Shown here piece after piece: positions 1 through 64,000 of a DNA stretch of 64,000 nucleotides. This stretch comes from Amphiura filiformis (taxonomy: Eukaryota; Echinodermata; Ophiuroidea; Amphilepidida; Amphiuridae), in contig NC_092640.1 of the NCBI RefSeq assembly GCF_039555335.1, positions 34,031,887 through 34,095,886 of the forward strand, given 5' to 3'. The position numbers and the translations under genes are program-made. A model generated the notes under the pieces. That model was not told the origin of the DNA. It ran no database searches and was given only the letters and a program-made list of their open reading frames with translations. Every line of letters begins with the position of its first letter. The first letter of the stretch is position 1.

Positions 1-504
1 CTTTATGACAGAATGATGATTTTATTATAACGAGGCGTAATGTCAAGTTCATTGACGTTTGAATTAAGTTATACAAATTGATTCTGATTTAAAGATCCCA
101 AATTTTTCGGACACACCATAATATGCAAATTTAATTATCTGAAAATAATGGGCATGGGTGTACCTTGGTTCAACATGATAAACACAGACACTTTTCCTCT
201 TTGATGTCACAGAAGTTTAATCTGGAAGCTGTTATAGATTTTTAAAAATGTGATGTAAGGAGAATAATAATGACTAGTATTTCAAATAGGGATATATCAT
301 CTGGTGCGTCGAGAATATACCCTTCTCCCTTCGTATTATGAGAATGAACCGTGGAATTGTAGTGGGGCAACGAGTCAGTAGTAATCATGGTAATAACAAT
401 AGTATTTTACTAGCAAGAATAGAATATATTTGGACCGCAACTTTAACTTTAACCAAAGTAAACCTATGGTTTAGTACTGCAATTTATAACTGTAGTATTT
501 TACC
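1..504. other. AT-rich intergenic sequence, nothing recognised
   Basis: No open frame with coding character, splice-flanked exon, tandem repeat or inverted repeat is seen here. Confidence 0.6.
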
Positions 505-866
505 TTAAGGTGGTACTACACCCCTTGATAGAATTGTGACTATTTTTGCATTTTTCTCAAAAAATAATAACATACTGGTAACAAAAGTTATGTTTATTAT
601 AGGGGCAAGAAATCCAGTTACTACACTGGAATTTCAGTGACTGAAGACAAGCGGTACGTTATTTATGATAGCAAATGAGGTACCGCTAAAATGTACCTCA
701 TTTCTTAATATAATGAACCATTTGTCTTGAATCACTGAAATTTCAGTGAAGTAATTGGATTCCTTGGCCGATAATATACACAACTTTTGTTACCAGTGTG
801 CAGTTATTTTTGAGAAAAATGCAAAATTAGTCATAAAATTGATCAGGTGGTGTAGTACCACCTTAA
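505..866. mobile_element. TTAA-flanked palindromic MITE, copy 1
   Basis: The element starts TTAAGGTGGTACTACACC and ends with the reverse complement GGTGTAGTACCACCTTAA. The two halves stay complementary for about 150 bases (for example the TGGTAACAAAAGTTATGT arm near 578 and its partner near 780). TTAA at both ends is the target duplication used by piggyBac-type transposases. The same family occurs at 28215-28574 and 56673-57030. No transposase is encoded. Confidence 0.85.
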
Positions 867-1229
867 AGAGCACAAAATCGGCGAAAATATGTGGGCATCA
901 ACAGTAGATAATATACTTGACCGATGCACCAAAAATGGCCGCAACCGATATCAGTAATTAGAATTTGAAAACTTCTTTTTTCGTTTGTGAAAATTCGAAC
1001 CCCGAGAAGTTAGTTTGCTACTTTATGGACAATATGCGCGGAAAATGGGGTTGATGATCTTGGCAGCGTCTGGTTATTTTAAGGGTATGCGCATCTTTCG
1101 CTGATTTGCATACAGAAGAGATTCCTATTTAAATGTTAGTTTTCAGTGATAGCTACTGATTGCATTGTCCCCTTTTAATTTCGAGCCAAAAAAATGAGGT
1201 AAAACGAAGAAAATTGTTATTTCATTCAG
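867..1229. other. Unannotated intergenic stretch
   Basis: AT-rich single-copy-looking DNA. No exon or repeat is supported. Confidence 0.5.
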
Positions 1230-1497
1230 CGCCTGCAATGCGTGTAGCAGCTTGCCATTCGTAATATTATCGTGAATATTGACGTAGTTTTACACAGCTA
1301 GGACGAACAAACAAAGCGTAAGACGAATAGCGATATGCACACAGTTTATACGTTAATGCGGACGGCGCCTACAATGCGTGTATAATCTCGCCAATCGTAC
1401 TATTAAGATGATTATTGGCGGAGTTATTCACAGCTGATGAGATGTACAAACAAGACGTAAGACAAATAGCGATATGCATACAGTTTATATGGTACGT
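1230..1497. repeat. Two-copy tandem repeat, about 135-bp unit
   Basis: Unit 1 (about 1230-1355) and unit 2 (about 1367-1497) both begin GCGCCT(G/A)CAATGCGTGTA. Both share AAGACG or GTAAGACAAATAG-like words and end with AGCGATATGCA(C/T)ACAGTTTATA. Divergence between the units is moderate. Confidence 0.75.
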
Positions 1498-1929
1498 CAC
1501 TGATACAATGATTCAATGATACACATCGTAACACACGCACGCGATGTGTTGATTCAGCTCTCGATCAGTGAGCTCAGTTCATTTAATAATTGTTAAACTT
1601 AATTTAAGTGTATTTTGTTTTATATGACCAGTGTGTTTGTTCAGCGATATGAGCTTGGATTTAGCCTGCAGGCTCACAGAGAGGAGTAGAGCAACAGCAT
1701 GAGTGGGCCCAGCTAGCGTGCTTTTAGTTTAAGGGATGGACCATCAATATACGGGGGGGGGGGGTTATAAGTTTTACCCCAAAATTAGGGATCATAGAAT
1801 AAAGGGCTGATGACCCAAAAATTTGCCCGGGCTGCGCGCGCATTCTTTTAACTTACGATCAAAATGTACGTACAATCTACAACATGCTCCGCACACTTTC
1901 TTCACGTTTAAGTTTTTGCACGCCTCGCA
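1498..1929. other. Unannotated intergenic stretch with poly-G run
   Basis: A run of about 12 G lies at 1755-1766. No gene or repeat structure is otherwise supported. Confidence 0.5.
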
Positions 1930-4900
1930 CCTTAAGAGGAACTATCTGTTATTACTGAGAATATAATTGCCACGGTCAAAAATAGATTTTCTTTATACTT
2001 TCATATTTGATGGACCTTGACCTCAAACTAACACACATGGGATAAATTTCGGAAAAATATCCCCGTTGCCATGGTAACAGGCAAATTTCAATTTTAGGCC
2101 TATTTTCACAATTTTTGCATTTTCAGCAGTCAAATTGTCAAGTTTTGAAGCCAGTGTTACTAATATACACAATATAAATATGATTTTTTCTTTATAAGGT
2201 ATGAATAGGTCAAACCTTAGATGCCGCAATGAAAGTATAAAAATAATCACCAGATGTCAGGGTGGGTTATACCATTTATTTGAAATAGGGGTGTTTTTCA
2301 ATTTTTCAAAGTATGAAAATATACCAACTTTGTATAGCTCATAAACCATATGGTAGTGTTCCGATTTCAACATCGACCACAGCATGTTGAGATGATACAT
2401 TGGTCTTATGAAAAAGTTACATTTGAGCTTGGGGAAAACACATCTGTATATACAGTGTTGCCAGACATTTTCCTATTTTTCGAAATTCAACACAAATCTC
2501 ACCTTAAGTTTATGATGTGAAAATGAAACATCATCCTTTCAAAGGAACATTTATTAGAAAGAGAGTTTTTATTCATATCAAATTTGATCAGTTATAATGG
2601 TCAGTGTTGTTCTAAACCACATGGGTGTTGCCATAATTGGGGTTTAATTGTGATTTGTGGATATTTTCAACTTTTTACAAGTCATAAAAATACCAAAATG
2701 CATTTCTATAATAAAGAAAGAAACATCGACCTCGTCATGTTGAGATGATATATTGGCCTTATGAAAAAGTTATTTTGATCTGGGGCGGGGTAAGACATCA
2801 GTTTATACAGTGTTGCCAGATAAACCACATGGGTGTTGCCATAATTGGGGTTTAATTGTGAGGTGTGGATATTTTCATCTTTTTACAAGTCATAAAAATA
2901 CCAAATTGCATTTCTATAATAAAGAAAGAAACATCGACCTCGTCATGTTGAGATGATACATTGGCCTTATGAAAAAGTTATTTTGATCTGGGGGGTGGGT
3001 AAAACATCAGTTTATACAGTGTTGCCAGATATTTTCCTTTTTTTTTTCAAAATTCAACACAAGTCTCGCCCTAAGTTAAAAGATATGAAAATGAAACTTC
3101 ATCTTCATACGGAATATATCTTTTTAGAAAGAAAGTTAATTTCATATTCAATTTGATCATCTGGGATGGTCAGTGTTATTTCTAAGCCATATGGGTGTTG
3201 CCATAGCTGGCGTTTAATATGACAATTTAGATATTTCCAGCTTTTTACAAGTCTTAAAAATAGTAGGGCCTACACATCCTTAAAATTATTGTGGAATGAA
3301 CGCAATATTAAGGTTAATTACCCTAAGAACACTTAGTATGTGAATTTAAATTTTAAATTTGAGTTCGGAAAATGTTTCCTTCTATACAGTATTGCCAGTT
3401 ATTATCACATATATTCAAAATTCAACGTATGTCTCACTTTAGGATTTATATTGTTTAAATCGCTGCCATGAATAAACCACATGGATGATGCCACTATAAA
3501 TGGAGTTAATAGTGAAATGTGGATACATTTGCAATTTTAAAATGACACCTTATTAAAGTTACAGCTATAGTATTCCAATTTTTCACAAAAAGCACACAAA
3601 TTTGTCCTAATTTGGCGCTTTTATGGGCACTTTTGCCTTAATGCACCCAATTTGGTGTATTGTCTCCACTGCAAACCCACCAATCGACATATTGCTAAGG
3701 TACCCCCAAAACCGTGGCACATCCCCGTATACCTTTAACCAGGGAGAACCCCCTCCGGGGTCATGTCATAGGTATACTGTGCCCAGTAGTCCTCTTTTTC
3801 TACTTGAAACGGATTTTCCTCAGACAACTTTGATCAACATTTGGTGATTTTTTATTTTGCGAGCTCCTCTCGGGAAAGGTAACTGGACATTAATTTGTCT
3901 GGCTGTGAAAAGGTTCTGTGCGTTATTGTCTTTGACTATTCTCATATCTTTCGAGACATTTGCTGGATCTATATAGTTTTTTGCCCATTTCTTCCCCATA
4001 TCTTTTTTGCAAGTATAGTTGGGATGTGTGCTTTAATAATATGGGGTAGGCGTAATTTAAACATTATCTTACTCTTATATGCATCGTTTTGCAATGTAAC
4101 AATCTTATGTTATTTTAATTTATTTTAGACTAGCTAGTATGTGTATATTGGTAAAAACATTATGGCTTTTATGTATATTTTAAAGTATACATGTTTGATG
4201 TTTTCTGTGTTGTATTTTAAAGGGTTGGTCACCCACCTTTGCACAGTATTTTTGTCGGACATGAGAGCACATCAGACATACCAACTTGCATTTTGAATAC
4301 GAGGAATGTCCTTCTGATATAAAATAATTTTGATTTTTTTTTAAATTCGCGATACAATAAAAATTTTAGGGTAAATTATGCACATATTGATTTTTTTTGA
4401 TTTTTTGACATTACAGTTAATTTAATAAATCTAATTATGTGTACTTAAAGTGTATGTAGCTGGGATGAAAAGCCGACCACTAATCAATTAATTAATGTTA
4501 ATTGAAAAATTTGACCTTTCATAGTGAAGATATAGATTTTCCCCAAAAGTTTTGGTGAAAAAATCTATATCTACAATACGAAAGGTCAAATTTTCATATG
4601 GACGGCTTTTCATTCCAGCTACATACACTTTAAGTACATATCACTAGATTTATACAATTTACTTTTGAGATCTGTTAAATTTCAAAAATATCAATTTTTA
4701 ATCAGTTGCCATAAAATTTGTATTATATCGCAAATTTCAATATGTCTGATGTGCTCTCAGGTCCACAAAAAATATGTGAAAACGTCGCTATTTGGAACAA
4801 CAATGACCATTTATACAACTGATCAAATTTAATATGAAAGTAAATTTCATTTTAATAAACTTTCCTTGTGAAGGTGAAGTTTCATTTTCGCATCATTTAA

Positions 4901-6774
4901 CTTAAGGTGAGACTTGTGTTAAATTTCGAAAAAATAGGAAAATATCTGGCAACACTGTATAAACATATGATTTCCCCAAGCTTAAGTGTAAGTTTTTCAT
5001 AAGACCAAATATGTATCATTTCAACATGGTGAAGTTGATGTTTCACTTCCACATATTTTTTAAGGAATGCATACCATGGTATTTTGGTATTTTTAAAACT
5101 TGTAAAAAGTTCAAAATACCACATCTCGCTATTTAACCCTAATTATGGCAACACCCATGTGGTTTGGAACAACACTGACCATTTATACAACTGATCAAAT
5201 TTAATATGAAAGTAAATGTCTTTCAAATAAACTTGCATTTTCAACCTAAGGTGAAACTAGTGCTGAATTTTGAAAAAATAGGAAAATATCTGGCAACACT
5301 GTATAAACAGAAAGCTCAAATGTAAATTTTTCATAAGACCGATGTATCATCTCAACATGATGAGGTCGATGTTTCATTTTCACATCTTTATTTTAGGAAT
5401 GCATGCCATTGTATTTTGGCATTTTAAGACTGAAAAATAGCTGAAAAAGCTGAAAAAAGCTGAAAAAAGCTCAACATAAGTTGAATTCTGAATTATGTGA
5501 TAATATCTGGCAATACTGTATAGAAGGAAATATTTTCCGAACTCAAATTTAAAATTTAAATTCACATACTAAGTGTTCTTAGGTTAATTTTTAACCTTAA
5601 TATTGCGTTCATTCAACAATAATGCATGTTAAAGGTGTGTACTATTTTTTAAGACTTGTAAAAAGCTGGAAATATCTAAATATTGTCATATAAACGCCAG
5701 CTATGGCAACACCCATATGACTTAGAATAACACTGACCATCCCAGATGATCAAATTGAATATGAAATTAACTTTCTTTCTAAAAGATATGTTCCATATGA
5801 AGATGAAGTTTCATTTTCATATCTTTTAACTTACGGCGAGACTTGTGTTGAATTTTGAAAAAATAGGAAAATATCTGGCAACACTGTATAAACTGATGTT
5901 TTACCCCCCCCCGATCAAAATAACTTTTTCATAAGGCCAATGTATCATCTCAACATGACGAGGTCGATGTTTCTTTCTTTATTATAGAAATGCATTTTGG
6001 TATTTTTATAACTTTTAAAAAGTTGAAAATATCCACAAATCACAATAAAACCCCAATTATGGCAACACCCATGTGGTTTAGAACAACACTGACCATTATA
6101 ACTGATCAAATTTGATATGAATAAAAACTCTCTTTCTAATAAATGTTCCTGGAAAGGATGATGTTTCATTTTCACATCATTTAACTTAAGGTGAGATTTG
6201 TGTTGAATATCGAAAAATAGGAAAATGTCTGGCAACACTGTATATACAGATGTGTTTTCCCCAAGCTCAAATGTAACTTTTTCATAAGACCAATGTATCA
6301 TCTCAACATGCTGTGGTCGATGTTGAAATCGGAGCACTACCATATGGTTTATGAGCTATACAAAGTTGGTATATTTTCATACTTTGAAAAAATTGAAAAA
6401 CACCCTATTTCAAATAAATGGTATAACCCACCCTGACATCTGGTGATTATTTTTATACTTTCAATGCGGCATCTAAGGTTTCACCTATTCATACCTTATA
6501 AAGAAAACAGTATATATATATTGTGTATATTAGTAACACTGGCTTCAAAACGTGACAAATTGACTGCTGAAAAATGCAAAAATTGTGAAAATAGGCCTAA
6601 AATGAAAATTTGGCTGTTACCATGTCAACGGGGATATTTTTCCCAAATTTATTTCATGTGTGTTTGTTTCAAGTCAAGGTGCATCAAATATGAAAGTTTA
6701 AAGGAAATCCATTTTTTGACCGTGGCAAACATTTAAAAAAAATTCTCCAAAATAACAGATAATGCCTCTTAATA
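1930..6774. mobile_element. 4.8-kb imperfect palindrome built of repeated modules
   Basis: The left arm (1930-2400) and the right arm (6330-6774) are reverse complements, starting with AACTATCTGTTATT and the partner AATAACAGATAATG. Further matching pairs include 3350-3480 with 5480-5600, and 2700-3200 with 5700-6000. The axis is near 4550. Within each arm a module of about 300 bases recurs, marked by ACAGTGTTGCCAGA, CATGGGTGTTGCCATA and CATGTTGAGATGAT. The left arm has an extra, unpaired segment at about 3520-4200. No transposase is recognised. Open frames inside are by-products of the palindrome. Confidence 0.85.
4205..4800. mobile_element. Nested palindrome at the axis of the large repeat
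   Basis: The arms pair around 4549. One side reads GAGGAATGTCCTTCTGAT and GTACTTAAAGTGTATGTAGC, with reverse-complement partners on the other side. A diverged relative with the same layout lies at about 58640-59260, so this is probably an independent element that sits inside the larger palindrome. Confidence 0.75.
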
Positions 6775-7000
6775 GTTCCGGTGATGAATACTTTGTCGTT
6801 AGTCTGTGTAGGCGGAAGGGGGTCAAAAAACATTTCGACTCGAGATAAGGGGGGATCGTAAAAAATTACGATCGCGGGGTCATAAAAAATTTACTCCGGT
6901 CACTGACATATTCGTGACCCCCCTTCCGAAGAAAATGACATCCCCCTTAGATTATACCATTTGTAAGTCATGTATAATGTGCAGTTGGGAGTGGGCCTAG
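6775..7000. other. Unannotated stretch
   Basis: Short G-rich words (AGGGGGGATCGTAAAAAATT) suggest an old transposon fragment. No gene is seen. Confidence 0.35.
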
Positions 7001-7300
7001 GACTACGGTACGGGACAGTAGTCAGTATTATAGTGTTACGGTACGGTAGTCACAATGTTACGCAACTTACGTCCTAATAACAGTAGGATAGGAGTAGGCC
7101 CACGACATATTAACGATACGATGTTTGTATAATAGGCCCAGTCTTAGACTACGGTAAGTGTAACATCCTAATGTGTGTATGCGTAGACTACGGCAAGTAT
7201 AATGCCCTGACGGTACGATGCATGAGGGCCCAGCCATAGACTACGGTAAGTGTAATGCCTAAATCATAAAATGGTGAAATGCGTGTAAGGCCCCGCCGTA
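7001..7300 (+). repeat. Degenerate tandem repeat of GACTACGGTAAGTGTAA
   Basis: The word (G)ACTACGGTA(A)GTGTAA(T) recurs at roughly 65-75 base intervals (about 7150, 7188, 7240), mixed with AGGCCCA words. It looks like a degenerate minisatellite. The GGTAAGT inside the unit resembles a splice donor by chance. Confidence 0.5.
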
Positions 7301-8008
7301 GTTTTGGAAAAGGTTAGGTAAATAGGATCACATGTACATAGTCATGGTACTACTGCTACTGCTAGGCCTAGCATGACCTGTATTTTGTCCTACATTCATG
7401 CTGATGCAAAACATATCATGACAGGCTAGGCCTATCATTCTTCTATTTGAATATACTACTTGGTGCTAAGCGTAAGCCATGAAGCTCGGGCCTAGGCATG
7501 CAGCATGCTAGGCCTAGTCATAATTTTGGGACTCCGTGTTTGGATCGAGTCTCGTCTTGGAAATTTGAGTGAGATCCAACCCATGATTTGGCATGAAGAC
7601 ATGAACTTACCCTTTTTAACATGAAGAATACCATCCATTCGATTTCTAGTGCAGTGAAGCGTCTGATGTACATGAATAATGTAGGAGTCGTGCAGTTGCA
7701 CACAGCACAGCACAGTGACTGACCTACTCATCATACATGACAAACAGGGACATCGTAATTCAAATTTGTAAACCAGCACCATCACCATCACACTGTTCAT
7801 GAACATGACGACATTCTGTTCTTCGTCTGAATCTGATGAATATATGCCATGTACTATGTAGGCCCTATGTAATCATCATGATCAAAAACAGATCATGACA
7901 TTACCATCACCGGCGCGGCATCAGTTCCATCACGACAATGAATTTCTTTGTCCGTCTTGAGACCATGCATGACTGAGTAGCTTTCTGGAATCTGTAGTAC
8001 TTACATGC
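7301..8008. other. Unannotated stretch
   Basis: Open frames on the minus strand here lack a recognisable domain or matched splice sites. A GTAAGT donor-like word on the minus strand lies at about 8000-8005, just after the open frame at 8009-8329. Confidence 0.35.
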
Positions 8009-8329
8009 TTAGCCCGTGCCTAAGCTGCACTGCCATAGGCTACATATCACGGTGTGTGTACACTCCGTGTAGTTGAATTTATCAGGCTGCTTGTTGACAG
8101 TGCACATCCAATTCATGAACATGGTGTGAATTGCAATCAAGAAAATGCCTATCGCCGTTACACATGGCACAATATACCTCCTATTTGCTCTAAAACAACC
8201 CATGACTTCAAATAAACGGTCTAAAGGATTACCAGGAACGTCACCTTCAACTTCTCCAGCCAAAGTTTCAGCATTGACAAACAGGTTTGAAATTAAACAT
8301 ATTTTGTTGTTTTTTCTATGGCCGGTCAC
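8009..8329 (-). CDS. Possible exon encoding a single-pass membrane segment
   Basis: The minus-strand frame is open for 106 codons. It has a basic stretch (residues FRANRR) followed by a hydrophobic segment of about 20 residues (YIVPCVTAIGIFLIAI), then a cysteine-containing part with the glycosylation sequon NYT. Under the positive-inside rule this would be a type II orientation, with an alternative start at the methionine of MGCFRANRR. The frame ends in TAA about 10 bases before a good GTAAGT donor, so it could be a terminal coding exon. It lies 3' of the EGF exons on the same strand. Whether it belongs to that gene cannot be shown. The family is not recognised. Confidence 0.3.
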   Translation of the reverse strand: MTGHRKNNKICLISNLFVNAETLAGEVEGDVPGNPLDRLFEVMGCFRANRRYIVPCVTAIGIFLIAIHTMFMNWMCTVNKQPDKFNYTECTHTVICSLWQCSLGTG

Positions 8330-8655
8330 ACAGACAAGCTGATGGCTTGTGTCTGCTCCAATTTCAAAAATGAAAATTAATTTAATGAATAATAATTAGT
8401 CTAAGCCCTTACTGGCCATACAACAAGTATTGCGCTGTCGTCAACGATAATACTGCTGATGAGTTTGAGCTAGTTTCTACGTCATTGATTGAGCTACTGC
8501 GCATGCCCGACGTGTTTTCGTCGTGAAAACAATACAATACAAAATAATAAATCGCCCCACTTTTTTGCACGGTTCGTTCTCAGGCCCCGAATCGAGAAAC
8601 GGCCATTTTATTCCGCCATGTTTATTGTTTCGAGATCGGGGCCGAGGGACTCAGG
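8330..8655. other. Unannotated stretch
   Basis: Contains a short inverted repeat around TCGAGAAACGG / GTTTCGAGATCGG (about 8590-8640). No coding signal. Confidence 0.35.
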
Positions 8656-8780
8656 CTAGTCGTGGGTCACCAATAAACCACAGATCACCATCCTCATACT
8701 CGCCATCCCTTCCTGGACAAGTTGACTTGAATACAGAAACTACAACAAGTTGACAAAGGCATAATTCTAGTAAAGACCAT
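8656..8780 (-). pseudogene. Second copy of the exon at about 12.24-12.52 kb (partial)
   Basis: On the minus strand the frame runs RWSLLELCLCQLVVVSVF, then CPGRDGEYEDGDLWFIGDPR, and stops at TGA soon after. It aligns without frameshift to the longer frame at 12.3-12.5 kb (RWSLPYVELCICQRVVAPVF, CPGRDDEYEDGDLWFIDDPR), with a two-codon deletion. The upstream part of the exon (SGGGA region) is not present; the preceding bases instead resemble the region after the EGF exon. It is either a truncated duplicate or a terminal exon with its own stop. The product family is not recognised. Confidence 0.55.
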
Positions 8781-8868
8781 CTTACGGGAATACTGGTTAA
8801 CACTGTTCTATGTTGTCATACATGTCATGCACACATGGTCATGGAAAAGCAGTGACTACAACACTTAC

Positions 8869-9093
8869 ATACATCGCAGTTAATTCCCTGCCATCCCGGT
8901 TCACAGTTACAGGCATACTGGTTAACATCATTCACACACATGCCATGCACGCATGGCCCTGAAGTGCATTCGTTTATATCTGCCTCGCAGTTAAGGCCTG
9001 TCCACCCACCTGGACATTGGCATGTATAGTTGTTGACATGGTCGATACAGAAGCCTCCATTTTGACAAGGAGAGCTGTTGCACTCATCAATGT
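8869..9093 (-). CDS. Exon with two calcium-binding EGF domains
   Basis: This 225-base exon begins after an acceptor GCAG with the DIDEC calcium-binding signature. It ends at a GTAAGT donor (plus-strand ACTTAC at 8863-8868) and is in phase 1 at both ends, as is usual for EGF exons. The first domain has six cysteines ([12 protein letters not shown] ... YTCQC ... NC). The second starts DINECTSGPC and ends CNCEPGWQGINC. Both have the hydroxylation and calcium pattern C-x-D/N-x4-Y-x-C. CNSSPC and CTSGPC fit the O-glucosylation consensus C-x-S-x-P-C, while the O-fucose site of domain 1 is lost (F for T/S before cysteine 3). Such repeats occur in secreted or membrane proteins of the Notch, fibropellin or Crumbs type. 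It is the 3'-most EGF exon of the array. Confidence 0.88.
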
Positions 9094-9221
9094 CTGCACG
9101 AAATGCATGAAAATAAGGTAAAATACTGGTTATTTACAATACACTATTTTCACTACACTATTATTCACACATGTCATACACGCAAGACTCATAAGTACAT
9201 TCAGTTACCTGCTTTGCTTAC

Positions 9222-9334
9222 CTACATCACAATGTAGACCTGTCCACCCACTTGGACATTGGCATGTATAACTGTTGACCTGGTCGATACATGTGCCTCC
9301 ATTTTGACAAGGAGAGCTGTTGCATTCATCAATG
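9222..9334 (-). pseudogene. EGF exon copy that has lost its splice acceptor
   Basis: The coding part is intact and reads as one EGF domain ([16 protein letters not shown]... to LHCDV), followed by a good GTAAGC donor. Upstream, where sister copies have ...GTAG or GTGCAG before ACATTGATGA, this copy has AATAATG. About 38 bases of intron, including the acceptor AG, are deleted relative to the copy at 9430-9543, and no AG lies within roughly 35 bases. The exon is probably skipped. Because its phase is 1-1, skipping would keep the frame. A cryptic acceptor cannot be excluded. Confidence 0.7.
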
Positions 9335-9429
9335 TCATTATTTACAATACATTATTTTCACTACACTATTATTCACACATGTCATGCAGACAAGACTCAT
9401 AAGTACATTCAGTTACCTGCTTTGCTTAC

Positions 9430-9543
9430 CTACATCACAATGTAGACCTGTCCACCCACTTGGACATTGGCATGTATAACTGTTGACCTGATCGATACAG
9501 GTGCCTCCATTTTGACAAGGAGAGCTGTTGCATTCATCAATGT
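9430..9543 (-). CDS. Single calcium-binding EGF domain exon
   Basis: A 114-base exon (38 codons, phase 1-1) between acceptor ...TGTAG and donor GTAAGC. It encodes [16 protein letters not shown], a loop with [12 protein letters not shown] and the end GWTGLHCDV. It carries the calcium-binding signature D-I-D-E-C, the C-x-D-x4-Y-x-C hydroxylation pattern, an O-glucosylation site (CNSSPC) and an O-fucosylation site (C-QNGG-T-C). It is nearly identical to the exons at 9671-9784 and 10247-10360, and the flanking introns match too, so the array arose by recent tandem duplication of exon plus intron. Confidence 0.88.
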
Positions 9544-9670
9544 CTACATAAAATGCATGAAAATAAGGTAAATACTGGTTATTTACAATACATTACTTTC
9601 ACTACACTATTATTCACACATGTCATGCAGACAAGACTCATAAGTACATTCAGTTACCTGCTTTGCTTAC

Positions 9671-9784
9671 CTACATCACAATGTAGACCTGTCCACCCAC
9701 TTGGACATTGGCATGTATAACTGTTGACTTGGTCGGTACAGGTGCCTTCATTTTGACAAGGAGAGCTGTTGCATTCATCAATGT
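9671..9784 (-). CDS. Single calcium-binding EGF domain exon
   Basis: A 114-base, phase 1-1 exon with acceptor TGTAG and donor GTAAGC. The domain reads [16 protein letters not shown], then [12 protein letters not shown] and GWTGLHCDV. Compared with its neighbour it has E for G before the O-fucose threonine and T for I after cysteine 3. The C-x-D-x4-Y-x-C pattern is kept. Its upstream intron carries a 330-bp palindromic insertion (about 9861-10191). Confidence 0.88.
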
Positions 9785-9860
9785 CTACATGAAATGCATG
9801 AAAATAAGGTAAATACTAGTTATTTACAATACATTATTTTCACTACACTATTATTCACAC

Positions 9861-10191
9861 ACACCTGTCTGTGTTTGCCTCCAAACGTGGACATTGTGTT
9901 TTGCTATCTAACCGAGGACGTGTGTATGATATTTTCATCGCCTAACCGTGGACTAAAATGGCGGATTTTTTTGTGTATAATACGAAACGGAATTTTAGCC
10001 ATCACCCTGCGGATGGTAGTTTTTACACGTGTGGTCCTCGGTTTCAGGCAAATAGCGTTTAAAGCATCTAGCATGCATTTGAGGTCTTTTGCAGCAGTTT
10101 GAGACCGAGGACAGTCCTCGGTTGGAAGTAGGTCCACAGTTTAGGGTGAAAAATCTTGTGTGTGTCCTCGTTTGTCGGCAAACACGTACGC
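9861..10191. mobile_element. Palindromic MITE with AACGAGGAC-type repeats, copy 1 (in EGF intron)
   Basis: The ends read GTGTTTGCCTCCAAACG(T)GGAC and GTCCTCGTTTGTCGGCAAACAC, an inverted pair. The interior has several (T)CCTCGGTT / AACCGAGGAC words. Neighbouring EGF introns lack this block, so the insertion site is visible by comparison. A relative lies at about 12831-13143. Confidence 0.75.
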
Positions 10192-10246
10192 ATGTCATAC
10201 ACGCAAGACTCAGTCATAAGTACATTCAGTTACCTGCTTTGCTTAC

Positions 10247-10360
10247 CTACATCACAATGTAGACCTGTCCACCCACTTGGACATTGGCATGTATAACTGT
10301 TGACCTGGTCGATACAGGTGCCTCCATTTTGACAAGGAGAGCTGTTGCATTCGTCAATGT
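10247..10360 (-). CDS. Single calcium-binding EGF domain exon
   Basis: A 114-base, phase 1-1 exon between acceptor TGCAG and donor GTAAGC. It encodes [28 protein letters not shown] and GWTGLHCDV, with calcium-binding, hydroxylation, O-glucosylation and O-fucosylation signatures all present. It is the 5'-most intact single-EGF exon in the window. The next sequences upstream on this strand are remnants (10394-10440, 10482-10524), so the real upstream exons lie beyond the transposons or outside the window. Confidence 0.88.
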
Positions 10361-10393
10361 CTGCACAAAATGCATGAAAATGAGGGAAAATTA

Positions 10394-10440
10394 AACTGAA
10401 ATGCATTCATCTATCTACTTCGCATGAAGGCCTGTACACC
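10394..10440 (-). pseudogene. Remnant of an EGF exon with an in-frame stop
   Basis: The minus strand reads CTGLHAK, stop, IDECIS, matching the junction between the two domains of the exon at 8869-9093 (WTGLNCEADINECTSG). The stop and the missing flanks show that it is not functional. Confidence 0.6.
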
Positions 10441-10481
10441 CGCACTGAAGTACTAAAAGCAATGACTACAACACTTACCTA

Positions 10482-10524
10482 CATCGCAGTTAATTCCCTG
10501 CCATCCCGGTTCACAATTACAGGA
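10482..10524 (-). pseudogene. 3' end of a dual-EGF exon, truncated by an insertion
   Basis: The minus strand encodes CNCEPGWQGINCDV and a donor GTAAGTG, almost identical to the end of the exon at 8869-9093. Upstream of the first cysteine the similarity stops, at a poly-A/T tract (10531-10545), and transposon sequence follows. The rest of the exon is missing. Confidence 0.7.
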
Positions 10525-10544
10525 ATATAATTAAAAAAAAAAAA

Positions 10545-10680
10545 AAATGTACATGAATTTTATAACTTTAAATTTTGTGACTAATTTTTCATTTTTGCTC
10601 AAAAAATAACTACACACTGGTAACAAAAGTTATGTATATTATAAAGGCAAGGAATCCAATTACTTCACTGAAATTTCAAA
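10545..10680. mobile_element. Half of a TTAA-type MITE (family of 505-866)
   Basis: Shares ACACTGGTAACAAAAGTTAT, AGGCAAGGAATCCAATTACT and TCACTGAAATTTCA with the element at 505-866. Neither TTAA end is preserved. Confidence 0.65.
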
Positions 10681-10714
10681 GAAATAAACACATGCTTCAA
10701 CTTTCATCAGATAA

Positions 10715-10820
10715 ATTATGAAACTTTTCAGGCCTTTTTGGCCTTCCGAGCATCTCCTCAATCAAATGTGTTGTATTGCTGCTGTTGTTTTGTTGTATTT
10801 TGAATGAAATAAAATAAATT
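10715..10820 (+). mobile_element. 3' end fragment of a CR1/L2-like LINE
   Basis: Contains GGCCTTTTTGGCCTTCCGAG, then CATCTCCTC, TTTGTTGTATTTTG and GAATGAAATAAA. These follow the same order as in the LINE 3' UTR at 61620-61740 (GGCCTTATTGGCCTTTCGAT, CATCTCCTCC, ATTGAAATAAAG). No reverse transcriptase sequence accompanies it. Confidence 0.7.
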
Positions 10821-11099
10821 TTTCCATTTTTCGTTTGTGAAGAACAATTCTATCCCCGTCAAGTATGTTTGCTTGCATGACCACGAATTAGCTTGAATTC
10901 TCCTAAACAATACCTTACTGCTATAAATATACTTGTCCCGTTGTACCACGAAACTGTGGTAGGTGATTCTGGCTGTGTTTTGGGTATGTGCCTCTTTTGC
11001 GGACTCCTTTTATAAAGTAATTTGTCACGTGTGTAGAGGCCTTGTGGATTTCGCATAGCGCAATATAAATCACTATTAAAGGTTGCTTATAACTACTAC
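10821..11099. other. Unannotated stretch
   Basis: No coding or repeat signal beyond short words that recall LINE UTRs. Confidence 0.4.
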
Positions 11100-12206
11100 T
11101 ATATCGCTCATTCTACAAAATCCGGTGCCAATAGCCCTTTTTCCATTCTTTGGTCCACAAATACTTTGTCGAGCATTTAGGGCATCAAATATGTTGTTTT
11201 TCTGGTAGAACTAAACGAGATCTACACGGACATGTATAGTTGTCCATACTTTAAATGCTTTCTTCAGCCTGATTAACCCTTGCAAAGGCTCGAAAATCGC
11301 TAAAATTGCGTTTCCACTGCTCAAGTGTCAAATCTGATCCTTAATATTTTCTTTGAATAAATGCGATATCTTTACATATTTGTTGTTTTTTAATTAGATA
11401 AGGCGTCATCATATTGCATATCAACATTATTTTTTAGTGATTAAAACGTCTTTGTGTAATTCTAAAATAAATTGCACTTTCCACGAAAACGCTGTGAGCT
11501 ACGTTACCCCTTTTTAACACACGTTATTGGAAAGACGTAAAACAGAGGTATCAACGTAGTTTACGGTTATTGAAAGGAAACACTCACAGGTTTTTTAAAA
11601 ATAACAGTAAAAATCGTGATGCTGTAGCATTTTTGGCATAGAAATGTTGTAAACATTGAAATTTCGACCGACCATGTTAAGATTGGTGAGCTACGTTACC
11701 AGAATTCCATAGTATGCACTTGTATAACAAGTACTTCCTAATAATATGTGATAGGTACCAGTGATCGAACCCCATTTATATTAGAATTAACCGACATAAC
11801 ATTCTAACGTTCGCAAATCACATCAAAAACATTAAAACCCGTGAACTACGTTACTGTGAGCTACGTTACGCACTCATTTATGCATCTTCAAAACTTCTAT
11901 GAAATGGTGAAATCGGTGTTACATTTCACTCAAGTGATCTTTCGTTTGCTTTTTATGACCTTGGATTAAGTAAAACCAGTCCATTTTGTAGCCGGTAACG
12001 TAGCTCACATTACATTGAGTTTTAGTGTTAAAAAACATCATGAAGTCCTGAAAGAAAAATATACAAGTGGTGTTGACAATCTTTTACATCTGAAAGTAGT
12101 GATACATTTGCTCTTAAAAACACAAAAAGCAGGTCTTTTTGAACAACTTTATTTTTTTCAATTTTTACAGTGGATTGGCACCGGATTTTGTAGAATGAGC
12201 GATATA
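11100..12206. mobile_element. 1.1-kb element with 33-bp inverted ends and five GTGAGCTACGTTAC motifs
   Basis: The left end TATATCGCTCATTCTACAAA continues into ATCCGGTGCCAATAG. The right end is its reverse complement, with one mismatch seen over about 33 bases. Inside, the 14-mer GTGAGCTACGTTAC occurs at 11494, 11686, 11841 (one mismatch) and 11856, and in reverse at 11995. Repeated internal motifs of this kind are typical of transposase-binding sites. No transposase frame is present. The minus-strand frame starting near 12.5 kb reads into this element, so the 3' part of that frame is not host coding. Confidence 0.8.
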
Positions 12207-12239
12207 TTACTGCTATTGTACTATCGTAATAAATGAATA

Positions 12240-12515
12240 TTGGTTTACAGCAATATGTGCGATTCAAAAGTTCATCAAGTATATCTTTCTTCCAGTTATG
12301 TGGCATGGTAAGTGATCGTGGGTCATCTATAAACCACAGATCACCATCTTCATACTCGTCATCCCTTCCTGGGCAAGTTGACTTGAATACAGGAGCTACA
12401 ACACGTTGACAAATGCATAATTCTACATATGGTAAAGACCATCTTAGGGCACCGCCTCCTGATGGATCCGGTCTTTTTTTCAGAACACAATAGTGACTCT
12501 GCACCATAGCCAGAG
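12240..12515 (-). CDS. Unrecognised exon, paralogous to 8656-8780
   Basis: An acceptor TTTACAG precedes the minus-strand frame at 12515 (phase 1). The frame reads LAMVQSHYCVLKKRPDPSG, RWSLPYVELCICQRVVAPVF, then CPGRDDEYEDGDLWFIDDPR and PHNWKKDILDELLNR. It has four cysteines and an acidic run (DDEYEDGD). I do not recognise the family. Composition and conservation against the copy at 8.7 kb, where in-frame changes are mostly substitutions, support real coding. The downstream boundary is unclear: the open frame runs into a transposon (ending 12206) and no convincing donor is seen, so the exon end is given only approximately. It lies 5' of the EGF exons on the same strand and may belong to the same gene or to a duplicated neighbour. 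Confidence 0.5.
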
Positions 12516-12546
12516 CTGTAAACGAATAAGATATATTCAAAAACAA

Positions 12547-12830
12547 AGTTCAGAATTATACCACCTTATACGTGTTATTGATTTACTGTAAGAAAGATTA
12601 GTCTTTTTTGTCTCCATTATATAGCTCTGTACAGTAAACTATACAAATCCAAAGTAATCTTATCTGCGTCATTCAATACAACAATCAATCCAAACGGTTT
12701 TGCAAATTCCCTTTCTGATTAGAACATCTTTTTTTTTCCACATTATTTATTATTCGATTTGATTTATAGCCCCCCGAACACGAAAGGTTTATTTCGTACT
12801 TTTTTTTCAACACACACACACACACACACC
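12547..12830. other. Unannotated AT-rich stretch with (CA)n
   Basis: A short (CA)n tract lies at about 12811-12828. No gene is seen. Confidence 0.5.
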
Positions 12831-13143
12831 CACTTGCGTTTGTAAATGCCGTCTAACGAGGACCTACATATGGATACACACCATAAAACGAGGACACACC
12901 TCCAAACGAGGACGTCCTCGTTTTGAAACTATGCCCAGGATGACGTAAATGATGCAAATATGCATATAAGATAGCATATAAGATAGGTCCCCCATAGCGG
13001 GTATAGGACGGGTCTCAGTTGGATAGTAAGTTGCCTGGTGTGTTTGCGTGAGGTCCACGGTGTGTCGATTAAAAACAGGTGTGTAAGTCCTCGGTTAGAT
13101 CCTTCTAAAGTCGAGGTCCTCGTTTGAACGTATTTACAAACAG
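12831..13143. mobile_element. Palindromic MITE with AACGAGGAC repeats, copy 2
   Basis: Ends: GTTTGTAAATGCCGTCTAAC and GAACGTATTTACAAAC in inverted orientation. AACGAGGAC or its complement GTCCTCGTT occurs at least five times inside. Same family as 9861-10191. Confidence 0.75.
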
Positions 13144-13640
13144 GGATGGTTCTTTATTTTGTAGTAGAAATTAATTTTAAGAAACGTGTACTAATTTGGT
13201 TGCAAATAAGTCGTAGATTTTAGTTGTTTGTGCTTACAAATGGTACTTTTTGTACTTTAATGTACTTAGTTTGTATTCGTTTTTGGACTTAGATGTACTT
13301 AAAATATACTTTATGACTATTTTGAACACTACCAGTGTACTATTTTGTACTTTTCTCGAATTTACTAATTTTCGACACCCATAGTAAATATAAGGGAACT
13401 CGTGGACTATCGATGCATATCTGAAAAATAATATTGATGGATTTTATAATACATCCATAAAATTTTCCTAATTAATTGTGACAGACATTTATGAATGGAC
13501 AACACGCATCAATAAAATTGGTTACCTTCGTCTATATTTATTCACAACATCGTGTACTCATACACAATGACTTATATTTTGCATGTAGCGTTCATTAAGT
13601 TTCATTTGCTTGATTGAGTCTACGTATTTACAATTAATTA
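13144..13640. other. AT-rich stretch with TGTACTT words
   Basis: TGTACTT(T/A) recurs near 13235-13360 as a weak, irregular repeat. No gene is seen. Confidence 0.4.
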
Positions 13641-13745
13641 ACAAATATATACTTAATGTGGACTTCACTTGGCCATGTGGAAAGTACACAGGAATAGTAT
13701 ACTTCATTTGAATGTGTGAAAAGTATACTTTATTTGGCCGAGGTA
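13641..13745. repeat. AAGTATACTT array, left part
   Basis: Two to three units of GTGTGAAAAGTATACTTTAT lie here, in the orientation opposite to those at 14105-14345. The TA-flanked MITE at 13746-14095 lies between the two oppositely oriented arrays. Confidence 0.65.
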
Positions 13746-14095
13746 TTGTTGGTCGAAGCAGCCAATAAAATTGATTTTCATTATCTGAATAAATATATTT
13801 TGGAAAAATAACACGTTGGTGTTTTGCAAAAGTTCATTCTACAAATCATAATATACTTTGAAAACTTGCTTAATTTATTGTTGTTAATGAGTTATGTACG
13901 TTTTTCAAAAGTGTTGTTGTTTCAGCCCTCTTTACAACATAACTCAAGAACCACAGGACCTACAAAAGTATATCTGTGATATTTGAATTCTTCTACACGC
14001 TCGCTATAAATTGAGCAATGCAATTTTGCTAAAGCTTACTACCATTCGTAAGATGCTGTGAACTACTTTTTTTTTTCTGCTGCTTCGACCAACAA
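13746..14095. mobile_element. TA-flanked MITE with GGTCGAAGCAGC ends
   Basis: Ends TTGTTGGTCGAAGCAGC and GCTGCTTCGACCAACAA are flanked by TA on both sides, as in the Tc1/mariner group. A diverged copy starts at about 57312 (ATTGGTCGAAGCAGCC). It keeps the interior (TTTGCAAAAGTTCATTCTAC, GATGCTGTGAACTAC) but not the right end. Part of the interior also recurs near 58370-58470. Confidence 0.75.
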
Positions 14096-14104
14096 TACAT
14101 CGAA

Positions 14105-14345
14105 TACCCTTAAGTATACTTTCCCATACTTTTCCCGTAGCCAAATAAAGTATACTTTTCATAGACAAATAAAGTATACTTTCCCATAGCCAAATTAAGT
14201 ATACCTTTCACACAGCCAAATAAATTATACTTTTCACACTGCCATATGAAGTATAATTTTCACAAGACTTAATAAAGTATACTTTTCACATGGCCAGATA
14301 AAGTATACTTTTCACACGGCCAAATGAAGTATACTTTTCAAATCA
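14105..14345. repeat. AAGTATACTT tandem array, about 30-bp unit
   Basis: About eight units of the type CCAAATAAAGTATACTTTTC, each followed by ACA(C/T)(G/A)G, lie in tandem. Each unit contains the self-complementary core AAGTATACTT. Confidence 0.8.
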
Positions 14346-14997
14346 TATACAGACTCATATCCTATTTATACCCAGTGGTCCTGATCCCAAAGTGTTCTGA
14401 TGCATTAATAATTGCACATAAATGGAGAGATTGTTGAATTCAAAAGTCACAAAAAATAGTACCCTCTTACATGAGGATGGTCAAGCAGAATTTGATATCG
14501 TGCCCCGCTTGTCTTGCCAGGATTATTAATGTAATAATAAGGCTTTTGCATTATTATCAGACACCCGGTATCGGAAAAACTTGCATTATAATCGTGCAAC
14601 CATTATTAGCAAGTACAATTGGATTTTAACCCGGGGGGGTCACTCCCATTGTGGCCTGTACACCATCCACCAACTTTTGAATTAGTGAACTCTTTCATTT
14701 AATCTGTGTCTTTGATGCTAGGAGTCTGCTGATGAAGCATGCCAAAAATCTTTTCAATTGAAGAAATACTTTTTAAAATATAAAAGCAAGTCGAAATGGG
14801 TAGTTAATTTTGTTTTACTCTTTAGTATAAGGCTGTGCGATTTGGCTACATTTGTGGAGCTAATATTTTTTGGCATCCTGACACATCAAATAATAAAACT
14901 AGAATTGGGTCTAGATATGATTTATGCTTCCCCACAAGGGTTCGTAGATCATAATGGCGTCAATACTAAAAAATAATGGTCTCATTGTAAGGAGCTG
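14346..14997. other. Unannotated stretch
   Basis: A C/G run occurs near 14630. A plus-strand frame at 14758-14976 has no recognisable domain or splice context. Confidence 0.35.
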
Positions 14998-15570
14998 TGT
15001 AATAATGATTAGCCCCGGGGGTAAATTTTTGAAATGGCGTGCCAAAATTTGCTTGCCTCCTCCCGGGGCATTCCAACTTTTGAGGTGACGCGTATGTAGG
15101 GCTGTTAAGACCCCCTTTTTCAGTGTCGCTGTCACCAAAAGATCCCATATTTTTTTACGAACACGAGCTCTGTCACCCGAAGACCCCTATTTTCATTTGA
15201 TCTGTCACCCAAAGACCCTTACAAGTTCAATTTGAACAGCAACTTTCTCTTATCACTAATTTTGTTACTTATTTTGAAAAACAAAATAAAGAAATTTGAA
15301 GTCATTTAGAACTAGAAATTCGATTTTGGAGGTTATTGTGGCGCTGTTTCGGCTCTCACCCAAAGATTCCATTTTATTATTTAAAAAAGGTAATGTTCTC
15401 ACCCAATGACCCCATATTTTTTACTATTTGCTCTCACCGAATGCCAAAAATCATGCTCTCACCCAATGACCCCATTTACATTTTGCTCTCACCGAATGCC
15501 CCTTAGTGCGAAAGTGCCAGCCCTACACCTATATCCATTTCATATTGATGTGCCCCCTCCCGGGGCCTCC
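14998..15570. mobile_element. Element with CCCCGGGGG ends and CACCCAATGACCCCAT repeats
   Basis: CTCACC(C/G)AATG(A/C)CCCC words recur at 15400-15490, with related ones at 15130-15230. Inverted GCCCCGGGGG-type words lie near both ends. The same family appears at 49192-49575, in tail and body sequence (GAATGACCCCATTTTTT). Confidence 0.55.
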
Positions 15571-15708
15571 TCCCCCCCTCGGCCTGCTAAAATTGCTTGC
15601 CTCCTTCTCAGGCTGCCAAAAATCTTTGCACATGCCAAATTTTGGGTTCCCAATTTGAAAACTTTAAACGGTTTAGCTATATGATATGATCGTAGCGAGC
15701 AAGAAATT

Positions 15709-16285
15709 TTTCTCAAATAAATTATTATTCTACATTGCTTAGTTCAGGGGTTATAATGTCGAATAGGTCACATGTCACAAATTTCATACACAGAGGTCAA
15801 ATTTTAAAAATAGTCAGGTTAATCGAAACTGGTCTCAAATACTCCCCTAAAAAAGGAATATCGAACATGTTCAAGTACAAACTTTGATCCATGGTTTCAT
15901 CCGATTCTGAAATAATTCATTTCTCAAATAAATTATTATTCTACATTGCTTAGTTCAGGGGTTATAATGTCGAATAGGTCAAATGTCACAAATTTTATAC
16001 ACAGAGGTCAAAATTTAAAAATAGTCCTGTTAATCGAACTGGTCTCAAATACTCCCCTAAAAAGGAATATCGAACATGTACAAGTATAAACTTTGATCCA
16101 TGGTTTCATCCGATTCTGAGAAAATTCATTTCTCAAATAAATTATTATTCTACAGTGCTTAGTTCAGGGTTATAATGTCGAATAGGTCAAATTTTACAAA
16201 TTTCATACAGAAAAATTTTAAAAATGGTCCGGTTTAATTGAAACTGGTCTCAAATACTCCACTAAATAAAAGAAATCTCGAACAT
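15709..16285 (+). repeat. Three-copy tandem repeat, 209-211-bp period
   Basis: Units start at 15709, 15920 and 16129 with TTTCTCAAATAAATTATTAT and contain GCTTAGTTCAGGGGTTATAA and TGGTCTCAAATACTCCCCTA. The third is incomplete and more diverged. Related single pieces occur near 16570-16620, 39922-39966 and 40370-40610. Confidence 0.88.
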
Positions 16286-16289
16286 GTGC

Positions 16290-16825
16290 TCATTTAAAAC
16301 AATATTACACAAAATTCTCTCAATAACTTTTTCAATCTCTCGACAAATATTTTACAAATATTGTTTTGTGCATTGTATGTGAAATTTAGAATCACCCAGT
16401 GCTCAGAATTTTTGCCATAAGCGGTTTATCAAAAAGTCATGATTCATTTTCAAAATTCTCCTATTCATTTGTGTGCAGCTGAAAATCATCCAGCCATCTG
16501 ACAATGGGTGGTCTGCTAATGGCTGCCTCCACGAGCTCTACTCGATAATATATTATCGACTATATAAAATCATTTTACAGGACTGATAACTCCTGAACTT
16601 AATTAGTACTCTAGTGCGATACGTCAATAGCATTTTTTTAAATTCCTAACAATGAGAGGAATAATATGAGCAATCGCCATTATGGTTTAATATGGGAATT
16701 TCCTGGACTACCAAAATGTTTGCCCAAACTTGCTAATTGTCCCCCAATGTCGTGCCAAAAATTATTTTTTACGCTACTGCCTCCCTTTATAGTAGTGTAG
16801 AAAACTTCCAGTTTTGCTTGCCTGA
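16290..16825. other. Unannotated stretch with repeat fragments
   Basis: Around 16570-16670 the words AACTCCTGAACT and CAATGAGAGGAA link it to the repeat near 40530-40610. No gene. Confidence 0.45.
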
Positions 16826-17279
16826 ACAAAGTAATTTTAGCTCTTGAACATAATTTTTTAGATGTGGCTCTATACCTCAAAAAATAGATTTTTCTGATAT
16901 TTTGTGCAATGATGCATCTTGGGGTGTTGACTACTTATGTGACTAAAAAAAATTCAAAAATCGGCTTGTTGCCATGGAAACGGCCAAAAACCAGATTCTG
17001 TCATTTTGGGCCAAATTGGCACTGAAATTAGTTAAAAAACATGTTTTATCAAGTGTTCTCTGCATCTAAGCCATATAATGCTGGAACATTACATTAATTT
17101 CTTGTGAAAGGACATCTATTCATCTGATGATCAGTATATTTAGTGGTCAATAAGTTATTCTTAAGGGTACGTGCAGAGCCCATCTGTCAGGTGTATTTTC
17201 ACTTTTTCAAAAAATGTCATTTTAGCACCTAAAATATCATCATGAAAATCAATAACCCGGTGTTACCAGGATTTTGTCC
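16826..17279. repeat. Left part of repeat shared in inverse orientation with 54100-54560
   Basis: Reverse-complement match to about 54110-54556, for example CCATGGAAACGGCCAAAAAC, CCTGACAGATGGGCTCTGCA in the partner strand, and AAAATCCTGGTAACACCGG-type words. The match continues after the hAT-like insertion at 18559. Confidence 0.85.
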
Positions 17280-17287
17280 ATTCTAGT

Positions 17288-18558
17288 CAGTGGCGTAACT
17301 CCTATGGGCTCTGGGGGGCCGCGCCCCCGGGCACCCGGGCTAAGGGGCACCCTGGCCAGGCCTGGATACACATGCATTTCGACACGATAATACTTTGTTA
17401 TAGGAACGAAGTGGACACCTTTACCTACCATGGAGAGAATTAATCTTCATTTGGGTGCCCCCCTCAACACAAAATTTTCGCGCGCTTCGCGCGCAGTGCA
17501 CCTTAACTTGTCATTTGAAAGACCGAAATTCAACTTGATTATACCAAATTAGTGGTATTTAAGCCTGACATTTCGCGCGCCCGCGCGCAATTGTTTTAGG
17601 AAGAAGGGGTATTTTGTACTCTTGCTCCCGGGCCCCACAACCTCTAGCTACGTCACTGCAGCTAGTGATAAATCTTGAAAAGTAAAGCAATTGGAGAAGA
17701 TGAAAACATTTTTTGTTAACATGAAGTTCATTGAAAGATGAAATTAATTTGATCGGAAACACTGGTTTTTTTTTAAAGTTATGTATATATGGCTTTCAAT
17801 CAAGTGCATAGCAAGCTTTCTTGGTCGGGGGAAACGAAAGCAATTTTGCGCTTGCATAATTTTGACCCGGTATTTTCAGAGGGAATTTTCGGTTTTCTTA
17901 GAGAGAGTATGTACATTTAAGTCTTTGATCTTCCCAAAAAGGCTTTATTGAGACAATGTGCGGGCGTAGCGAGCAAAATGTTTGTATTTTACGCTATTTG
18001 GGCCCATGATCTGGGTGGAAAGGGCTTATACTTTGATCAGCTCCTAATCGGCGGGCTTTATAACATCGCGGATTAATATCAAAATATTTTACTTTGAGAA
18101 TTGTTTTGTCACACCTCTCCAGAAGCATCACAAATTACTAATGCAAGTCCTATACTTTGTCTACTTTCTTTAACACACAAAATATAGGCCGGACAGGTCA
18201 AATAATGGCTCTCTTAACGTGGGTCTACTTTTGGCGTAGTGGTTAAAGCCTAACAAGTCCCGCCTATTACGAGCGGATCAAAGTATAATAGGGACATTGT
18301 GCGCGCGAGCAGCGCGCAAATCTTTTGTATTTTGCACTATTTTGGCCCATGATCGGGATGAATTTTGGTGGAAAACGGGCTTCTTGTCCCTTTTCTTTTC
18401 CTTTGCGTCCCGATTTTCTCTTTCATTTTTGTCGGAAGAGCACTTTTCTCTTTCATTTTTTTGTCCGGGTGGGGGGGCTTTGCACCATGCACACCATTGG
18501 TTAGGGGCACCCGATCTGCTTTCGCCCCCGGGCACCCTGAACCAAAGTTACGCCACTG
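17288..18558. mobile_element. hAT-like element with perfect 8-bp target duplication
   Basis: Ends CAGTGGCGTAACT and AGTTACGCCACTG are inverted, and ATTCTAGT flanks both sides exactly (17280-17287 and 18559-18566). An 8-bp duplication and CAGTG ends fit the hAT superfamily. The related repeat at 54.1 kb has the uninterrupted sequence at this point, serving as an empty site. Inside are CGCGCGCCCGCGCGC-like GC-rich words and two stretches of AAAGTATA..GGGACATTGTGCGCGC type. No transposase frame is recognised. Confidence 0.9.
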
Positions 18559-18957
18559 ATTCTAGTGTGGATAGTACAAGCTAGGTACTTCACATGTTAG
18601 TAAGAATCAGCTTGGGCAAATGTTACTTCTAAATACAGTGTTGCCAGAAAAACCGGTATTTCTGCAAATTGACATTTTGTCAAATTACGCCTTTTTGTCA
18701 CAATTTTGTGCATTTTGACAATAGTTTCCTTCAAGGTGAATCTAAAAACACTTTTTCATCTTTGTTAATACTATAATAACTAAACTCAAAATTAGTGTTG
18801 CCAGAATTCTTGATAAAACACGCAAGATTGGCATTTTATTGATAATATGATTTTTTCTTGATGCTTTGGTTAGGAAATGCTTATTTCTAATTCTCATACA
18901 TCGAATGCACATAGTATAGATTGTTATATGAATGTTTAAACACTAGAGCACAAAATA
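18559..18957. repeat. Continuation of the 16.8 / 54 kb inverted repeat
   Basis: Matches the reverse complement of about 53720-54110, including AGTGTTGCCAGAATTCTTGA, TTTGTCAAATTACGCCTTTT and ATTGTTATATGAATGTTTAA. Confidence 0.85.
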
Positions 18958-19584
18958 AGTGTTGCCAGAATTCTTGATAAAACACCCAAAATCATATATA
19001 TATTTATATGTGCCACGATCCAGTCCACTCACGCTCAAGTTGACAACATCAAAATTTGGTTTACTATCATCAATAGCTTGTCCTAAAAAGCGTTTTCAAA
19101 TTTTGAAAACCCCACAGTTCTAGTATTATCTAGTGCAAAGTTATGGTCAAGGTATATGGGTATTAATTTTGTTCTTTGTTTTCTATTGGATTTTGCCACC
19201 TTATTTTGCCAAAACAGTTACTGTGACTTAAGCTAAGGCCACAATTTCTCCGTGATACGGAAAAACGGGGTTTGCTCACGGAAATTTGAAAATGCCACAA
19301 AATAGTGAAAAACTATGCAAAATGTCTACCTTTTGTGTTGATTTGCAAAATAAAACAAAGGAAAGTGATCATTTAGCAGTAATCAACCATTAAACAATCC
19401 AATCTAGGTCTTAGCTGCAAGACTCTGGCCATACTACAATAAAAGGTAAGACAAAATACACTTTAAAATAAACATGTTTGTTTTAACTTTTCAGGGCTTT
19501 ATGTGGAAAACGGAAAATCTAATTTGTAACACGGATTTTAAATTTTGTAACACGGAGAAATCATGGCTTTAACTTAAGCCTTAG

Positions 19585-20225
19585 TGGATTGGATCAATAT
19601 CAATATCAATAATATCAAACATAATAAAGAAATATTAATATGAATAATAATCAAAAATATTAACATCGATATCAATAATAATCAAATTAGTGATATCAAT
19701 ACCAATAAAAATCAAAAGTTTTAATATCCATATCAATAATAATCAAATATATTAATATCAATATAAAAAATAATCAAAGAAATTAATATCGATATCAACA
19801 ATAGTCAAAAATATTAATATCAATATCAATAATAATCAAAAATATTAATATCAATATCAATAATAATCAAAAATATTAATATCAATATCAATAATAGTCA
19901 AATATAAACAAATTAATATCGATATCAATAATAATCAAGAATATTAACATCAATATCAAGAATAATCAAAAATATTAATATCAATATCAATAATAAATCA
20001 AATATATTAATATCAATATCAATAATAATCAAACAAATTAATATCAATATCAAGAATAATCAAATATATTACGGTAATATCAATATCAATACTAATCAAC
20101 CAAATTAATATCGATATCAATAATAATCAAAAATATTAACATCAATATCAATAATAATCAAACATATTAATATCGAGATCAATAATACCGGTAATCAAAA
20201 ATATCAATATTAATATGAATAATTA
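19585..20225 (+). repeat. AT-rich minisatellite, 31-33-bp unit, forward orientation
   Basis: About twenty units of the type AATATTAATATCAATATCAA followed by TAATAATCAAA. Small variants (GATATC, AAGAATAATC) occur throughout. Confidence 0.9.
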
Positions 20226-20537
20226 TCTTAAAATATTAAAATATTTTTGATTATTATTGATATTGATATTAATATTTTTGATTGTTATTGATTGATGTTA
20301 ATATTTTGATTATTAGTGATATTGATAGTTTTGATTATTAATGATATTGATATTAAATTTTTGAATATTATTGATATTGATATTAATATTTTTGGAAAAT
20401 TATTGATATTGGTATTAATATTTTTTTTTTTGATTGATATTAATATGAATATTTTTTATTATTATCGATATTGATATTAATATTTTTATTATTATTGATA
20501 TCGATGTTAATATTTTTATTTTGGATTATTATTGATA
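20226..20537 (-). repeat. Same minisatellite, reverse orientation
   Basis: Units of TTTTTGATTATTATTGATAT and TGATATTAATATT are the reverse complement of the array to the left. The array resumes at 21042-21165 after the MITE. Together the arrays could fold into a hairpin of several hundred bases. Confidence 0.9.
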
Positions 20538-21041
20538 TTAACCCTAGAACTACAAGTACCAACCCGCTAAGATTTTTTATCCGCTGTAAAAAACGCGCAC
20601 ATTTACGCCCAAACGACCTAAGCTAATCGTAGATCCATCCTTTGGTGAGGCCCACTTTCAATGATTTTCATTTCGCTCATGTAAAATTATTATAAGCTAC
20701 TGACTTTTTACTTGTTAGTTAGGTTGAAATAGTCATTTCCTTTTATATTTAGGAGAAAATTCGATCAAAATCAAATTTTTGCAGAATTTTTAGCCGAAAA
20801 TCAATTTTGTCTATACTTTTGTACATAGCTGTTATTCCCAAATTTGCATGGGCGCCCTCATATTATGACGTCATTGCGACATTATGTGGGGAATGTTTGT
20901 ACTTATTGGTATCACTGGATAGAGGAGACCCATAGCTATACATTGTTATCAAATATAACGGTATGACGTTTATAATTGAAAATTAGCAACCCCCTTCCGT
21001 GTTACAAAATGTCATGGCTTTAACAGTAATTCTAGGGTTAA
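20538..21041. mobile_element. piggyBac-like MITE
   Basis: The ends are TTAACCCTAGAACTAC and TAATTCTAGGGTTAA. TTAA target sites with CCCTAGAA inverted ends are the signature of piggyBac elements. At 504 bp it has no room for a transposase, and no frame is seen. It interrupts the reverse-orientation AT-rich array. Confidence 0.88.
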
Positions 21042-21290
21042 TGTTATTATTTTTGATAATTGTTGATGTTGATGTTAATACTTTTGATTATTATTGATAT
21101 TGATATTAATTTTTTTGATTATTATTGATAATGATGTTAATATTTTTGATATTATTATCAATATTGATGATAGTAAACCAAATTTTGACGCATGAGTGGG
21201 CTGGATCGTGGAACATATAAATATATATATGATTTTGGGTGTTTTATCAAGAATTCTGGCAACACTTATTTTGTGCTCCGGTGTTTAAAC

Positions 21291-21560
21291 CAAGAGCTTT
21301 AGGTAAACCTGTATTATCCGTCAATTTCTCCGAATTATGTTGAACAAAACTCATTAAAATTCTAATAAAAATAAAAATAATGGTGTCAAATGTGTATTTT
21401 TAATGTATAAATTACTGTTATACCCCCACTGTCAGTAAAAATTGCCTATTTCCCCCTCTATCGATCGCTAAAACGATAAACAGAGGGCAGTATCATTCTA
21501 TTAATCCCTGCTATTAATGAGAATTAAATACTGCCCTCTGTTGGCGACAAAGCAGCACAT
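21291..21560. repeat. End part of the 16.8-21.4 kb repeat
   Basis: Up to about 21400 it matches the reverse complement of 53600-53740 (for example GGTAAACCTGTATTATCCGT, TGGTGTCAAATGTG). The similarity then fades; TGCCCTCTGTTGGCG and ACAGAGGGCGC words occur in both. Confidence 0.65.
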
Positions 21561-22885
21561 CTGCAGATCACGGCTGAGATGTTATAATTTGAATGTATGA
21601 CACTCTTCCATGCCAAATTTGCTAAGCGATTTTTCACGACTAAGAGTTACACAAGAGTTACAGTGACGTCAGCAGCATCTTCTTACTTACCATACTATAA
21701 TACGAAGGGGTATGCAACACGTTATCACGTGACCCACTTTGACCAATCATATTACGTGAAATACATAACTTTATCGGTTCATTTTCTGACAGTTTTGTCA
21801 CGTTCCATGACCTTTTTCTGCGCGCGTCATTATGAAAAAACGCAAATTTCAAGGTCATCGAGTGGTCATCGGGGGGAGGTAAACAGAAAACACGGCACAT
21901 GTGATATGTCAGCGCTGTGCTAATCACCGGGAAAACAAAATTGGTGAGTACTGTCGGTTTTATTCAATATTATTATTATTTTAGTAAAATCTAAAGAGGG
22001 TGCAGATGTAATTTGCATGAAATTTGGGCATCGATAAAGTTGATTTTGAGGGCTTTTCGGCGCACAAGTCATGATCAATGCATTGGATGGTAAGCTTACC
22101 ATACATGCCATATCCATGTTACTTCATGAATAACAGTACTTCACATTCAGTGTTCATCATGTTCAATGGATTCAATGTGCGTGTGTCATGCATGATGCAT
22201 GGTGTGTATTGAGAACTGTGCTGTATTAATTTTGAGGTTAATGCTTGCGGATTTTACTGGCACATTTGTGGTTTGGACTCCCCTGGCCTGGCGCGCATGC
22301 TGGTATATTAATTTTGTCAACAAATGTGACGACATCACCACATGACCAGGCCGTGCCCATGTAATCATGGTAATGATGTATATGAAAGGTGAATTCAAAT
22401 TTGCCATCAAACCGCATCATTTTATATATCAAATTAAAGCCCTTCGGGCCTTGAGTAAAGAAAACCAAAACTGAAAACCGTTTTGTCATAGCACTTTCCA
22501 TAGCAAAGTTACATCTTGTCAAAAGATTGACTTTCATCAAAAAAATTCAGCCAACATTTAATGCATCAATTAAATAACGACACGGCATAGTCTCATGATC
22601 GAGAGTGCAGCTTTTCTCTGTGGAACTATTATTCACAATCCCTCTAAAATTCCATGTGCGATTGTCTCATAAAAAAAATCATTTTGGGTCAAGTGAAGTA
22701 GGTATAGACAACATAAATGTAGGTTTCCTTGAAAAATCTTTTCTTTTATCATGTTATGGAGTGACATGCATTGACGACATCGCCGTCGGGGCTGGTAGTA
22801 AATTCCAATTTTCTTTGCTTTACCTCAGTTGTTGTGTACACGCTTAATACGCTACATCATGGCAACAGGTACGCATTACATGTAC
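21561..22885. other. Unannotated stretch, possible 5' region of plus-strand exons
   Basis: More GC and CpG than its surroundings (21600-21950), with a CRE-like TGACGTCA at 21663 and a donor-like ATTGGTGAGTACTG at 21939-21952. This could be a promoter and untranslated first exon for the plus-strand exons from 25 kb on. The link is only positional. Open frames of 60-108 codons on both strands here have no recognised domain. Confidence 0.25.
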
Positions 22886-22915
22886 GCTCGAGCTTGGCCA
22901 AGAATTACTTTATTT
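22886..22915. mobile_element. Single end of the CTTGGCCAAGAATTA family
   Basis: GAGCTTGGCCAAGAATTACT matches the inverted ends of the element at 51503-51947. Confidence 0.5.
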
Positions 22916-23135
22916 ACTTGTAGGTCATGCCTGTTCCATGTGATGCTATGCTATGGCATACAGCTTCTTTTGGTTGATTGAGGTGTGCATGTGATGATGA
23001 AATGATATATGAATCATGGGAAACTGACTTCCTAATTACATGAAAGAGAGTCAAATCTGCCAGTGCAAAAGATTTAAGAGTATTTTGAAAATGTCCTTCC
23101 CATTTGTTACCAATTATACAATTGCCTGCCACTGA

Positions 23136-23450
23136 CAGTGGCGTGCATCGTGGTCGCCCCAACCCGGGGGCTGAAGAAGAAAAAATTTTGCCGTCCCTTC
23201 CTTAACAGCCCGAAAAGTGAAGAGCAAAAAAAAAAAAAGGATTTTAGGCGCTAGCGTCCCAAAAGCAACCTTTTTTCACAATTTTTTATGCTTTTTCAAT
23301 TTTTGGCGCCCTTTTTTCTTTCCTAATTCGTTTTGCCACCCCCTTCGTTTTTGCCACCCTTGTTTTTGCCCCCCCTTCTTCTTCCGCCCCCTTCGTTTTT
23401 GCCGCCCCCTACTTTGACCGGGGCTGGCACCCCAAAATATCGCATGCCTG
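23136..23450. mobile_element. CAGTGGCGTGC-type element, copy 1
   Basis: Begins CAGTGGCGTGCATCGTGG and continues with GGGCTGAAGAAGAA, AAAGGATTTTAGGCGCTAGC, repeated CCCCCTTCGTTTTTGCC words, and ends near AAAATATCGCATGCCTG. It shares this whole layout with 30057-30417. No clear right inverted end or target duplication is seen. Confidence 0.75.
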
Positions 23451-25036
23451 AAGATGCAAAAAAGATTTAAGTTAAAAGGTAACAGTTCTTAGCAAATTAT
23501 TCCAAGACCGTATCATGCGTGTGTGGTACAGGCGCAGACAAAGATGGTGGAATGGGGCATATGTACTATTTGTAGCGGGTGCGAAATGACACTGTGCCCC
23601 ACTGGGGCCAAAATGGATAGTTTTTAGTTTGGTACCGTTACCGTACCATCATGATTTTCCTCGTATTGGTCCTATGATCAGCTCGTATTCACAAGCAAGA
23701 AATTGGGCTGGGACTTTACCGGGGCGAGGGCCGGGATTATGTTGTAACTCACCCGGGATTTTCCAACCAGTAAAATGGGATGTGAACATGGCTGTGGTTT
23801 GCTAGTTAAGGATGCCCACATTTTAATATGGGGTGGGGAATCCTATCACTTGGCGCATACTTAAGCCGTGGATGTATATTAATATTCACTGAGTCGCCAC
23901 ATTAATATTACTGTTCATATAAATCCATTAACAAAAACAAAATCTTGGCTGTTGTTTCCACATATTGCATTAGGCCATGTATTTTCAATTTAGCGTGTCT
24001 TTAAAGTATATAGCTTGATTAACAAGACCACACTGGCTTCTTGACATGCATGTGCAAACGAGAGCCTGCTTTGCGCTTTTAAATTATTTATGCCAGATGT
24101 ATTGTTTTTTATTTTTACGTTAATTATTTTAACCACCCACCGATTAATATTTATTGCTGGTAGATTCATTGAAAATGTGCCTAAATTGAAATCCCTACTC
24201 ATTATTCTATAGCAACACCATAGAATTTATATTTTAAGTTTAAAATAAAAATTTGGTAAACAAATGTTTTGATATGAAGTTGAAACTTGTCCCAAAAAAA
24301 AAATAAAAAAAAAAAAAAAATATTTACTCTCAATTATTCTCTCTGCAGGAAACTTATTTGTTTACATTTCTAGCTGCTAGCTGTGAATTCCTGAAAATTA
24401 AAGATGTGTAAAAATCTAGCTTTCATAAGGCATATTGGAATTGCCAAATCAGGGAACCTATTCTATTCAATTGTAAGGATCACAAAAATATAAATATTGC
24501 GCCTCTACTATGGAAATAATGATGTATATTAAAGTGGCAAAAAAAGTTAACAGGTCAAGTTCTAATGGCAATTGCAAATCGGTTCTACCTCGGTAATTAT
24601 ACGTCACTGTAGTGATAGTAGTCACTGCTACAAAATATTCTTCTTCTCTTTTATTATATTTGCGTCCAAAGTTTGCGAAAAAATCAAAAACTTGAAATCA
24701 AATACAAATTTTGAGTTTTATTTTCTCCTTTTTGTAAAAAAAAATAAAATAAAAAGAGATAAAAAATGAATTTCTTGATTTTCAAAGAGGACACCGCGCA
24801 TGATTTTACTAACGCGCGCGGCGCTTAAGACACAGGATTTAATTAAGATCGCGTTAGGATGATTGTCAAAATGGGGGTGGGGTGAAAATTGAAAAATATT
24901 TGGTGAGGCACCATGAGGGGTGCCCAAGAAGGGTTTCCCCCTTGTAGTCAGAATTTTTTTTCAAAATATAGATCACAAACATCACTTTTCCCTTTATTTT
25001 ATCAATTTGTTTGTTTTAATGTTTGTTTGCACATAG
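23451..25036. other. Unannotated AT-rich stretch
   Basis: Poly-A tracts lie at about 24293-24320. A LINE-like or transposon-like fragment is possible near 23500-23800 but not identified. No coding signal. Confidence 0.45.
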
Positions 25037-25397
25037 AGATATTGACATGGCCAAGGAAATCAACCCTGCACTCTTCTTTGAGAATCTGCAACAGAGAATT
25101 GAGCGGCAGATTCGAAACAAGAATGCCTTCAGAAAAAGTTGCTGGAAGTGGAATGGGTGCACCAATGTATGTGGTTATGGCAGAGTCCATTTGACAATTG
25201 GAGGGGACAGTGTCTCGGTGAGTGCACACAGTCACAGAGCCTCTTACATGGCTTTCAAAAGAAAGAGAGAGTGTGAACTGCCATATGCCAGTGCCAGTGG
25301 CTATGTGAAGCACTTGCAGCCAACTATACCTGCATCCAGTAACAATTTGAGAGATGATGTAATAGTTTGCAACTCTCATAATTATACATGCATGTAG
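25037..25397 (+). CDS. HNH-like (His-Me finger) endonuclease-type domain, partial
   Basis: After an acceptor TTGCACATAG an ATG at 25047 opens a frame of 117 codons to TAG at 25395. It starts MAKEINPALFFENLQQRIER and reaches KSCWKWNGCTNVCGYGRVHL, then VSAHSHRASYMAFKR. The spacing CW.W.G...GYGR followed by AHR.SY matches the N-terminal half of HNH/His-Me finger proteins of the homing-endonuclease zinc-loop type, known in fungi, bacteria and some invertebrates. Two extra residues split AH and R. The usual second half (H.CHN..C.NP.HL) is not found: the frame ends VKHLQ... and CNSHNYTC, then stop. It may be a truncated gene, or the second half may be on another exon. A GTGAGT inside the frame at 25218 is donor-like, but reading through keeps the family motif. 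Confidence 0.5.
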
Positions 25398-25550
25398 GCC
25401 TATAAAATGCTCTTTAGTTATGCTTCAAGTGCTTCACTAACACAATTTAAAAATCCCCTCTCAATGTCGGCCCTAATTTCACAAGCAATGTATATTGGGG
25501 AGATAGTAGGTGTACAATATACCTTGTTTTGAAGTTTTGAACTCAAAGTA

Positions 25551-25888
25551 CCGTATTTCGTCAAATAAATGCCCCGGCGTTACATTTTCCCAAAGGGGGC
25601 GTTTATTCAAGATCAATTTTAGAACGATAATTCATGTTAAAATCATTAGGTAAACTAAAAAACTCTCGCTAAAATGACGAACTATGAACTAGAAACACTG
25701 ACTTCTGGTTCACTTCGGGTTTCAATCCAGATTTTCGCCAAAAAGTGACACTATTATCGACCACGTGAGCAACTTGGTAAGCTTACTACACAAGATAGCA
25801 TGGAAATATCGGCATTTTGAAACATCTTGGTTGAAAAAAAGTGGTGGGGCGTTTATTTGAGGGGGGCGACTATTTGACTGAAATACGG
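25551..25888. mobile_element. TA-flanked MITE with CCGTATTTCGTCAAATA ends
   Basis: Ends CCGTATTTCGTCAAATA and TATTTGACTGAAATACGG are inverted with few mismatches. TA lies on both sides (25549-25550, 25889-25890), as in Tc1/mariner-type elements. Inside, AAATGCCCC and GGGGCGTTTATTTGA also pair. Confidence 0.8.
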
Positions 25889-25890
25889 TA

Positions 25891-26848
25891 TGTATGCAAT
25901 ACATGCCCAAGTCCCTTCATTGGCTTGGACCTCCACTCTATACAAATAAACAAAAAGTACACAGAAAATAGATTCAGGCATTTGTTTTTGAATTCAAGCA
26001 ATATTTTAATACAATTTTTCTATCATTCAGTGTATAAAAACATTTGCAAATGAACAATAAAATGTAAAAATGTTACATTGTATCAAGCTATTTAAGTGTG
26101 TAATTTTGTCATTGCTATCAGTAGTAGATAGCAAAAAAGGCTAAATATGATACCATGTAAATTAGCTTATAAATTTGCATAGTAAAACCCCCTCAAAATT
26201 GAATCAAACCTGTCTAATTATGTTTATGTTTACCAGTATCCAAATTTATGATATATTATATTAACATGTAAACATAAAAATTCTTTAGAGTGCACGCCAG
26301 TGACCAGTAAATAGGAATCTCCTAAAATGTACATTTCAGAGACAGCAAGCTATTTGTGAGTCGCCATAAGCTATAGGGTGATCTAGTCATCAATTTTCTG
26401 AAAAAAACCCGATGGACTTCAGATGATTTCTCTGGACTAGATGTCTTCAGCTGACCTTCAACTTGCAGAAAGTGTAAGTTTTGAAGAGCTGAGTCGCTCT
26501 GAAGTCAAGAAAATGATGTTTTCCGGGACCATGTTTGTACAGAAAGTCAATGGAGGCTATTTACTGGTGTGCTGTGTGCACCCTTAATATATCAGTGTAA
26601 AGCTTATAAAAAAAAAAAAATGCTTATCCATTATCTCACAAAGTGAAATTGCCGCCAACAGCCCATTTGTGGTGTACGGTCACATAGCAAAAAGAAACAT
26701 TTTGTCTCAAAAACAAGAGATTTATAGTTATTGTCTCTCACTGATACCATCATATCATCACACATCCTATCTAGCACCTTTGAGAGCAATATGGTGCATT
26801 ATTGTACTGATTTACTATTTTGTGTTTCAAATTTTAAACAACATTATG
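25891..26848. other. Unannotated AT-rich stretch
   Basis: Intron-like sequence between the exon at 25.0-25.4 kb and that at 27.15 kb, if these belong together. No repeat family is recognised. Confidence 0.4.
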
Positions 26849-27004
26849 TGATGCGATCAAGCAAAATCAGTCGGAACTCGGAAATATTGATTTTGAGATA
26901 TAGCTAAACAAAGAAAATATTTCCTTTTTTGCCTCTTGTTTTGGAAACTCCTTAATTGCTCATATCTTTGGAAATGTTCCGACTGATTTTGCTTGATCGC
27001 ATCA
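26849..27004. mobile_element. Small hairpin MITE
   Basis: TGATGCGATCAAGCAAAATC at the left pairs with GATTTTGCTTGATCGCATCA at the right. The stem extends through CAGTCGGAAC, and the inner GAAAATATTTCC is itself self-complementary. Confidence 0.8.
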
Positions 27005-27150
27005 CCTACATTGCACTGGCCTGGGTACCGTATATGTAGGACATCATGCCACAAAATGATATGTCTGGTCCTCACCTCATATACTCCCAAAGTAAAAAGT
27101 TAACTTTTATGCAGTTAATAATCACATTGCCCATGTTCTTATTATTTCAG

Positions 27151-27239
27151 ATCTTCATGACTTGCTCAGTCAATTGAAGAAAGTTGACAAACATTATACA
27201 GAGACAGAGAGAAATTGTGCAGAGGAACTAAAACAAAAG
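27151..27239 (+). CDS. Spliced exon encoding a charged helical segment
   Basis: A textbook acceptor (TTATTATTTCAG) and a donor AAAAG/GTAAAG enclose 89 bases. Only one frame is open: LHDLLSQLKKVDKHYTETER then NCAEELKQK, phase 2 in and phase 0 out. Charge pattern and leucine spacing suggest a helix or short coiled coil. No family is recognised. It is on the same strand as the HNH-like frame 1.8 kb upstream and may be its next exon, but no donor matching its phase is evident there. Confidence 0.55.
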
Positions 27240-27679
27240 GTAAAGTCAAGGGTGAAATTAACTGCTTTTCATCCAGAACTCAGTTTTGGAGAAAAAAGTG
27301 AGTCATGGACCTAGTTCACCAAATGTTAGCTAGAACCAGGATTTACTCTGAGCTTACCAGGACTCACTTTTTTCCATGTTTTTTAGGGAATTTAAAGTAT
27401 TTGGAAATGCTATCTAGACAAACCATTGCCAGCCAGGGGTAGCATTAATGTCAAAGATTAAGGGATCCAAATGGACCCTTACAGTAAATCCAAAATTAAG
27501 GGTCAACGGTAAGCAAATTTTAGGTTCCAAAACCCGTTCAATATATTTACAATTAAAAATTAACTTAATGTGAAATGCATTGTGTAAACTAAATCAAACC
27601 ATTAGTTGAGCTTAGCTAACATGCGGTTAAAATCTCTACATATTCTGCTCTGTATTTGTCAGGAAATACACAGTATTAA
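27240..27679. other. Intron-like stretch
   Basis: No exon or known repeat recognised. Confidence 0.4.
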
Positions 27680-27832
27680 CAGTGGCGGCACCAGGAATTT
27701 TTTCAGGGGGGGGCATTAGGCATAAAAGTGAATTTCGGGGGAGGAATCGACAGAAATTTATGTAATTGGGGTTTTTGCTTCAAAACTGGGGAAAGAAAAT
27801 GCCCCCACTTCCCTCCCGTAGAGCTGCCACTA
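27680..27832. mobile_element. CAGTGGCGG-type (hAT-like) MITE, copy 1
   Basis: Starts CAGTGGCGGCACCAGGAATT and ends GAGCTGCCACTA. The flanks AGTATTAA and TGTATTAA agree at 7 of 8 positions, fitting an aged 8-bp target duplication. Related copies lie at 43684-43907 and 54978-55156. Confidence 0.8.
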
Positions 27833-28084
27833 TGTATTAAACAATGTCTTTAATGCTTGGTTGGTAGGTATGGAGAAGAAGAATTTTTGTGGAAATTTTA
27901 TTTATGCTTGCCAAGTTACTAAAATTCATTCCAAGAGTCAAGAGAGAAATATTCACATGCGATGATGTGACTGGGCTTTCCGAAATAACAGAGGACCAAA
28001 GAATGTACAGAGTAAAGTGAAGAGGGGTAAGGTACATGGTGGGGAAATAGTGAGGGTGGTGGGGTAATGGGGTAGGATAAGGTG

Positions 28085-28660
28085 GTGATTTAGGGATTCA
28101 ATCATGTTTCACCGTTGTTCGTTACAGATTAACAACAATGCGTCTAAAACAAACTTGTGCTTCAAACTACATATTAATATTTTTAAGTTGCCCATGACAT
28201 GGTGTATTATTTCTTTAAGGGGGTACTACACCCCTGCCAAATTTTGTGTTGCCTATTATTGCATTTTTCTCAAAAATTATAGCGCATTAGTGACAAGTAA
28301 GATATGTATATTATAGGGGCAAGGACTACAACTACTGCACGGAAATTTTATTCCAACACAGACAACAGTTGTGGAGTTACAGTCAAAAATGAGGGAAAAC
28401 CAATATTTGATCAATAAATCAATAACTACTTGCCCTGAGTTCCTGAATTTTTAATGTAGTAGTTGTAGTCCTTGCCCTTTAATATACATATCTTACCTGT
28501 CACCAATGTGCTATAATTTTGATAAAAATGCAAAAATAGGCACAAAATTGGGCAGGGGTGTAGTACCCCCTTAAAGAAATAATGCACCGTGTACAAATCA
28601 TGATGTAAGTCTCAATAATATGTAGTTTGAAGCACAAGTTTGTTCCCAATTCACATACAC
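28085..28660. mobile_element. Palindromic element that received a TTAA-type MITE
   Basis: The arm ACAAACTTGTGCTTCAAACT (28148) pairs with AGTTTGAAGCACAAGTTTGT (28624). Between them lies the TTAA MITE 28215-28574, whose TTAA sits inside the symmetrical TATTATTTCTT / AAGAAATAATG. The left head (GATTCAATCATGTTTCACCG) is shared with the element starting at about 55736. Confidence 0.7.
28215..28574. mobile_element. TTAA-flanked palindromic MITE, copy 2
   Basis: TTAAGGGGGTACTACACCCC at the left and GGGGTGTAGTACCCCCTTAA at the right. Long complementary arms (TGCATTTTTCTCAAAAATTA and partner) pair around about 28395. Same family as 505-866 and 56673-57030. Nested in the palindromic element 28085-28660. 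Confidence 0.88.
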
Positions 28661-28892
28661 ATCGTTCATCCTGTCAAGTTTGTTTTGATCCAAGCGAGGT
28701 CATTTTAAATGTCGCGCCAGTCTAATTGGACTGCTCATGCACATTAGGTACAATTAGTTATTGAAGCAGACAATTGGGTTGCTTGATCTGAGCATGCATG
28801 CACATAAATCCGTAACAGACCTGGCTCATTGCACATGGTGAATTCCGATCCCTGTTGGGGTTTTTTTGTCTCAGGTGCTGAGGTAATAGTAG

Positions 28893-30650
28893 ATGGTAAT
28901 GTGGTTATATAATAGTGGGTGGCGGGGGTAAGGGTGGTGATGGAGTAGGGTTGTTGCCTTGTCAGGGTAAGTTGGTGGCATGTTAGGGTGGTGGGGTAGG
29001 GTTGTCTGGGTGGTAATAGTGGGTGGTGATGTAAGGTTAGTGGGGTAATAGTGGGTGGTGGAGTCATAGTGGGTGGTATTGTAATTATAGTTGGTGGGGT
29101 CATAGTGGATGGTGGTTATATTTCCCCCTACATGTAGTCCATACTTGACATTCTAGTCAGAACAGATCGAGAAACAAAGTCAAAGCCAACACATGACTCA
29201 ACCAAACAATGTGTGACACCTATCAACTTAAGTTGGTAAGTTGGTGGCGGGTTGTCTGGGTGGTGGTGTAAGGTTAGTGGGGTAATAGTGGGTGGCAGGT
29301 TAGGTGGTGGGGTAGGGTTGTCTAGGTGGTAATAGTGGGTGGTGGTGGTGTAAGGTTAGTGAGGTAATAGTGGGTGGCAGGTTAGGGTGGTGTGGTGGGT
29401 TGTCTGGTGATAATAGTGAGTGGTGGTGCAAGGTTAATGGGGTAATAGTGGGTGGCAGGTTAGGGTGGTGGGTAGGGTTGTTTGGGTGGTAATAGTGGGT
29501 GGTAGTGCAAGGTTACTTGGGGGTAATAGTGGGTGGCAGGTTAGGGGTGGGTTGGGTTGTCTGGGTGGTAATAGTGAGTGGTGGTGCAAGGTTAATGGGG
29601 TAATAGTGGGTGGCAGGTTAGGGTGGTGGGTAGGGTTGTTTGGGTGGTAATAGTGGGTGGTAGTGCAAGGTTACTTGGGGGTAATAGTGGGTGGCAGGTT
29701 AGGGGTGGGTTGGGTTGTCTGGGTGGTAATAGTGAGTGGTGGTGCAAGGTTAAGTGGGGTAATAGTGGGTGGCAGGTTAGGGTGGTGGGGTAGGGTTATT
29801 TGGGTGGTAATAGTGGGTGGTATAGTGCAAGGTTACTTGGGGGTAATAGTGGGTGGCAGGTTAGGGGGTGGGTTGGGTTGTCTGGGTGGTAATAGTGAGT
29901 GGTGGTGCAAGGTTAGTGGGGTAATAGTGGGTGGCAGGTTAGGGTGGTGGGGTAGGGTTATTTGGGTGGTAATAGTGGGTGGTATAGTGCAAGGTTACTT
30001 GGGGTAATCATGGGTGGCAGGTTAGGGTGGTGGGGTAGGGTTGTCTGGGTGGTAATCAGTGGCGTGCCGTGGCCGCCCCAACCCCGGGGGGCTGAAGAAG
30101 AAACAATTTTGCCGCCCCTTCCTTAACAGCCCGAAAAGGTTAACCCAAATTTTTTCACGGTCGTTTGAAAAAGTGAAGAGAAAGAAAAAAAAAAGGATTT
30201 CAGGCGCTAGCGCCCTGAAAGCAACATTTTTTCAAAAATTTTTATGCTTTTTCAATTTTGTACGCCCTTTTTTCTTTGCTAATTTGTTTTGTCGCCCCCT
30301 TCGTTTTTGCCGCCCCTGTTTTTGCCGCCCATTCTTCCGCCGCCCCTTCGTTTTGCAGCCCCCTTCTTTGACCCCGGGGGGCTGGCGCCCCCAAAGCCCC
30401 CCCCAAAATATGCGCATGGTAATGGTGGGTGGTGGTGCAAGGTTAGTGGGGTAATAGTGGGTTGCAGGTTAGGGTGGTGGGTAGGGTTGTCTGGGTGGTG
30501 GTGGTGGGGTAGGATTGTCTGGGTGGTAATAGTGGGTGGTGGTGTAAGGTTAGTGGGGTAATAGTGGGTGGCAGGTATAGGTATAGTGGGGTAGGGTTGT
30601 CAGGGTGGTAATAGTGGGTTGTGGTGTAAGGTTAGTGGGGTAATAGATCC
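28893..30650 (+). repeat. G-rich dimeric minisatellite
   Basis: The unit, about 80 bases, is rich in GGGTGGTAATAGTGGGTGG, GGGGTAATAGTGGGTGGCAG and GGTGGGGTAGGGTTG. From 29452 the word GTGGCAGG recurs at steps of 81, 77, 81, 78, 84, 78 and 83 bases, an alternation that points to a two-unit (about 160-bp) higher-order repeat. Long GGG-spaced runs on the plus strand could form G-quadruplexes. Open frames across it are low-complexity artefacts. A transposon sits inside at 30057-30417. Confidence 0.9.
30057..30417. mobile_element. CAGTGGCGTGC-type element, copy 2, inside the minisatellite
   Basis: Starts CAGTGGCGTGCCGTGG after GGTGGTAAT and ends near AAAATATGCGCAT before GGTAATGG, so a short duplication of GGTAAT is likely. 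It contains the same words as copy 1 at 23136 (GGATTTCAGGCGCTAGCGCC, CCCCTTCGTTTTTGCC). Minisatellite resumes directly after it. Confidence 0.8.
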
Positions 30651-30924
30651 AATTTTTGTAGCTTATAATTGATGATATTGTGCTCCAAAGCTGAAATAAT
30701 GCACTGATAGAGACTTTATGAAAGATTTCCAAATATCTGTGAAGCCAATGGTGGCGAAAGCGCAGGCAAGACTAGTGATTCAAGTACTGTTTATGTGTAA
30801 AAAGGCTGATGTAGTAAGCATGCTGACAAGCACCATTAAATCACACAAGATTGGGTGGATTGGTAATTGTGGTCAATACTTAATAACATATATATTAATG
30901 TGTTTTTACTTTTTCTGTCTACAG

Positions 30925-31003
30925 AAATTACATTGAATGTGAATACTACTTCAGGCTAGACAGCTGGCAGCGAATGCAAATGTATTCTTTTATGCCAAAG
31001 AAG
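30925..31003 (+). CDS. Spliced exon, unrecognised product
   Basis: A strong acceptor (TTTTTCTGTCTACAG) and a donor AAGAAG/GTAGGT enclose 79 bases. The open frame is NYIECEYYFRLDSWQRMQMY then SFMPKK, with one leading base (so it needs an upstream exon ending in phase 2) and phase 0 out. It does not join in frame directly to the 27151-27239 exon, so an exon is missing between them or they belong to different transcripts. Aromatic and charged residues give a protein-like composition. No family is recognised. Confidence 0.5.
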
Positions 31004-32104
31004 GTAGGTAAATTATAATATTCAAATTTATCACAAAAGTCTGGTGACTTTTTCCTCAAAATGTAGTCCGGAACAGTATGCTGAAATGGTACTAGATCTA
31101 GCCAACACACAGTCACCATCAAAAATGGCAGCCTTTTACGTAAGGTTGGCTTGAAAACAAAGGCAGACCTGAAGGGGAGAATCTTGAGTAGCAGCTTACT
31201 GATACACTGAGGTCAAAGGTCATTTGACATCAACTTTTAAATATGCTGAAAATCTGGTATCACAGGAACAGTTCACATCCAATTGCAATCAAGCTTGAAC
31301 CAAAGCTGTATTATGGGAGCTTTCATGTAATGGGGCATTCAAGGTCACATATTGGGGTCAAAGGTTATTTGAGGTCAACTTGTAAAATTGGCCTGGAAAT
31401 GAACAAAAGTGTTTCACAAAATTGCAAAAAAAATGTTTCACATGAATATTACTATGTGTAGTGCTCACTACTGATATCTTCGGATGACCTATCTCGGACC
31501 GCTGTCCCAATTTTTAATACCCTGCTCATGTACAATATTTGCAAAATTATAATACACTTAGGAAAAAAAAAAAAGGCATTTTTATGGTACGTATTTTGAG
31601 AAAAACAATCTGAATTTCCGCATTTCTTTTTTGGCCTTAGCATTGAAAACAAGCTATAATATGGATATCACAAACAGTGTCCAAATATAAAGCGTGGTCA
31701 GTCACTGATAAAAAGGGTGGGTTTAGAAATCAACAATTGCAATCTCAAAGCTTACTGCAATTTCCAATTGAATGACACTTAAATGAAACAAAAAAACACA
31801 TTGAAATCCAATTCTGTTCTCTTTGGATGCAATCTGCACCTCCTGGACCACCATAACCAGTTAAGTAACCACGCATAGAAAGGGTGGGTTTCGGAGTTTT
31901 GGTATAAAGGGTATAAAATAAAAAGGGTGGGTGTGAAATAAAAAAGGGTGGCTTGTATCCCCACTGCCAACTATGTGTACTGACTTAAAAATCTCTTTAA
32001 TCTCAAATTAACTGACTGCAATGCAATGTACATGTACTCTTTATTGAACATATCTCAAGAAGAAATTCCTTTCATCAAAATAGTCCACTTTTTTTTTTTG
32101 ATAG
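31004..32104. other. Intron-like stretch with transposon scraps
   Basis: AAAGGGTGGGTTT words recur at 31715-31950, an unassigned repeat. No exon is seen. Confidence 0.4.
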
Positions 32105-32202
32105 GTAATGCTGCACTTTGTTCTACTGGTGATTTTGTTACTGTGAAGGTGCCCAGCTGGGTCAGAGAGGCAATGTCACAACAACAATTATCTAATACAT
32201 AG
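32105..32202 (+). CDS. Possible terminal exon (alternative 1)
   Basis: A pyrimidine-rich acceptor (TTTTTTTTTTGATAG) is followed by a frame open only with two leading bases: NAALCSTGDFVTVKVPSWVR, EAMSQQQLSNT, stop TAG at 32200. The composition is protein-like. It needs a preceding exon ending in phase 1, which the 30925-31003 exon does not provide, so it may follow an unseen exon or be spurious. Confidence 0.35.
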
Positions 32203-32622
32203 CTTGTGTGAGTATAATGACTATCATGATTCTTAAATGATCTTAGTAAATTTTAACAAAATATCACTATAATGTTAAACTGTGATATGTTTGATGCCAC
32301 CAAGAAATTGATGTATTAAATGATATGTATCTATATTGTAATTAAAAAGAAATAACATCATGCTTTGACTGCAATTATATTTTGACAAAAACCCAAATAC
32401 CACAGTATCATGTCATGTACGTACACCTGGCATGTACACAAGAGAAGTTCTTCATTGGTTGATCATCAGGGCAGTGACCTTCAGAGCCTTATTTCACCAT
32501 ATATCAAGATGAGCACTAAATAATTGCTGAATGTATTAATGTAAATGTAATAGTAATGGCTTATTGTCACATTTGTAAGTTTCTAAAGTGGCGATATTCT
32601 CATTTTCTGTATCTTTATACAG

Positions 32623-32817
32623 GTTGTGAAAAGGACAGATGACACAGTCCAGGTCAGATTTATGGAGAAAGTATCTCTAAAGCCATCAAGTGGAAGATGT
32701 TGTTTATCTTTTGCAACCTCCAGCTATTGCAATGAAAGGCAGGGTTGTAGAAAATATGTTGCTGGTCACTTCTCCCTGATAAAGCAAAACAAAAGAATCA
32801 TATTAATCAGACAATGA
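32623..32817 (+). CDS. Possible terminal exon (alternative 2)
   Basis: An acceptor (TTCTGTATCTTTATACAG) opens a phase 0 frame of 64 residues to TGA: VVKRTDDTVQVRFMEKVSLK, then SSGRCCLSFATSSYC and a basic end. Its phase fits the donor at 31003, giving ...SFMPKK joined to VVKRTDD. The last third (QNKRIILIRQ) is less convincing, and no clear polyadenylation signal follows. No family is recognised. Confidence 0.4.
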   Translation, partial: VVKRTDDTVQVRFMEKVSLKPSSGRCCLSFATSSYCNERQGCRKYVAGHFSLIKQNKRIILIRQ

Positions 32818-32969
32818 ACATAGTAATAATTATATGATTATATAAATCAAAATAATTTGTACACTGCACACAAATTTTATTTGAAAAGAATTACATGTAC
32901 TGGTCACAAATTATGTAAACAGTAAATTTATATAATGCAGAACCTCATATATGTTGCTGTGCGATTACT

Positions 32970-33722
32970 CTCTATTCCCCATTCCAGAAAAATACAGAAC
33001 TAATTTTTTCGGATTAAAAAAATATTATCCAGTTTTGCCAAATGTAACATAGCTAAATCCTAATCCTTTAGTTAGTCCTAACTGGCAATATAAGTCAAAG
33101 TTTAATATTTTTGCAATTTGTCCCAAAACATGCAATTTTGCATGTTTTCTTACAATTATTGTAGTCACAAAATTGTAAGTCTTGGCACAAGTCTAAGCAT
33201 ACAAAATCTTGAGTGTAGGGTAAGAGTTAGCTCTTAATTTTAATATTAGGCCAAAAAAATAAAGGTTTGTCTGCTCACGAGTGGTTTGAAAACAAATGCG
33301 AAATGTTTTTATTCCTGACTTCGTATTTTTATGGTATTTTGAAGGAAAAAATCTGATTTTCGCTGAATTTTTCCGAAATTTTTTTTTTTGGCCTTATATG
33401 TTATTTTTGCTAATTGGTTACGAAAAAGATTGAAAAATGTGTTTTCCAAAAATTAGAATCAATACATAACTTGAAATTAGCCTTTAGCCAAGTCTTTGGG
33501 CTTGATTGTCGACACAGAATAAGAAAATGTTTGAAAAACGCCCCAAAAATGCATGTTTTTGGTCCTTGTTTCCCAATATTGACCAAATATTAAAATTTTA
33601 CTTTCATTGCTGGTTAGGACTAACTAAAGGATTAGGATTTAGCCATGTTTCATGGATAATTTTCAGGATAATATTTTTTTAATTAAAAAAAATTGTTCTG
33701 TACTTTTCTTGAATGAGGAGTA
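32970..33722. mobile_element. 750-bp palindrome
   Basis: CTAAATCCTAATCCTTTAGT near 33051 pairs with ACTAAAGGATTAGGATTTAG near 33623. The arms continue outward to ATTCCAGAAAAATACAGAAC and its imperfect partner near 33700. No coding content. Confidence 0.8.
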
Positions 33723-34054
33723 GTATGCTGTTTCAATGATATATTTTTTAACGAATTCACTTTGCAGAAACCAGTACCGTAAAAACTCAATAATTAGCAG
33801 ATGTGCTTACTATATCGAGCACTTTTGAAAACATGAAATTGTACGAAAGTCAGTCCTGCATTTTACCAACTGAGCTAATGGGGTTGAGACACACATTTGC
33901 AGGTTTTAATACTTGTTCGTATATTAAACTATGTGAATCGATGAATTGCTCAAAACCCTTTACACTTTTGTGGATGAGGCTCTTCATGTTAGCATGTTTT
34001 ATAAGCGCTCTAAGTTTTTACGGTATGAAGGTGGATGAAAAACAACAACATTAT

Positions 34055-34322
34055 CATATTACGAGGACATGTTCTTAAAATTTATACCCCGAAGAGCCAG
34101 TATCGGGATAATAAATTTTCTTTTCCTGATCTTATTTTCACATAACAGGACAGGGCTCCAACCAGAGCTCCAACCAAGACATGTGTATAATAACCCTTGC
34201 CCTTGTCTACCCTGCTGACAGTGGTATTTGAAAATAAGATCAGGTCGATCGAAAGAAAATTTATTTCCCCGATACTGGCTATTTGGGGGTAAAAGATTTT
34301 AAGGGCATGTCCATGTAATGAT
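34055..34322. mobile_element. Palindromic MITE
   Basis: Arms: GGACATGTTCTTAAAATTTA and AGAGCCAGTATCGGG pair with CCCGATACTGGCTATT and TTAAGGGCATGTCC. The inner stem GAAAATAAGATCAGG also pairs. Confidence 0.75.
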
Positions 34323-34341
34323 TAATAACTTTATGACTCAT

Positions 34342-34705
34342 TCAGCATTTTTCTATTGGAATGTCGGCTTTTATCCGGTTTGGGGATTAAAGATTACCAG
34401 TAGAAAATGGTGTCCTCCGGTATTTGGCAAATTTTCTCTGCTCTTTCGCTGGCATTTATGCTAATAAACTAGGATTTTTTCCGGAGATGAAAGCCGGCTT
34501 TCGTCAATAGAAAACCATGCACAGCTTCCATATTCCGGTTTGCTACAGTGCAGTGGAGTACTGGAGAACCGGCAAATATGCAAATGACATCAGCGGCATG
34601 CGGTGTTTAGCGCAGTAGAAAATCACGGTGAACAGGAATATTCCGGTTTAATCTCTAACCAGAATGATTCTTTATTATACCGTAAGTTCAATAGAAAAAC
34701 GCTGA
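34342..34705. mobile_element. MITE with TCAGCATTTTTCTATTG ends
   Basis: TCAGCATTTTTCTATTGGAA at the left pairs with TTCAATAGAAAAACGCTGA at the right. Several internal CAGTAGAAAA / CAATAGAAAA words and CCGGTTT words repeat in both orientations. Confidence 0.75.
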
Positions 34706-36106
34706 TTGTAAAGACCAATTAAAAATGCTATGGCCTCTTCCTATAGGGATTCAAATGTTTTGAAACAAAATCAAGGGTCAGAATTTTGTTGATTACTCCG
34801 AGAACCCAGAGAGATTCTTCTGAGAGATCTGTTCCAAAAACTCAATAGGGTTCATGTAGTGACTGCCAAAATTCTACCCCTAGATGTCATGGAAGTTGAA
34901 AGGTCACCAGCTTGAAAGTGAAACAGACTGGGAAATTGTCAGGCATATTGTGCAGGTCTAATATATCATAATGTGCTTTTTATTCTGCCATATCGTTTAT
35001 TGCTTGTGGACATTCTCCCATCTCCTTCATTTCCAATTTGGTATTATTAGTGACCACGACTACTCAAGCATTGTCAAGTATTAAACAACTATTATTTAGC
35101 TCCAGGCAAATATAGTGGCATGCTTTGGTTTATGTAACCAAAACTCAAGTTAGTATCTTAGACTAAATAAGATAGAACCTTCCAAAATTGTAGATATGTT
35201 TTGTAGCTTAAGTTTGTAAAGCTCATGTTCATTTTAGTAATTTCATAATACTTGCTTCAATGCTCGAGCAGTTTCGGACCTATTGTTAGTGGGTTAGGGG
35301 CAAGTCTATGTGTGGTCCTTTGACATCATGATGAAAGTCAAAACTACTATATAGCTCATCAGGTGGTCGCACAAGACCCTTCGCCAACTATATGAATTAA
35401 ACAATATGAATTGAACACAAAGGAAGTTTCAAATCTTGTTAATAATATTAGAAGTGAATATATCAATAACCAGTGCTCGAAATAAGGATTTCTCATTTTG
35501 TACCTCAACTTTCAAGTTGGAGTGCCATTCATCCAATATTTAAGTATTAAACCACCATAGTTTATTACTTACTTATGTAATCTGTTTTGCAAGTTATATC
35601 ATGATATGCAATTTTTGAGGTGCAAATTACGATACAGCTTATTTCGAGGGCGGCTGATATTAAACAAAGAGTTAACAAAACATTCATATTAGAAAATACA
35701 AATTCTTGGTGAAGTTGTACAAATGTACAATAATGCAAAAATAAGATCTATCAAAACAGCATGCATTTAAATCATAAAATTGTTAAATTTTAAATCTGAA
35801 AGTGTAATATTAAAGCAATTTAGGTATTATTCACTTACAACTGATCAGTAATTGCTTTAAACAAGAAAAGATCCTAGAACTAGGAACTAGGACAATACGA
35901 TTTTTATGTTTCCCAGTTATGCACAACATGATTAAGAGTCGAGATACGCATAATGTGCATTACTAATCAGTTTTTATTTCCTAGGCTCAGTTATCCAATA
36001 CAAAATGTAGCAAATGGTCTGTAATAAAAAGAGTTTGATCCAGTGAAGGTATTTCTTGTTTGTGATTTTTTTGTCATGTTGGAAATTTCATTTTAAAGTA
36101 AAACAT
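34706..36106. other. Unannotated AT-rich stretch
   Basis: No exon, repeat or inverted structure is supported over 1.4 kb. Confidence 0.5.
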
Positions 36107-36399
36107 TTTGGCCGGTATTCACAAAAGAAGACTAACTTTAGTCCTGGATTATCGCTAGTCCGGGACTAGTTAGTCCTGGTCTAAGGATGATCCACGGACC
36201 AGGACTAATTGGTATTCACAAAAGCTGGACTAACAAGTCCAGGCCTAACTCGCGATCTGAAAGTTAATCCGCGGACTAACTTTTCAGATTGCGCGTTAGG
36301 GCCTGGACTAACGCGAATCTAAAGGTCAATCCACGGACTAATTGAACTGCACATGCGCAACAGCGTCGTCAGAGGCCACACATCATCGATCGCGGTTTT

Positions 36400-38177
36400 T
36401 TTTTATGGTAGCTCCATAAGGATGTAACAAGAAATCAATCTTGAAACACCCTGTTTACTGTTATACATTAACACATATTTATTTATGTGTTTATATATAT
36501 TTATGTGTTTTCTTTCTTTATAGGCTATTTTCTTTTTAATTTAAAGTAGGCCAACGGGATTTTGAAAGAACGGCTGCCAAAACAAATACTGAGTTACATT
36601 AAACAAGTAAAGGTAGGCCCTGCGTTTATACAGTAGACCTAGTGCCTATTTAGTAGCATGGATAGTAATAGTAGGCTTTATATAGCGTATATAAAAGTGA
36701 AGGGCGGAGGGGCAGTAACAGGGGAGTTATTGCCAGAAAGAGCGGATCCAGGTTTGACAAATTTTACCTGCTCGTGCTTCGCTCACCCCAATTTTCACGG
36801 CAAATTCGACTATATTGGCAATGCTGAGATGAGCTCGAGGGATATGATCGATCAAAGTTGTAAAATTTTGCAACAGTTTTATCAAAATTGCCTGGTCAAA
36901 GTGAAAACATTCACCTTTTTGAATATTTTGTGAACATTTCAGAGCAAAAACACCTTCTTAAATCGATTTCGCGAAACCCTCGCATGCTTTTTTGGACAGG
37001 AACACGTAGGGCCTACAACTAGTCCCGAAACCGAGTTAAAATAAGCATTTCGAGCAATATTGCGTGCATGATAAATAATTGGATATACATTATGCACATT
37101 TATTTTACTTGATTTAGACGATGAACACCTTTTTGCACCATTCTGCGAATTTGTTTTGAAAAATGAAACTTGTTTGTGCGTCCCAGAAATCATCCCATAG
37201 GCCTATTTTACAAAATTTCCGACGAGCATTAATAACGGCAGATAATCATACACGACGTACAGGGACCGTGGGAACTGGATTCGCTCCTGGTTATTGCCCG
37301 TAATGTATAGTCTACTGCAGGCAGTGCCGCCGACAAGGAGGGTTAAGGGGGTGGGGTGGGTGTTACCCCCGGGCCCGGGGTCCTAGGGGGCCCCGTAAAA
37401 AATAAAGAAAGCATACCTTAAGGGTGGTCTTAACCCTGGAATTATGGAAACTTTCGGGCTTCATAACTGCTAAATTATTAGTCTAAAGAATATAAAAGTA
37501 TATATTTTTAGAATGGAAATGACTTGATGAATTCATCTGTGAGGTCAAATTTGGGCCAAAATGCTCATTTTTAGAGAAAATCCCAAAAAACGGGTTTTTT
37601 GGCCCAATTTTTTAGGTGCAGCGTAACAAAAAAATTGTTTGGCCAAAAACATTTTTTTATTAATTTTTAAAAACAAGAACTGCGTATGTCGAAAATAGAT
37701 GTTTTGTTTTGCAATGATGAGTTCAAAAACTTTCTGATAAATAGAAATTCAGCAAAAAAGGTTGTTTTGAAATATAGGGACAGAACACTTCTGTCAATTT
37801 TGTCATACGTCAAATAACGACTCCTCGGTAATATTCATAAACGTGAAATATATTAAATTAATATTATATGTTACCCAACTTACCAAAATTTAAATGACCA
37901 TAAACACACACCCACACATAAGTTATTGTGGTTTTCATTTTTTTCTCTTAATTTTTTTATTATTATTTTTTTCTCTCTGTTTTTTAACATGTTTACCAGG
38001 AACATCAATATCTTAAATTTTACAGGAATGTCTCTAAGTATCGATTTTGCGGATGATAAATGTATCAATATAAGGTCACTGTGGGGCAAAACTTTAAAAT
38101 AGCCCCATCATGTTGTTATGTATCTCAAATTGTTCCACTCATCACAGGGAATAAAAAAGTCAATGGTCATATTCTTC
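36400..38177. other. Interior of the candidate large element, unannotated
   Basis: A fragment of a CAGTG-CCGCC type element with GGGCCCGGGG words lies near 37320-37400. At 37430-37510, words such as CTGCTAAATTATTAGTCTAA recur at 55685-55735. A plus-strand frame at 36658-36933 has no recognised domain. Confidence 0.4.
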
Positions 38178-38182
38178 TTAGT

Positions 38183-39921
38183 GACAGGGTTTGAGGTTTG
38201 AGGACGGTTTTACTGCCAAAATGGGGGAAAAATGAAGTTCATGTTATCATAACATTATACATGTTTTCTGGACTAGAATTTTGTGCTGAGTCCATTTCTG
38301 AAGTTTTTAATACACAGGCTATCACCATTTTAAAGATATGTAACAAATTCTAAGCGCATGTTGTTTTTACGAAGAACGTTAACCAATCTTGGGAGTCGAC
38401 TTGGAACATAACTGTATTTTAAAAAAGTTACAGAGCATTATTACTTCAGTTAAAGTTGTTTTGAATCTATAAATATGTTAAACAAACTATAAAGACTGCT
38501 TAAACACTGTTCTCATGTATGAAAATGAAATGATGTTGGTACTGAGGCCCCTGTATTCCTATATATTTAGTAAACATAAAGCGGTCAGGTTTGGTGTCAA
38601 GACAATAAATCTATTGATGTCTAAACTCATAAAGAAATGATGTTCTTAAAGTGTTAATGTATAACTGATTACCTTTACACAATCTTAAAATGTTTATACT
38701 GAAGCATAGCACTTCATTCACCCCTGACATCAGAAATGGCTTGTTGATAGCGCAACTGAATATTGTGTGATCTAGCGGCACGGGCTGCATCAACTTTATT
38801 TTCTGATAAGTGGTTGATGTGATGAGCTGGTACAGAACTAAAGTTCTCTTCACCATACCACTTGACTATTACTTGATTCTGTTTCAGTTTTCTCAGGATA
38901 GAACTTCTCAGATGTTCAGGTAATGACTTTAGCTGGATACCAGAAGCAACCATGCTTTGCCCATACTACATCTCCCGGTGTGAAAGATTCTTCATCATCG
39001 GTGGTTGTATTATCATCAGATCATCCCTTTATAATTACATATTTGAGGGCACAACATGAAAGGCATTGACTGCTCTTCCTGGAATAAATTTTATGGGTGT
39101 GACCTTTGGGTTTAAGGGGTTGATACATCAGAAAAATGGCGTGAGCCTCAAAATGGGGCAAAATCTGAGTCGTAAAAAAAATTATTTTGAAAAAAAGTAT
39201 ACATGGCATCATTCCACAAATCTAATCGATTGTGGGGATTGGTAGAGTGCACAATCGATCAACTTTTCAGAGCTGTACCTCCATAAGTTTTTCCGAAATA
39301 ATTTTTTTTACAATTTGCCATATTTTTTTCACGCTTAGGGGTAGGGATAACATTTTTGCAATTGTCTTCAATTTTTCTTTTTTGAAGGAAGTTAAAATTA
39401 TTATCAGTGTGTGGCAAATTGAAATATCATTAAAATGAGGGGTTAATGAGGTCTCTAGCCCCTTTAGATCAAATTTTATGGCGAAACTAAGATACAAATC
39501 TCTCGAAAATGACCTTTTTTGGGCTTCGTTTTTTCACTTTCAAGTTCAACTTTATCCGGTATGGTATACAAAGTAAGCAATGAAATTAATTAAAACAGTT
39601 TTATTTGAACAAATAAACCATCAGGTAATACAAAATAACAGAGAAAGACAACATTTATCTATATAGTAGAAAATATTAGGGATTAAAATTAATGGTGAAT
39701 TTTTTTCACCTAAAACTGGTCATTTTCAGTAAAAAATGGCCATAAATCCATGTTTAACCCCAAAACGACTAAAGATACAGTATTCTAAGTTAGAAAAATT
39801 GAAAATTCAGACATTTTTACCTTAGAAATACTATATATGCTCATTTTAGAAGTATTCTTCACACCTAAATATTTTTTCACACATTTGGCAGTGAAACCGT
39901 CCTCAAACCTCGAACCCTGTC
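38183..39921. mobile_element. 1.74-kb TIR element carrying a PWWP-like gene fragment
   Basis: Ends GACAGGGTTTGAGGTTTGAG and CTCAAACCTCGAACCCTGTC are inverted for about 38 bases, including GGACGGTTT(T)ACTGCCAAA. TTAGT lies directly on both sides (38178-38182, 39922-39926). Removing the element restores a continuous copy of a repeat found at 40530-40600 (reverse) and 15709 onwards, in which TTAGTTCAGG is uninterrupted. So this is a real insertion with a 5-bp duplication. I cannot assign a superfamily. The inside holds the PWWP-like fragment on the minus strand and no recognised transposase. Confidence 0.85.
38714..39020 (-). pseudogene. PWWP-like domain fragment with a frameshift
   Basis: From 39020 downward one frame reads an acidic lead (DDNTTTDDEES) and then FTPGDVVWAKHGCFWYPAKV, the characteristic start of a PWWP domain (GD.VWAK..G.PWWPA.V). 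It hits TGA at 38916-38918. The next frame takes over at once with PEHLRSSILRKLKQ, VIVKWYGEENFSSVPAHHI and an arginine/alanine-rich helix (AARAARSHN), the usual PWWP continuation (strand W.G...F..V, then helix). A one-base change near 38919-38930 thus breaks the domain. PWWP domains bind methylated histone tails and DNA in chromatin proteins. It lies wholly within the TIR element 38183-39921, which suggests capture of a host gene piece, although the domain could be an old part of the element's own proteins. Confidence 0.65.
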
Positions 39922-39966
39922 TTAGTTCAGGAGTTATAAGGTCAGATAGGTCAAATTACTCCCTTA

Positions 39967-40240
39967 GGGACCGTTCACAAACAATTGTAAGGGGGGGCTG
40001 ATGCAAAAAGGGGGGCCCTGAAAATGTTTGACCCTCCTAAGGGGGGGGCTGAAAAAAATGACCACAAATTTTCCTGGAAAATTGAGTTATATGCTTTTCT
40101 ATGGTTTACCCATAATTTTCATGTCAAAAAAGGGGGGCCCTGAAATTTTCGAGGTCTGTAAAGGGGGGGCCCCGAAAAATTTTCGCGATAATTTTTTTTT
40201 GCATCAGGCCCCCCCCTTACAAGTGTTTGTGAACGGTCCC
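39967..40240. mobile_element. TTA-flanked MITE (PIF/Harbinger-like)
   Basis: GGGACCGTTCACAAACA and TGTTTGTGAACGGTCCC are perfect inverted ends. TTA flanks both sides (39964-39966, 40241-40243). The 3-bp TWA duplication and GGG start fit PIF/Harbinger. The interior has repeated AGGGGGGGC words. It sits in the same older repeat as the neighbouring element 38183-39921. Confidence 0.85.
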
Positions 40241-41276
40241 TTATTATAGGAAATCTCAAACATATACTTAATTCACAATTTTGGTACAAATTTTCATAGT
40301 CATGTCCCGTTCAGAGTTTATGCAGTCAAAGTCAAATAGAATGTGCATGCATAACCTTTGACTTATCATGTGATTTCATCTATTCTGAGGTTATACATTT
40401 CTCAAACGAATTGTTTTCCTATACTATTTTGTTTGCCCAGAGGAGTTATTTTGAGACAAGTTGTGATTAAATCGGTGCACTTTGAAAATTTGGCGACTGT
40501 GCATGTGATATTTGACCTTTGACCTATTTTACTCTATAACTCCTGAACTAACCATTAGTTCGGAATGACAGTTGACTTTTTTATTCCAAGCAATGAGAGG
40601 AACAAACAATTTGAGGGATGGATTGCAACATGAAATAACAAATTTGAAATTTTGGCCCCATGAACCTTCGACCCCTCATGGGAAGCACACGGGGCATAAA
40701 AAATGGAGAACCAATTCTAGTCTTATCAGTTGAGGCATAAGGATGCAAAAAAACATTGGTTCCACTAATCATAATGTAGCAAAACTAGATCCCAAATATT
40801 ACCCAATAGCGCCCTGTACTACCATGGCGAAAACAGACAAAATGTTCACTGAGTAACTACACTGCATTTTGGGCAGCTAAAGATTAATAAACAAATGTCA
40901 ACAAGAACAGAGGTTACGGTTATCTGCTTTGGCTTAATAACTAACAAGATCAATAATAACAACTTCAAACTTTAATCTGCCACCATAGAAAGTTGCATTA
41001 AAATATACAAATTCAAATTGTATTAATAATTAAATAACAAACATTTTTCACCCACTTGATATGAAGAGGCATGATTATGCTGATTTACTGGAATGGTCCA
41101 GAAAAATGTTCACTGCAACTTTGCAATCTATATCAAATTTAGTGGTTCTTCATCATTTTATGTATCATTTTTACATTGATTTCCTTTAAAAACATTCACA
41201 GAAGAGATCTTGCACAAACATCTTTAGTCATCCAACTGGTGGTGTTAAATGTTACTACTCATCATGCTTGAAGATA
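40241..41276. other. Repeat fragments and AT-rich sequence
   Basis: 40370-40610 carries pieces of the repeat seen at 15709-16285 and 16570 (CTATAACTCCTGAACTAA, CAATGAGAGGAAC). The rest would be the 3' exon of the proposed minus-strand transcript, if real. Confidence 0.4.
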
Positions 41277-41277
41277 C
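41200..41277 (-). ncRNA. Possible last exon of a minus-strand spliced transcript
   Basis: The minus strand has an excellent acceptor (TTTCTTTCTTTCCTGTTACAG) ending at 41278. The downstream extent is unknown, and the lower coordinate given is arbitrary. Frames are short. It would follow the exon at 42505-42570. Confidence 0.3.
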
Positions 41278-41633
41278 CTGTAACAGGAAAGAAAGAAATA
41301 GAGTAGTTAAAAACTCATACTATTGGGGCTCTTTCTAAACAGGACAAATTTCAGGCCCAAAATTTCACTGACATTATGATAAATATATGAGTTTTCTTCT
41401 GGTACCAAATCTCTATTTTGATAGGATAAAGTGGGAGGGGAAATGAAGCTGTCAATCTGGCTATGTACACCCCTTTAAATAAAGTGAGTCATCACTTGGG
41501 ATTTTGAGAATAAACCTGAAGTTGGAGTCATTTGGGATTTAAAAATTGAGTCAAGTGACAAATCCCAAAATGATGAGTCGAGTCCGAGTTGAGTCGTTAC
41601 AAGTCTCTGGGAATTACAACATGTTACAATCAG

Positions 41634-42346
41634 CGTGTTTATACTGAGCGTACGGCTTTTTGACCCGCTATTTTCCGGGCACAAAATACCGATCATAATC
41701 CGGCCACCGTTACCCAGCTTGTTTCTACTGAGACCAGAAAGACGTGTCTCGCACGATGCACGGCATTTTTTTCCTGTAAACCGGAAGTACGGAAAACATA
41801 TTTGACGGTTGTATCAAAAATTTAAATATCTACGCATGGCAGCTCATGGCATTTAGTGTTTTCGTAAAATACAAATTGCATTAATTTACCAGTGGATCTA
41901 GTAATTGGCTATTATGATAATTAATTTACAGCCAAAATATAACCAACTCATTAACTATAAAGAAGTAGGCCTAGACTAAGTAAAGTCATATCCATTTTAC
42001 TTCATCAAGTTCATGCGAGTCACACATCATGCCAGTGTATATAATATCAGAAAGAAGGAACCTACTACATTATAGGCCTAGGCTAGACTATACAAGTAGA
42101 ATATAAATCGCGTTATTTTTGCAACATGCACGCATGACCTCGACCCGCAACCCGATCACACGGCTCGCTTCTACTGCGCGGATTACACGCTTTGATTCGG
42201 CATGATCCACCTCAAGAGGTGGATCACGAAAGGCGAGCACATGACCCGGCAACCGATTACCCAGATCGTTTCTACTGGGCTTGTTACCCGGTATGACCCG
42301 GCACGGCACGGCATGGCACGGAATTTGGCCCTCAGTAGAAACACAC
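41634..42346. mobile_element. Element with GTGTTT(C/A)TACTGAG ends
   Basis: CGTGTTTATACTGAGCG at the left and CTCAGTAGAAACAC at the right form the inverted ends. Further (G)TTTCTACTG words occur inside (about 41723, 42168, 42269), with CCGG(C/A)A words. Target duplication not clear. Confidence 0.55.
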
Positions 42347-42504
42347 AGAATGTGATTGTAGGTTTCAATTCATGTAAATTTCAAGTTTTCTCAAAACTTA
42401 CTATGAAATTGAAAGAATTTACATCTCATTAAAATATCAACATTTCATGGATTTTATGGTTCTTACAAGTAACATTGATATTAAACATGTTAAAAGAAAC
42501 TCAC

Positions 42505-42570
42505 CATTTATAGATTTAGGCTAAGGCTGTAATTTCTTGCTTTCTGTTCAACCAATGTCTCACGGCACAT
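42505..42570 (-). ncRNA. Small exon with strong splice sites, minus strand
   Basis: The acceptor TTTTCAGTTGTTTCAG and the donor AATG/GTGAGT enclose 66 bases. In one frame it reads MCRETLVEQKARNYSLSLNL and stops just before the donor. It could be the end of a coding sequence, a 20-codon small frame, or an untranslated exon. A duplicate lies at 43251-43345. Confidence 0.4.
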
Positions 42571-43250
42571 CTGAAACAACTGAAAACAAAATAGCAACAT
42601 TTTAGAAATAGGTATCATCTTCAAACATTTTGAACACAAAATTAACATTTTTCCTGTGATGAAAACCAAGTTTCAAACAGTTTGTCATGAAATTTAACTT
42701 GGAATTCAGACATGTTATTATAAAAGTTTATAACCAAATAACCAGTATATCATCATGGTATTACCAAGCCCAATCTTAAATATTGGGCTAAGCCATAGGG
42801 CAAAGTCCACACACCACCTGTTGAAGATTTAGAAATATCTTCCACAGGGGGAGTATGAATTTCAAATGGAATTAGCACATTAACCAACACTATTTGACAC
42901 TCACTCTCCTTCTAGATTCATACTGACTCAAATGGAATTCAAATGGAGCTGCCTAATGTGTTAATTCCATTTGAAAATCTTCCACAGGGGCAGTGTGGAT
43001 TTTAAATGGAATAGCCCAATATTACTGTGGGTGGGGTGTGTATGCTCACAGGTGATGTTGAAAAGGTGACTATGCTGGTATGGGGTGGGCATTTGGAGTG
43101 GGGTGTGTCTTAGTGGACTGTGCATGAGTCTATATATGTTGGTTTCAAATCATGCAAATTTCCAGATTTCTCAAAATTTAAAGAATTGACATCCTTTTAT
43201 CATGTTTCCATTGTTCTTACATTGTATTAAACATGTTAAAAAAGACTCAC

Positions 43251-43345
43251 CATTTATAGATTTAGGTTACGGCTCAGGCCGTAATTTCCAGTTTTCAGTG
43301 CAACCAAACCAATGTAGCTTTCAGTACAACCGATGTCTTACACCT
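43251..43345 (-). ncRNA. Duplicate of the exon at 42505-42570
   Basis: It has the same acceptor (GTTGTTTCAG) and donor (AAATG/GTGAGT). The interior is about 29 bases longer and its frame stops early, so any coding role is unlikely in this copy. Confidence 0.35.
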
Positions 43346-43683
43346 CTGAAACAACTGAAAACAAGAAAAGTAAAATAGATACCATCAAATATTTGAACAT
43401 TTGTCCTATCATGAAAACTTACTTGGTAGCACTAGCAAGTTTTATACTGCTTTTCCATGAAATTGAACTTGTAATTGAGACATTTTGTTATTGTAAGTTG
43501 AAATTTAACCAAATTACCAGTAATATTGGGCTAAGCCATTTAAAGTCCACACTCCCCCTGTAAAAGATTTTGAAAAATTGAAACTCGCACTCCCTCAGAT
43601 GCTGAATCTTTATCAGAGGGTGTATGGAATTCAATGGAGCTGCCTAATGCACTCATTCTATTTAAAATTCATACTCTCCTTGT

Positions 43684-43907
43684 CAGTGGCGGCGCTACGG
43701 GTAGGGGGGTGGCAAGGGGGGAATTAGCCCCCCCCCCCAATATTTTCTTGCCCCCCGCTTTTGAGGCAAAACCACCAAAATCACGTAAATTCCACTTTTT
43801 TATGCGGCAATTTTATGCTAAAATTTGCCAATTTTTCCCCTGAAATTCACTTTGCCCCCCCCCCCCCCCATGCTCCCCTGCAAAAAAAATTCCTGGCGCC
43901 GCCACTG
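43684..43907. mobile_element. CAGTGGCGG-type (hAT-like) MITE, copy 2
   Basis: Ends CAGTGGCGGCGCTACGGGTA and TTCCTGGCGCCGCCACTG. A perfect 8-bp duplication CTCCTTGT lies at 43676-43683 and 43908-43915. Internal poly-C/poly-G tracts. No coding capacity. Confidence 0.9.
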
Positions 43908-43915
43908 CTCCTTGT

Positions 43916-45030
43916 GGAAAATATTTGTAACATCCACAGGGGTCATGTGGATCTTAAATGAAAACACACATTAAATTCACGAATTTTTAACCATGTCCCT
44001 GCTAAATGTATTTAGTACACCCACTTTTATACACCCCAACCCCTGCATACCAATGCAATGGGCATTATGTTATGTCAAGTCCCCTACATGAGGTATGCCC
44101 CCAGCCCAGCATGCCGGCCACTAGGTTACATATCATTCTTGTTGTGCTATCCCCGGGTATGTGTGTATCTGAAAGTGGGGGTGCACTCACACGTGTGTGC
44201 AAGTTATTTTGGGTACCGGTACCGCCAGTATGCATTTATTGTGGGTATGCACTCGAAGTTATTGTGGGTATACACTTGCGTGCGCAAAGTTATTGTGGGT
44301 ACGCACTCGTGTGCGCACCCCTACGTGCGAGTATGTACAAGCGTGTGTGAGCGTAATTACACACGAACCTCATATTAGGCCATTTTAACCTCAAAAGTGC
44401 AAATTTGTGCGAATTTATTCCACCAAATATGCTAGATTCACTATACTTCAAGAAATTTGAATCTGCCACTACGAAATCCAGCAGAATCTTCAGCGGTCTG
44501 AGATTTGGCACTGTTTTAGCATAAACAAGGCTCTGATTGGCCAAATCAATCATTTAATACATCAACACCTCATTCGCCAGTCAAGCAAGGTAACAAGTCA
44601 TGACCTCATGTAGTCTATCTTGTGTGCAATCTTAATCCCGCTGGATGTTTACACAAACGTAGAAGGGCTATTTGTCCATACGCTGGTGACTAAACCGCGT
44701 GAATGCATTGATTCGAGTCTGCCACCACTAAATCCAACATGGCATAAGCCTAAACTTGAGATGAAACACAGTATAGTTCTTTTTACGGGAACTTGAGATT
44801 ATCAGCAAGAGCACTCGGACACCGCTGAAGGCAGCTAGCTGTTTCGTATGTGCATCTATGCAGCGTCTTTAAGCATGTGCGTGTGTACGCCAGCTGCACT
44901 TTGAGCAAACACTTTCGATTTGTAGCTGCGCCCAATGAAATGGGCACTTACGTCACTGCCACATCAGGGTGGATAAAGCCTGGGTGATCACTACTGTACC
45001 AGGACTGCTTTATATGGCTTAATCCAGTTA
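43916..45030. other. Unannotated stretch with short tandem words
   Basis: GTTATTGTGGGTA(T/C)(G/A)CACT recurs three times at 44232-44310. 44829-44968 is similar to 51295-51450 (GCGTCTTTAAG, GTACGCCAGC, GTCACTGCC), an unassigned dispersed repeat. Confidence 0.5.
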
Positions 45031-45369
45031 AGCCCGGTCCTGACTCCACATCGCAGCGCGATGCTATAAAAACTTTAATCCGAGCCAGGTGTTTACGAGC
45101 TCAGCGGTGAAAATTCTCATCGCGCTGTGGAACTTTCGGTCTACGATGGAGTTGAACAATGCGATATCGCAGCCGTGCACGCTTTTGATTGGCTGCTGGA
45201 AAATTAAGGTTGGTAGAATGACCTTAAAAGGAGATGCAGATCCCACATGCTTTTAAAACATCGCAACATCGCGCGATGAAATTAAAATGTACATTTAATT
45301 TCATCGGGCGATGCTGCGATGTTTGGAAAAGCATCGCATCGCGCTGCGAAGTGGAGTCAGGATCGGGCT
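45031..45369. mobile_element. TWA-flanked MITE with AGCCCG ends, copy 1
   Basis: Ends AGCCCGGTCCTGACTCCAC and GTGGAGTCAGGATCGGGCT, with TTA duplicated (45028-45030, 45370-45372). The inside has several GCATCGC / GCGATGC palindromic words. Fits the PIF/Harbinger pattern. Copy 2 lies at 62547-62656. Confidence 0.85.
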
Positions 45370-45519
45370 TTAATGCCTCCGTCATACTTTCCTGCCGCGT
45401 ATCAGCCAATGACAAGCCTTGATTGTGTTCTTTTGTCTGCAATGCGAGTGCGCCACGCCGCTCAGCGGCAAGCAGCATGGTAGTATGAAACCAGCATTTG
45501 CGTTGTATCGCGGCGATCA

Positions 45520-45945
45520 GAAGGACATCCCTAAAGTCCGACTCAGACTCCACAGCACATTGCAGCATGATGCTATGCAGATGCTTTTAAACCATTGCGG
45601 CATCACACAATGAAATAAAATGTTCATTTTAATTTCATCGCACAATGCTGCGATGTTTTCATGTCATGCATGTGGGGTCTGCATCTCCTTTTTATAGTCA
45701 TTCTGCAGACCTTGATTTTCTAGCAGCCAATCACAAGCATGCATGCATGCAGCATGGCCAAAATATCGCAGCGCAATGCGAAGAAAGTTCAACTTTCATC
45801 CCCGCCTAAATTTCCACCACACAATGAGAATTTTCACCGTCGAGCATGCAAGCTTGTAAAAACCTGGCTGCTCAGATTTCATAGAAGTATCGCACTCGCA
45901 GCATCAGCGATGTCATCGCATCGCGCTGCGACATGTAGTATAAAT
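45520..45945. mobile_element. Diverged relative of the AGCCCG MITE
   Basis: GACTCCACAGCACATTGCAG, ATTTCATCGCACAATGCTGC and CATCGCATCGCGCTGCGA echo the interior of 45031-45369. The ends are not clear. Confidence 0.6.
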
Positions 45946-46480
45946 GAGACTATACCCTAGTCATGCTAGTTAACCTAACCATGTTATGATGTCCTTCTGA
46001 TCGCCGTGATCCAGTGTTTACCTTTACTTGTTTATATACATGTATATGTAGGCTAGCATTTCATGATGTATGGCAAATACATCAGGACATATACCTACGT
46101 ACAGTATGCGTAAGCTTACGTGGCATGAAAATTTAAGGTTGAAAATTACTGGTTACGGCATACCTGGCTACTAATTCACGTCTATGCTTCATTACTTTGC
46201 AGACCACAGTCTCCGTTAAATCTTACACGAACGAAAATATACAAAATGCATTTTTAAATGGAAAAATTGGGCATTTTTACCCGAGTAATGTGGCGGTAGG
46301 TATGGCTACATGTCAAAATTCCAATTAATTACGGGCATTAATAAAGCACTTCCGGGAACTGTTGATGGGCGGGGCGTTACTAATTTACATGTTAATGATG
46401 TTTCGTCACAGATGATGTCCTTTAATGTTTTAATTCGATTTTTAAATATAAAAAAATGAACAAATAATCACAATACTCAC

Positions 46481-46570
46481 CGGAAATTTCAGCCTTTCTT
46501 GTAGTTTCGCGGCCCGATTCCCGGTTTGGTGAACGAAACTCGGCCTATAAACTTATTTACGTAGGTTCCA
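46481..46570 (-). ncRNA. Possible first exon of a minus-strand transcript
   Basis: The minus strand has a full-consensus donor TTTCCG/GTGAGTATT at 46481. The preceding 90 bases are comparatively CpG-rich (AAACCGGGAATCGGGCCGCG) and lie about 320 bases inside the right end of the 10.8-kb candidate element. The start is not defined. No initiating frame is convincing. Downstream minus-strand splice sites at 43345, 42570 and 41277 could follow. Confidence 0.3.
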
Positions 46571-46956
46571 AGGTGACTTTTCATAACATTTACAAAGCTG
46601 CAGTAAGTTTGAAAGTTCTGATCACTTTGTTTGCCCCTGACAGTATTTTTATTCAACAAAATGCTTTAAAAAGTGCCCAAAACTGCTATTTCACAGCCAC
46701 CGGTCACCGCTTAGTCCACAAGTTAAACCTGCCCTCTCAGTGGACTAAATTTGGTGCCGTTTTTGCATCATTTTAGTCCAGGACTAAGCCTAGTCCACTT
46801 TTGTGAATACCAAATAACTTTAGTCCTGGACTAAACCTCCGATTTAGTCCAGGACTAAAGTTAGTCTCCTTTTGTGAATACCGGCCAAACATACCGGTAT
46901 CTAAGTTCTTGAAACATGTCAGGTGGGAAGTTTAAAAATTATAATATTATGAAATT

Positions 46957-47606
46957 ATAATATTTTGCAGTAAACCTTTGATGAGAGCGTATTTTAAGCA
47001 TACATCACATATTTACTGTGTTGAAACACACTAGTCTCTGATTGGCTGCTGAGGTGATCTACTGTTGCCATATGGAAATTTATGAATGAACTTTGCACCA
47101 CACACGTTGTTAGCTCAGACTTTGTACTAGTAACATCACGGTATAATATTTTGCAGTAAACCTTTGACAAGTGTGTACTACCGTGATGTTGCAAAGTCAG
47201 AGCTCACAACGCGTACGGCGCAAAGTTCATTCATACCGTGGAATCATGGCATATTGCCTATCTGCGTCAGCAAACACACAAATAGCACAAATAGTGCAAG
47301 CGTACACAAAAGAAACTGTGTGTAAGATGAGCGATGTTGCCAGGTCTGAACGATGGACCTGCGTCAGCTGAATTCGAGTACGCTTGGAGGGCACAGGCAT
47401 GGAAAATTCCAATCTGTGTGTTTATTAATCTGTGTGTTTATTAATCTATGATTAATTTCCACTCGGCAACAACAGAACGCCAATCAGACAAGCTCATTTC
47501 AACACAGTAAATATGCAATGTACGCTTAAAATACACTTTTGTCAAAGGTTTACTGCACATAAATTATAGTAGATGCTTGTCAAAGGTTTACTACAAAATA
47601 TTATAG
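46957..47606. mobile_element. Composite palindrome with TTGCAGTAAACCTTTGA ends
   Basis: ATAATATTTTGCAGTAAACC lies at 46957 and again at 47141. The inverse GGTTTACTACAAAATATTAT closes at about 47606, with another inverse copy at about 47546. The arms pair around 47160, including CATCACGGTA / TACCGTGATG and GCAAAGTTCATTCAT. Confidence 0.7.
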
Positions 47607-48990
47607 AAAAATTGGTAAAAACGGTAGCAAAATTGCAATTGCTCATACGCGGAAATGATATTTAGGTTATGAAAGTTGATGCAGGGAATAAAATCCCTGT
47701 TTAGGGTGTGAAAACAGGCTCGTGTTACCTGTTTAGGGTATCATTTTAGACAAGGATTAAATCCTTGTTTAGGTAGACTGGCCCCCAGTCTCGGTTCGGT
47801 TCCATCTCTGGATAATGTAACAATAAATAATTACGTAGTGCCCTATGAAAAAAATGCCAACCCCCCCCCCCCTTATTTTCTTCAATGCCAAAAACCCATT
47901 CCTCTTCATCCACAAATCGACGCCACTAATTACACCCACCACAGTCAACCATGCAGCAATATAGAAATATACTCGTATTATAAGTGAACGCGAAAGTCCA
48001 TTGAGCGCTGATTCCGAGACTGGTCCAATCTGTTAGAGATCTCACTTCCAAATATTCGTTCAACGAAGCACGGTGATTCCGATGTCAATTACGAAAGCCC
48101 CGCCCCAGTTTCAATTCAAATATGGTAGCACAAAGCTATGCCGCGGGATGTGACGCAAGATCGGATGGGACACTTGTCAACAACTGAGAGGTATTGAGCT
48201 CAAGTGGCACGCGTCTGATAGACCCATGGTACGCGCAATAATAAAAGGCAACCACTCGACTCGGACTTAGGCCTATTGTCCATATTGCGTACATTATCGC
48301 GTGCGGTTTGCAAATGTTTGCACATTATTTAGCTAGGGAAGCCTTTTCAAATATCCCCGCGCTGCCAAGCTGCGTTGATTGGTCGGATACAATATCGTTG
48401 TTTAGTCGCTTACACAAACGTTAATGTAGTGAAAACATGGACGTGGTATATAGAAAGATTGCGTGACTCCAAATCCGTAAAAGTGAACTTCCAGCAGTTT
48501 GTGGGAGCTGGAAGTCAAATTGCCTACAGACTGGGAGGGTCCGTGTATTGGGTTAATTTTTAATGCTATGTAATCTACATTACCAGTCGTTCTCCACGGA
48601 CCCGAGGGAGGGTCTATTGTTTAGGGTGCTTTCGCGGGTGGTGTATTGAAATAACTTACTAATAATGCAACATGTTGGTTGTACGGCCCTCAAACACCAT
48701 TCTCGAGAAAATGAAAATAATATGATATGAAAATGCAGTACTTTTAATTAAACGTGAAACAATAACACTGGAACGTGCAGGGAAAAAAATCATGTCATGG
48801 TTGACAAATCAACACCATAGAATATATATATACGTAAAAAAATGTTTCTTAAATAACACACAAAAACACTTCTGATGAAGTGTTCAGTAGAAGCTGTGCC
48901 ACTTCAATAAGAATTTTAAATAATGATATTAAAAAAAGGAAAAGAAATGAAAACTTATTTATCTGTAGATAAAGCGTGCAGTTTTACAGG
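47607..48990. other. Unannotated stretch, partly CpG-richer
   Basis: 47640-47790 repeats CCTGTTTAGG(G) words. 47990-48650 has higher CpG and could hold a promoter, but no exon is convincing. A plus-strand frame at 48375-48563 is open for 62 codons with no recognised domain. Confidence 0.35.
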
Positions 48991-48999
48991 AGTGGGGAA

Positions 49000-49575
49000 A
49001 TTTAAGTCTGGGGGAAAATTTGCTTCCCGCTCGGCCTGCCAAAAATATTGTCCTCCTCCCCACGCACATGTCAAATTTTTGGGATCTCAATACCATAGCA
49101 TTGTGTAAATATATATTCGCTCTTTGCAAGGAGCGGCCCTGTAAAAAAAGAAGGCTTTTGCAAAGAGTATGCGGCATTTTTTTTGCAGCGGGTAGAACCC
49201 CCGGGGCACTACCATATATTGACATACGTCATGCGCCCACAAAAAGACCCCGACAAATCCTATACCCAATGACCCCTTTTTTTTCAGTAGCCTACACTGA
49301 ATGACCCCCTTTCTTTAACAAGTAGTCCTCAAAATTTAAATTTCGGTGCGCGACACACATTTTGAGCAAAATAAATGAGATTAATCTATTTTGTACTGTA
49401 AAACTGGGTAAAAAGTTATTTTTGATTGTCGATGATTTGAAATTTTGGGCGCACCAATACAAAATCACCCCATTTTTGAGATTGTCGACACCGAATGACC
49501 CCATTTTTTCAGAAAATTTCTACACCAATAGTACGCTTGTGGGCACTTTCATATTCGAAAGTGCCTCCCGGGTAG
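49000..49575. mobile_element. Relative of the CCCCGGGGG / AATGACCCC element
   Basis: GGTAGAACCCCCGGGGCACT (49191) and GTGCCTCCCGGGTAGAACCT (49560) form the inverted ends of its core. GAATGACCCC(C) occurs three times inside. The flank TGCCAAAAATATTG resembles the flanks of 14998-15570. Confidence 0.6.
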
Positions 49576-50860
49576 AACCTCGTTTTGAGATGATCGGCGA
49601 ATAGCGAGATTGGCGACTAGTGAGAGCAGCGAGCAGGAAAATTTCCCATTTGCTACTTGTTTCACTGTTTTCATTTTATTAAAAAGGCACCTGATGAATG
49701 TCAAAGCCTGCAATGAATGTGTGCCAAAAATCGCTTGCCCCTTGGCTTGACAAAAATTGCTTACCACCCCCCTCCCCGATTTGGCTGGCTAAAAGATGCT
49801 TCTAAGTTTTTACCATCCCACAGTGCTCATAATTATTGCACAGTCCCTTATGTAATATAAATGCTGAAATGGACCTCGACCATGCTAATCATCTCTACCG
49901 GGATCATCCAGCACTCAAAGGTCGGATCTATATAATTGTGATGTCATATTTAGTGACTAGCAAGAATAAAATGCTTTTTTGTGGAGAAATAGCCAAGGAA
50001 ACACGTTAATCACGCTATTTTGTGATAAAGACCAGACTCGCAGAAACACCATAGAATGTATATACAAATCCTAAGTCTGGTTATTAATACACATCGAAAA
50101 AAAAATTCCAACAGGAACAGAATTAGGGACGGACCATTTGATATGAGTAGTTGAGGTTGTGAGTTGTGACAAATATTTTTTTCAAAATAATCTGAAAGTA
50201 TTTTGGACCATGATCCGGATGAAATTTGGTGGGAAACGAAAAATCTACATTTTGCCTTTGAAACCCAAGGATATTCTAAGTCCAAATCAAAATGTTAGAT
50301 TTTTCACAATGCCCAACACACATTACAAAATGTACTACGACGGTTAACTTATTAACTTCATTCATAACCATCACTTTCATTCATAACCATCACTTTCATT
50401 CATAACCATCACATCACTTTACAAAATAATAAAATTTTACTCAAAATTCGCAAAAATAAACAATTTCCTTACTAAAAAAAAAAAAGGCTAAAACAGTACA
50501 ACCAATAACATTGAAGTGCAAATCACAATCTGCAAATATGGTAGAGTGCAATCCAAATAGCGGCCACCACTGCAGTTTGTTCGGCGACTAACATTTACCT
50601 GACGGTGCAACGGTCAACTTGAGTCTTGAGATGAATACTCCATAAGTAAGCTGGACGCTTGTCCTTGGAGAATGTGCTTTGCAGAAGTGCCGCGGGGGCT
50701 CAAAATTTACATAGAAAAAAGAAAAAAACCATGGCTGCCTACAGCTTCTGGTGGGTGGAGGTGGGTTGCATCTCCCTCAGCACTGGAAGGGCCAGCGTCT
50801 GAAACTGTTGAATATTAGTAACCACATTTCGTGTTTTGGTAAATAAATACAAATAATTGG
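49576..50860. other. Mostly unannotated, short tandem repeat at 50355
   Basis: About three copies of CATTCATAACCATCACTTT lie at 50358-50415. A minus-strand donor-like GTCAG/GTAAATG at about 50597 follows a frame open for about 25 codons, but no acceptor confirms an exon. Confidence 0.4.
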
Positions 50861-50864
50861 ATCA

Positions 50865-51130
50865 CATGTATTCATGAGGTTATGAATGTCCTAAATGCGG
50901 CGCGTGCGATCCAATTATATTTTGTTAATTGTGAAAACGGGAATGCAAATCGAGGTAATTAATATCTCACAATTGACCACAAAATGCGTAGTTGTTCAAA
51001 AGTAAACATTCATAACCTCATTAATAAACGCGATGCGTGCTATCCAATCACATTTAGTTATTTGTAAAACGCGAACGCAAATCGAGGTCATTAATATCTC
51101 ACACAATTGACCGCAAAATGTGTATTGTTC
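50865..51130. repeat. Two-copy direct repeat, about 135-bp unit
   Basis: Both units contain TGCG(A/T)(G/T)CCAATxxxAT, AATGCAAATCGAGGT / AACGCAAATCGAGGT, ATTAATATCTCAC and ATTGACC(A/G)CAAAATG. They lie at about 50870-50993 and 51010-51124. Confidence 0.75.
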
Positions 51131-51502
51131 TAATGTTGCACACAATTGACCGGCGTTTGCGTGTTGTTTCTTAACGCGCAAACAAACACGCGTAATCACC
51201 GCGAGTAAGCTCGCGCACTTGTTGATCGTAATTATGAGAGATGCAATTATAGGCCAAACTTTCCCTCTGGTGTGGCACTGACGTCAACACGTTGAGGCAG
51301 CTGTTTCGCTGAAATTCGCTCGCGCATATGCATTCTGGGTTAGCGTCTTTAAGGTAATTAGCGTCTGTGTACATAGTACGCCAGCGTTGTGAGTGAACGC
51401 TAGCAATTTGAGGATGCGCCAATTAAATGCACACTGAGCGTCACTGCCGCATCACACATGCAAGGTGAAAAATGGTATTACATAGACAAGACATAGTACC
51501 GT

Positions 51503-51947
51503 ACTACTAAATAAGTAATTCTTGGCCAAGCTGGAACATGCGTGTTGCGTCCATGTAGGGTACTACATGTATAATGGGATTTCAATTGAAAGAAAACACA
51601 GCTTTCAACAGCTGTATGTGACCCAACCGCAATTGTATATCGCATATTTCAAACAACAATGCAAGCGCAAGACCTTGGATACAATACGGTACTAACCAAT
51701 CACGAAGTGCGCTGGCATGGTAGGATTCACTTCCGATAACGCTTTTACACGCTGGCATACATCGCACATTGTACGTAAAAAATCGTCACGTTATGTCAGG
51801 CTGTGTTCATTCAATTGAAATTCCCAGTGCAGTATAAGCGTGTACACAATCAGAAAATGCAAGGCGTGTGTATGCTTTTTCTCTACCGCGCTATGTGCGC
51901 ATGTTTTCATAGCGTTCTAGCTTGGCCAAGAATTACTAACTTACCTG
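51503..51947. mobile_element. MITE with TTCTTGGCCAAGCT ends
   Basis: AAGTAATTCTTGGCCAAGCT at the left pairs with AGCTTGGCCAAGAATTACT at the right. Inner GTGCG / CGCAC words also pair. A solo end lies at 22886-22915. Confidence 0.75.
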
Positions 51948-51950
51948 TAA

Positions 51951-52165
51951 CTTAGTTTGTTCGGCTTATTTATACAAGGCGGAATTTATTTGGCTTTTGT
52001 TACGTACTGCGCATGCGTCAATAAAGTCCCAACTCAGCCTCGCGTAGAATTCACATAGCGCGCTAGTCACGCAATTACACAATGCACAACTAGCGTAAGT
52101 AGTAACAGTGTTATGTGTCATATTTTTTCTGCCTTTACTGTAGTATAAGCCGAACAAACTTCAGT
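51951..52165. mobile_element. Short inverted-repeat element
   Basis: AGTTTGTTCGGCTTATTTAT pairs with AGTATAAGCCGAACAAACTT. It directly abuts the neighbouring inverted repeats on both sides. Confidence 0.65.
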
Positions 52166-52391
52166 ACTATAGCTAGTTTCTCGATCATGAGAGAATGAAT
52201 GTACTGCGTGCACTGCGTAATGTTGCAAGTTTAGTGGAATGACATGATAGCGCGATCGATTGTGCACGCACAGGAAATGCAGCGCTACCCAAAGCGTGTG
52301 TGGAAGGCGTTGTAACGGCGACGCAATTGTCATTTGCGTGCCTATTGAGCTCTCATAATCGAGAAACTATTATTTTAGCTATAGTACGTAC
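52166..52391. mobile_element. Short inverted-repeat element
   Basis: TATAGCTAGTTTCTCGATCA with GAGAG pairs with CTCTCATAATCGAGAAACTA and AGCTATAGTA. Inner AATGTACTGCGTGC-type words are not paired. Confidence 0.65.
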
Positions 52392-53410
52392 ACCGTTTTG
52401 TTATGTTTTTTATGCTTAAAACTTATAAAAGCTTACTTTTCTTTTTAAACAACTTGCATGACATGCAAATGCAAGACTCAAGACTTCCAAGTTTGATTAC
52501 CGTACTGCAAAATCCGGGCCTACCCTGCAGGCTGGTGTGACTTACAGTGAGACTGTCGAAATGCACAGCATCCATGCATTCACATCATACACAATGTCAT
52601 GAATGTAAATTAAAAACAGTCATGGCAGTTGACGTTTGCCTTGTCATAGTACATGCATTGCATGTCATGATATCCACGTATCATTCACAGATCACATTCA
52701 TATATGGATTGAACTGGATGGAGCCCAGGACTGGAACTTTTTGCAGCGATTTGCTCACAATTGCCATCCATTATTTCCACAACTATTACCAGCTATTTGT
52801 CTCGTATTCGCTGCATTATCGTCACCAAATACCTTCAAATATCTTTTTTTTTTCCGTCTCGATCGTGCATTCGAAACAATTTGGGTCAAACCAGGTTAAA
52901 TAATAAAAGGATCGACATGACCGATGACCCAGGTCAAGCAATTTGAGTGATGCAAATTCGTGACATTGACGTTTTAACACCATAGAATTGAGAAAGGGAC
53001 CGATTACCTCTCTCAAATACTACCGAAATTCCATGTTATTTCAAAATTCCCACTATTGCAATTTTGAAAAGACATCGTTAGATGTAATATTACTCCGCAA
53101 CGAAAGAAAAATGTTTTCAAAATACTTCCAAAGAAAGAATTATACCCACCTTTCACTTGCAGGACTACTGCATTTTCTCTTCCTTGCCTCCATCTTTACT
53201 GCAGTACCGTCACGCCGATCAGCTTTCTGATCAGCAAGATCTTGCTGACGTCAGGCCTGAAGCTGCCTGACATAGCAACGCAAAATTGGCATAGCAACGT
53301 GTGACAGAATTAGCAATCTGTGCCGTTGCACACCCATTCGTATTTAGCAGTAAACCTCGATAGAAATTGATGACGTCATCGTAATTATTCCTTGATTTCA
53401 TCGGCATCAA
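52392..53410. other. Unannotated stretch
   Basis: Overlapping plus-strand frames at 52547-52946 have no recognised domain. 53205-53330 has GATCAG palindromes, TGACGTCAG and ATAGCAACG words (CRE-like and X-box-like), possibly regulatory. Confidence 0.3.
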
Positions 53411-53419
53411 GATTCTGGT

Positions 53420-54560
53420 CTCAAAACTCCGAGGCTGGAATTTGGTGATTAATCAACAACAGAGGGCGCTATGTAGAGTAATTAACGACAGGGGGTGAAA
53501 GATCAGCTTCACGATATAAATCAAAGAAATACGATTTACTGAGTCATTGGCGATGACTGTATTTAAAATCATTGGTGTTTTTTTTAATCATGATTGTTTC
53601 AACGTCATGCATACGTATTGTCGCACACATTTGACACCATAATTAATCAGATATTATAATTATTAGTATATGTTCTACAAATTGGAGAAAAATTAACGGA
53701 CAATACAGGTTTTCCTATTGCTCATGTTTAAACATTCATATAACAATCTATACTATGTACATTCAATGTATGAAAATTAGAAATAAGCATTTCCCACCCA
53801 AATCATCAACAAAAAATCATACTATCAGTAAAATGCTAATATTGGGTGTTTTATCAAGAATTCTGGCAACACTAATTTTGAGTTTCAGTATTTAGATATT
53901 TAAAGAGACGAAAAAGTGTTGTTTGGAATCACCTTGAAGGAAACTATTTGTCAAAATGCACAAAATTGTGACAAAAAGGCGTAATTTGACAAAATGTCAA
54001 TTTGCAGAAATACCGTTATTTCTGGCAACACTGTGTTTAGAAGTAACATTTGCCCAAGCTGATTTTTGCTAAAATGTAAAGTACCTAGTTTACACTATCC
54101 ATAATAGAATGGACAAAATCCTGGCAACACCGGGTTGTTGATTTTCATGATGATATTTTAGGTGCTAAAATGACATTTTTTGAAAAAGTGAAAATACACC
54201 TGACAGATGGGCTCTGCACGTACCCTTAAGAATAACTTTTTGACCTTTAAATATGCTGATCATCAGATGAATAGATTTCCATTCACAAGAACTTCATGTA
54301 ATGTTCCAGCATTATATGACTTAGATGCAGCAAACACTTGAAATAACATGTTTTTTTAACTAATTTCAGTGCAGATTTGGCCCAAAATGACAGAATCTGG
54401 TTTTTGGCCGTTTCCATGGCAACGAACCGATTTTTGAATTTTTTTTTAGTTACACAAGTAGTCAACACCCTAACATGCATCATTGCACAAAATATCAGAA
54501 AAATCCATTTTTTGAGGTATAGAGCCACATCTAAAAAATTATGTTCAAGAGCTCTTAAAT
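53420..54560. repeat. Uninterrupted copy of the 16.8-21.4 kb repeat, inverse orientation
   Basis: From 53600 to 54556 it is the reverse complement of 16826-17279 + 18559-18957 + 21291-21400. It lacks both the hAT-like insertion and the 2.3-kb palindromic insertion, so it represents the older, unfilled state. Key words: AAGAATTCTGGCAACACTAA, GGCAACACTGTGTTTAGAAG, TGCACGTACCCTTAAGAATA. Confidence 0.85.
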
Positions 54561-54977
54561 TGTGTAAATAATGCTATTTGGAGATTAGCTGTAAAAATTG
54601 TTGTTTTGAGTAGTAAACCTACCTGACAAAATACAGAGTACACGTAGTAGCAGAACCGACAGTCGGCCTACATAATTGTTTTCCATTAGCCAATACATAT
54701 TGCAAAGATAGAATATGTGCAATTAAATTCACAATGTGAAGTTGTTAACAAAAGAAAAGCAGAGTACCAAGTTAACAAGGTAACACAATGCTTATCAAAT
54801 ATCGTATAGTATGTAATACGAGGGACCATGGTAACGATGGTTTAATAATTAATTACAATTTTCCTCAAAACATGAAACAAGAAAACACATAATACAACAG
54901 ACTATGATATCCAATTCGTTGAAGGCCTATGGTTTTAATAACTTAAATGAAATAAAAATGCTTTGATGCATTAAACG

Positions 54978-55156
54978 CAGTGGCGGCGCCAGGAATTTTT
55001 TCGGGGGGCATTGGAGGGGGGAAAAATCAACAATTTTTGCACAAAATTGCAGCAAAAAGTGGAAATTTACGTGATTTTGGGGGGTCAAAAGTGGGGGGGG
55101 GTGGTAAACTGGGGGGAAGAAAAATATTTGCCCCCCCCCTCGTAGCGCCGCCACTG
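54978..55156. mobile_element. CAGTGGCGG-type (hAT-like) MITE, copy 3
   Basis: Ends CAGTGGCGGCGCCAGGAATT and CGTAGCGCCGCCACTG. Perfect 8-bp duplication ATTAAACG (54970-54977, 55157-55164). Poly-G/poly-C tracts inside. It is oriented opposite to copy 2. Confidence 0.92.
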
Positions 55157-55164
55157 ATTAAACG

Positions 55165-55730
55165 CTCTTTTGCTTAACAAATTATACATTGACATCGTCA
55201 TATTTCATGATTTTAAAGTAAAATGTCAATAATAGTATAGCAATTTCATTCTGCAAATTTAAGGAATCATGACAAAAAATAAAACTAAAAAACATTTGAT
55301 ATCCACTGAAATGTATTCAAAATTCCATGGTTAAAGGAAGTCTCCGGAAATCACAACATTATGCTTTAGATGTAAGGAAAATAATTATCAAGCACAAATC
55401 ATATGGTTTGATTTAAAACAATCTCATGTTGACCATAAAAACATCCGTCTCTCAACAAACTCCCGGGCGCTGAAATTGTCTAAGTGCAATAACGTCCCAG
55501 TACAGGCCTATACAATGAATTTTGAATATATCGCGTTTTGAAAAACGGCTATTTTTATTTGTTTTTGTTTTTATGGTAGGGCCTAAACATAAGTTTGTGA
55601 TTCGTAATAATCATTTTTCTAACATATAAGGCATAGTGTTGTTATTGCCGGAGACTTCCTTTAACCCTGGAATGTTTGAAATTTTAGGCGTCATAACTGC
55701 TAAATTATTGGTCTAAAGTATATAAAAATT
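55165..55730. other. Unannotated stretch
   Basis: GGAGACTTCCTTTAACCCTGG and GTTAAAGGAAGTCTCCGG (about 55330 and 55645) form an inverted pair around 55490, probably a small element. No gene. Confidence 0.45.
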
Positions 55731-55735
55731 TAGGG

Positions 55736-56200
55736 ATTCAATCATGTTTCACCGTTGTTCATCACCGATTAACAACGATGCGTCCGCGTCGTCTGAGTGG
55801 TTTACTTCGCGAGGGCAGCTTTAGCTGCCCGAGCGAAGTAAACCACGCAGACGCGCCGGACGCGAGTTGTTAAACGCGTCGTTTCAACAACGAAAACAAG
55901 CTAAAGATCGTATAATTCACAGGATTATTTCATGAGGAATGTCAGTTAATCATTGACAGTCAGCCTTACAAAAAGATCGATGATTTCTGTTGATATCAGC
56001 AATAAAACTGAATAAAACGGCAATCTTTATCCGATACTTCCAAAATACTGAATTTAACTTGTAAGCGTAAATATACGCACACAGATTCTAGACATGACGA
56101 ATTTTACGCTCTCACGCGTAACGCGGATGTGCGCTGGCGTTCGCGTATGTGCTTACTGCAAAAGTGTGGATTCATCACGGATTAACAACGGTTGGCTCCT
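55736..56200. mobile_element. Element with a strong GC-rich hairpin
   Basis: GTGGTTTACTTCGC, GAGGGCAGC, a TTTA loop, GCTGCCCGAGC and GAAGTAAACCAC form a near-perfect hairpin at 55790-55856, extended by GTCCGCGTCGTC / GCAGACGCGCCGGAC. The head GATTCAATCATGTTTCACCG is shared with 28092. Confidence 0.7.
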
Positions 56201-56672
56201 GTACAAAAGTATAGGAAGAGTTGTTGAAATATATATATTTAGAATGGCAAAGACTTTTGGGAGAAAAAAATAAAAAATAAACACTAGATCTAAATAAAAA
56301 AACGTATTTTTAATTTTTTGGAATGAAATTTGGTGCATATTGGCACACTACGACATATAACATTACGACGAAACATGTGGAAAGATATACAAGTAAACAA
56401 ACATATCAAAAATATAAGATCGCATGTATCATCTCAGATTATATAATGTTGTATTATTAGCTGATGAAATCCTACCAAAGCAGAAAAGAGAAAAATATAC
56501 CATATGAGAGAGAAAAACCCGAGGAAGGCAGAATGGAAGAGTGAGAGAGACAATAAAAGGTAAGAGGAAACGCGAATGATTCATGTTGGAACAAGATATG
56601 TGAATACAAGAAGGTCACACTCGGAGAAAACTCCAAAACCCTAGGAGATTCAGTTCGGGTTTTATGATATGT
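56201..56672. other. Unannotated AT-rich stretch
   Basis: No exon or repeat supported. Confidence 0.45.
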
Positions 56673-57030
56673 TTAAGGGGTACAACACCCCTGGCCAATT
56701 TTGTGCCTATTTTTGCATTTTTCTCAAAAATTATAGCACATTGATGACAAGTGAGATATGTATATTATAGGGGCAAGGACTACAACTACTGTACTGAAAA
56801 TTCAGCAACTCAAAGCAAGTAGTTATTGATTTATTGATCAAATATTGGTTTTCCTCATTTTTGACTGTAACTCCACAACTGTTGTCTGTGCTGAAATAAA
56901 ATCTCCATTGCAGTAGTTGTAGTCCTTGCCCCCTATAATATACATATCTTACTTGTCCCCAATGCGCTATAATTTTTGAGAAAAATGCAAAAATAGGTAC
57001 AAAATTGGGCAGGGGTGTAATACCCCTTAA
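56673..57030. mobile_element. TTAA-flanked palindromic MITE, copy 3
   Basis: TTAAGGGGTACAACACCCC at the left and GGGGTGTAATACCCCTTAA at the right. The interior is nearly the same as copy 2 at 28215-28574, including CTACAACTACTG and CAAATATTGGTTTTCCTCAT. Confidence 0.88.
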
Positions 57031-57308
57031 ACACACTTTGAATAATGATACTTAGTTTAATTACCATTTGAGATCGCGTATTCAATTGGTCAATTCATTT
57101 ATGTCGTTAAAGGAAACAGTCGGACGATTTTTAAAGACATATTGTAGTACTTGCCTTTCTAGTTACATTGACAGTAATCGTAATTGTTAAAATCAAACAC
57201 TTTTACTAACTAATGTAATTAGTTATTTTTAATAATACATTGATTTAGACAATGAAAATCGATTTTTGTTTCTTCTATTAATACCTCGCGTATCCTTAAG
57301 GGTAGACA
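57031..57308. other. Unannotated stretch
   Basis: No feature seen. Confidence 0.4.
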
Positions 57309-57665
57309 AGGTACTATTGGTCGAAGCAGCCAAAAATATCGATTTTCATTATGTAAATCAATATATTATTGAAAAATAACACTTTGATGTTTTGCAAAAG
57401 TTCATTCTACAAACAATATACTTCCAAACCTTGCTTGATTTATCGTTGTTAATGAGTTATGTACGTTTATGTAAGTGTTGCAGGTGTTTCAGCCCTTATA
57501 AATCATCACTCAAGAACCACTTGACCTATAAAAGTATATCTGTGATATTTGCATTCTTCTACACACTATGAAATACTTTCATATACGCTATGAAATGAGG
57601 AATGCGATTTTTGCCAAAGCTGACTACCATTCGCAAGATGCTGTGAACTACCAAATCGCAACACT
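57309..57665. mobile_element. Diverged copy of the 13746-14095 MITE
   Basis: Starts ATTGGTCGAAGCAGCC and shares TTGATTTTCATT-like, TTTTGCAAAAGTTCATTCTAC, AATGAGTTATGTACGTTT and GATGCTGTGAACTACC words in the same order. The right inverted end is missing. Confidence 0.75.
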
Positions 57666-57846
57666 TAAAATAGTGTCAAACCTTAATCCGCAATTTGATA
57701 GATGTTTCAGTTAACAAAACACCGTGTGGACTCATCTCGCGTGTGAGCATTCAACAAGAAGAAGTCTTTATTATTAAAACATTGTAGTACTAATTACAAT
57801 ACAGAGTATGTTCCACTTGGTATCACTAATTCATTTTATTCCAGCT

Positions 57847-58005
57847 GATATCAAATTAGTTTGGCATACGATTATTGAAACAGACATGGAAAAATAATCT
57901 TGAACTATGCCGTTCACTCCAACATGGGGTGGAGTGAACGGCATAGGTGAAGGATTATTTTTTCCATGTCTGTTTCTAAAATCGTATGCCAAACTAATTT
58001 GATAT
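57847..58005. mobile_element. Hairpin MITE
   Basis: CAAATTAGTTTGGCATACGA and GAACTATGCCGTTCACTCCA pair almost perfectly with the other half around an eight-base loop near 57930. It abuts the TA-flanked element at 58007. Confidence 0.8.
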
Positions 58006-58006
58006 A

Positions 58007-59605
58007 CAGGGTGTCTCAATAAAAATAGGCCCTATGAAAAGTGGTGCATAACTTAAAATATCAACAGTAAAATAAAAAAAATTCTTAAAGATTCAAAAAC
58101 CATGAAGTGTCTGCTTAACAGTAGTGCGAAAATGATCCAAATCCGTTCATGCTTCACTGAGATAATTAAGTTTGTACAAATAGACAAATTTTTAACCATT
58201 CCAATGGGGTAATACACGTTAACAATAATTGTAGTTTATTATAACATAAATAAAAAAAGGAAACGCCAAGTGTTGCTGATTAGTAGTTTAAAATCAATCA
58301 ATCAATCTCCCAAAGAATGTTTTTCACATGTTTCTCTTTGGGTTAAGGGCTCGTATAGAAACGTTTTGCACAGTATTTACTACATAACTCGAGAACCACA
58401 TGACCTACAGAAGTATATCTTTAATATCAATGCAATATTTGCCAAAGCTCACTACCTTTCGCAATATGATGTGAACTACCAAATCGCAATGATGCCTGAT
58501 GCCTCTTTTCTGTTATTGATGTTGTTTATCAATTTTTGTTTGTTTCACCATCAATACTATCATCACCTGGACATTTCATTTCATTTCATTTTGAGAGAAC
58601 CAATTTCTCTTAAATCAAATATTTCAGCCACTTCAATATAAAGTTCAGCCCTACTGTTGCTTGACAAATGTATATATGAACAGCGACATTTTTACGTATT
58701 TCGAAAATGAGGAACGTCCTTCTGATATCAAATATTTTTTAATACGCGACATAATGCCGTTTTATGGCAAATGATTAAAAATTGATATTTTGAAATTTAA
58801 CAGTCCTCTAACTAAATTGTATAAACTTATTGATATGTACGTACTTAAAGTGTAACTGGGACGAAAAGCTGTCTATCATAAAATCGACAATTTTGACTTT
58901 TCATATTGAAGATTAAGATTTTTCCCCGAAACACAAAACACATATAAAAAAATGGGTCTTTTTGGGAAAAATGGATATCTTCAATATGAAAGGTTAAAAT
59001 TTTCAATTGATGATCGGTTTTTTATCCCAGCTACATACCCTAAGTACATATTATTAGATTGATGATGTTTACCTCGAGGATGGTTAAACATCAAAAATAC
59101 AAAAAATATCAAATTTTAATAATTTGCCATTAAATTTGTGTTATATCGCGAATTTCAAAAAAGTAACAAATAGTTGACATCAGAAGGACATTCCTCGTAT
59201 TAGAGTTGTCTGGTGTGCTCTCAGATCCCCCCCCCCCCAAAAAAACTGTGCAAACGTTGCTATCCGAGCCCTTAACCCAAACATGTGAAAAACATTCTTT
59301 GGGAGATTGATTGATTGATTGATTTTAAACTCCAACTCAGCAACACCTGGTGTTTTCTTTTATTTCTTTTATATTAAACTACAATTATTGTTAACGTGTA
59401 TTACCCCATTGGAATGGTCAAAAAATGTGTCTATTTGTACAAACTTAATTATCTCAGTCACGCATGAACGGATTTGGATCATTTTTGCACCACTGTTAAG
59501 CAGACACTTCATGGTTTGTGAATCTTTAAGAATTTTTTATTTTACTGTCGATATTTTAAGTTATGCACCACTTTCCTTAGGGCCTATTTTTATTGAGACA
59601 CCCTG
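58007..59605. mobile_element. 1.6-kb TA-flanked palindromic element with nested inserts
   Basis: CAGGGTGTCTCAATAAAAAT at the left pairs with ATTTTTATTGAGACACCCTG at the right, and the arms pair for about 340 bases, up to GGGTTAAGGGCTCG / CGAGCCCTTAACCC. TA lies on both sides. The centre (58345-59263) holds a piece related to 13746-14095 and a palindrome related to 4205-4800. No transposase is recognised. Confidence 0.85.
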
Positions 59606-59607
59606 TA

Positions 59608-60395
59608 GTATTCTACTTCATAAATTTTGGATTCAGAGGAATTGTTTACGACTGGTTCAAGAGCTATGTAAGTGATAGAAAACAATATGTGAATTTCAAT
59701 AATGAAAATTCTAAACATAAAAGTATAATTTGCGGAGTTCCTTAAGGCTCAATATTAAGTCCTTTACTATTTATTTTGTACATGATATAGCGAATACCTC
59801 GACTATATTAGACCTTGTATTATTTGCTGATGATACGACAATTCTATACTCAAGTAATAACATGCTAATGCTAAGCAAATGCCATTAATAAATAAAGAGT
59901 TATCCGAAGTGAGTAACTGGTTTAAAGCAAACACACTTTCTGTAAATGCTAGTAAAACTAATTACATGATTATGGGTACCCCTAGAATGACTTCGATAAT
60001 AATTCACAAGAAAACAGAGATATTACTTTGGATGGTACAAACTTGCAAAGGGTAACTGAAACCAAATTTTTAGGTGTAATTATCGATGAAAATCTCACAT
60101 GGAAAAACCATATCAACGGAATCTCAAAAACAATTTCACGGAATATAGGTATGATAAACAAGTTGAAATTTTTTATACCTGGGCATGTTTTGCACACGCT
60201 TTATTGTACGCTTGTCTGCCTTATATTAATTATGGTATACTTACATGGGGGAATGCATGTAAAACATATCTTGATAAAATACAAATAAACAAAAAATGGG
60301 CCATGAGAACCATTTCGAATAGCCATTATCGAAGCCATTCTGGACCACTATTTCATAAATTCAATATGCTCAACGTTTTTGATATATTCAAACTA
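59608..60395 (+). pseudogene. LINE reverse transcriptase, palm and thumb region, broken
   Basis: Reads FRGIVYDWFKSYVSDRKQYV, then IICGVP followed by a stop where VPQG is expected (TAA at 59743-59745), SILSPLLFILY, a small deletion shifting the frame near 59785, and then LVLFADDTTILYSS. FADD at 59823-59834 is the catalytic aspartate pair. More stops follow at about 59886. After another shift the frame continues VSNWFKANTLSVNASKTNYM, FLGVIIDENLTWKNHINGIS and INYGILTWGNACKTYLDKIQ in two frames. It reverse-transcribed LINE RNA when intact; with several stops and frameshifts it is dead. Confidence 0.88.
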
Positions 60396-61259
60396 CACAG
60401 TAAAAAATATTTTAAACAACACTGTTTACGCCAGTCACTCTAACAACTTCTGTTTAAAGTTTAAACAACCTTGGGTTGTTTAAACTTTACACATCCAATT
60501 TTTTACAATTTGTACCGATTTTTTAAACAACAGTTTTTAAACATCTGGGTTGTTTAACTTTAGGTGTTTAAATGTACACAGTTGTTTAAGGTATTTTAAA
60601 CAACAAATGTTTAAACCAAACAGTTGTTTAAAGCTGTTTATGGCTGTTGTTTAAAACATACATAGTTGTTTAAACTTGTTGTTTAAAAGTTTTAAACATT
60701 TTTGTTTGTTGAAATCAATTTACTTGGGAGAATGGGCAAGAAGAACATGCACATCAGCCCCATGCATCTGTGCATGAGCAGTGTGAATGTGATACATTCA
60801 GAGGTGAGTGTTTGGTTTAAATATTGTTTGATGTGGTTAAGCTTACACTCACCACACTGTACTTGTCACGGCTACATACTACTGCACAGTGTACAGCTTT
60901 AGCATGTACAACACACAAAGTTCTGTGTGTTCATATAATACTCTATCACATCAAACAATATTTAAACCAAACACTTACCCCTGAATGTATCAATTAGGTC
61001 TGGCATTCCCCACTTTTGGAGCAAGTCGATCACATAGTCATCCGCCATAATGAATCTGACCCTGATTTCAAGGAAGGAAACCCCTCTTTGCAAAATTCGA
61101 TCTTTTTAAACAACGTTGTTTAAAAGTTCCTTTTTTGGTATTATTCATGAATTAAACACACACTGTTTAAAATTCAAGGACTGTCTTTTAAACAATGTTG
61201 TTCAAAGTTTGAACAACATCGTTCTAAACAGCGACACTTTAAACAGTGTTTTTGCTGTG
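60396..61259. mobile_element. TA-flanked MITE made of TTGTTTAAA repeats, inside the LINE
   Basis: Ends CACAGTAAAAAATATTTTAA and TTTAAACAGTGTTTTTGCTGTG are imperfect inverted repeats. TA flanks both sides (60394-60395, 61260-61261), and the LINE continues on the far side. TTGTTTAAA or TTTAAACAA occurs about twenty times. An inner inverted pair (GTTTGGTTTAAATATTGTTT / AAACAATATTTAAACCAAAC) surrounds about 60810-60975. Confidence 0.88.
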
Positions 61260-61261
61260 TA

Positions 61262-61500
61262 GAACTAGGTGTATACATGTATAAATATTCTATTAAACAA
61301 CTACCATATTCATTTGACAGTTTCTTTCTAAAACGATCCGATATTCATAGCTATCACACAAGAAACAGTAATAAGTATAATCAAACAAGAAACAAGAAAG
61401 TATTCACTGATCATTCAATCAGGACTACCGGCCCACTGTTATGGAATTCCCTGAACGATAACCTTAAAGTAGCAAACTCAATAAAACATTTTTGAAACAA
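61262..61500 (+). pseudogene. LINE C-terminal coding region
   Basis: The frame reads YKYSIKQLPYSFDSFFLKRS, IHSYHTRNSNKYN, FTDHSIRTTGPLLWNSLN and ends with a stop at about 61492. The Y-H-T-R-N..Y and SI...GP.LWNSL patterns are the conserved tail of CR1/Jockey-type reverse transcriptase proteins. It is separated from the rest of the frame by the 864-bp MITE. Confidence 0.85.
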
Positions 61501-61742
61501 ATATAGAACACATCTAATCTCATTTTATAACTAGTTCTTGGAGCCCCGTTTCTGTTCTTGTGTTATAGGCTTAATATACTCTGTTTGTTTGTTGTTGTAT
61601 TAATTTAGTTCTGTAAGGAGATGGTCAATGCTGGCCTTATTGGCCTTTCGATCATCTCCTCCATAATTGTCTTGTTTTATTTTATTTTTTCGATGTTGAA
61701 TTTCTTTGTATTTTGTTGTTTTTTATTATTGAAATAAAGATT

Positions 61743-61815
61743 TATTCATTCATTCATTCATTCATTCATTCATTCATTCATTCATTCATTCATTCATTCA
61801 TTCATTCATTCATTC
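61743..61815 (+). repeat. (ATTC)n tail of the LINE
   Basis: About 18 perfect ATTC units directly after AATAAAGATTT, marking the 3' end of the LINE. Confidence 0.92.
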
Positions 61816-62255
61816 TGTCCCCTTGCATGTGAGCATCGATCAGTAGTTTGGGGTAACGTGATGGTGTCATTCTTTGGATATGACTAAAGTAGCAGAGTAT
61901 TTTTTGAGTTAGCCTAAGGGCCGGTCAGTACGTAATGAAAGTTGACCCCATATATAAACACGCTCTGACAATGTATAATACTTTCATCACTTTCGAGTTT
62001 GATCAGGTTTCTCAATTTCATCATATCTTTCATTTATCACAATTATTAGATAGTAATATAAGGAAATGAAACCTTTCTCATTACTCGTTGACTGCCGATA
62101 AAACGCCCAATAAAGACTTAGTCACCGGACCGCGCCGGCCAGTTAAAGTACATGCCCTATCACACCACTCCACACCATACATAAATTCTCCCAGTCACAT
62201 TTCCCAAATATGAAATTAAAAAAGTCAAATTTTAATTTAGTTCTTTTAAAGTTTG
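61816..62255. other. Unannotated stretch
   Basis: No feature seen. Confidence 0.4.
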
Positions 62256-62331
62256 GCAGAGGCGGGGTTCGAACTCACGGCGCAACGCTTAGTACTCTAT
62301 GAGCCTATCGCCTTAGACCACTCGACCACTT
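62200..62331 (-). mobile_element. tRNA-like SINE head 1
   Basis: The minus strand reads GTGGTCGAGTGGTCTAAGGC (A-box region), then GTGAGTTCGAACCCCGCC (B-box region), about 76 bases in total. The form resembles class II (Leu/Ser) tRNAs. The anticodon stem does not pair well, so it is a tRNA-derived element and not a working tRNA gene. Confidence 0.6.
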
Positions 62332-62546
62332 GTCTTGTTGTTATTCATCTAAAACTTATTTAAAAATATGATCGCAACTTCAACACAGGCCTACCACGTG
62401 ACAAGCAAAGGCAGAAAACGTATTATATTTTGGAATTTTATCTGCTTAAAACATTAATGTGTATTATAATAGAGCTACCGTTATTTATATTGTTGAATTC
62501 TCAAGCGCATCATTTCGAATTGGGTTTGGAAGATACATTCTCCTAA

Positions 62547-62656
62547 AGCCCGATACTGACTCCACCTGTACATTTTAATTTCATCGCGCGATGCTGAGAT
62601 GTTTGAAAAGCATCGCAGCATCGCATACCGCTGCGAAGTGGAGTCAGGATCGGGCT
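62547..62656. mobile_element. TWA-flanked MITE with AGCCCG ends, copy 2
   Basis: Ends AGCCCGATACTGACTCCAC and GTGGAGTCAGGATCGGGCT, TAA on both sides (62544-62546, 62657-62659). At 110 bp it is an internally deleted version of 45031-45369. Confidence 0.88.
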
Positions 62657-62659
62657 TAA

Positions 62660-62950
62660 TTCGAACCACCAACATCCATGGTTCGATGTAGAGAGTCTTT
62701 CCTATTCAGAGGAAATACACACCTTATTGCCTTTTAACAATAACCAATGACACTAGCACGTAATTCCAGTCAAGCACCAATCTTTAATCCTATTGTTGAA
62801 GAGGATAATAAGCTTAGGCCTATACTTATGTATAGTATTATTAAAAAGCTTAAGTCTTTGTTTGGCTAAATCCTGTTCAAGTGTGGCTAAATCCTGTACG
62901 AATGTCAGCGGCGAATGTCAGGTTATTATTTCCCAGTCTTGAAAAAAATT
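62660..62950. other. Unannotated stretch
   Basis: GGCTAAATCCTGT(T/A)C is repeated at 62864 and 62885. Nothing else seen. Confidence 0.4.
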
Positions 62951-62953
62951 GCA

Positions 62954-63022
62954 GGCAGAGGTGGGAATCGATCTCGGTACCACCCGGTTAAAAAGCACTG
63001 TGCAAAACCACTAACCCAACTA
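62954..63022 (-). mobile_element. tRNA-like SINE head 2
   Basis: The minus strand reads TTGGGTTAGTGGTTTTGCAC and GAGATCGATTCCCACCTCTGC, with A- and B-box-like words 35-40 bases apart. The folding is poor. The GCCTCTGC / CACCTCTGC end resembles that of head 1. Confidence 0.5.
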
Positions 63023-63297
63023 AATATCTGTTGTGAGATGCTTGACATTAATCTTTGATATTGCTTAATGGAACAAATCGCGGAATTAAATCAGTAATAA
63101 AAGAAGTAGATTCTTATTTAGCGGCCAAATTGGATAAAAGGGGAAATATTTGTCCCTGCTCTAAAGAAAACATAGGTTAGAAAATTATCAAATAAATTTA
63201 AATTAAAAATTGAGATTTTATATTTATTTATTTCACGAGGCGGCATTTTCACAGACAAACACTGTATATGCTAAAAACTCGACCCTCATTACTAGAT
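63023..63297. other. Unannotated AT-rich stretch
   Basis: No feature seen. Confidence 0.4.
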
Positions 63298-63441
63298 GAT
63301 GGCATAGCTCAGTGTTAGAGCATCAGACTGGTAATGTCAATATCGTTGGTTCGAATCCGCCCGTCAGCAATGGTTATTATGATTTTAATGCTACGCTACA
63401 TTTTGTTCAATTTTTTTTCATTTATTTATTTATTTATTTGT

Positions 63442-63520
<79 letters not shown>

Positions 63521-63522
63521 TT
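63298..63522 (+). mobile_element. tRNA-derived SINE with (TTTA)n tail
   Basis: The head 63298-63368 has TAGCTCAGTGTTAGAGC (A box and D stem), an anticodon-loop-like CTGGTAA (GGT, Thr-like) and GGTTCGAATCC (perfect B box). The anticodon and acceptor stems have mismatches. A body of about 50 bases follows, then the (TTTA)n tract. This layout is that of a SINE rather than a functional tRNA gene. Confidence 0.65.
63419..63522 (+). repeat. (TTTA)n microsatellite
   Basis: About 25 TTTA units with one TTTG variant near 63437. The open frames through it are repeat artefacts. Confidence 0.95.
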
Positions 63523-64000
63523 GAAATAATTTGATATATTTGAAAGGGGTATTTGAGCAATTTGAAATTTTTACCCCCGTATAATCCTATGGGGTCATTT
63601 TGAACCCACCCCTCCCAAATTGCCAAACTTAACGCACAACACCTATGAGTTTAAATCATACATAATGATCAGTACGTCCATCATGAATGAGTGGTCACTG
63701 CATTCATTTGGGAATGTGTAGGGACTGCAGCTTGATGCATCCACAACATGATAATGTGTGCACATGCTACATTATATACACTTGTAGGCCTATGTTGTTG
63801 TTGGTGTATAAGTAATGAGCCTTGCAATTGAAATGCCTCAAGCTTTTAATCCGATATTCAGATTATCTATTTGTTTTCATGAATTGGAAGACATTCTTTG
63901 ATGTATTACTGAGCTCAATGATCTGAAATTACTGGAGTGTGAGGTCAGCATAGTATTTTATTAACAGAAAGTATAGAGGCCTTGCATGAAATTATCGATT
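63523..64000. other. Unannotated stretch
   Basis: No feature seen to the end of the window. Confidence 0.4.

Follow-up and report, generated by a model that had tools for sequence, protein, structure and literature searches.

Transposons of the Pack-TIR type, known from animals (PMC8277862) and plants (PMC8903248), are recognised by terminal inverted repeats (TIRs) with a target-site duplication, the absence of an own transposase and a gene-like interior, their defining feature being a match to a host locus. In the animal survey, Tan et al. describe 370 Pack-TIRs in 100 animal genomes, only four of them multicopy; hAT is the commonest superfamily (208 of 370), 160 of 281 unique elements (56.9%) lie no more than 15 kb from the parent, and most single-copy elements are ascribed to gap filling (PMC8277862). 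The element analysed here was found in a 64-kb stretch of DNA, hereafter referred to as the window. It resembles the published elements in that TIRs and a target-site duplication surround a transposase-free interior with a gene-like domain, seen in one copy, and the interior lies within the 100–5000 bp range of the animal survey (PMC8277862). Unlike in Pack-TIRs, a match to a host locus was not identified, the search covering the window and viral and prokaryotic collections.

The element is 1739 bp long and occupies positions 38183–39921 of the window, in agreement with the original prediction of an element of about 1.74 kb bounded by inverted ends. An inverted-repeat search placed the two arms, 51 nt long and 86% complementary, at 38183–38233 (plus strand, starting GACAGGGTT) and 39871–39921 (minus strand, finishing AACCCTGTC). 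The inverted ends claimed earlier thus exist, but their length had been put at about 38 bases; inspection by eye revealed mismatches at 2 positions between the outer 38 nt of the two arms. The arm pair was recovered by blastn within the window with an E-value of 4.5e-12. The outer 25 nt, with up to three mismatches allowed, matched the window at the two element ends only (0/100 shuffles). A window-wide scan for TIRs with target-site duplications gave 522 rows and was too permissive to be used as a control. The element termini start with GACAGGG and are flanked on each side by TTAGT, at 38178–38182 on the left and 39922–39926 on the right, so that the predicted 5-bp duplication is present at both flanks. 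The symmetry of the element ends indicates a target duplication of 5 bp. A 6-bp duplication, CTTAGT, with unequal ends is a less likely alternative; a C precedes the left TTAGT and also closes the right end.

When the two flanks were joined without the element, blastn aligned them with positions 40518–40633 of the minus strand, with 84 of 116 columns identical and one TTAGT at the join. Since this homologue contains a single TTAGT and is aligned on both sides, the insertion is real, as had been claimed together with the presence of an uninterrupted target elsewhere in the window. Homologues of the right side only were found near 15738, 15949 and 16158, their left sides being unaligned by blastn. 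These three read CTTAGTTCAGG without interruption, and TTAGT is therefore part of the target repeat. Positions 40518–40668 and approximately 38072–38182 plus 39927–39955 are the two arms of one inverted repeat, and the element splits the latter arm. It follows that the insertion is younger than the enclosing repeat.

The older inverted-repeat pair spans 38072–40668, and relatives of its right arm were seen at 14850–14985 and between 15736 and 16664. A small foldback element at 39966–40241 has 32-nt arms that are 97% complementary, ends in GGGACCGTTC...GAACGGTCCC, contains G-rich runs and, by eye, is flanked by TTA on both sides. Its appearance is that of a MITE lying within the older repeat that also holds the PWWP element.

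The minus strand of the element codes for a PWWP domain (Pfam PF00855) across two consecutive frames. The coordinates of the two pieces were obtained by tblastn. The first piece, SDDNTTT...GDVVWAKHGCFWYPAKVIT (39020–38919, minus strand), ends at a stop and covers profile positions 1–19, and the second, SLPEHLRSS...ISDVRGE (38926–38717, minus strand), likewise ends at a stop and covers positions 21–85; the two pieces thus stand in profile order. Put differently, the minus-strand reading SDDNTTTDDEESFTPGDVVWAKHGCFWYPAKVIT runs into a stop, and the neighbouring frame carries on with SLPEHLRSS...VRGE. Taken singly, the pieces score 17.4 and 19.7 bits, both below the curated PF00855 cut-off of 25.6 bits; the single-frame E-values are 0.0012 and 0.0062. 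Joined with an X at the join, they score 41.8 bits, above the cut-off, with a profile-search E-value of 1.6e-10. The prediction of a minus-strand PWWP start continued in the next frame is therefore borne out, and the profile check proposed for the translated region is weak for single frames and clear for the joint reading.

Between the first and the second piece, the codon phase shifts by one base gained or two lost. A spliced intron was considered as the source of the frame change and discarded on account of the 8-base overlap between the two readings. Given that the TIR arms differ by 14%, a single lesion over roughly 100 codons would, as a rough estimate, be compatible with modest neutral decay. 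The element's reading shares with members of the PF00855 family the GDVVWAK...WYPA start, the WYGEEN strand and an alignment that extends to profile position 85; unlike them, it is split by the frame change and specifies no intact protein. Among solved structures, the best match by sequence was DNMT3B (6r3e_A, E-value of 3.9e-7), followed by a 915-residue 'PWWP domain-containing protein' (9hd7_P, E-value of 2.5e-4).

Analysis of the rest of the element revealed no Pfam match above cut-off, transposase included, in any of the 15 overlapping open reading frames of at least 40 aa (15/15 scanned), a search that a very decayed transposase could escape. The second PWWP piece (19.7 bits) is among these 15 frames. 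The longest stop-free run in the element is 88 aa and was equalled in 115 of 500 base shuffles. The GC content of the PWWP segment is 0.414, versus 0.318 and 0.320 on either side. The AT-rich interior at 39021–39870 (GC 0.32 over 39021–39921) contains no recognised coding domain, no Pfam match there exceeding the cut-off. Several weak matches within the element were taken as chance because all of them are below the Pfam cut-off: CRAL_TRIO at 39267–39533 (E-value of 0.0072), WHH and Colicin-DNase at 39060–39245 (0.035 and 0.078), MORF_dom at 39785–39955 (0.095), and Peptidase_C74 and Fimbrial_K88 at 38714–38965 (0.18 and 0.2).

Further copies of the element and a parent of the PWWP segment were sought. 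In the 64-kb window, blastn (E-values up to 1e-3) matched the element to itself and its two ends only, with no second copy, and no other match to the PWWP pieces was present, the best other tblastn E-value being 0.25. Exact TIR patterns gave 0 matches in a viral collection (viral_contigs) and a prokaryotic one (genome_contigs), a result with little bearing on a eukaryotic host, to which the repeats and the PWWP domain point. With the joined PWWP query, 14 stretches of the viral collection and 73 of the prokaryotic collection fitted the pattern, and 0 were confirmed in either.

The TIRs, the target-site duplication, the uninterrupted site, the PWWP homology with one frame change and the lack of a recognised transposase support a capture reading. 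We consider it probable that the locus is a non-autonomous cut-and-paste transposon holding a fragment of a host PWWP gene, that is, an element of the Pack type (Pack-TIR). It is a small DNA transposon and seemingly a dead one. The features by which Pack-TIRs are recognised were found as follows: TIRs are accompanied by a target-site duplication; no own transposase was recognised by Pfam above cut-off in the 15 of 15 open reading frames of at least 40 aa; and the interior includes a PWWP domain at 41.8 bits, for which we infer a host-gene origin. That origin falls short of demonstration, since neither a parent gene nor a second copy was seen. The GC content of the PWWP segment, unlike that of the rest of the element, was counted in favour of capture, with the reservation that coding sequence of any origin would also be GC-richer here. 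The lack of a nearby PWWP parent in the window counts against capture, given the commonest pattern in the animal survey (PMC8277862).

Under capture, the PWWP segment would derive from a host gene and would have been gained by gap repair or template switching, either inside the element or during transposition. The element ends would be mobilised by a transposase supplied in trans, and the fragment, yielding no intact PWWP protein, would be decaying. If this is true, the Pack-TIRs, a class already established in animals, gain one further candidate, which carries a chromatin-reader exon.

The original prediction had offered two alternatives, gene capture and an element-encoded protein, of which capture is the likelier. 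With a single copy, capture is indistinguishable from a gene that was part of the element's lineage. The PWWP segment might be native to that lineage, with the locus descending by internal deletion and decay from an autonomous transposon whose product was a PWWP protein or a transposase bearing a PWWP domain. We regard this as rather unlikely, yet it accommodates a reading that is nearly complete (profile positions 1–85 of 93) and lies well inside the element, and epigenetic genes do ride in DNA transposons, an example being the TET/JBP dioxygenases carried by transposons of several superfamilies in fungi (PMC12730594). Against it, no transposase remnant was recognised in the element's open reading frames, and a PWWP-encoding transposon did not appear among the literature matches listed, which covered mostly non-subscription papers. 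Those matches include the reverse arrangement, with transposon Pot3 sequence in a fungal PWWP-domain gene (PMC3978060), and plant Polycomb partners, where a PWWP protein is described as a partner separate from the domesticated Harbinger transposases (PMC8948837).

A more specific form of native origin would be an autonomous TIR lineage encoding its own PWWP chromatin reader, of which the present element would be a decayed copy. Such a reader could steer insertion to marked chromatin, or shelter the element in it, by analogy with the PWWP protein LEDGF, which is reported to tether lentiviral integrase. A self-encoded reader is conceivable, positive support for it is lacking, and we find it doubtful. 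Were the PWWP domain native to the lineage, the element would represent a transposon equipped with a reader of histone marks of its own.

It is also conceivable that the element inserted here without the PWWP fragment and received it afterwards, when a gap was filled or a second insertion nested within it, in which case fragment and ends never moved together. This is a variant of the capture reading in timing, with the same origin. Nested inverted repeats do occur in the region, and the animal survey proposes acquisition after insertion as the main route for single-copy Pack-TIRs (PMC8277862); around the PWWP segment, however, no further TIR pair with a duplication of its own was identified inside the element, and we hold late addition to be improbable. 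A chance origin of both the PWWP reading and the element would agree with the scores of the single pieces below the Pfam cut-off and with a joined E-value that comes from a profile search lacking a shuffled control, but has a nearly negligible probability in view of the joint E-value of 1.6e-10, the TIR pair at 4.5e-12 and the homologous uninterrupted site.

The ends of hAT transposons tend to CAG...CTG, and 5-bp duplications are also produced by Transib. The 5-bp duplication of the element analysed here fits hAT5 among others, the superfamily assignment being unproven; hAT5, a group within hAT, is described as making target duplications of 5 bp (PMC12730594). The element is like hAT5 in its 5-bp TTAGT duplication and unlike it in that no hAT transposase was recognised and the ends start with GACAGGG. 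Because no transposase was recognised, which is expected for a non-autonomous copy, the element was not filed as hAT5.

In the window as a whole, one tRNA was detected by Rfam at the gathering threshold, and none of the 7 scanned stop-free frames, out of 22 of at least 110 aa, had a Pfam match above cut-off. In the long inverted repeats at 2386–5990 the arms measure several hundred bases by eye, and 208-bp tandem units occur at 2613–3031. Another inverted repeat, at 18950–21274, surrounds an AT-rich array of approximately 31-bp units, the unit flipping to its reverse complement near 20240. A G-rich tandem array at 29257–30062 has periods of 79 and 158, and the GC skew over 29001–30000 is 0.758. 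An inverted repeat pair at 58007–59605, which we take to be mariner-like, has CAGGGTGTCTC ends and is flanked on each side by TA; its arms, judged by eye, measure about 300 nt.
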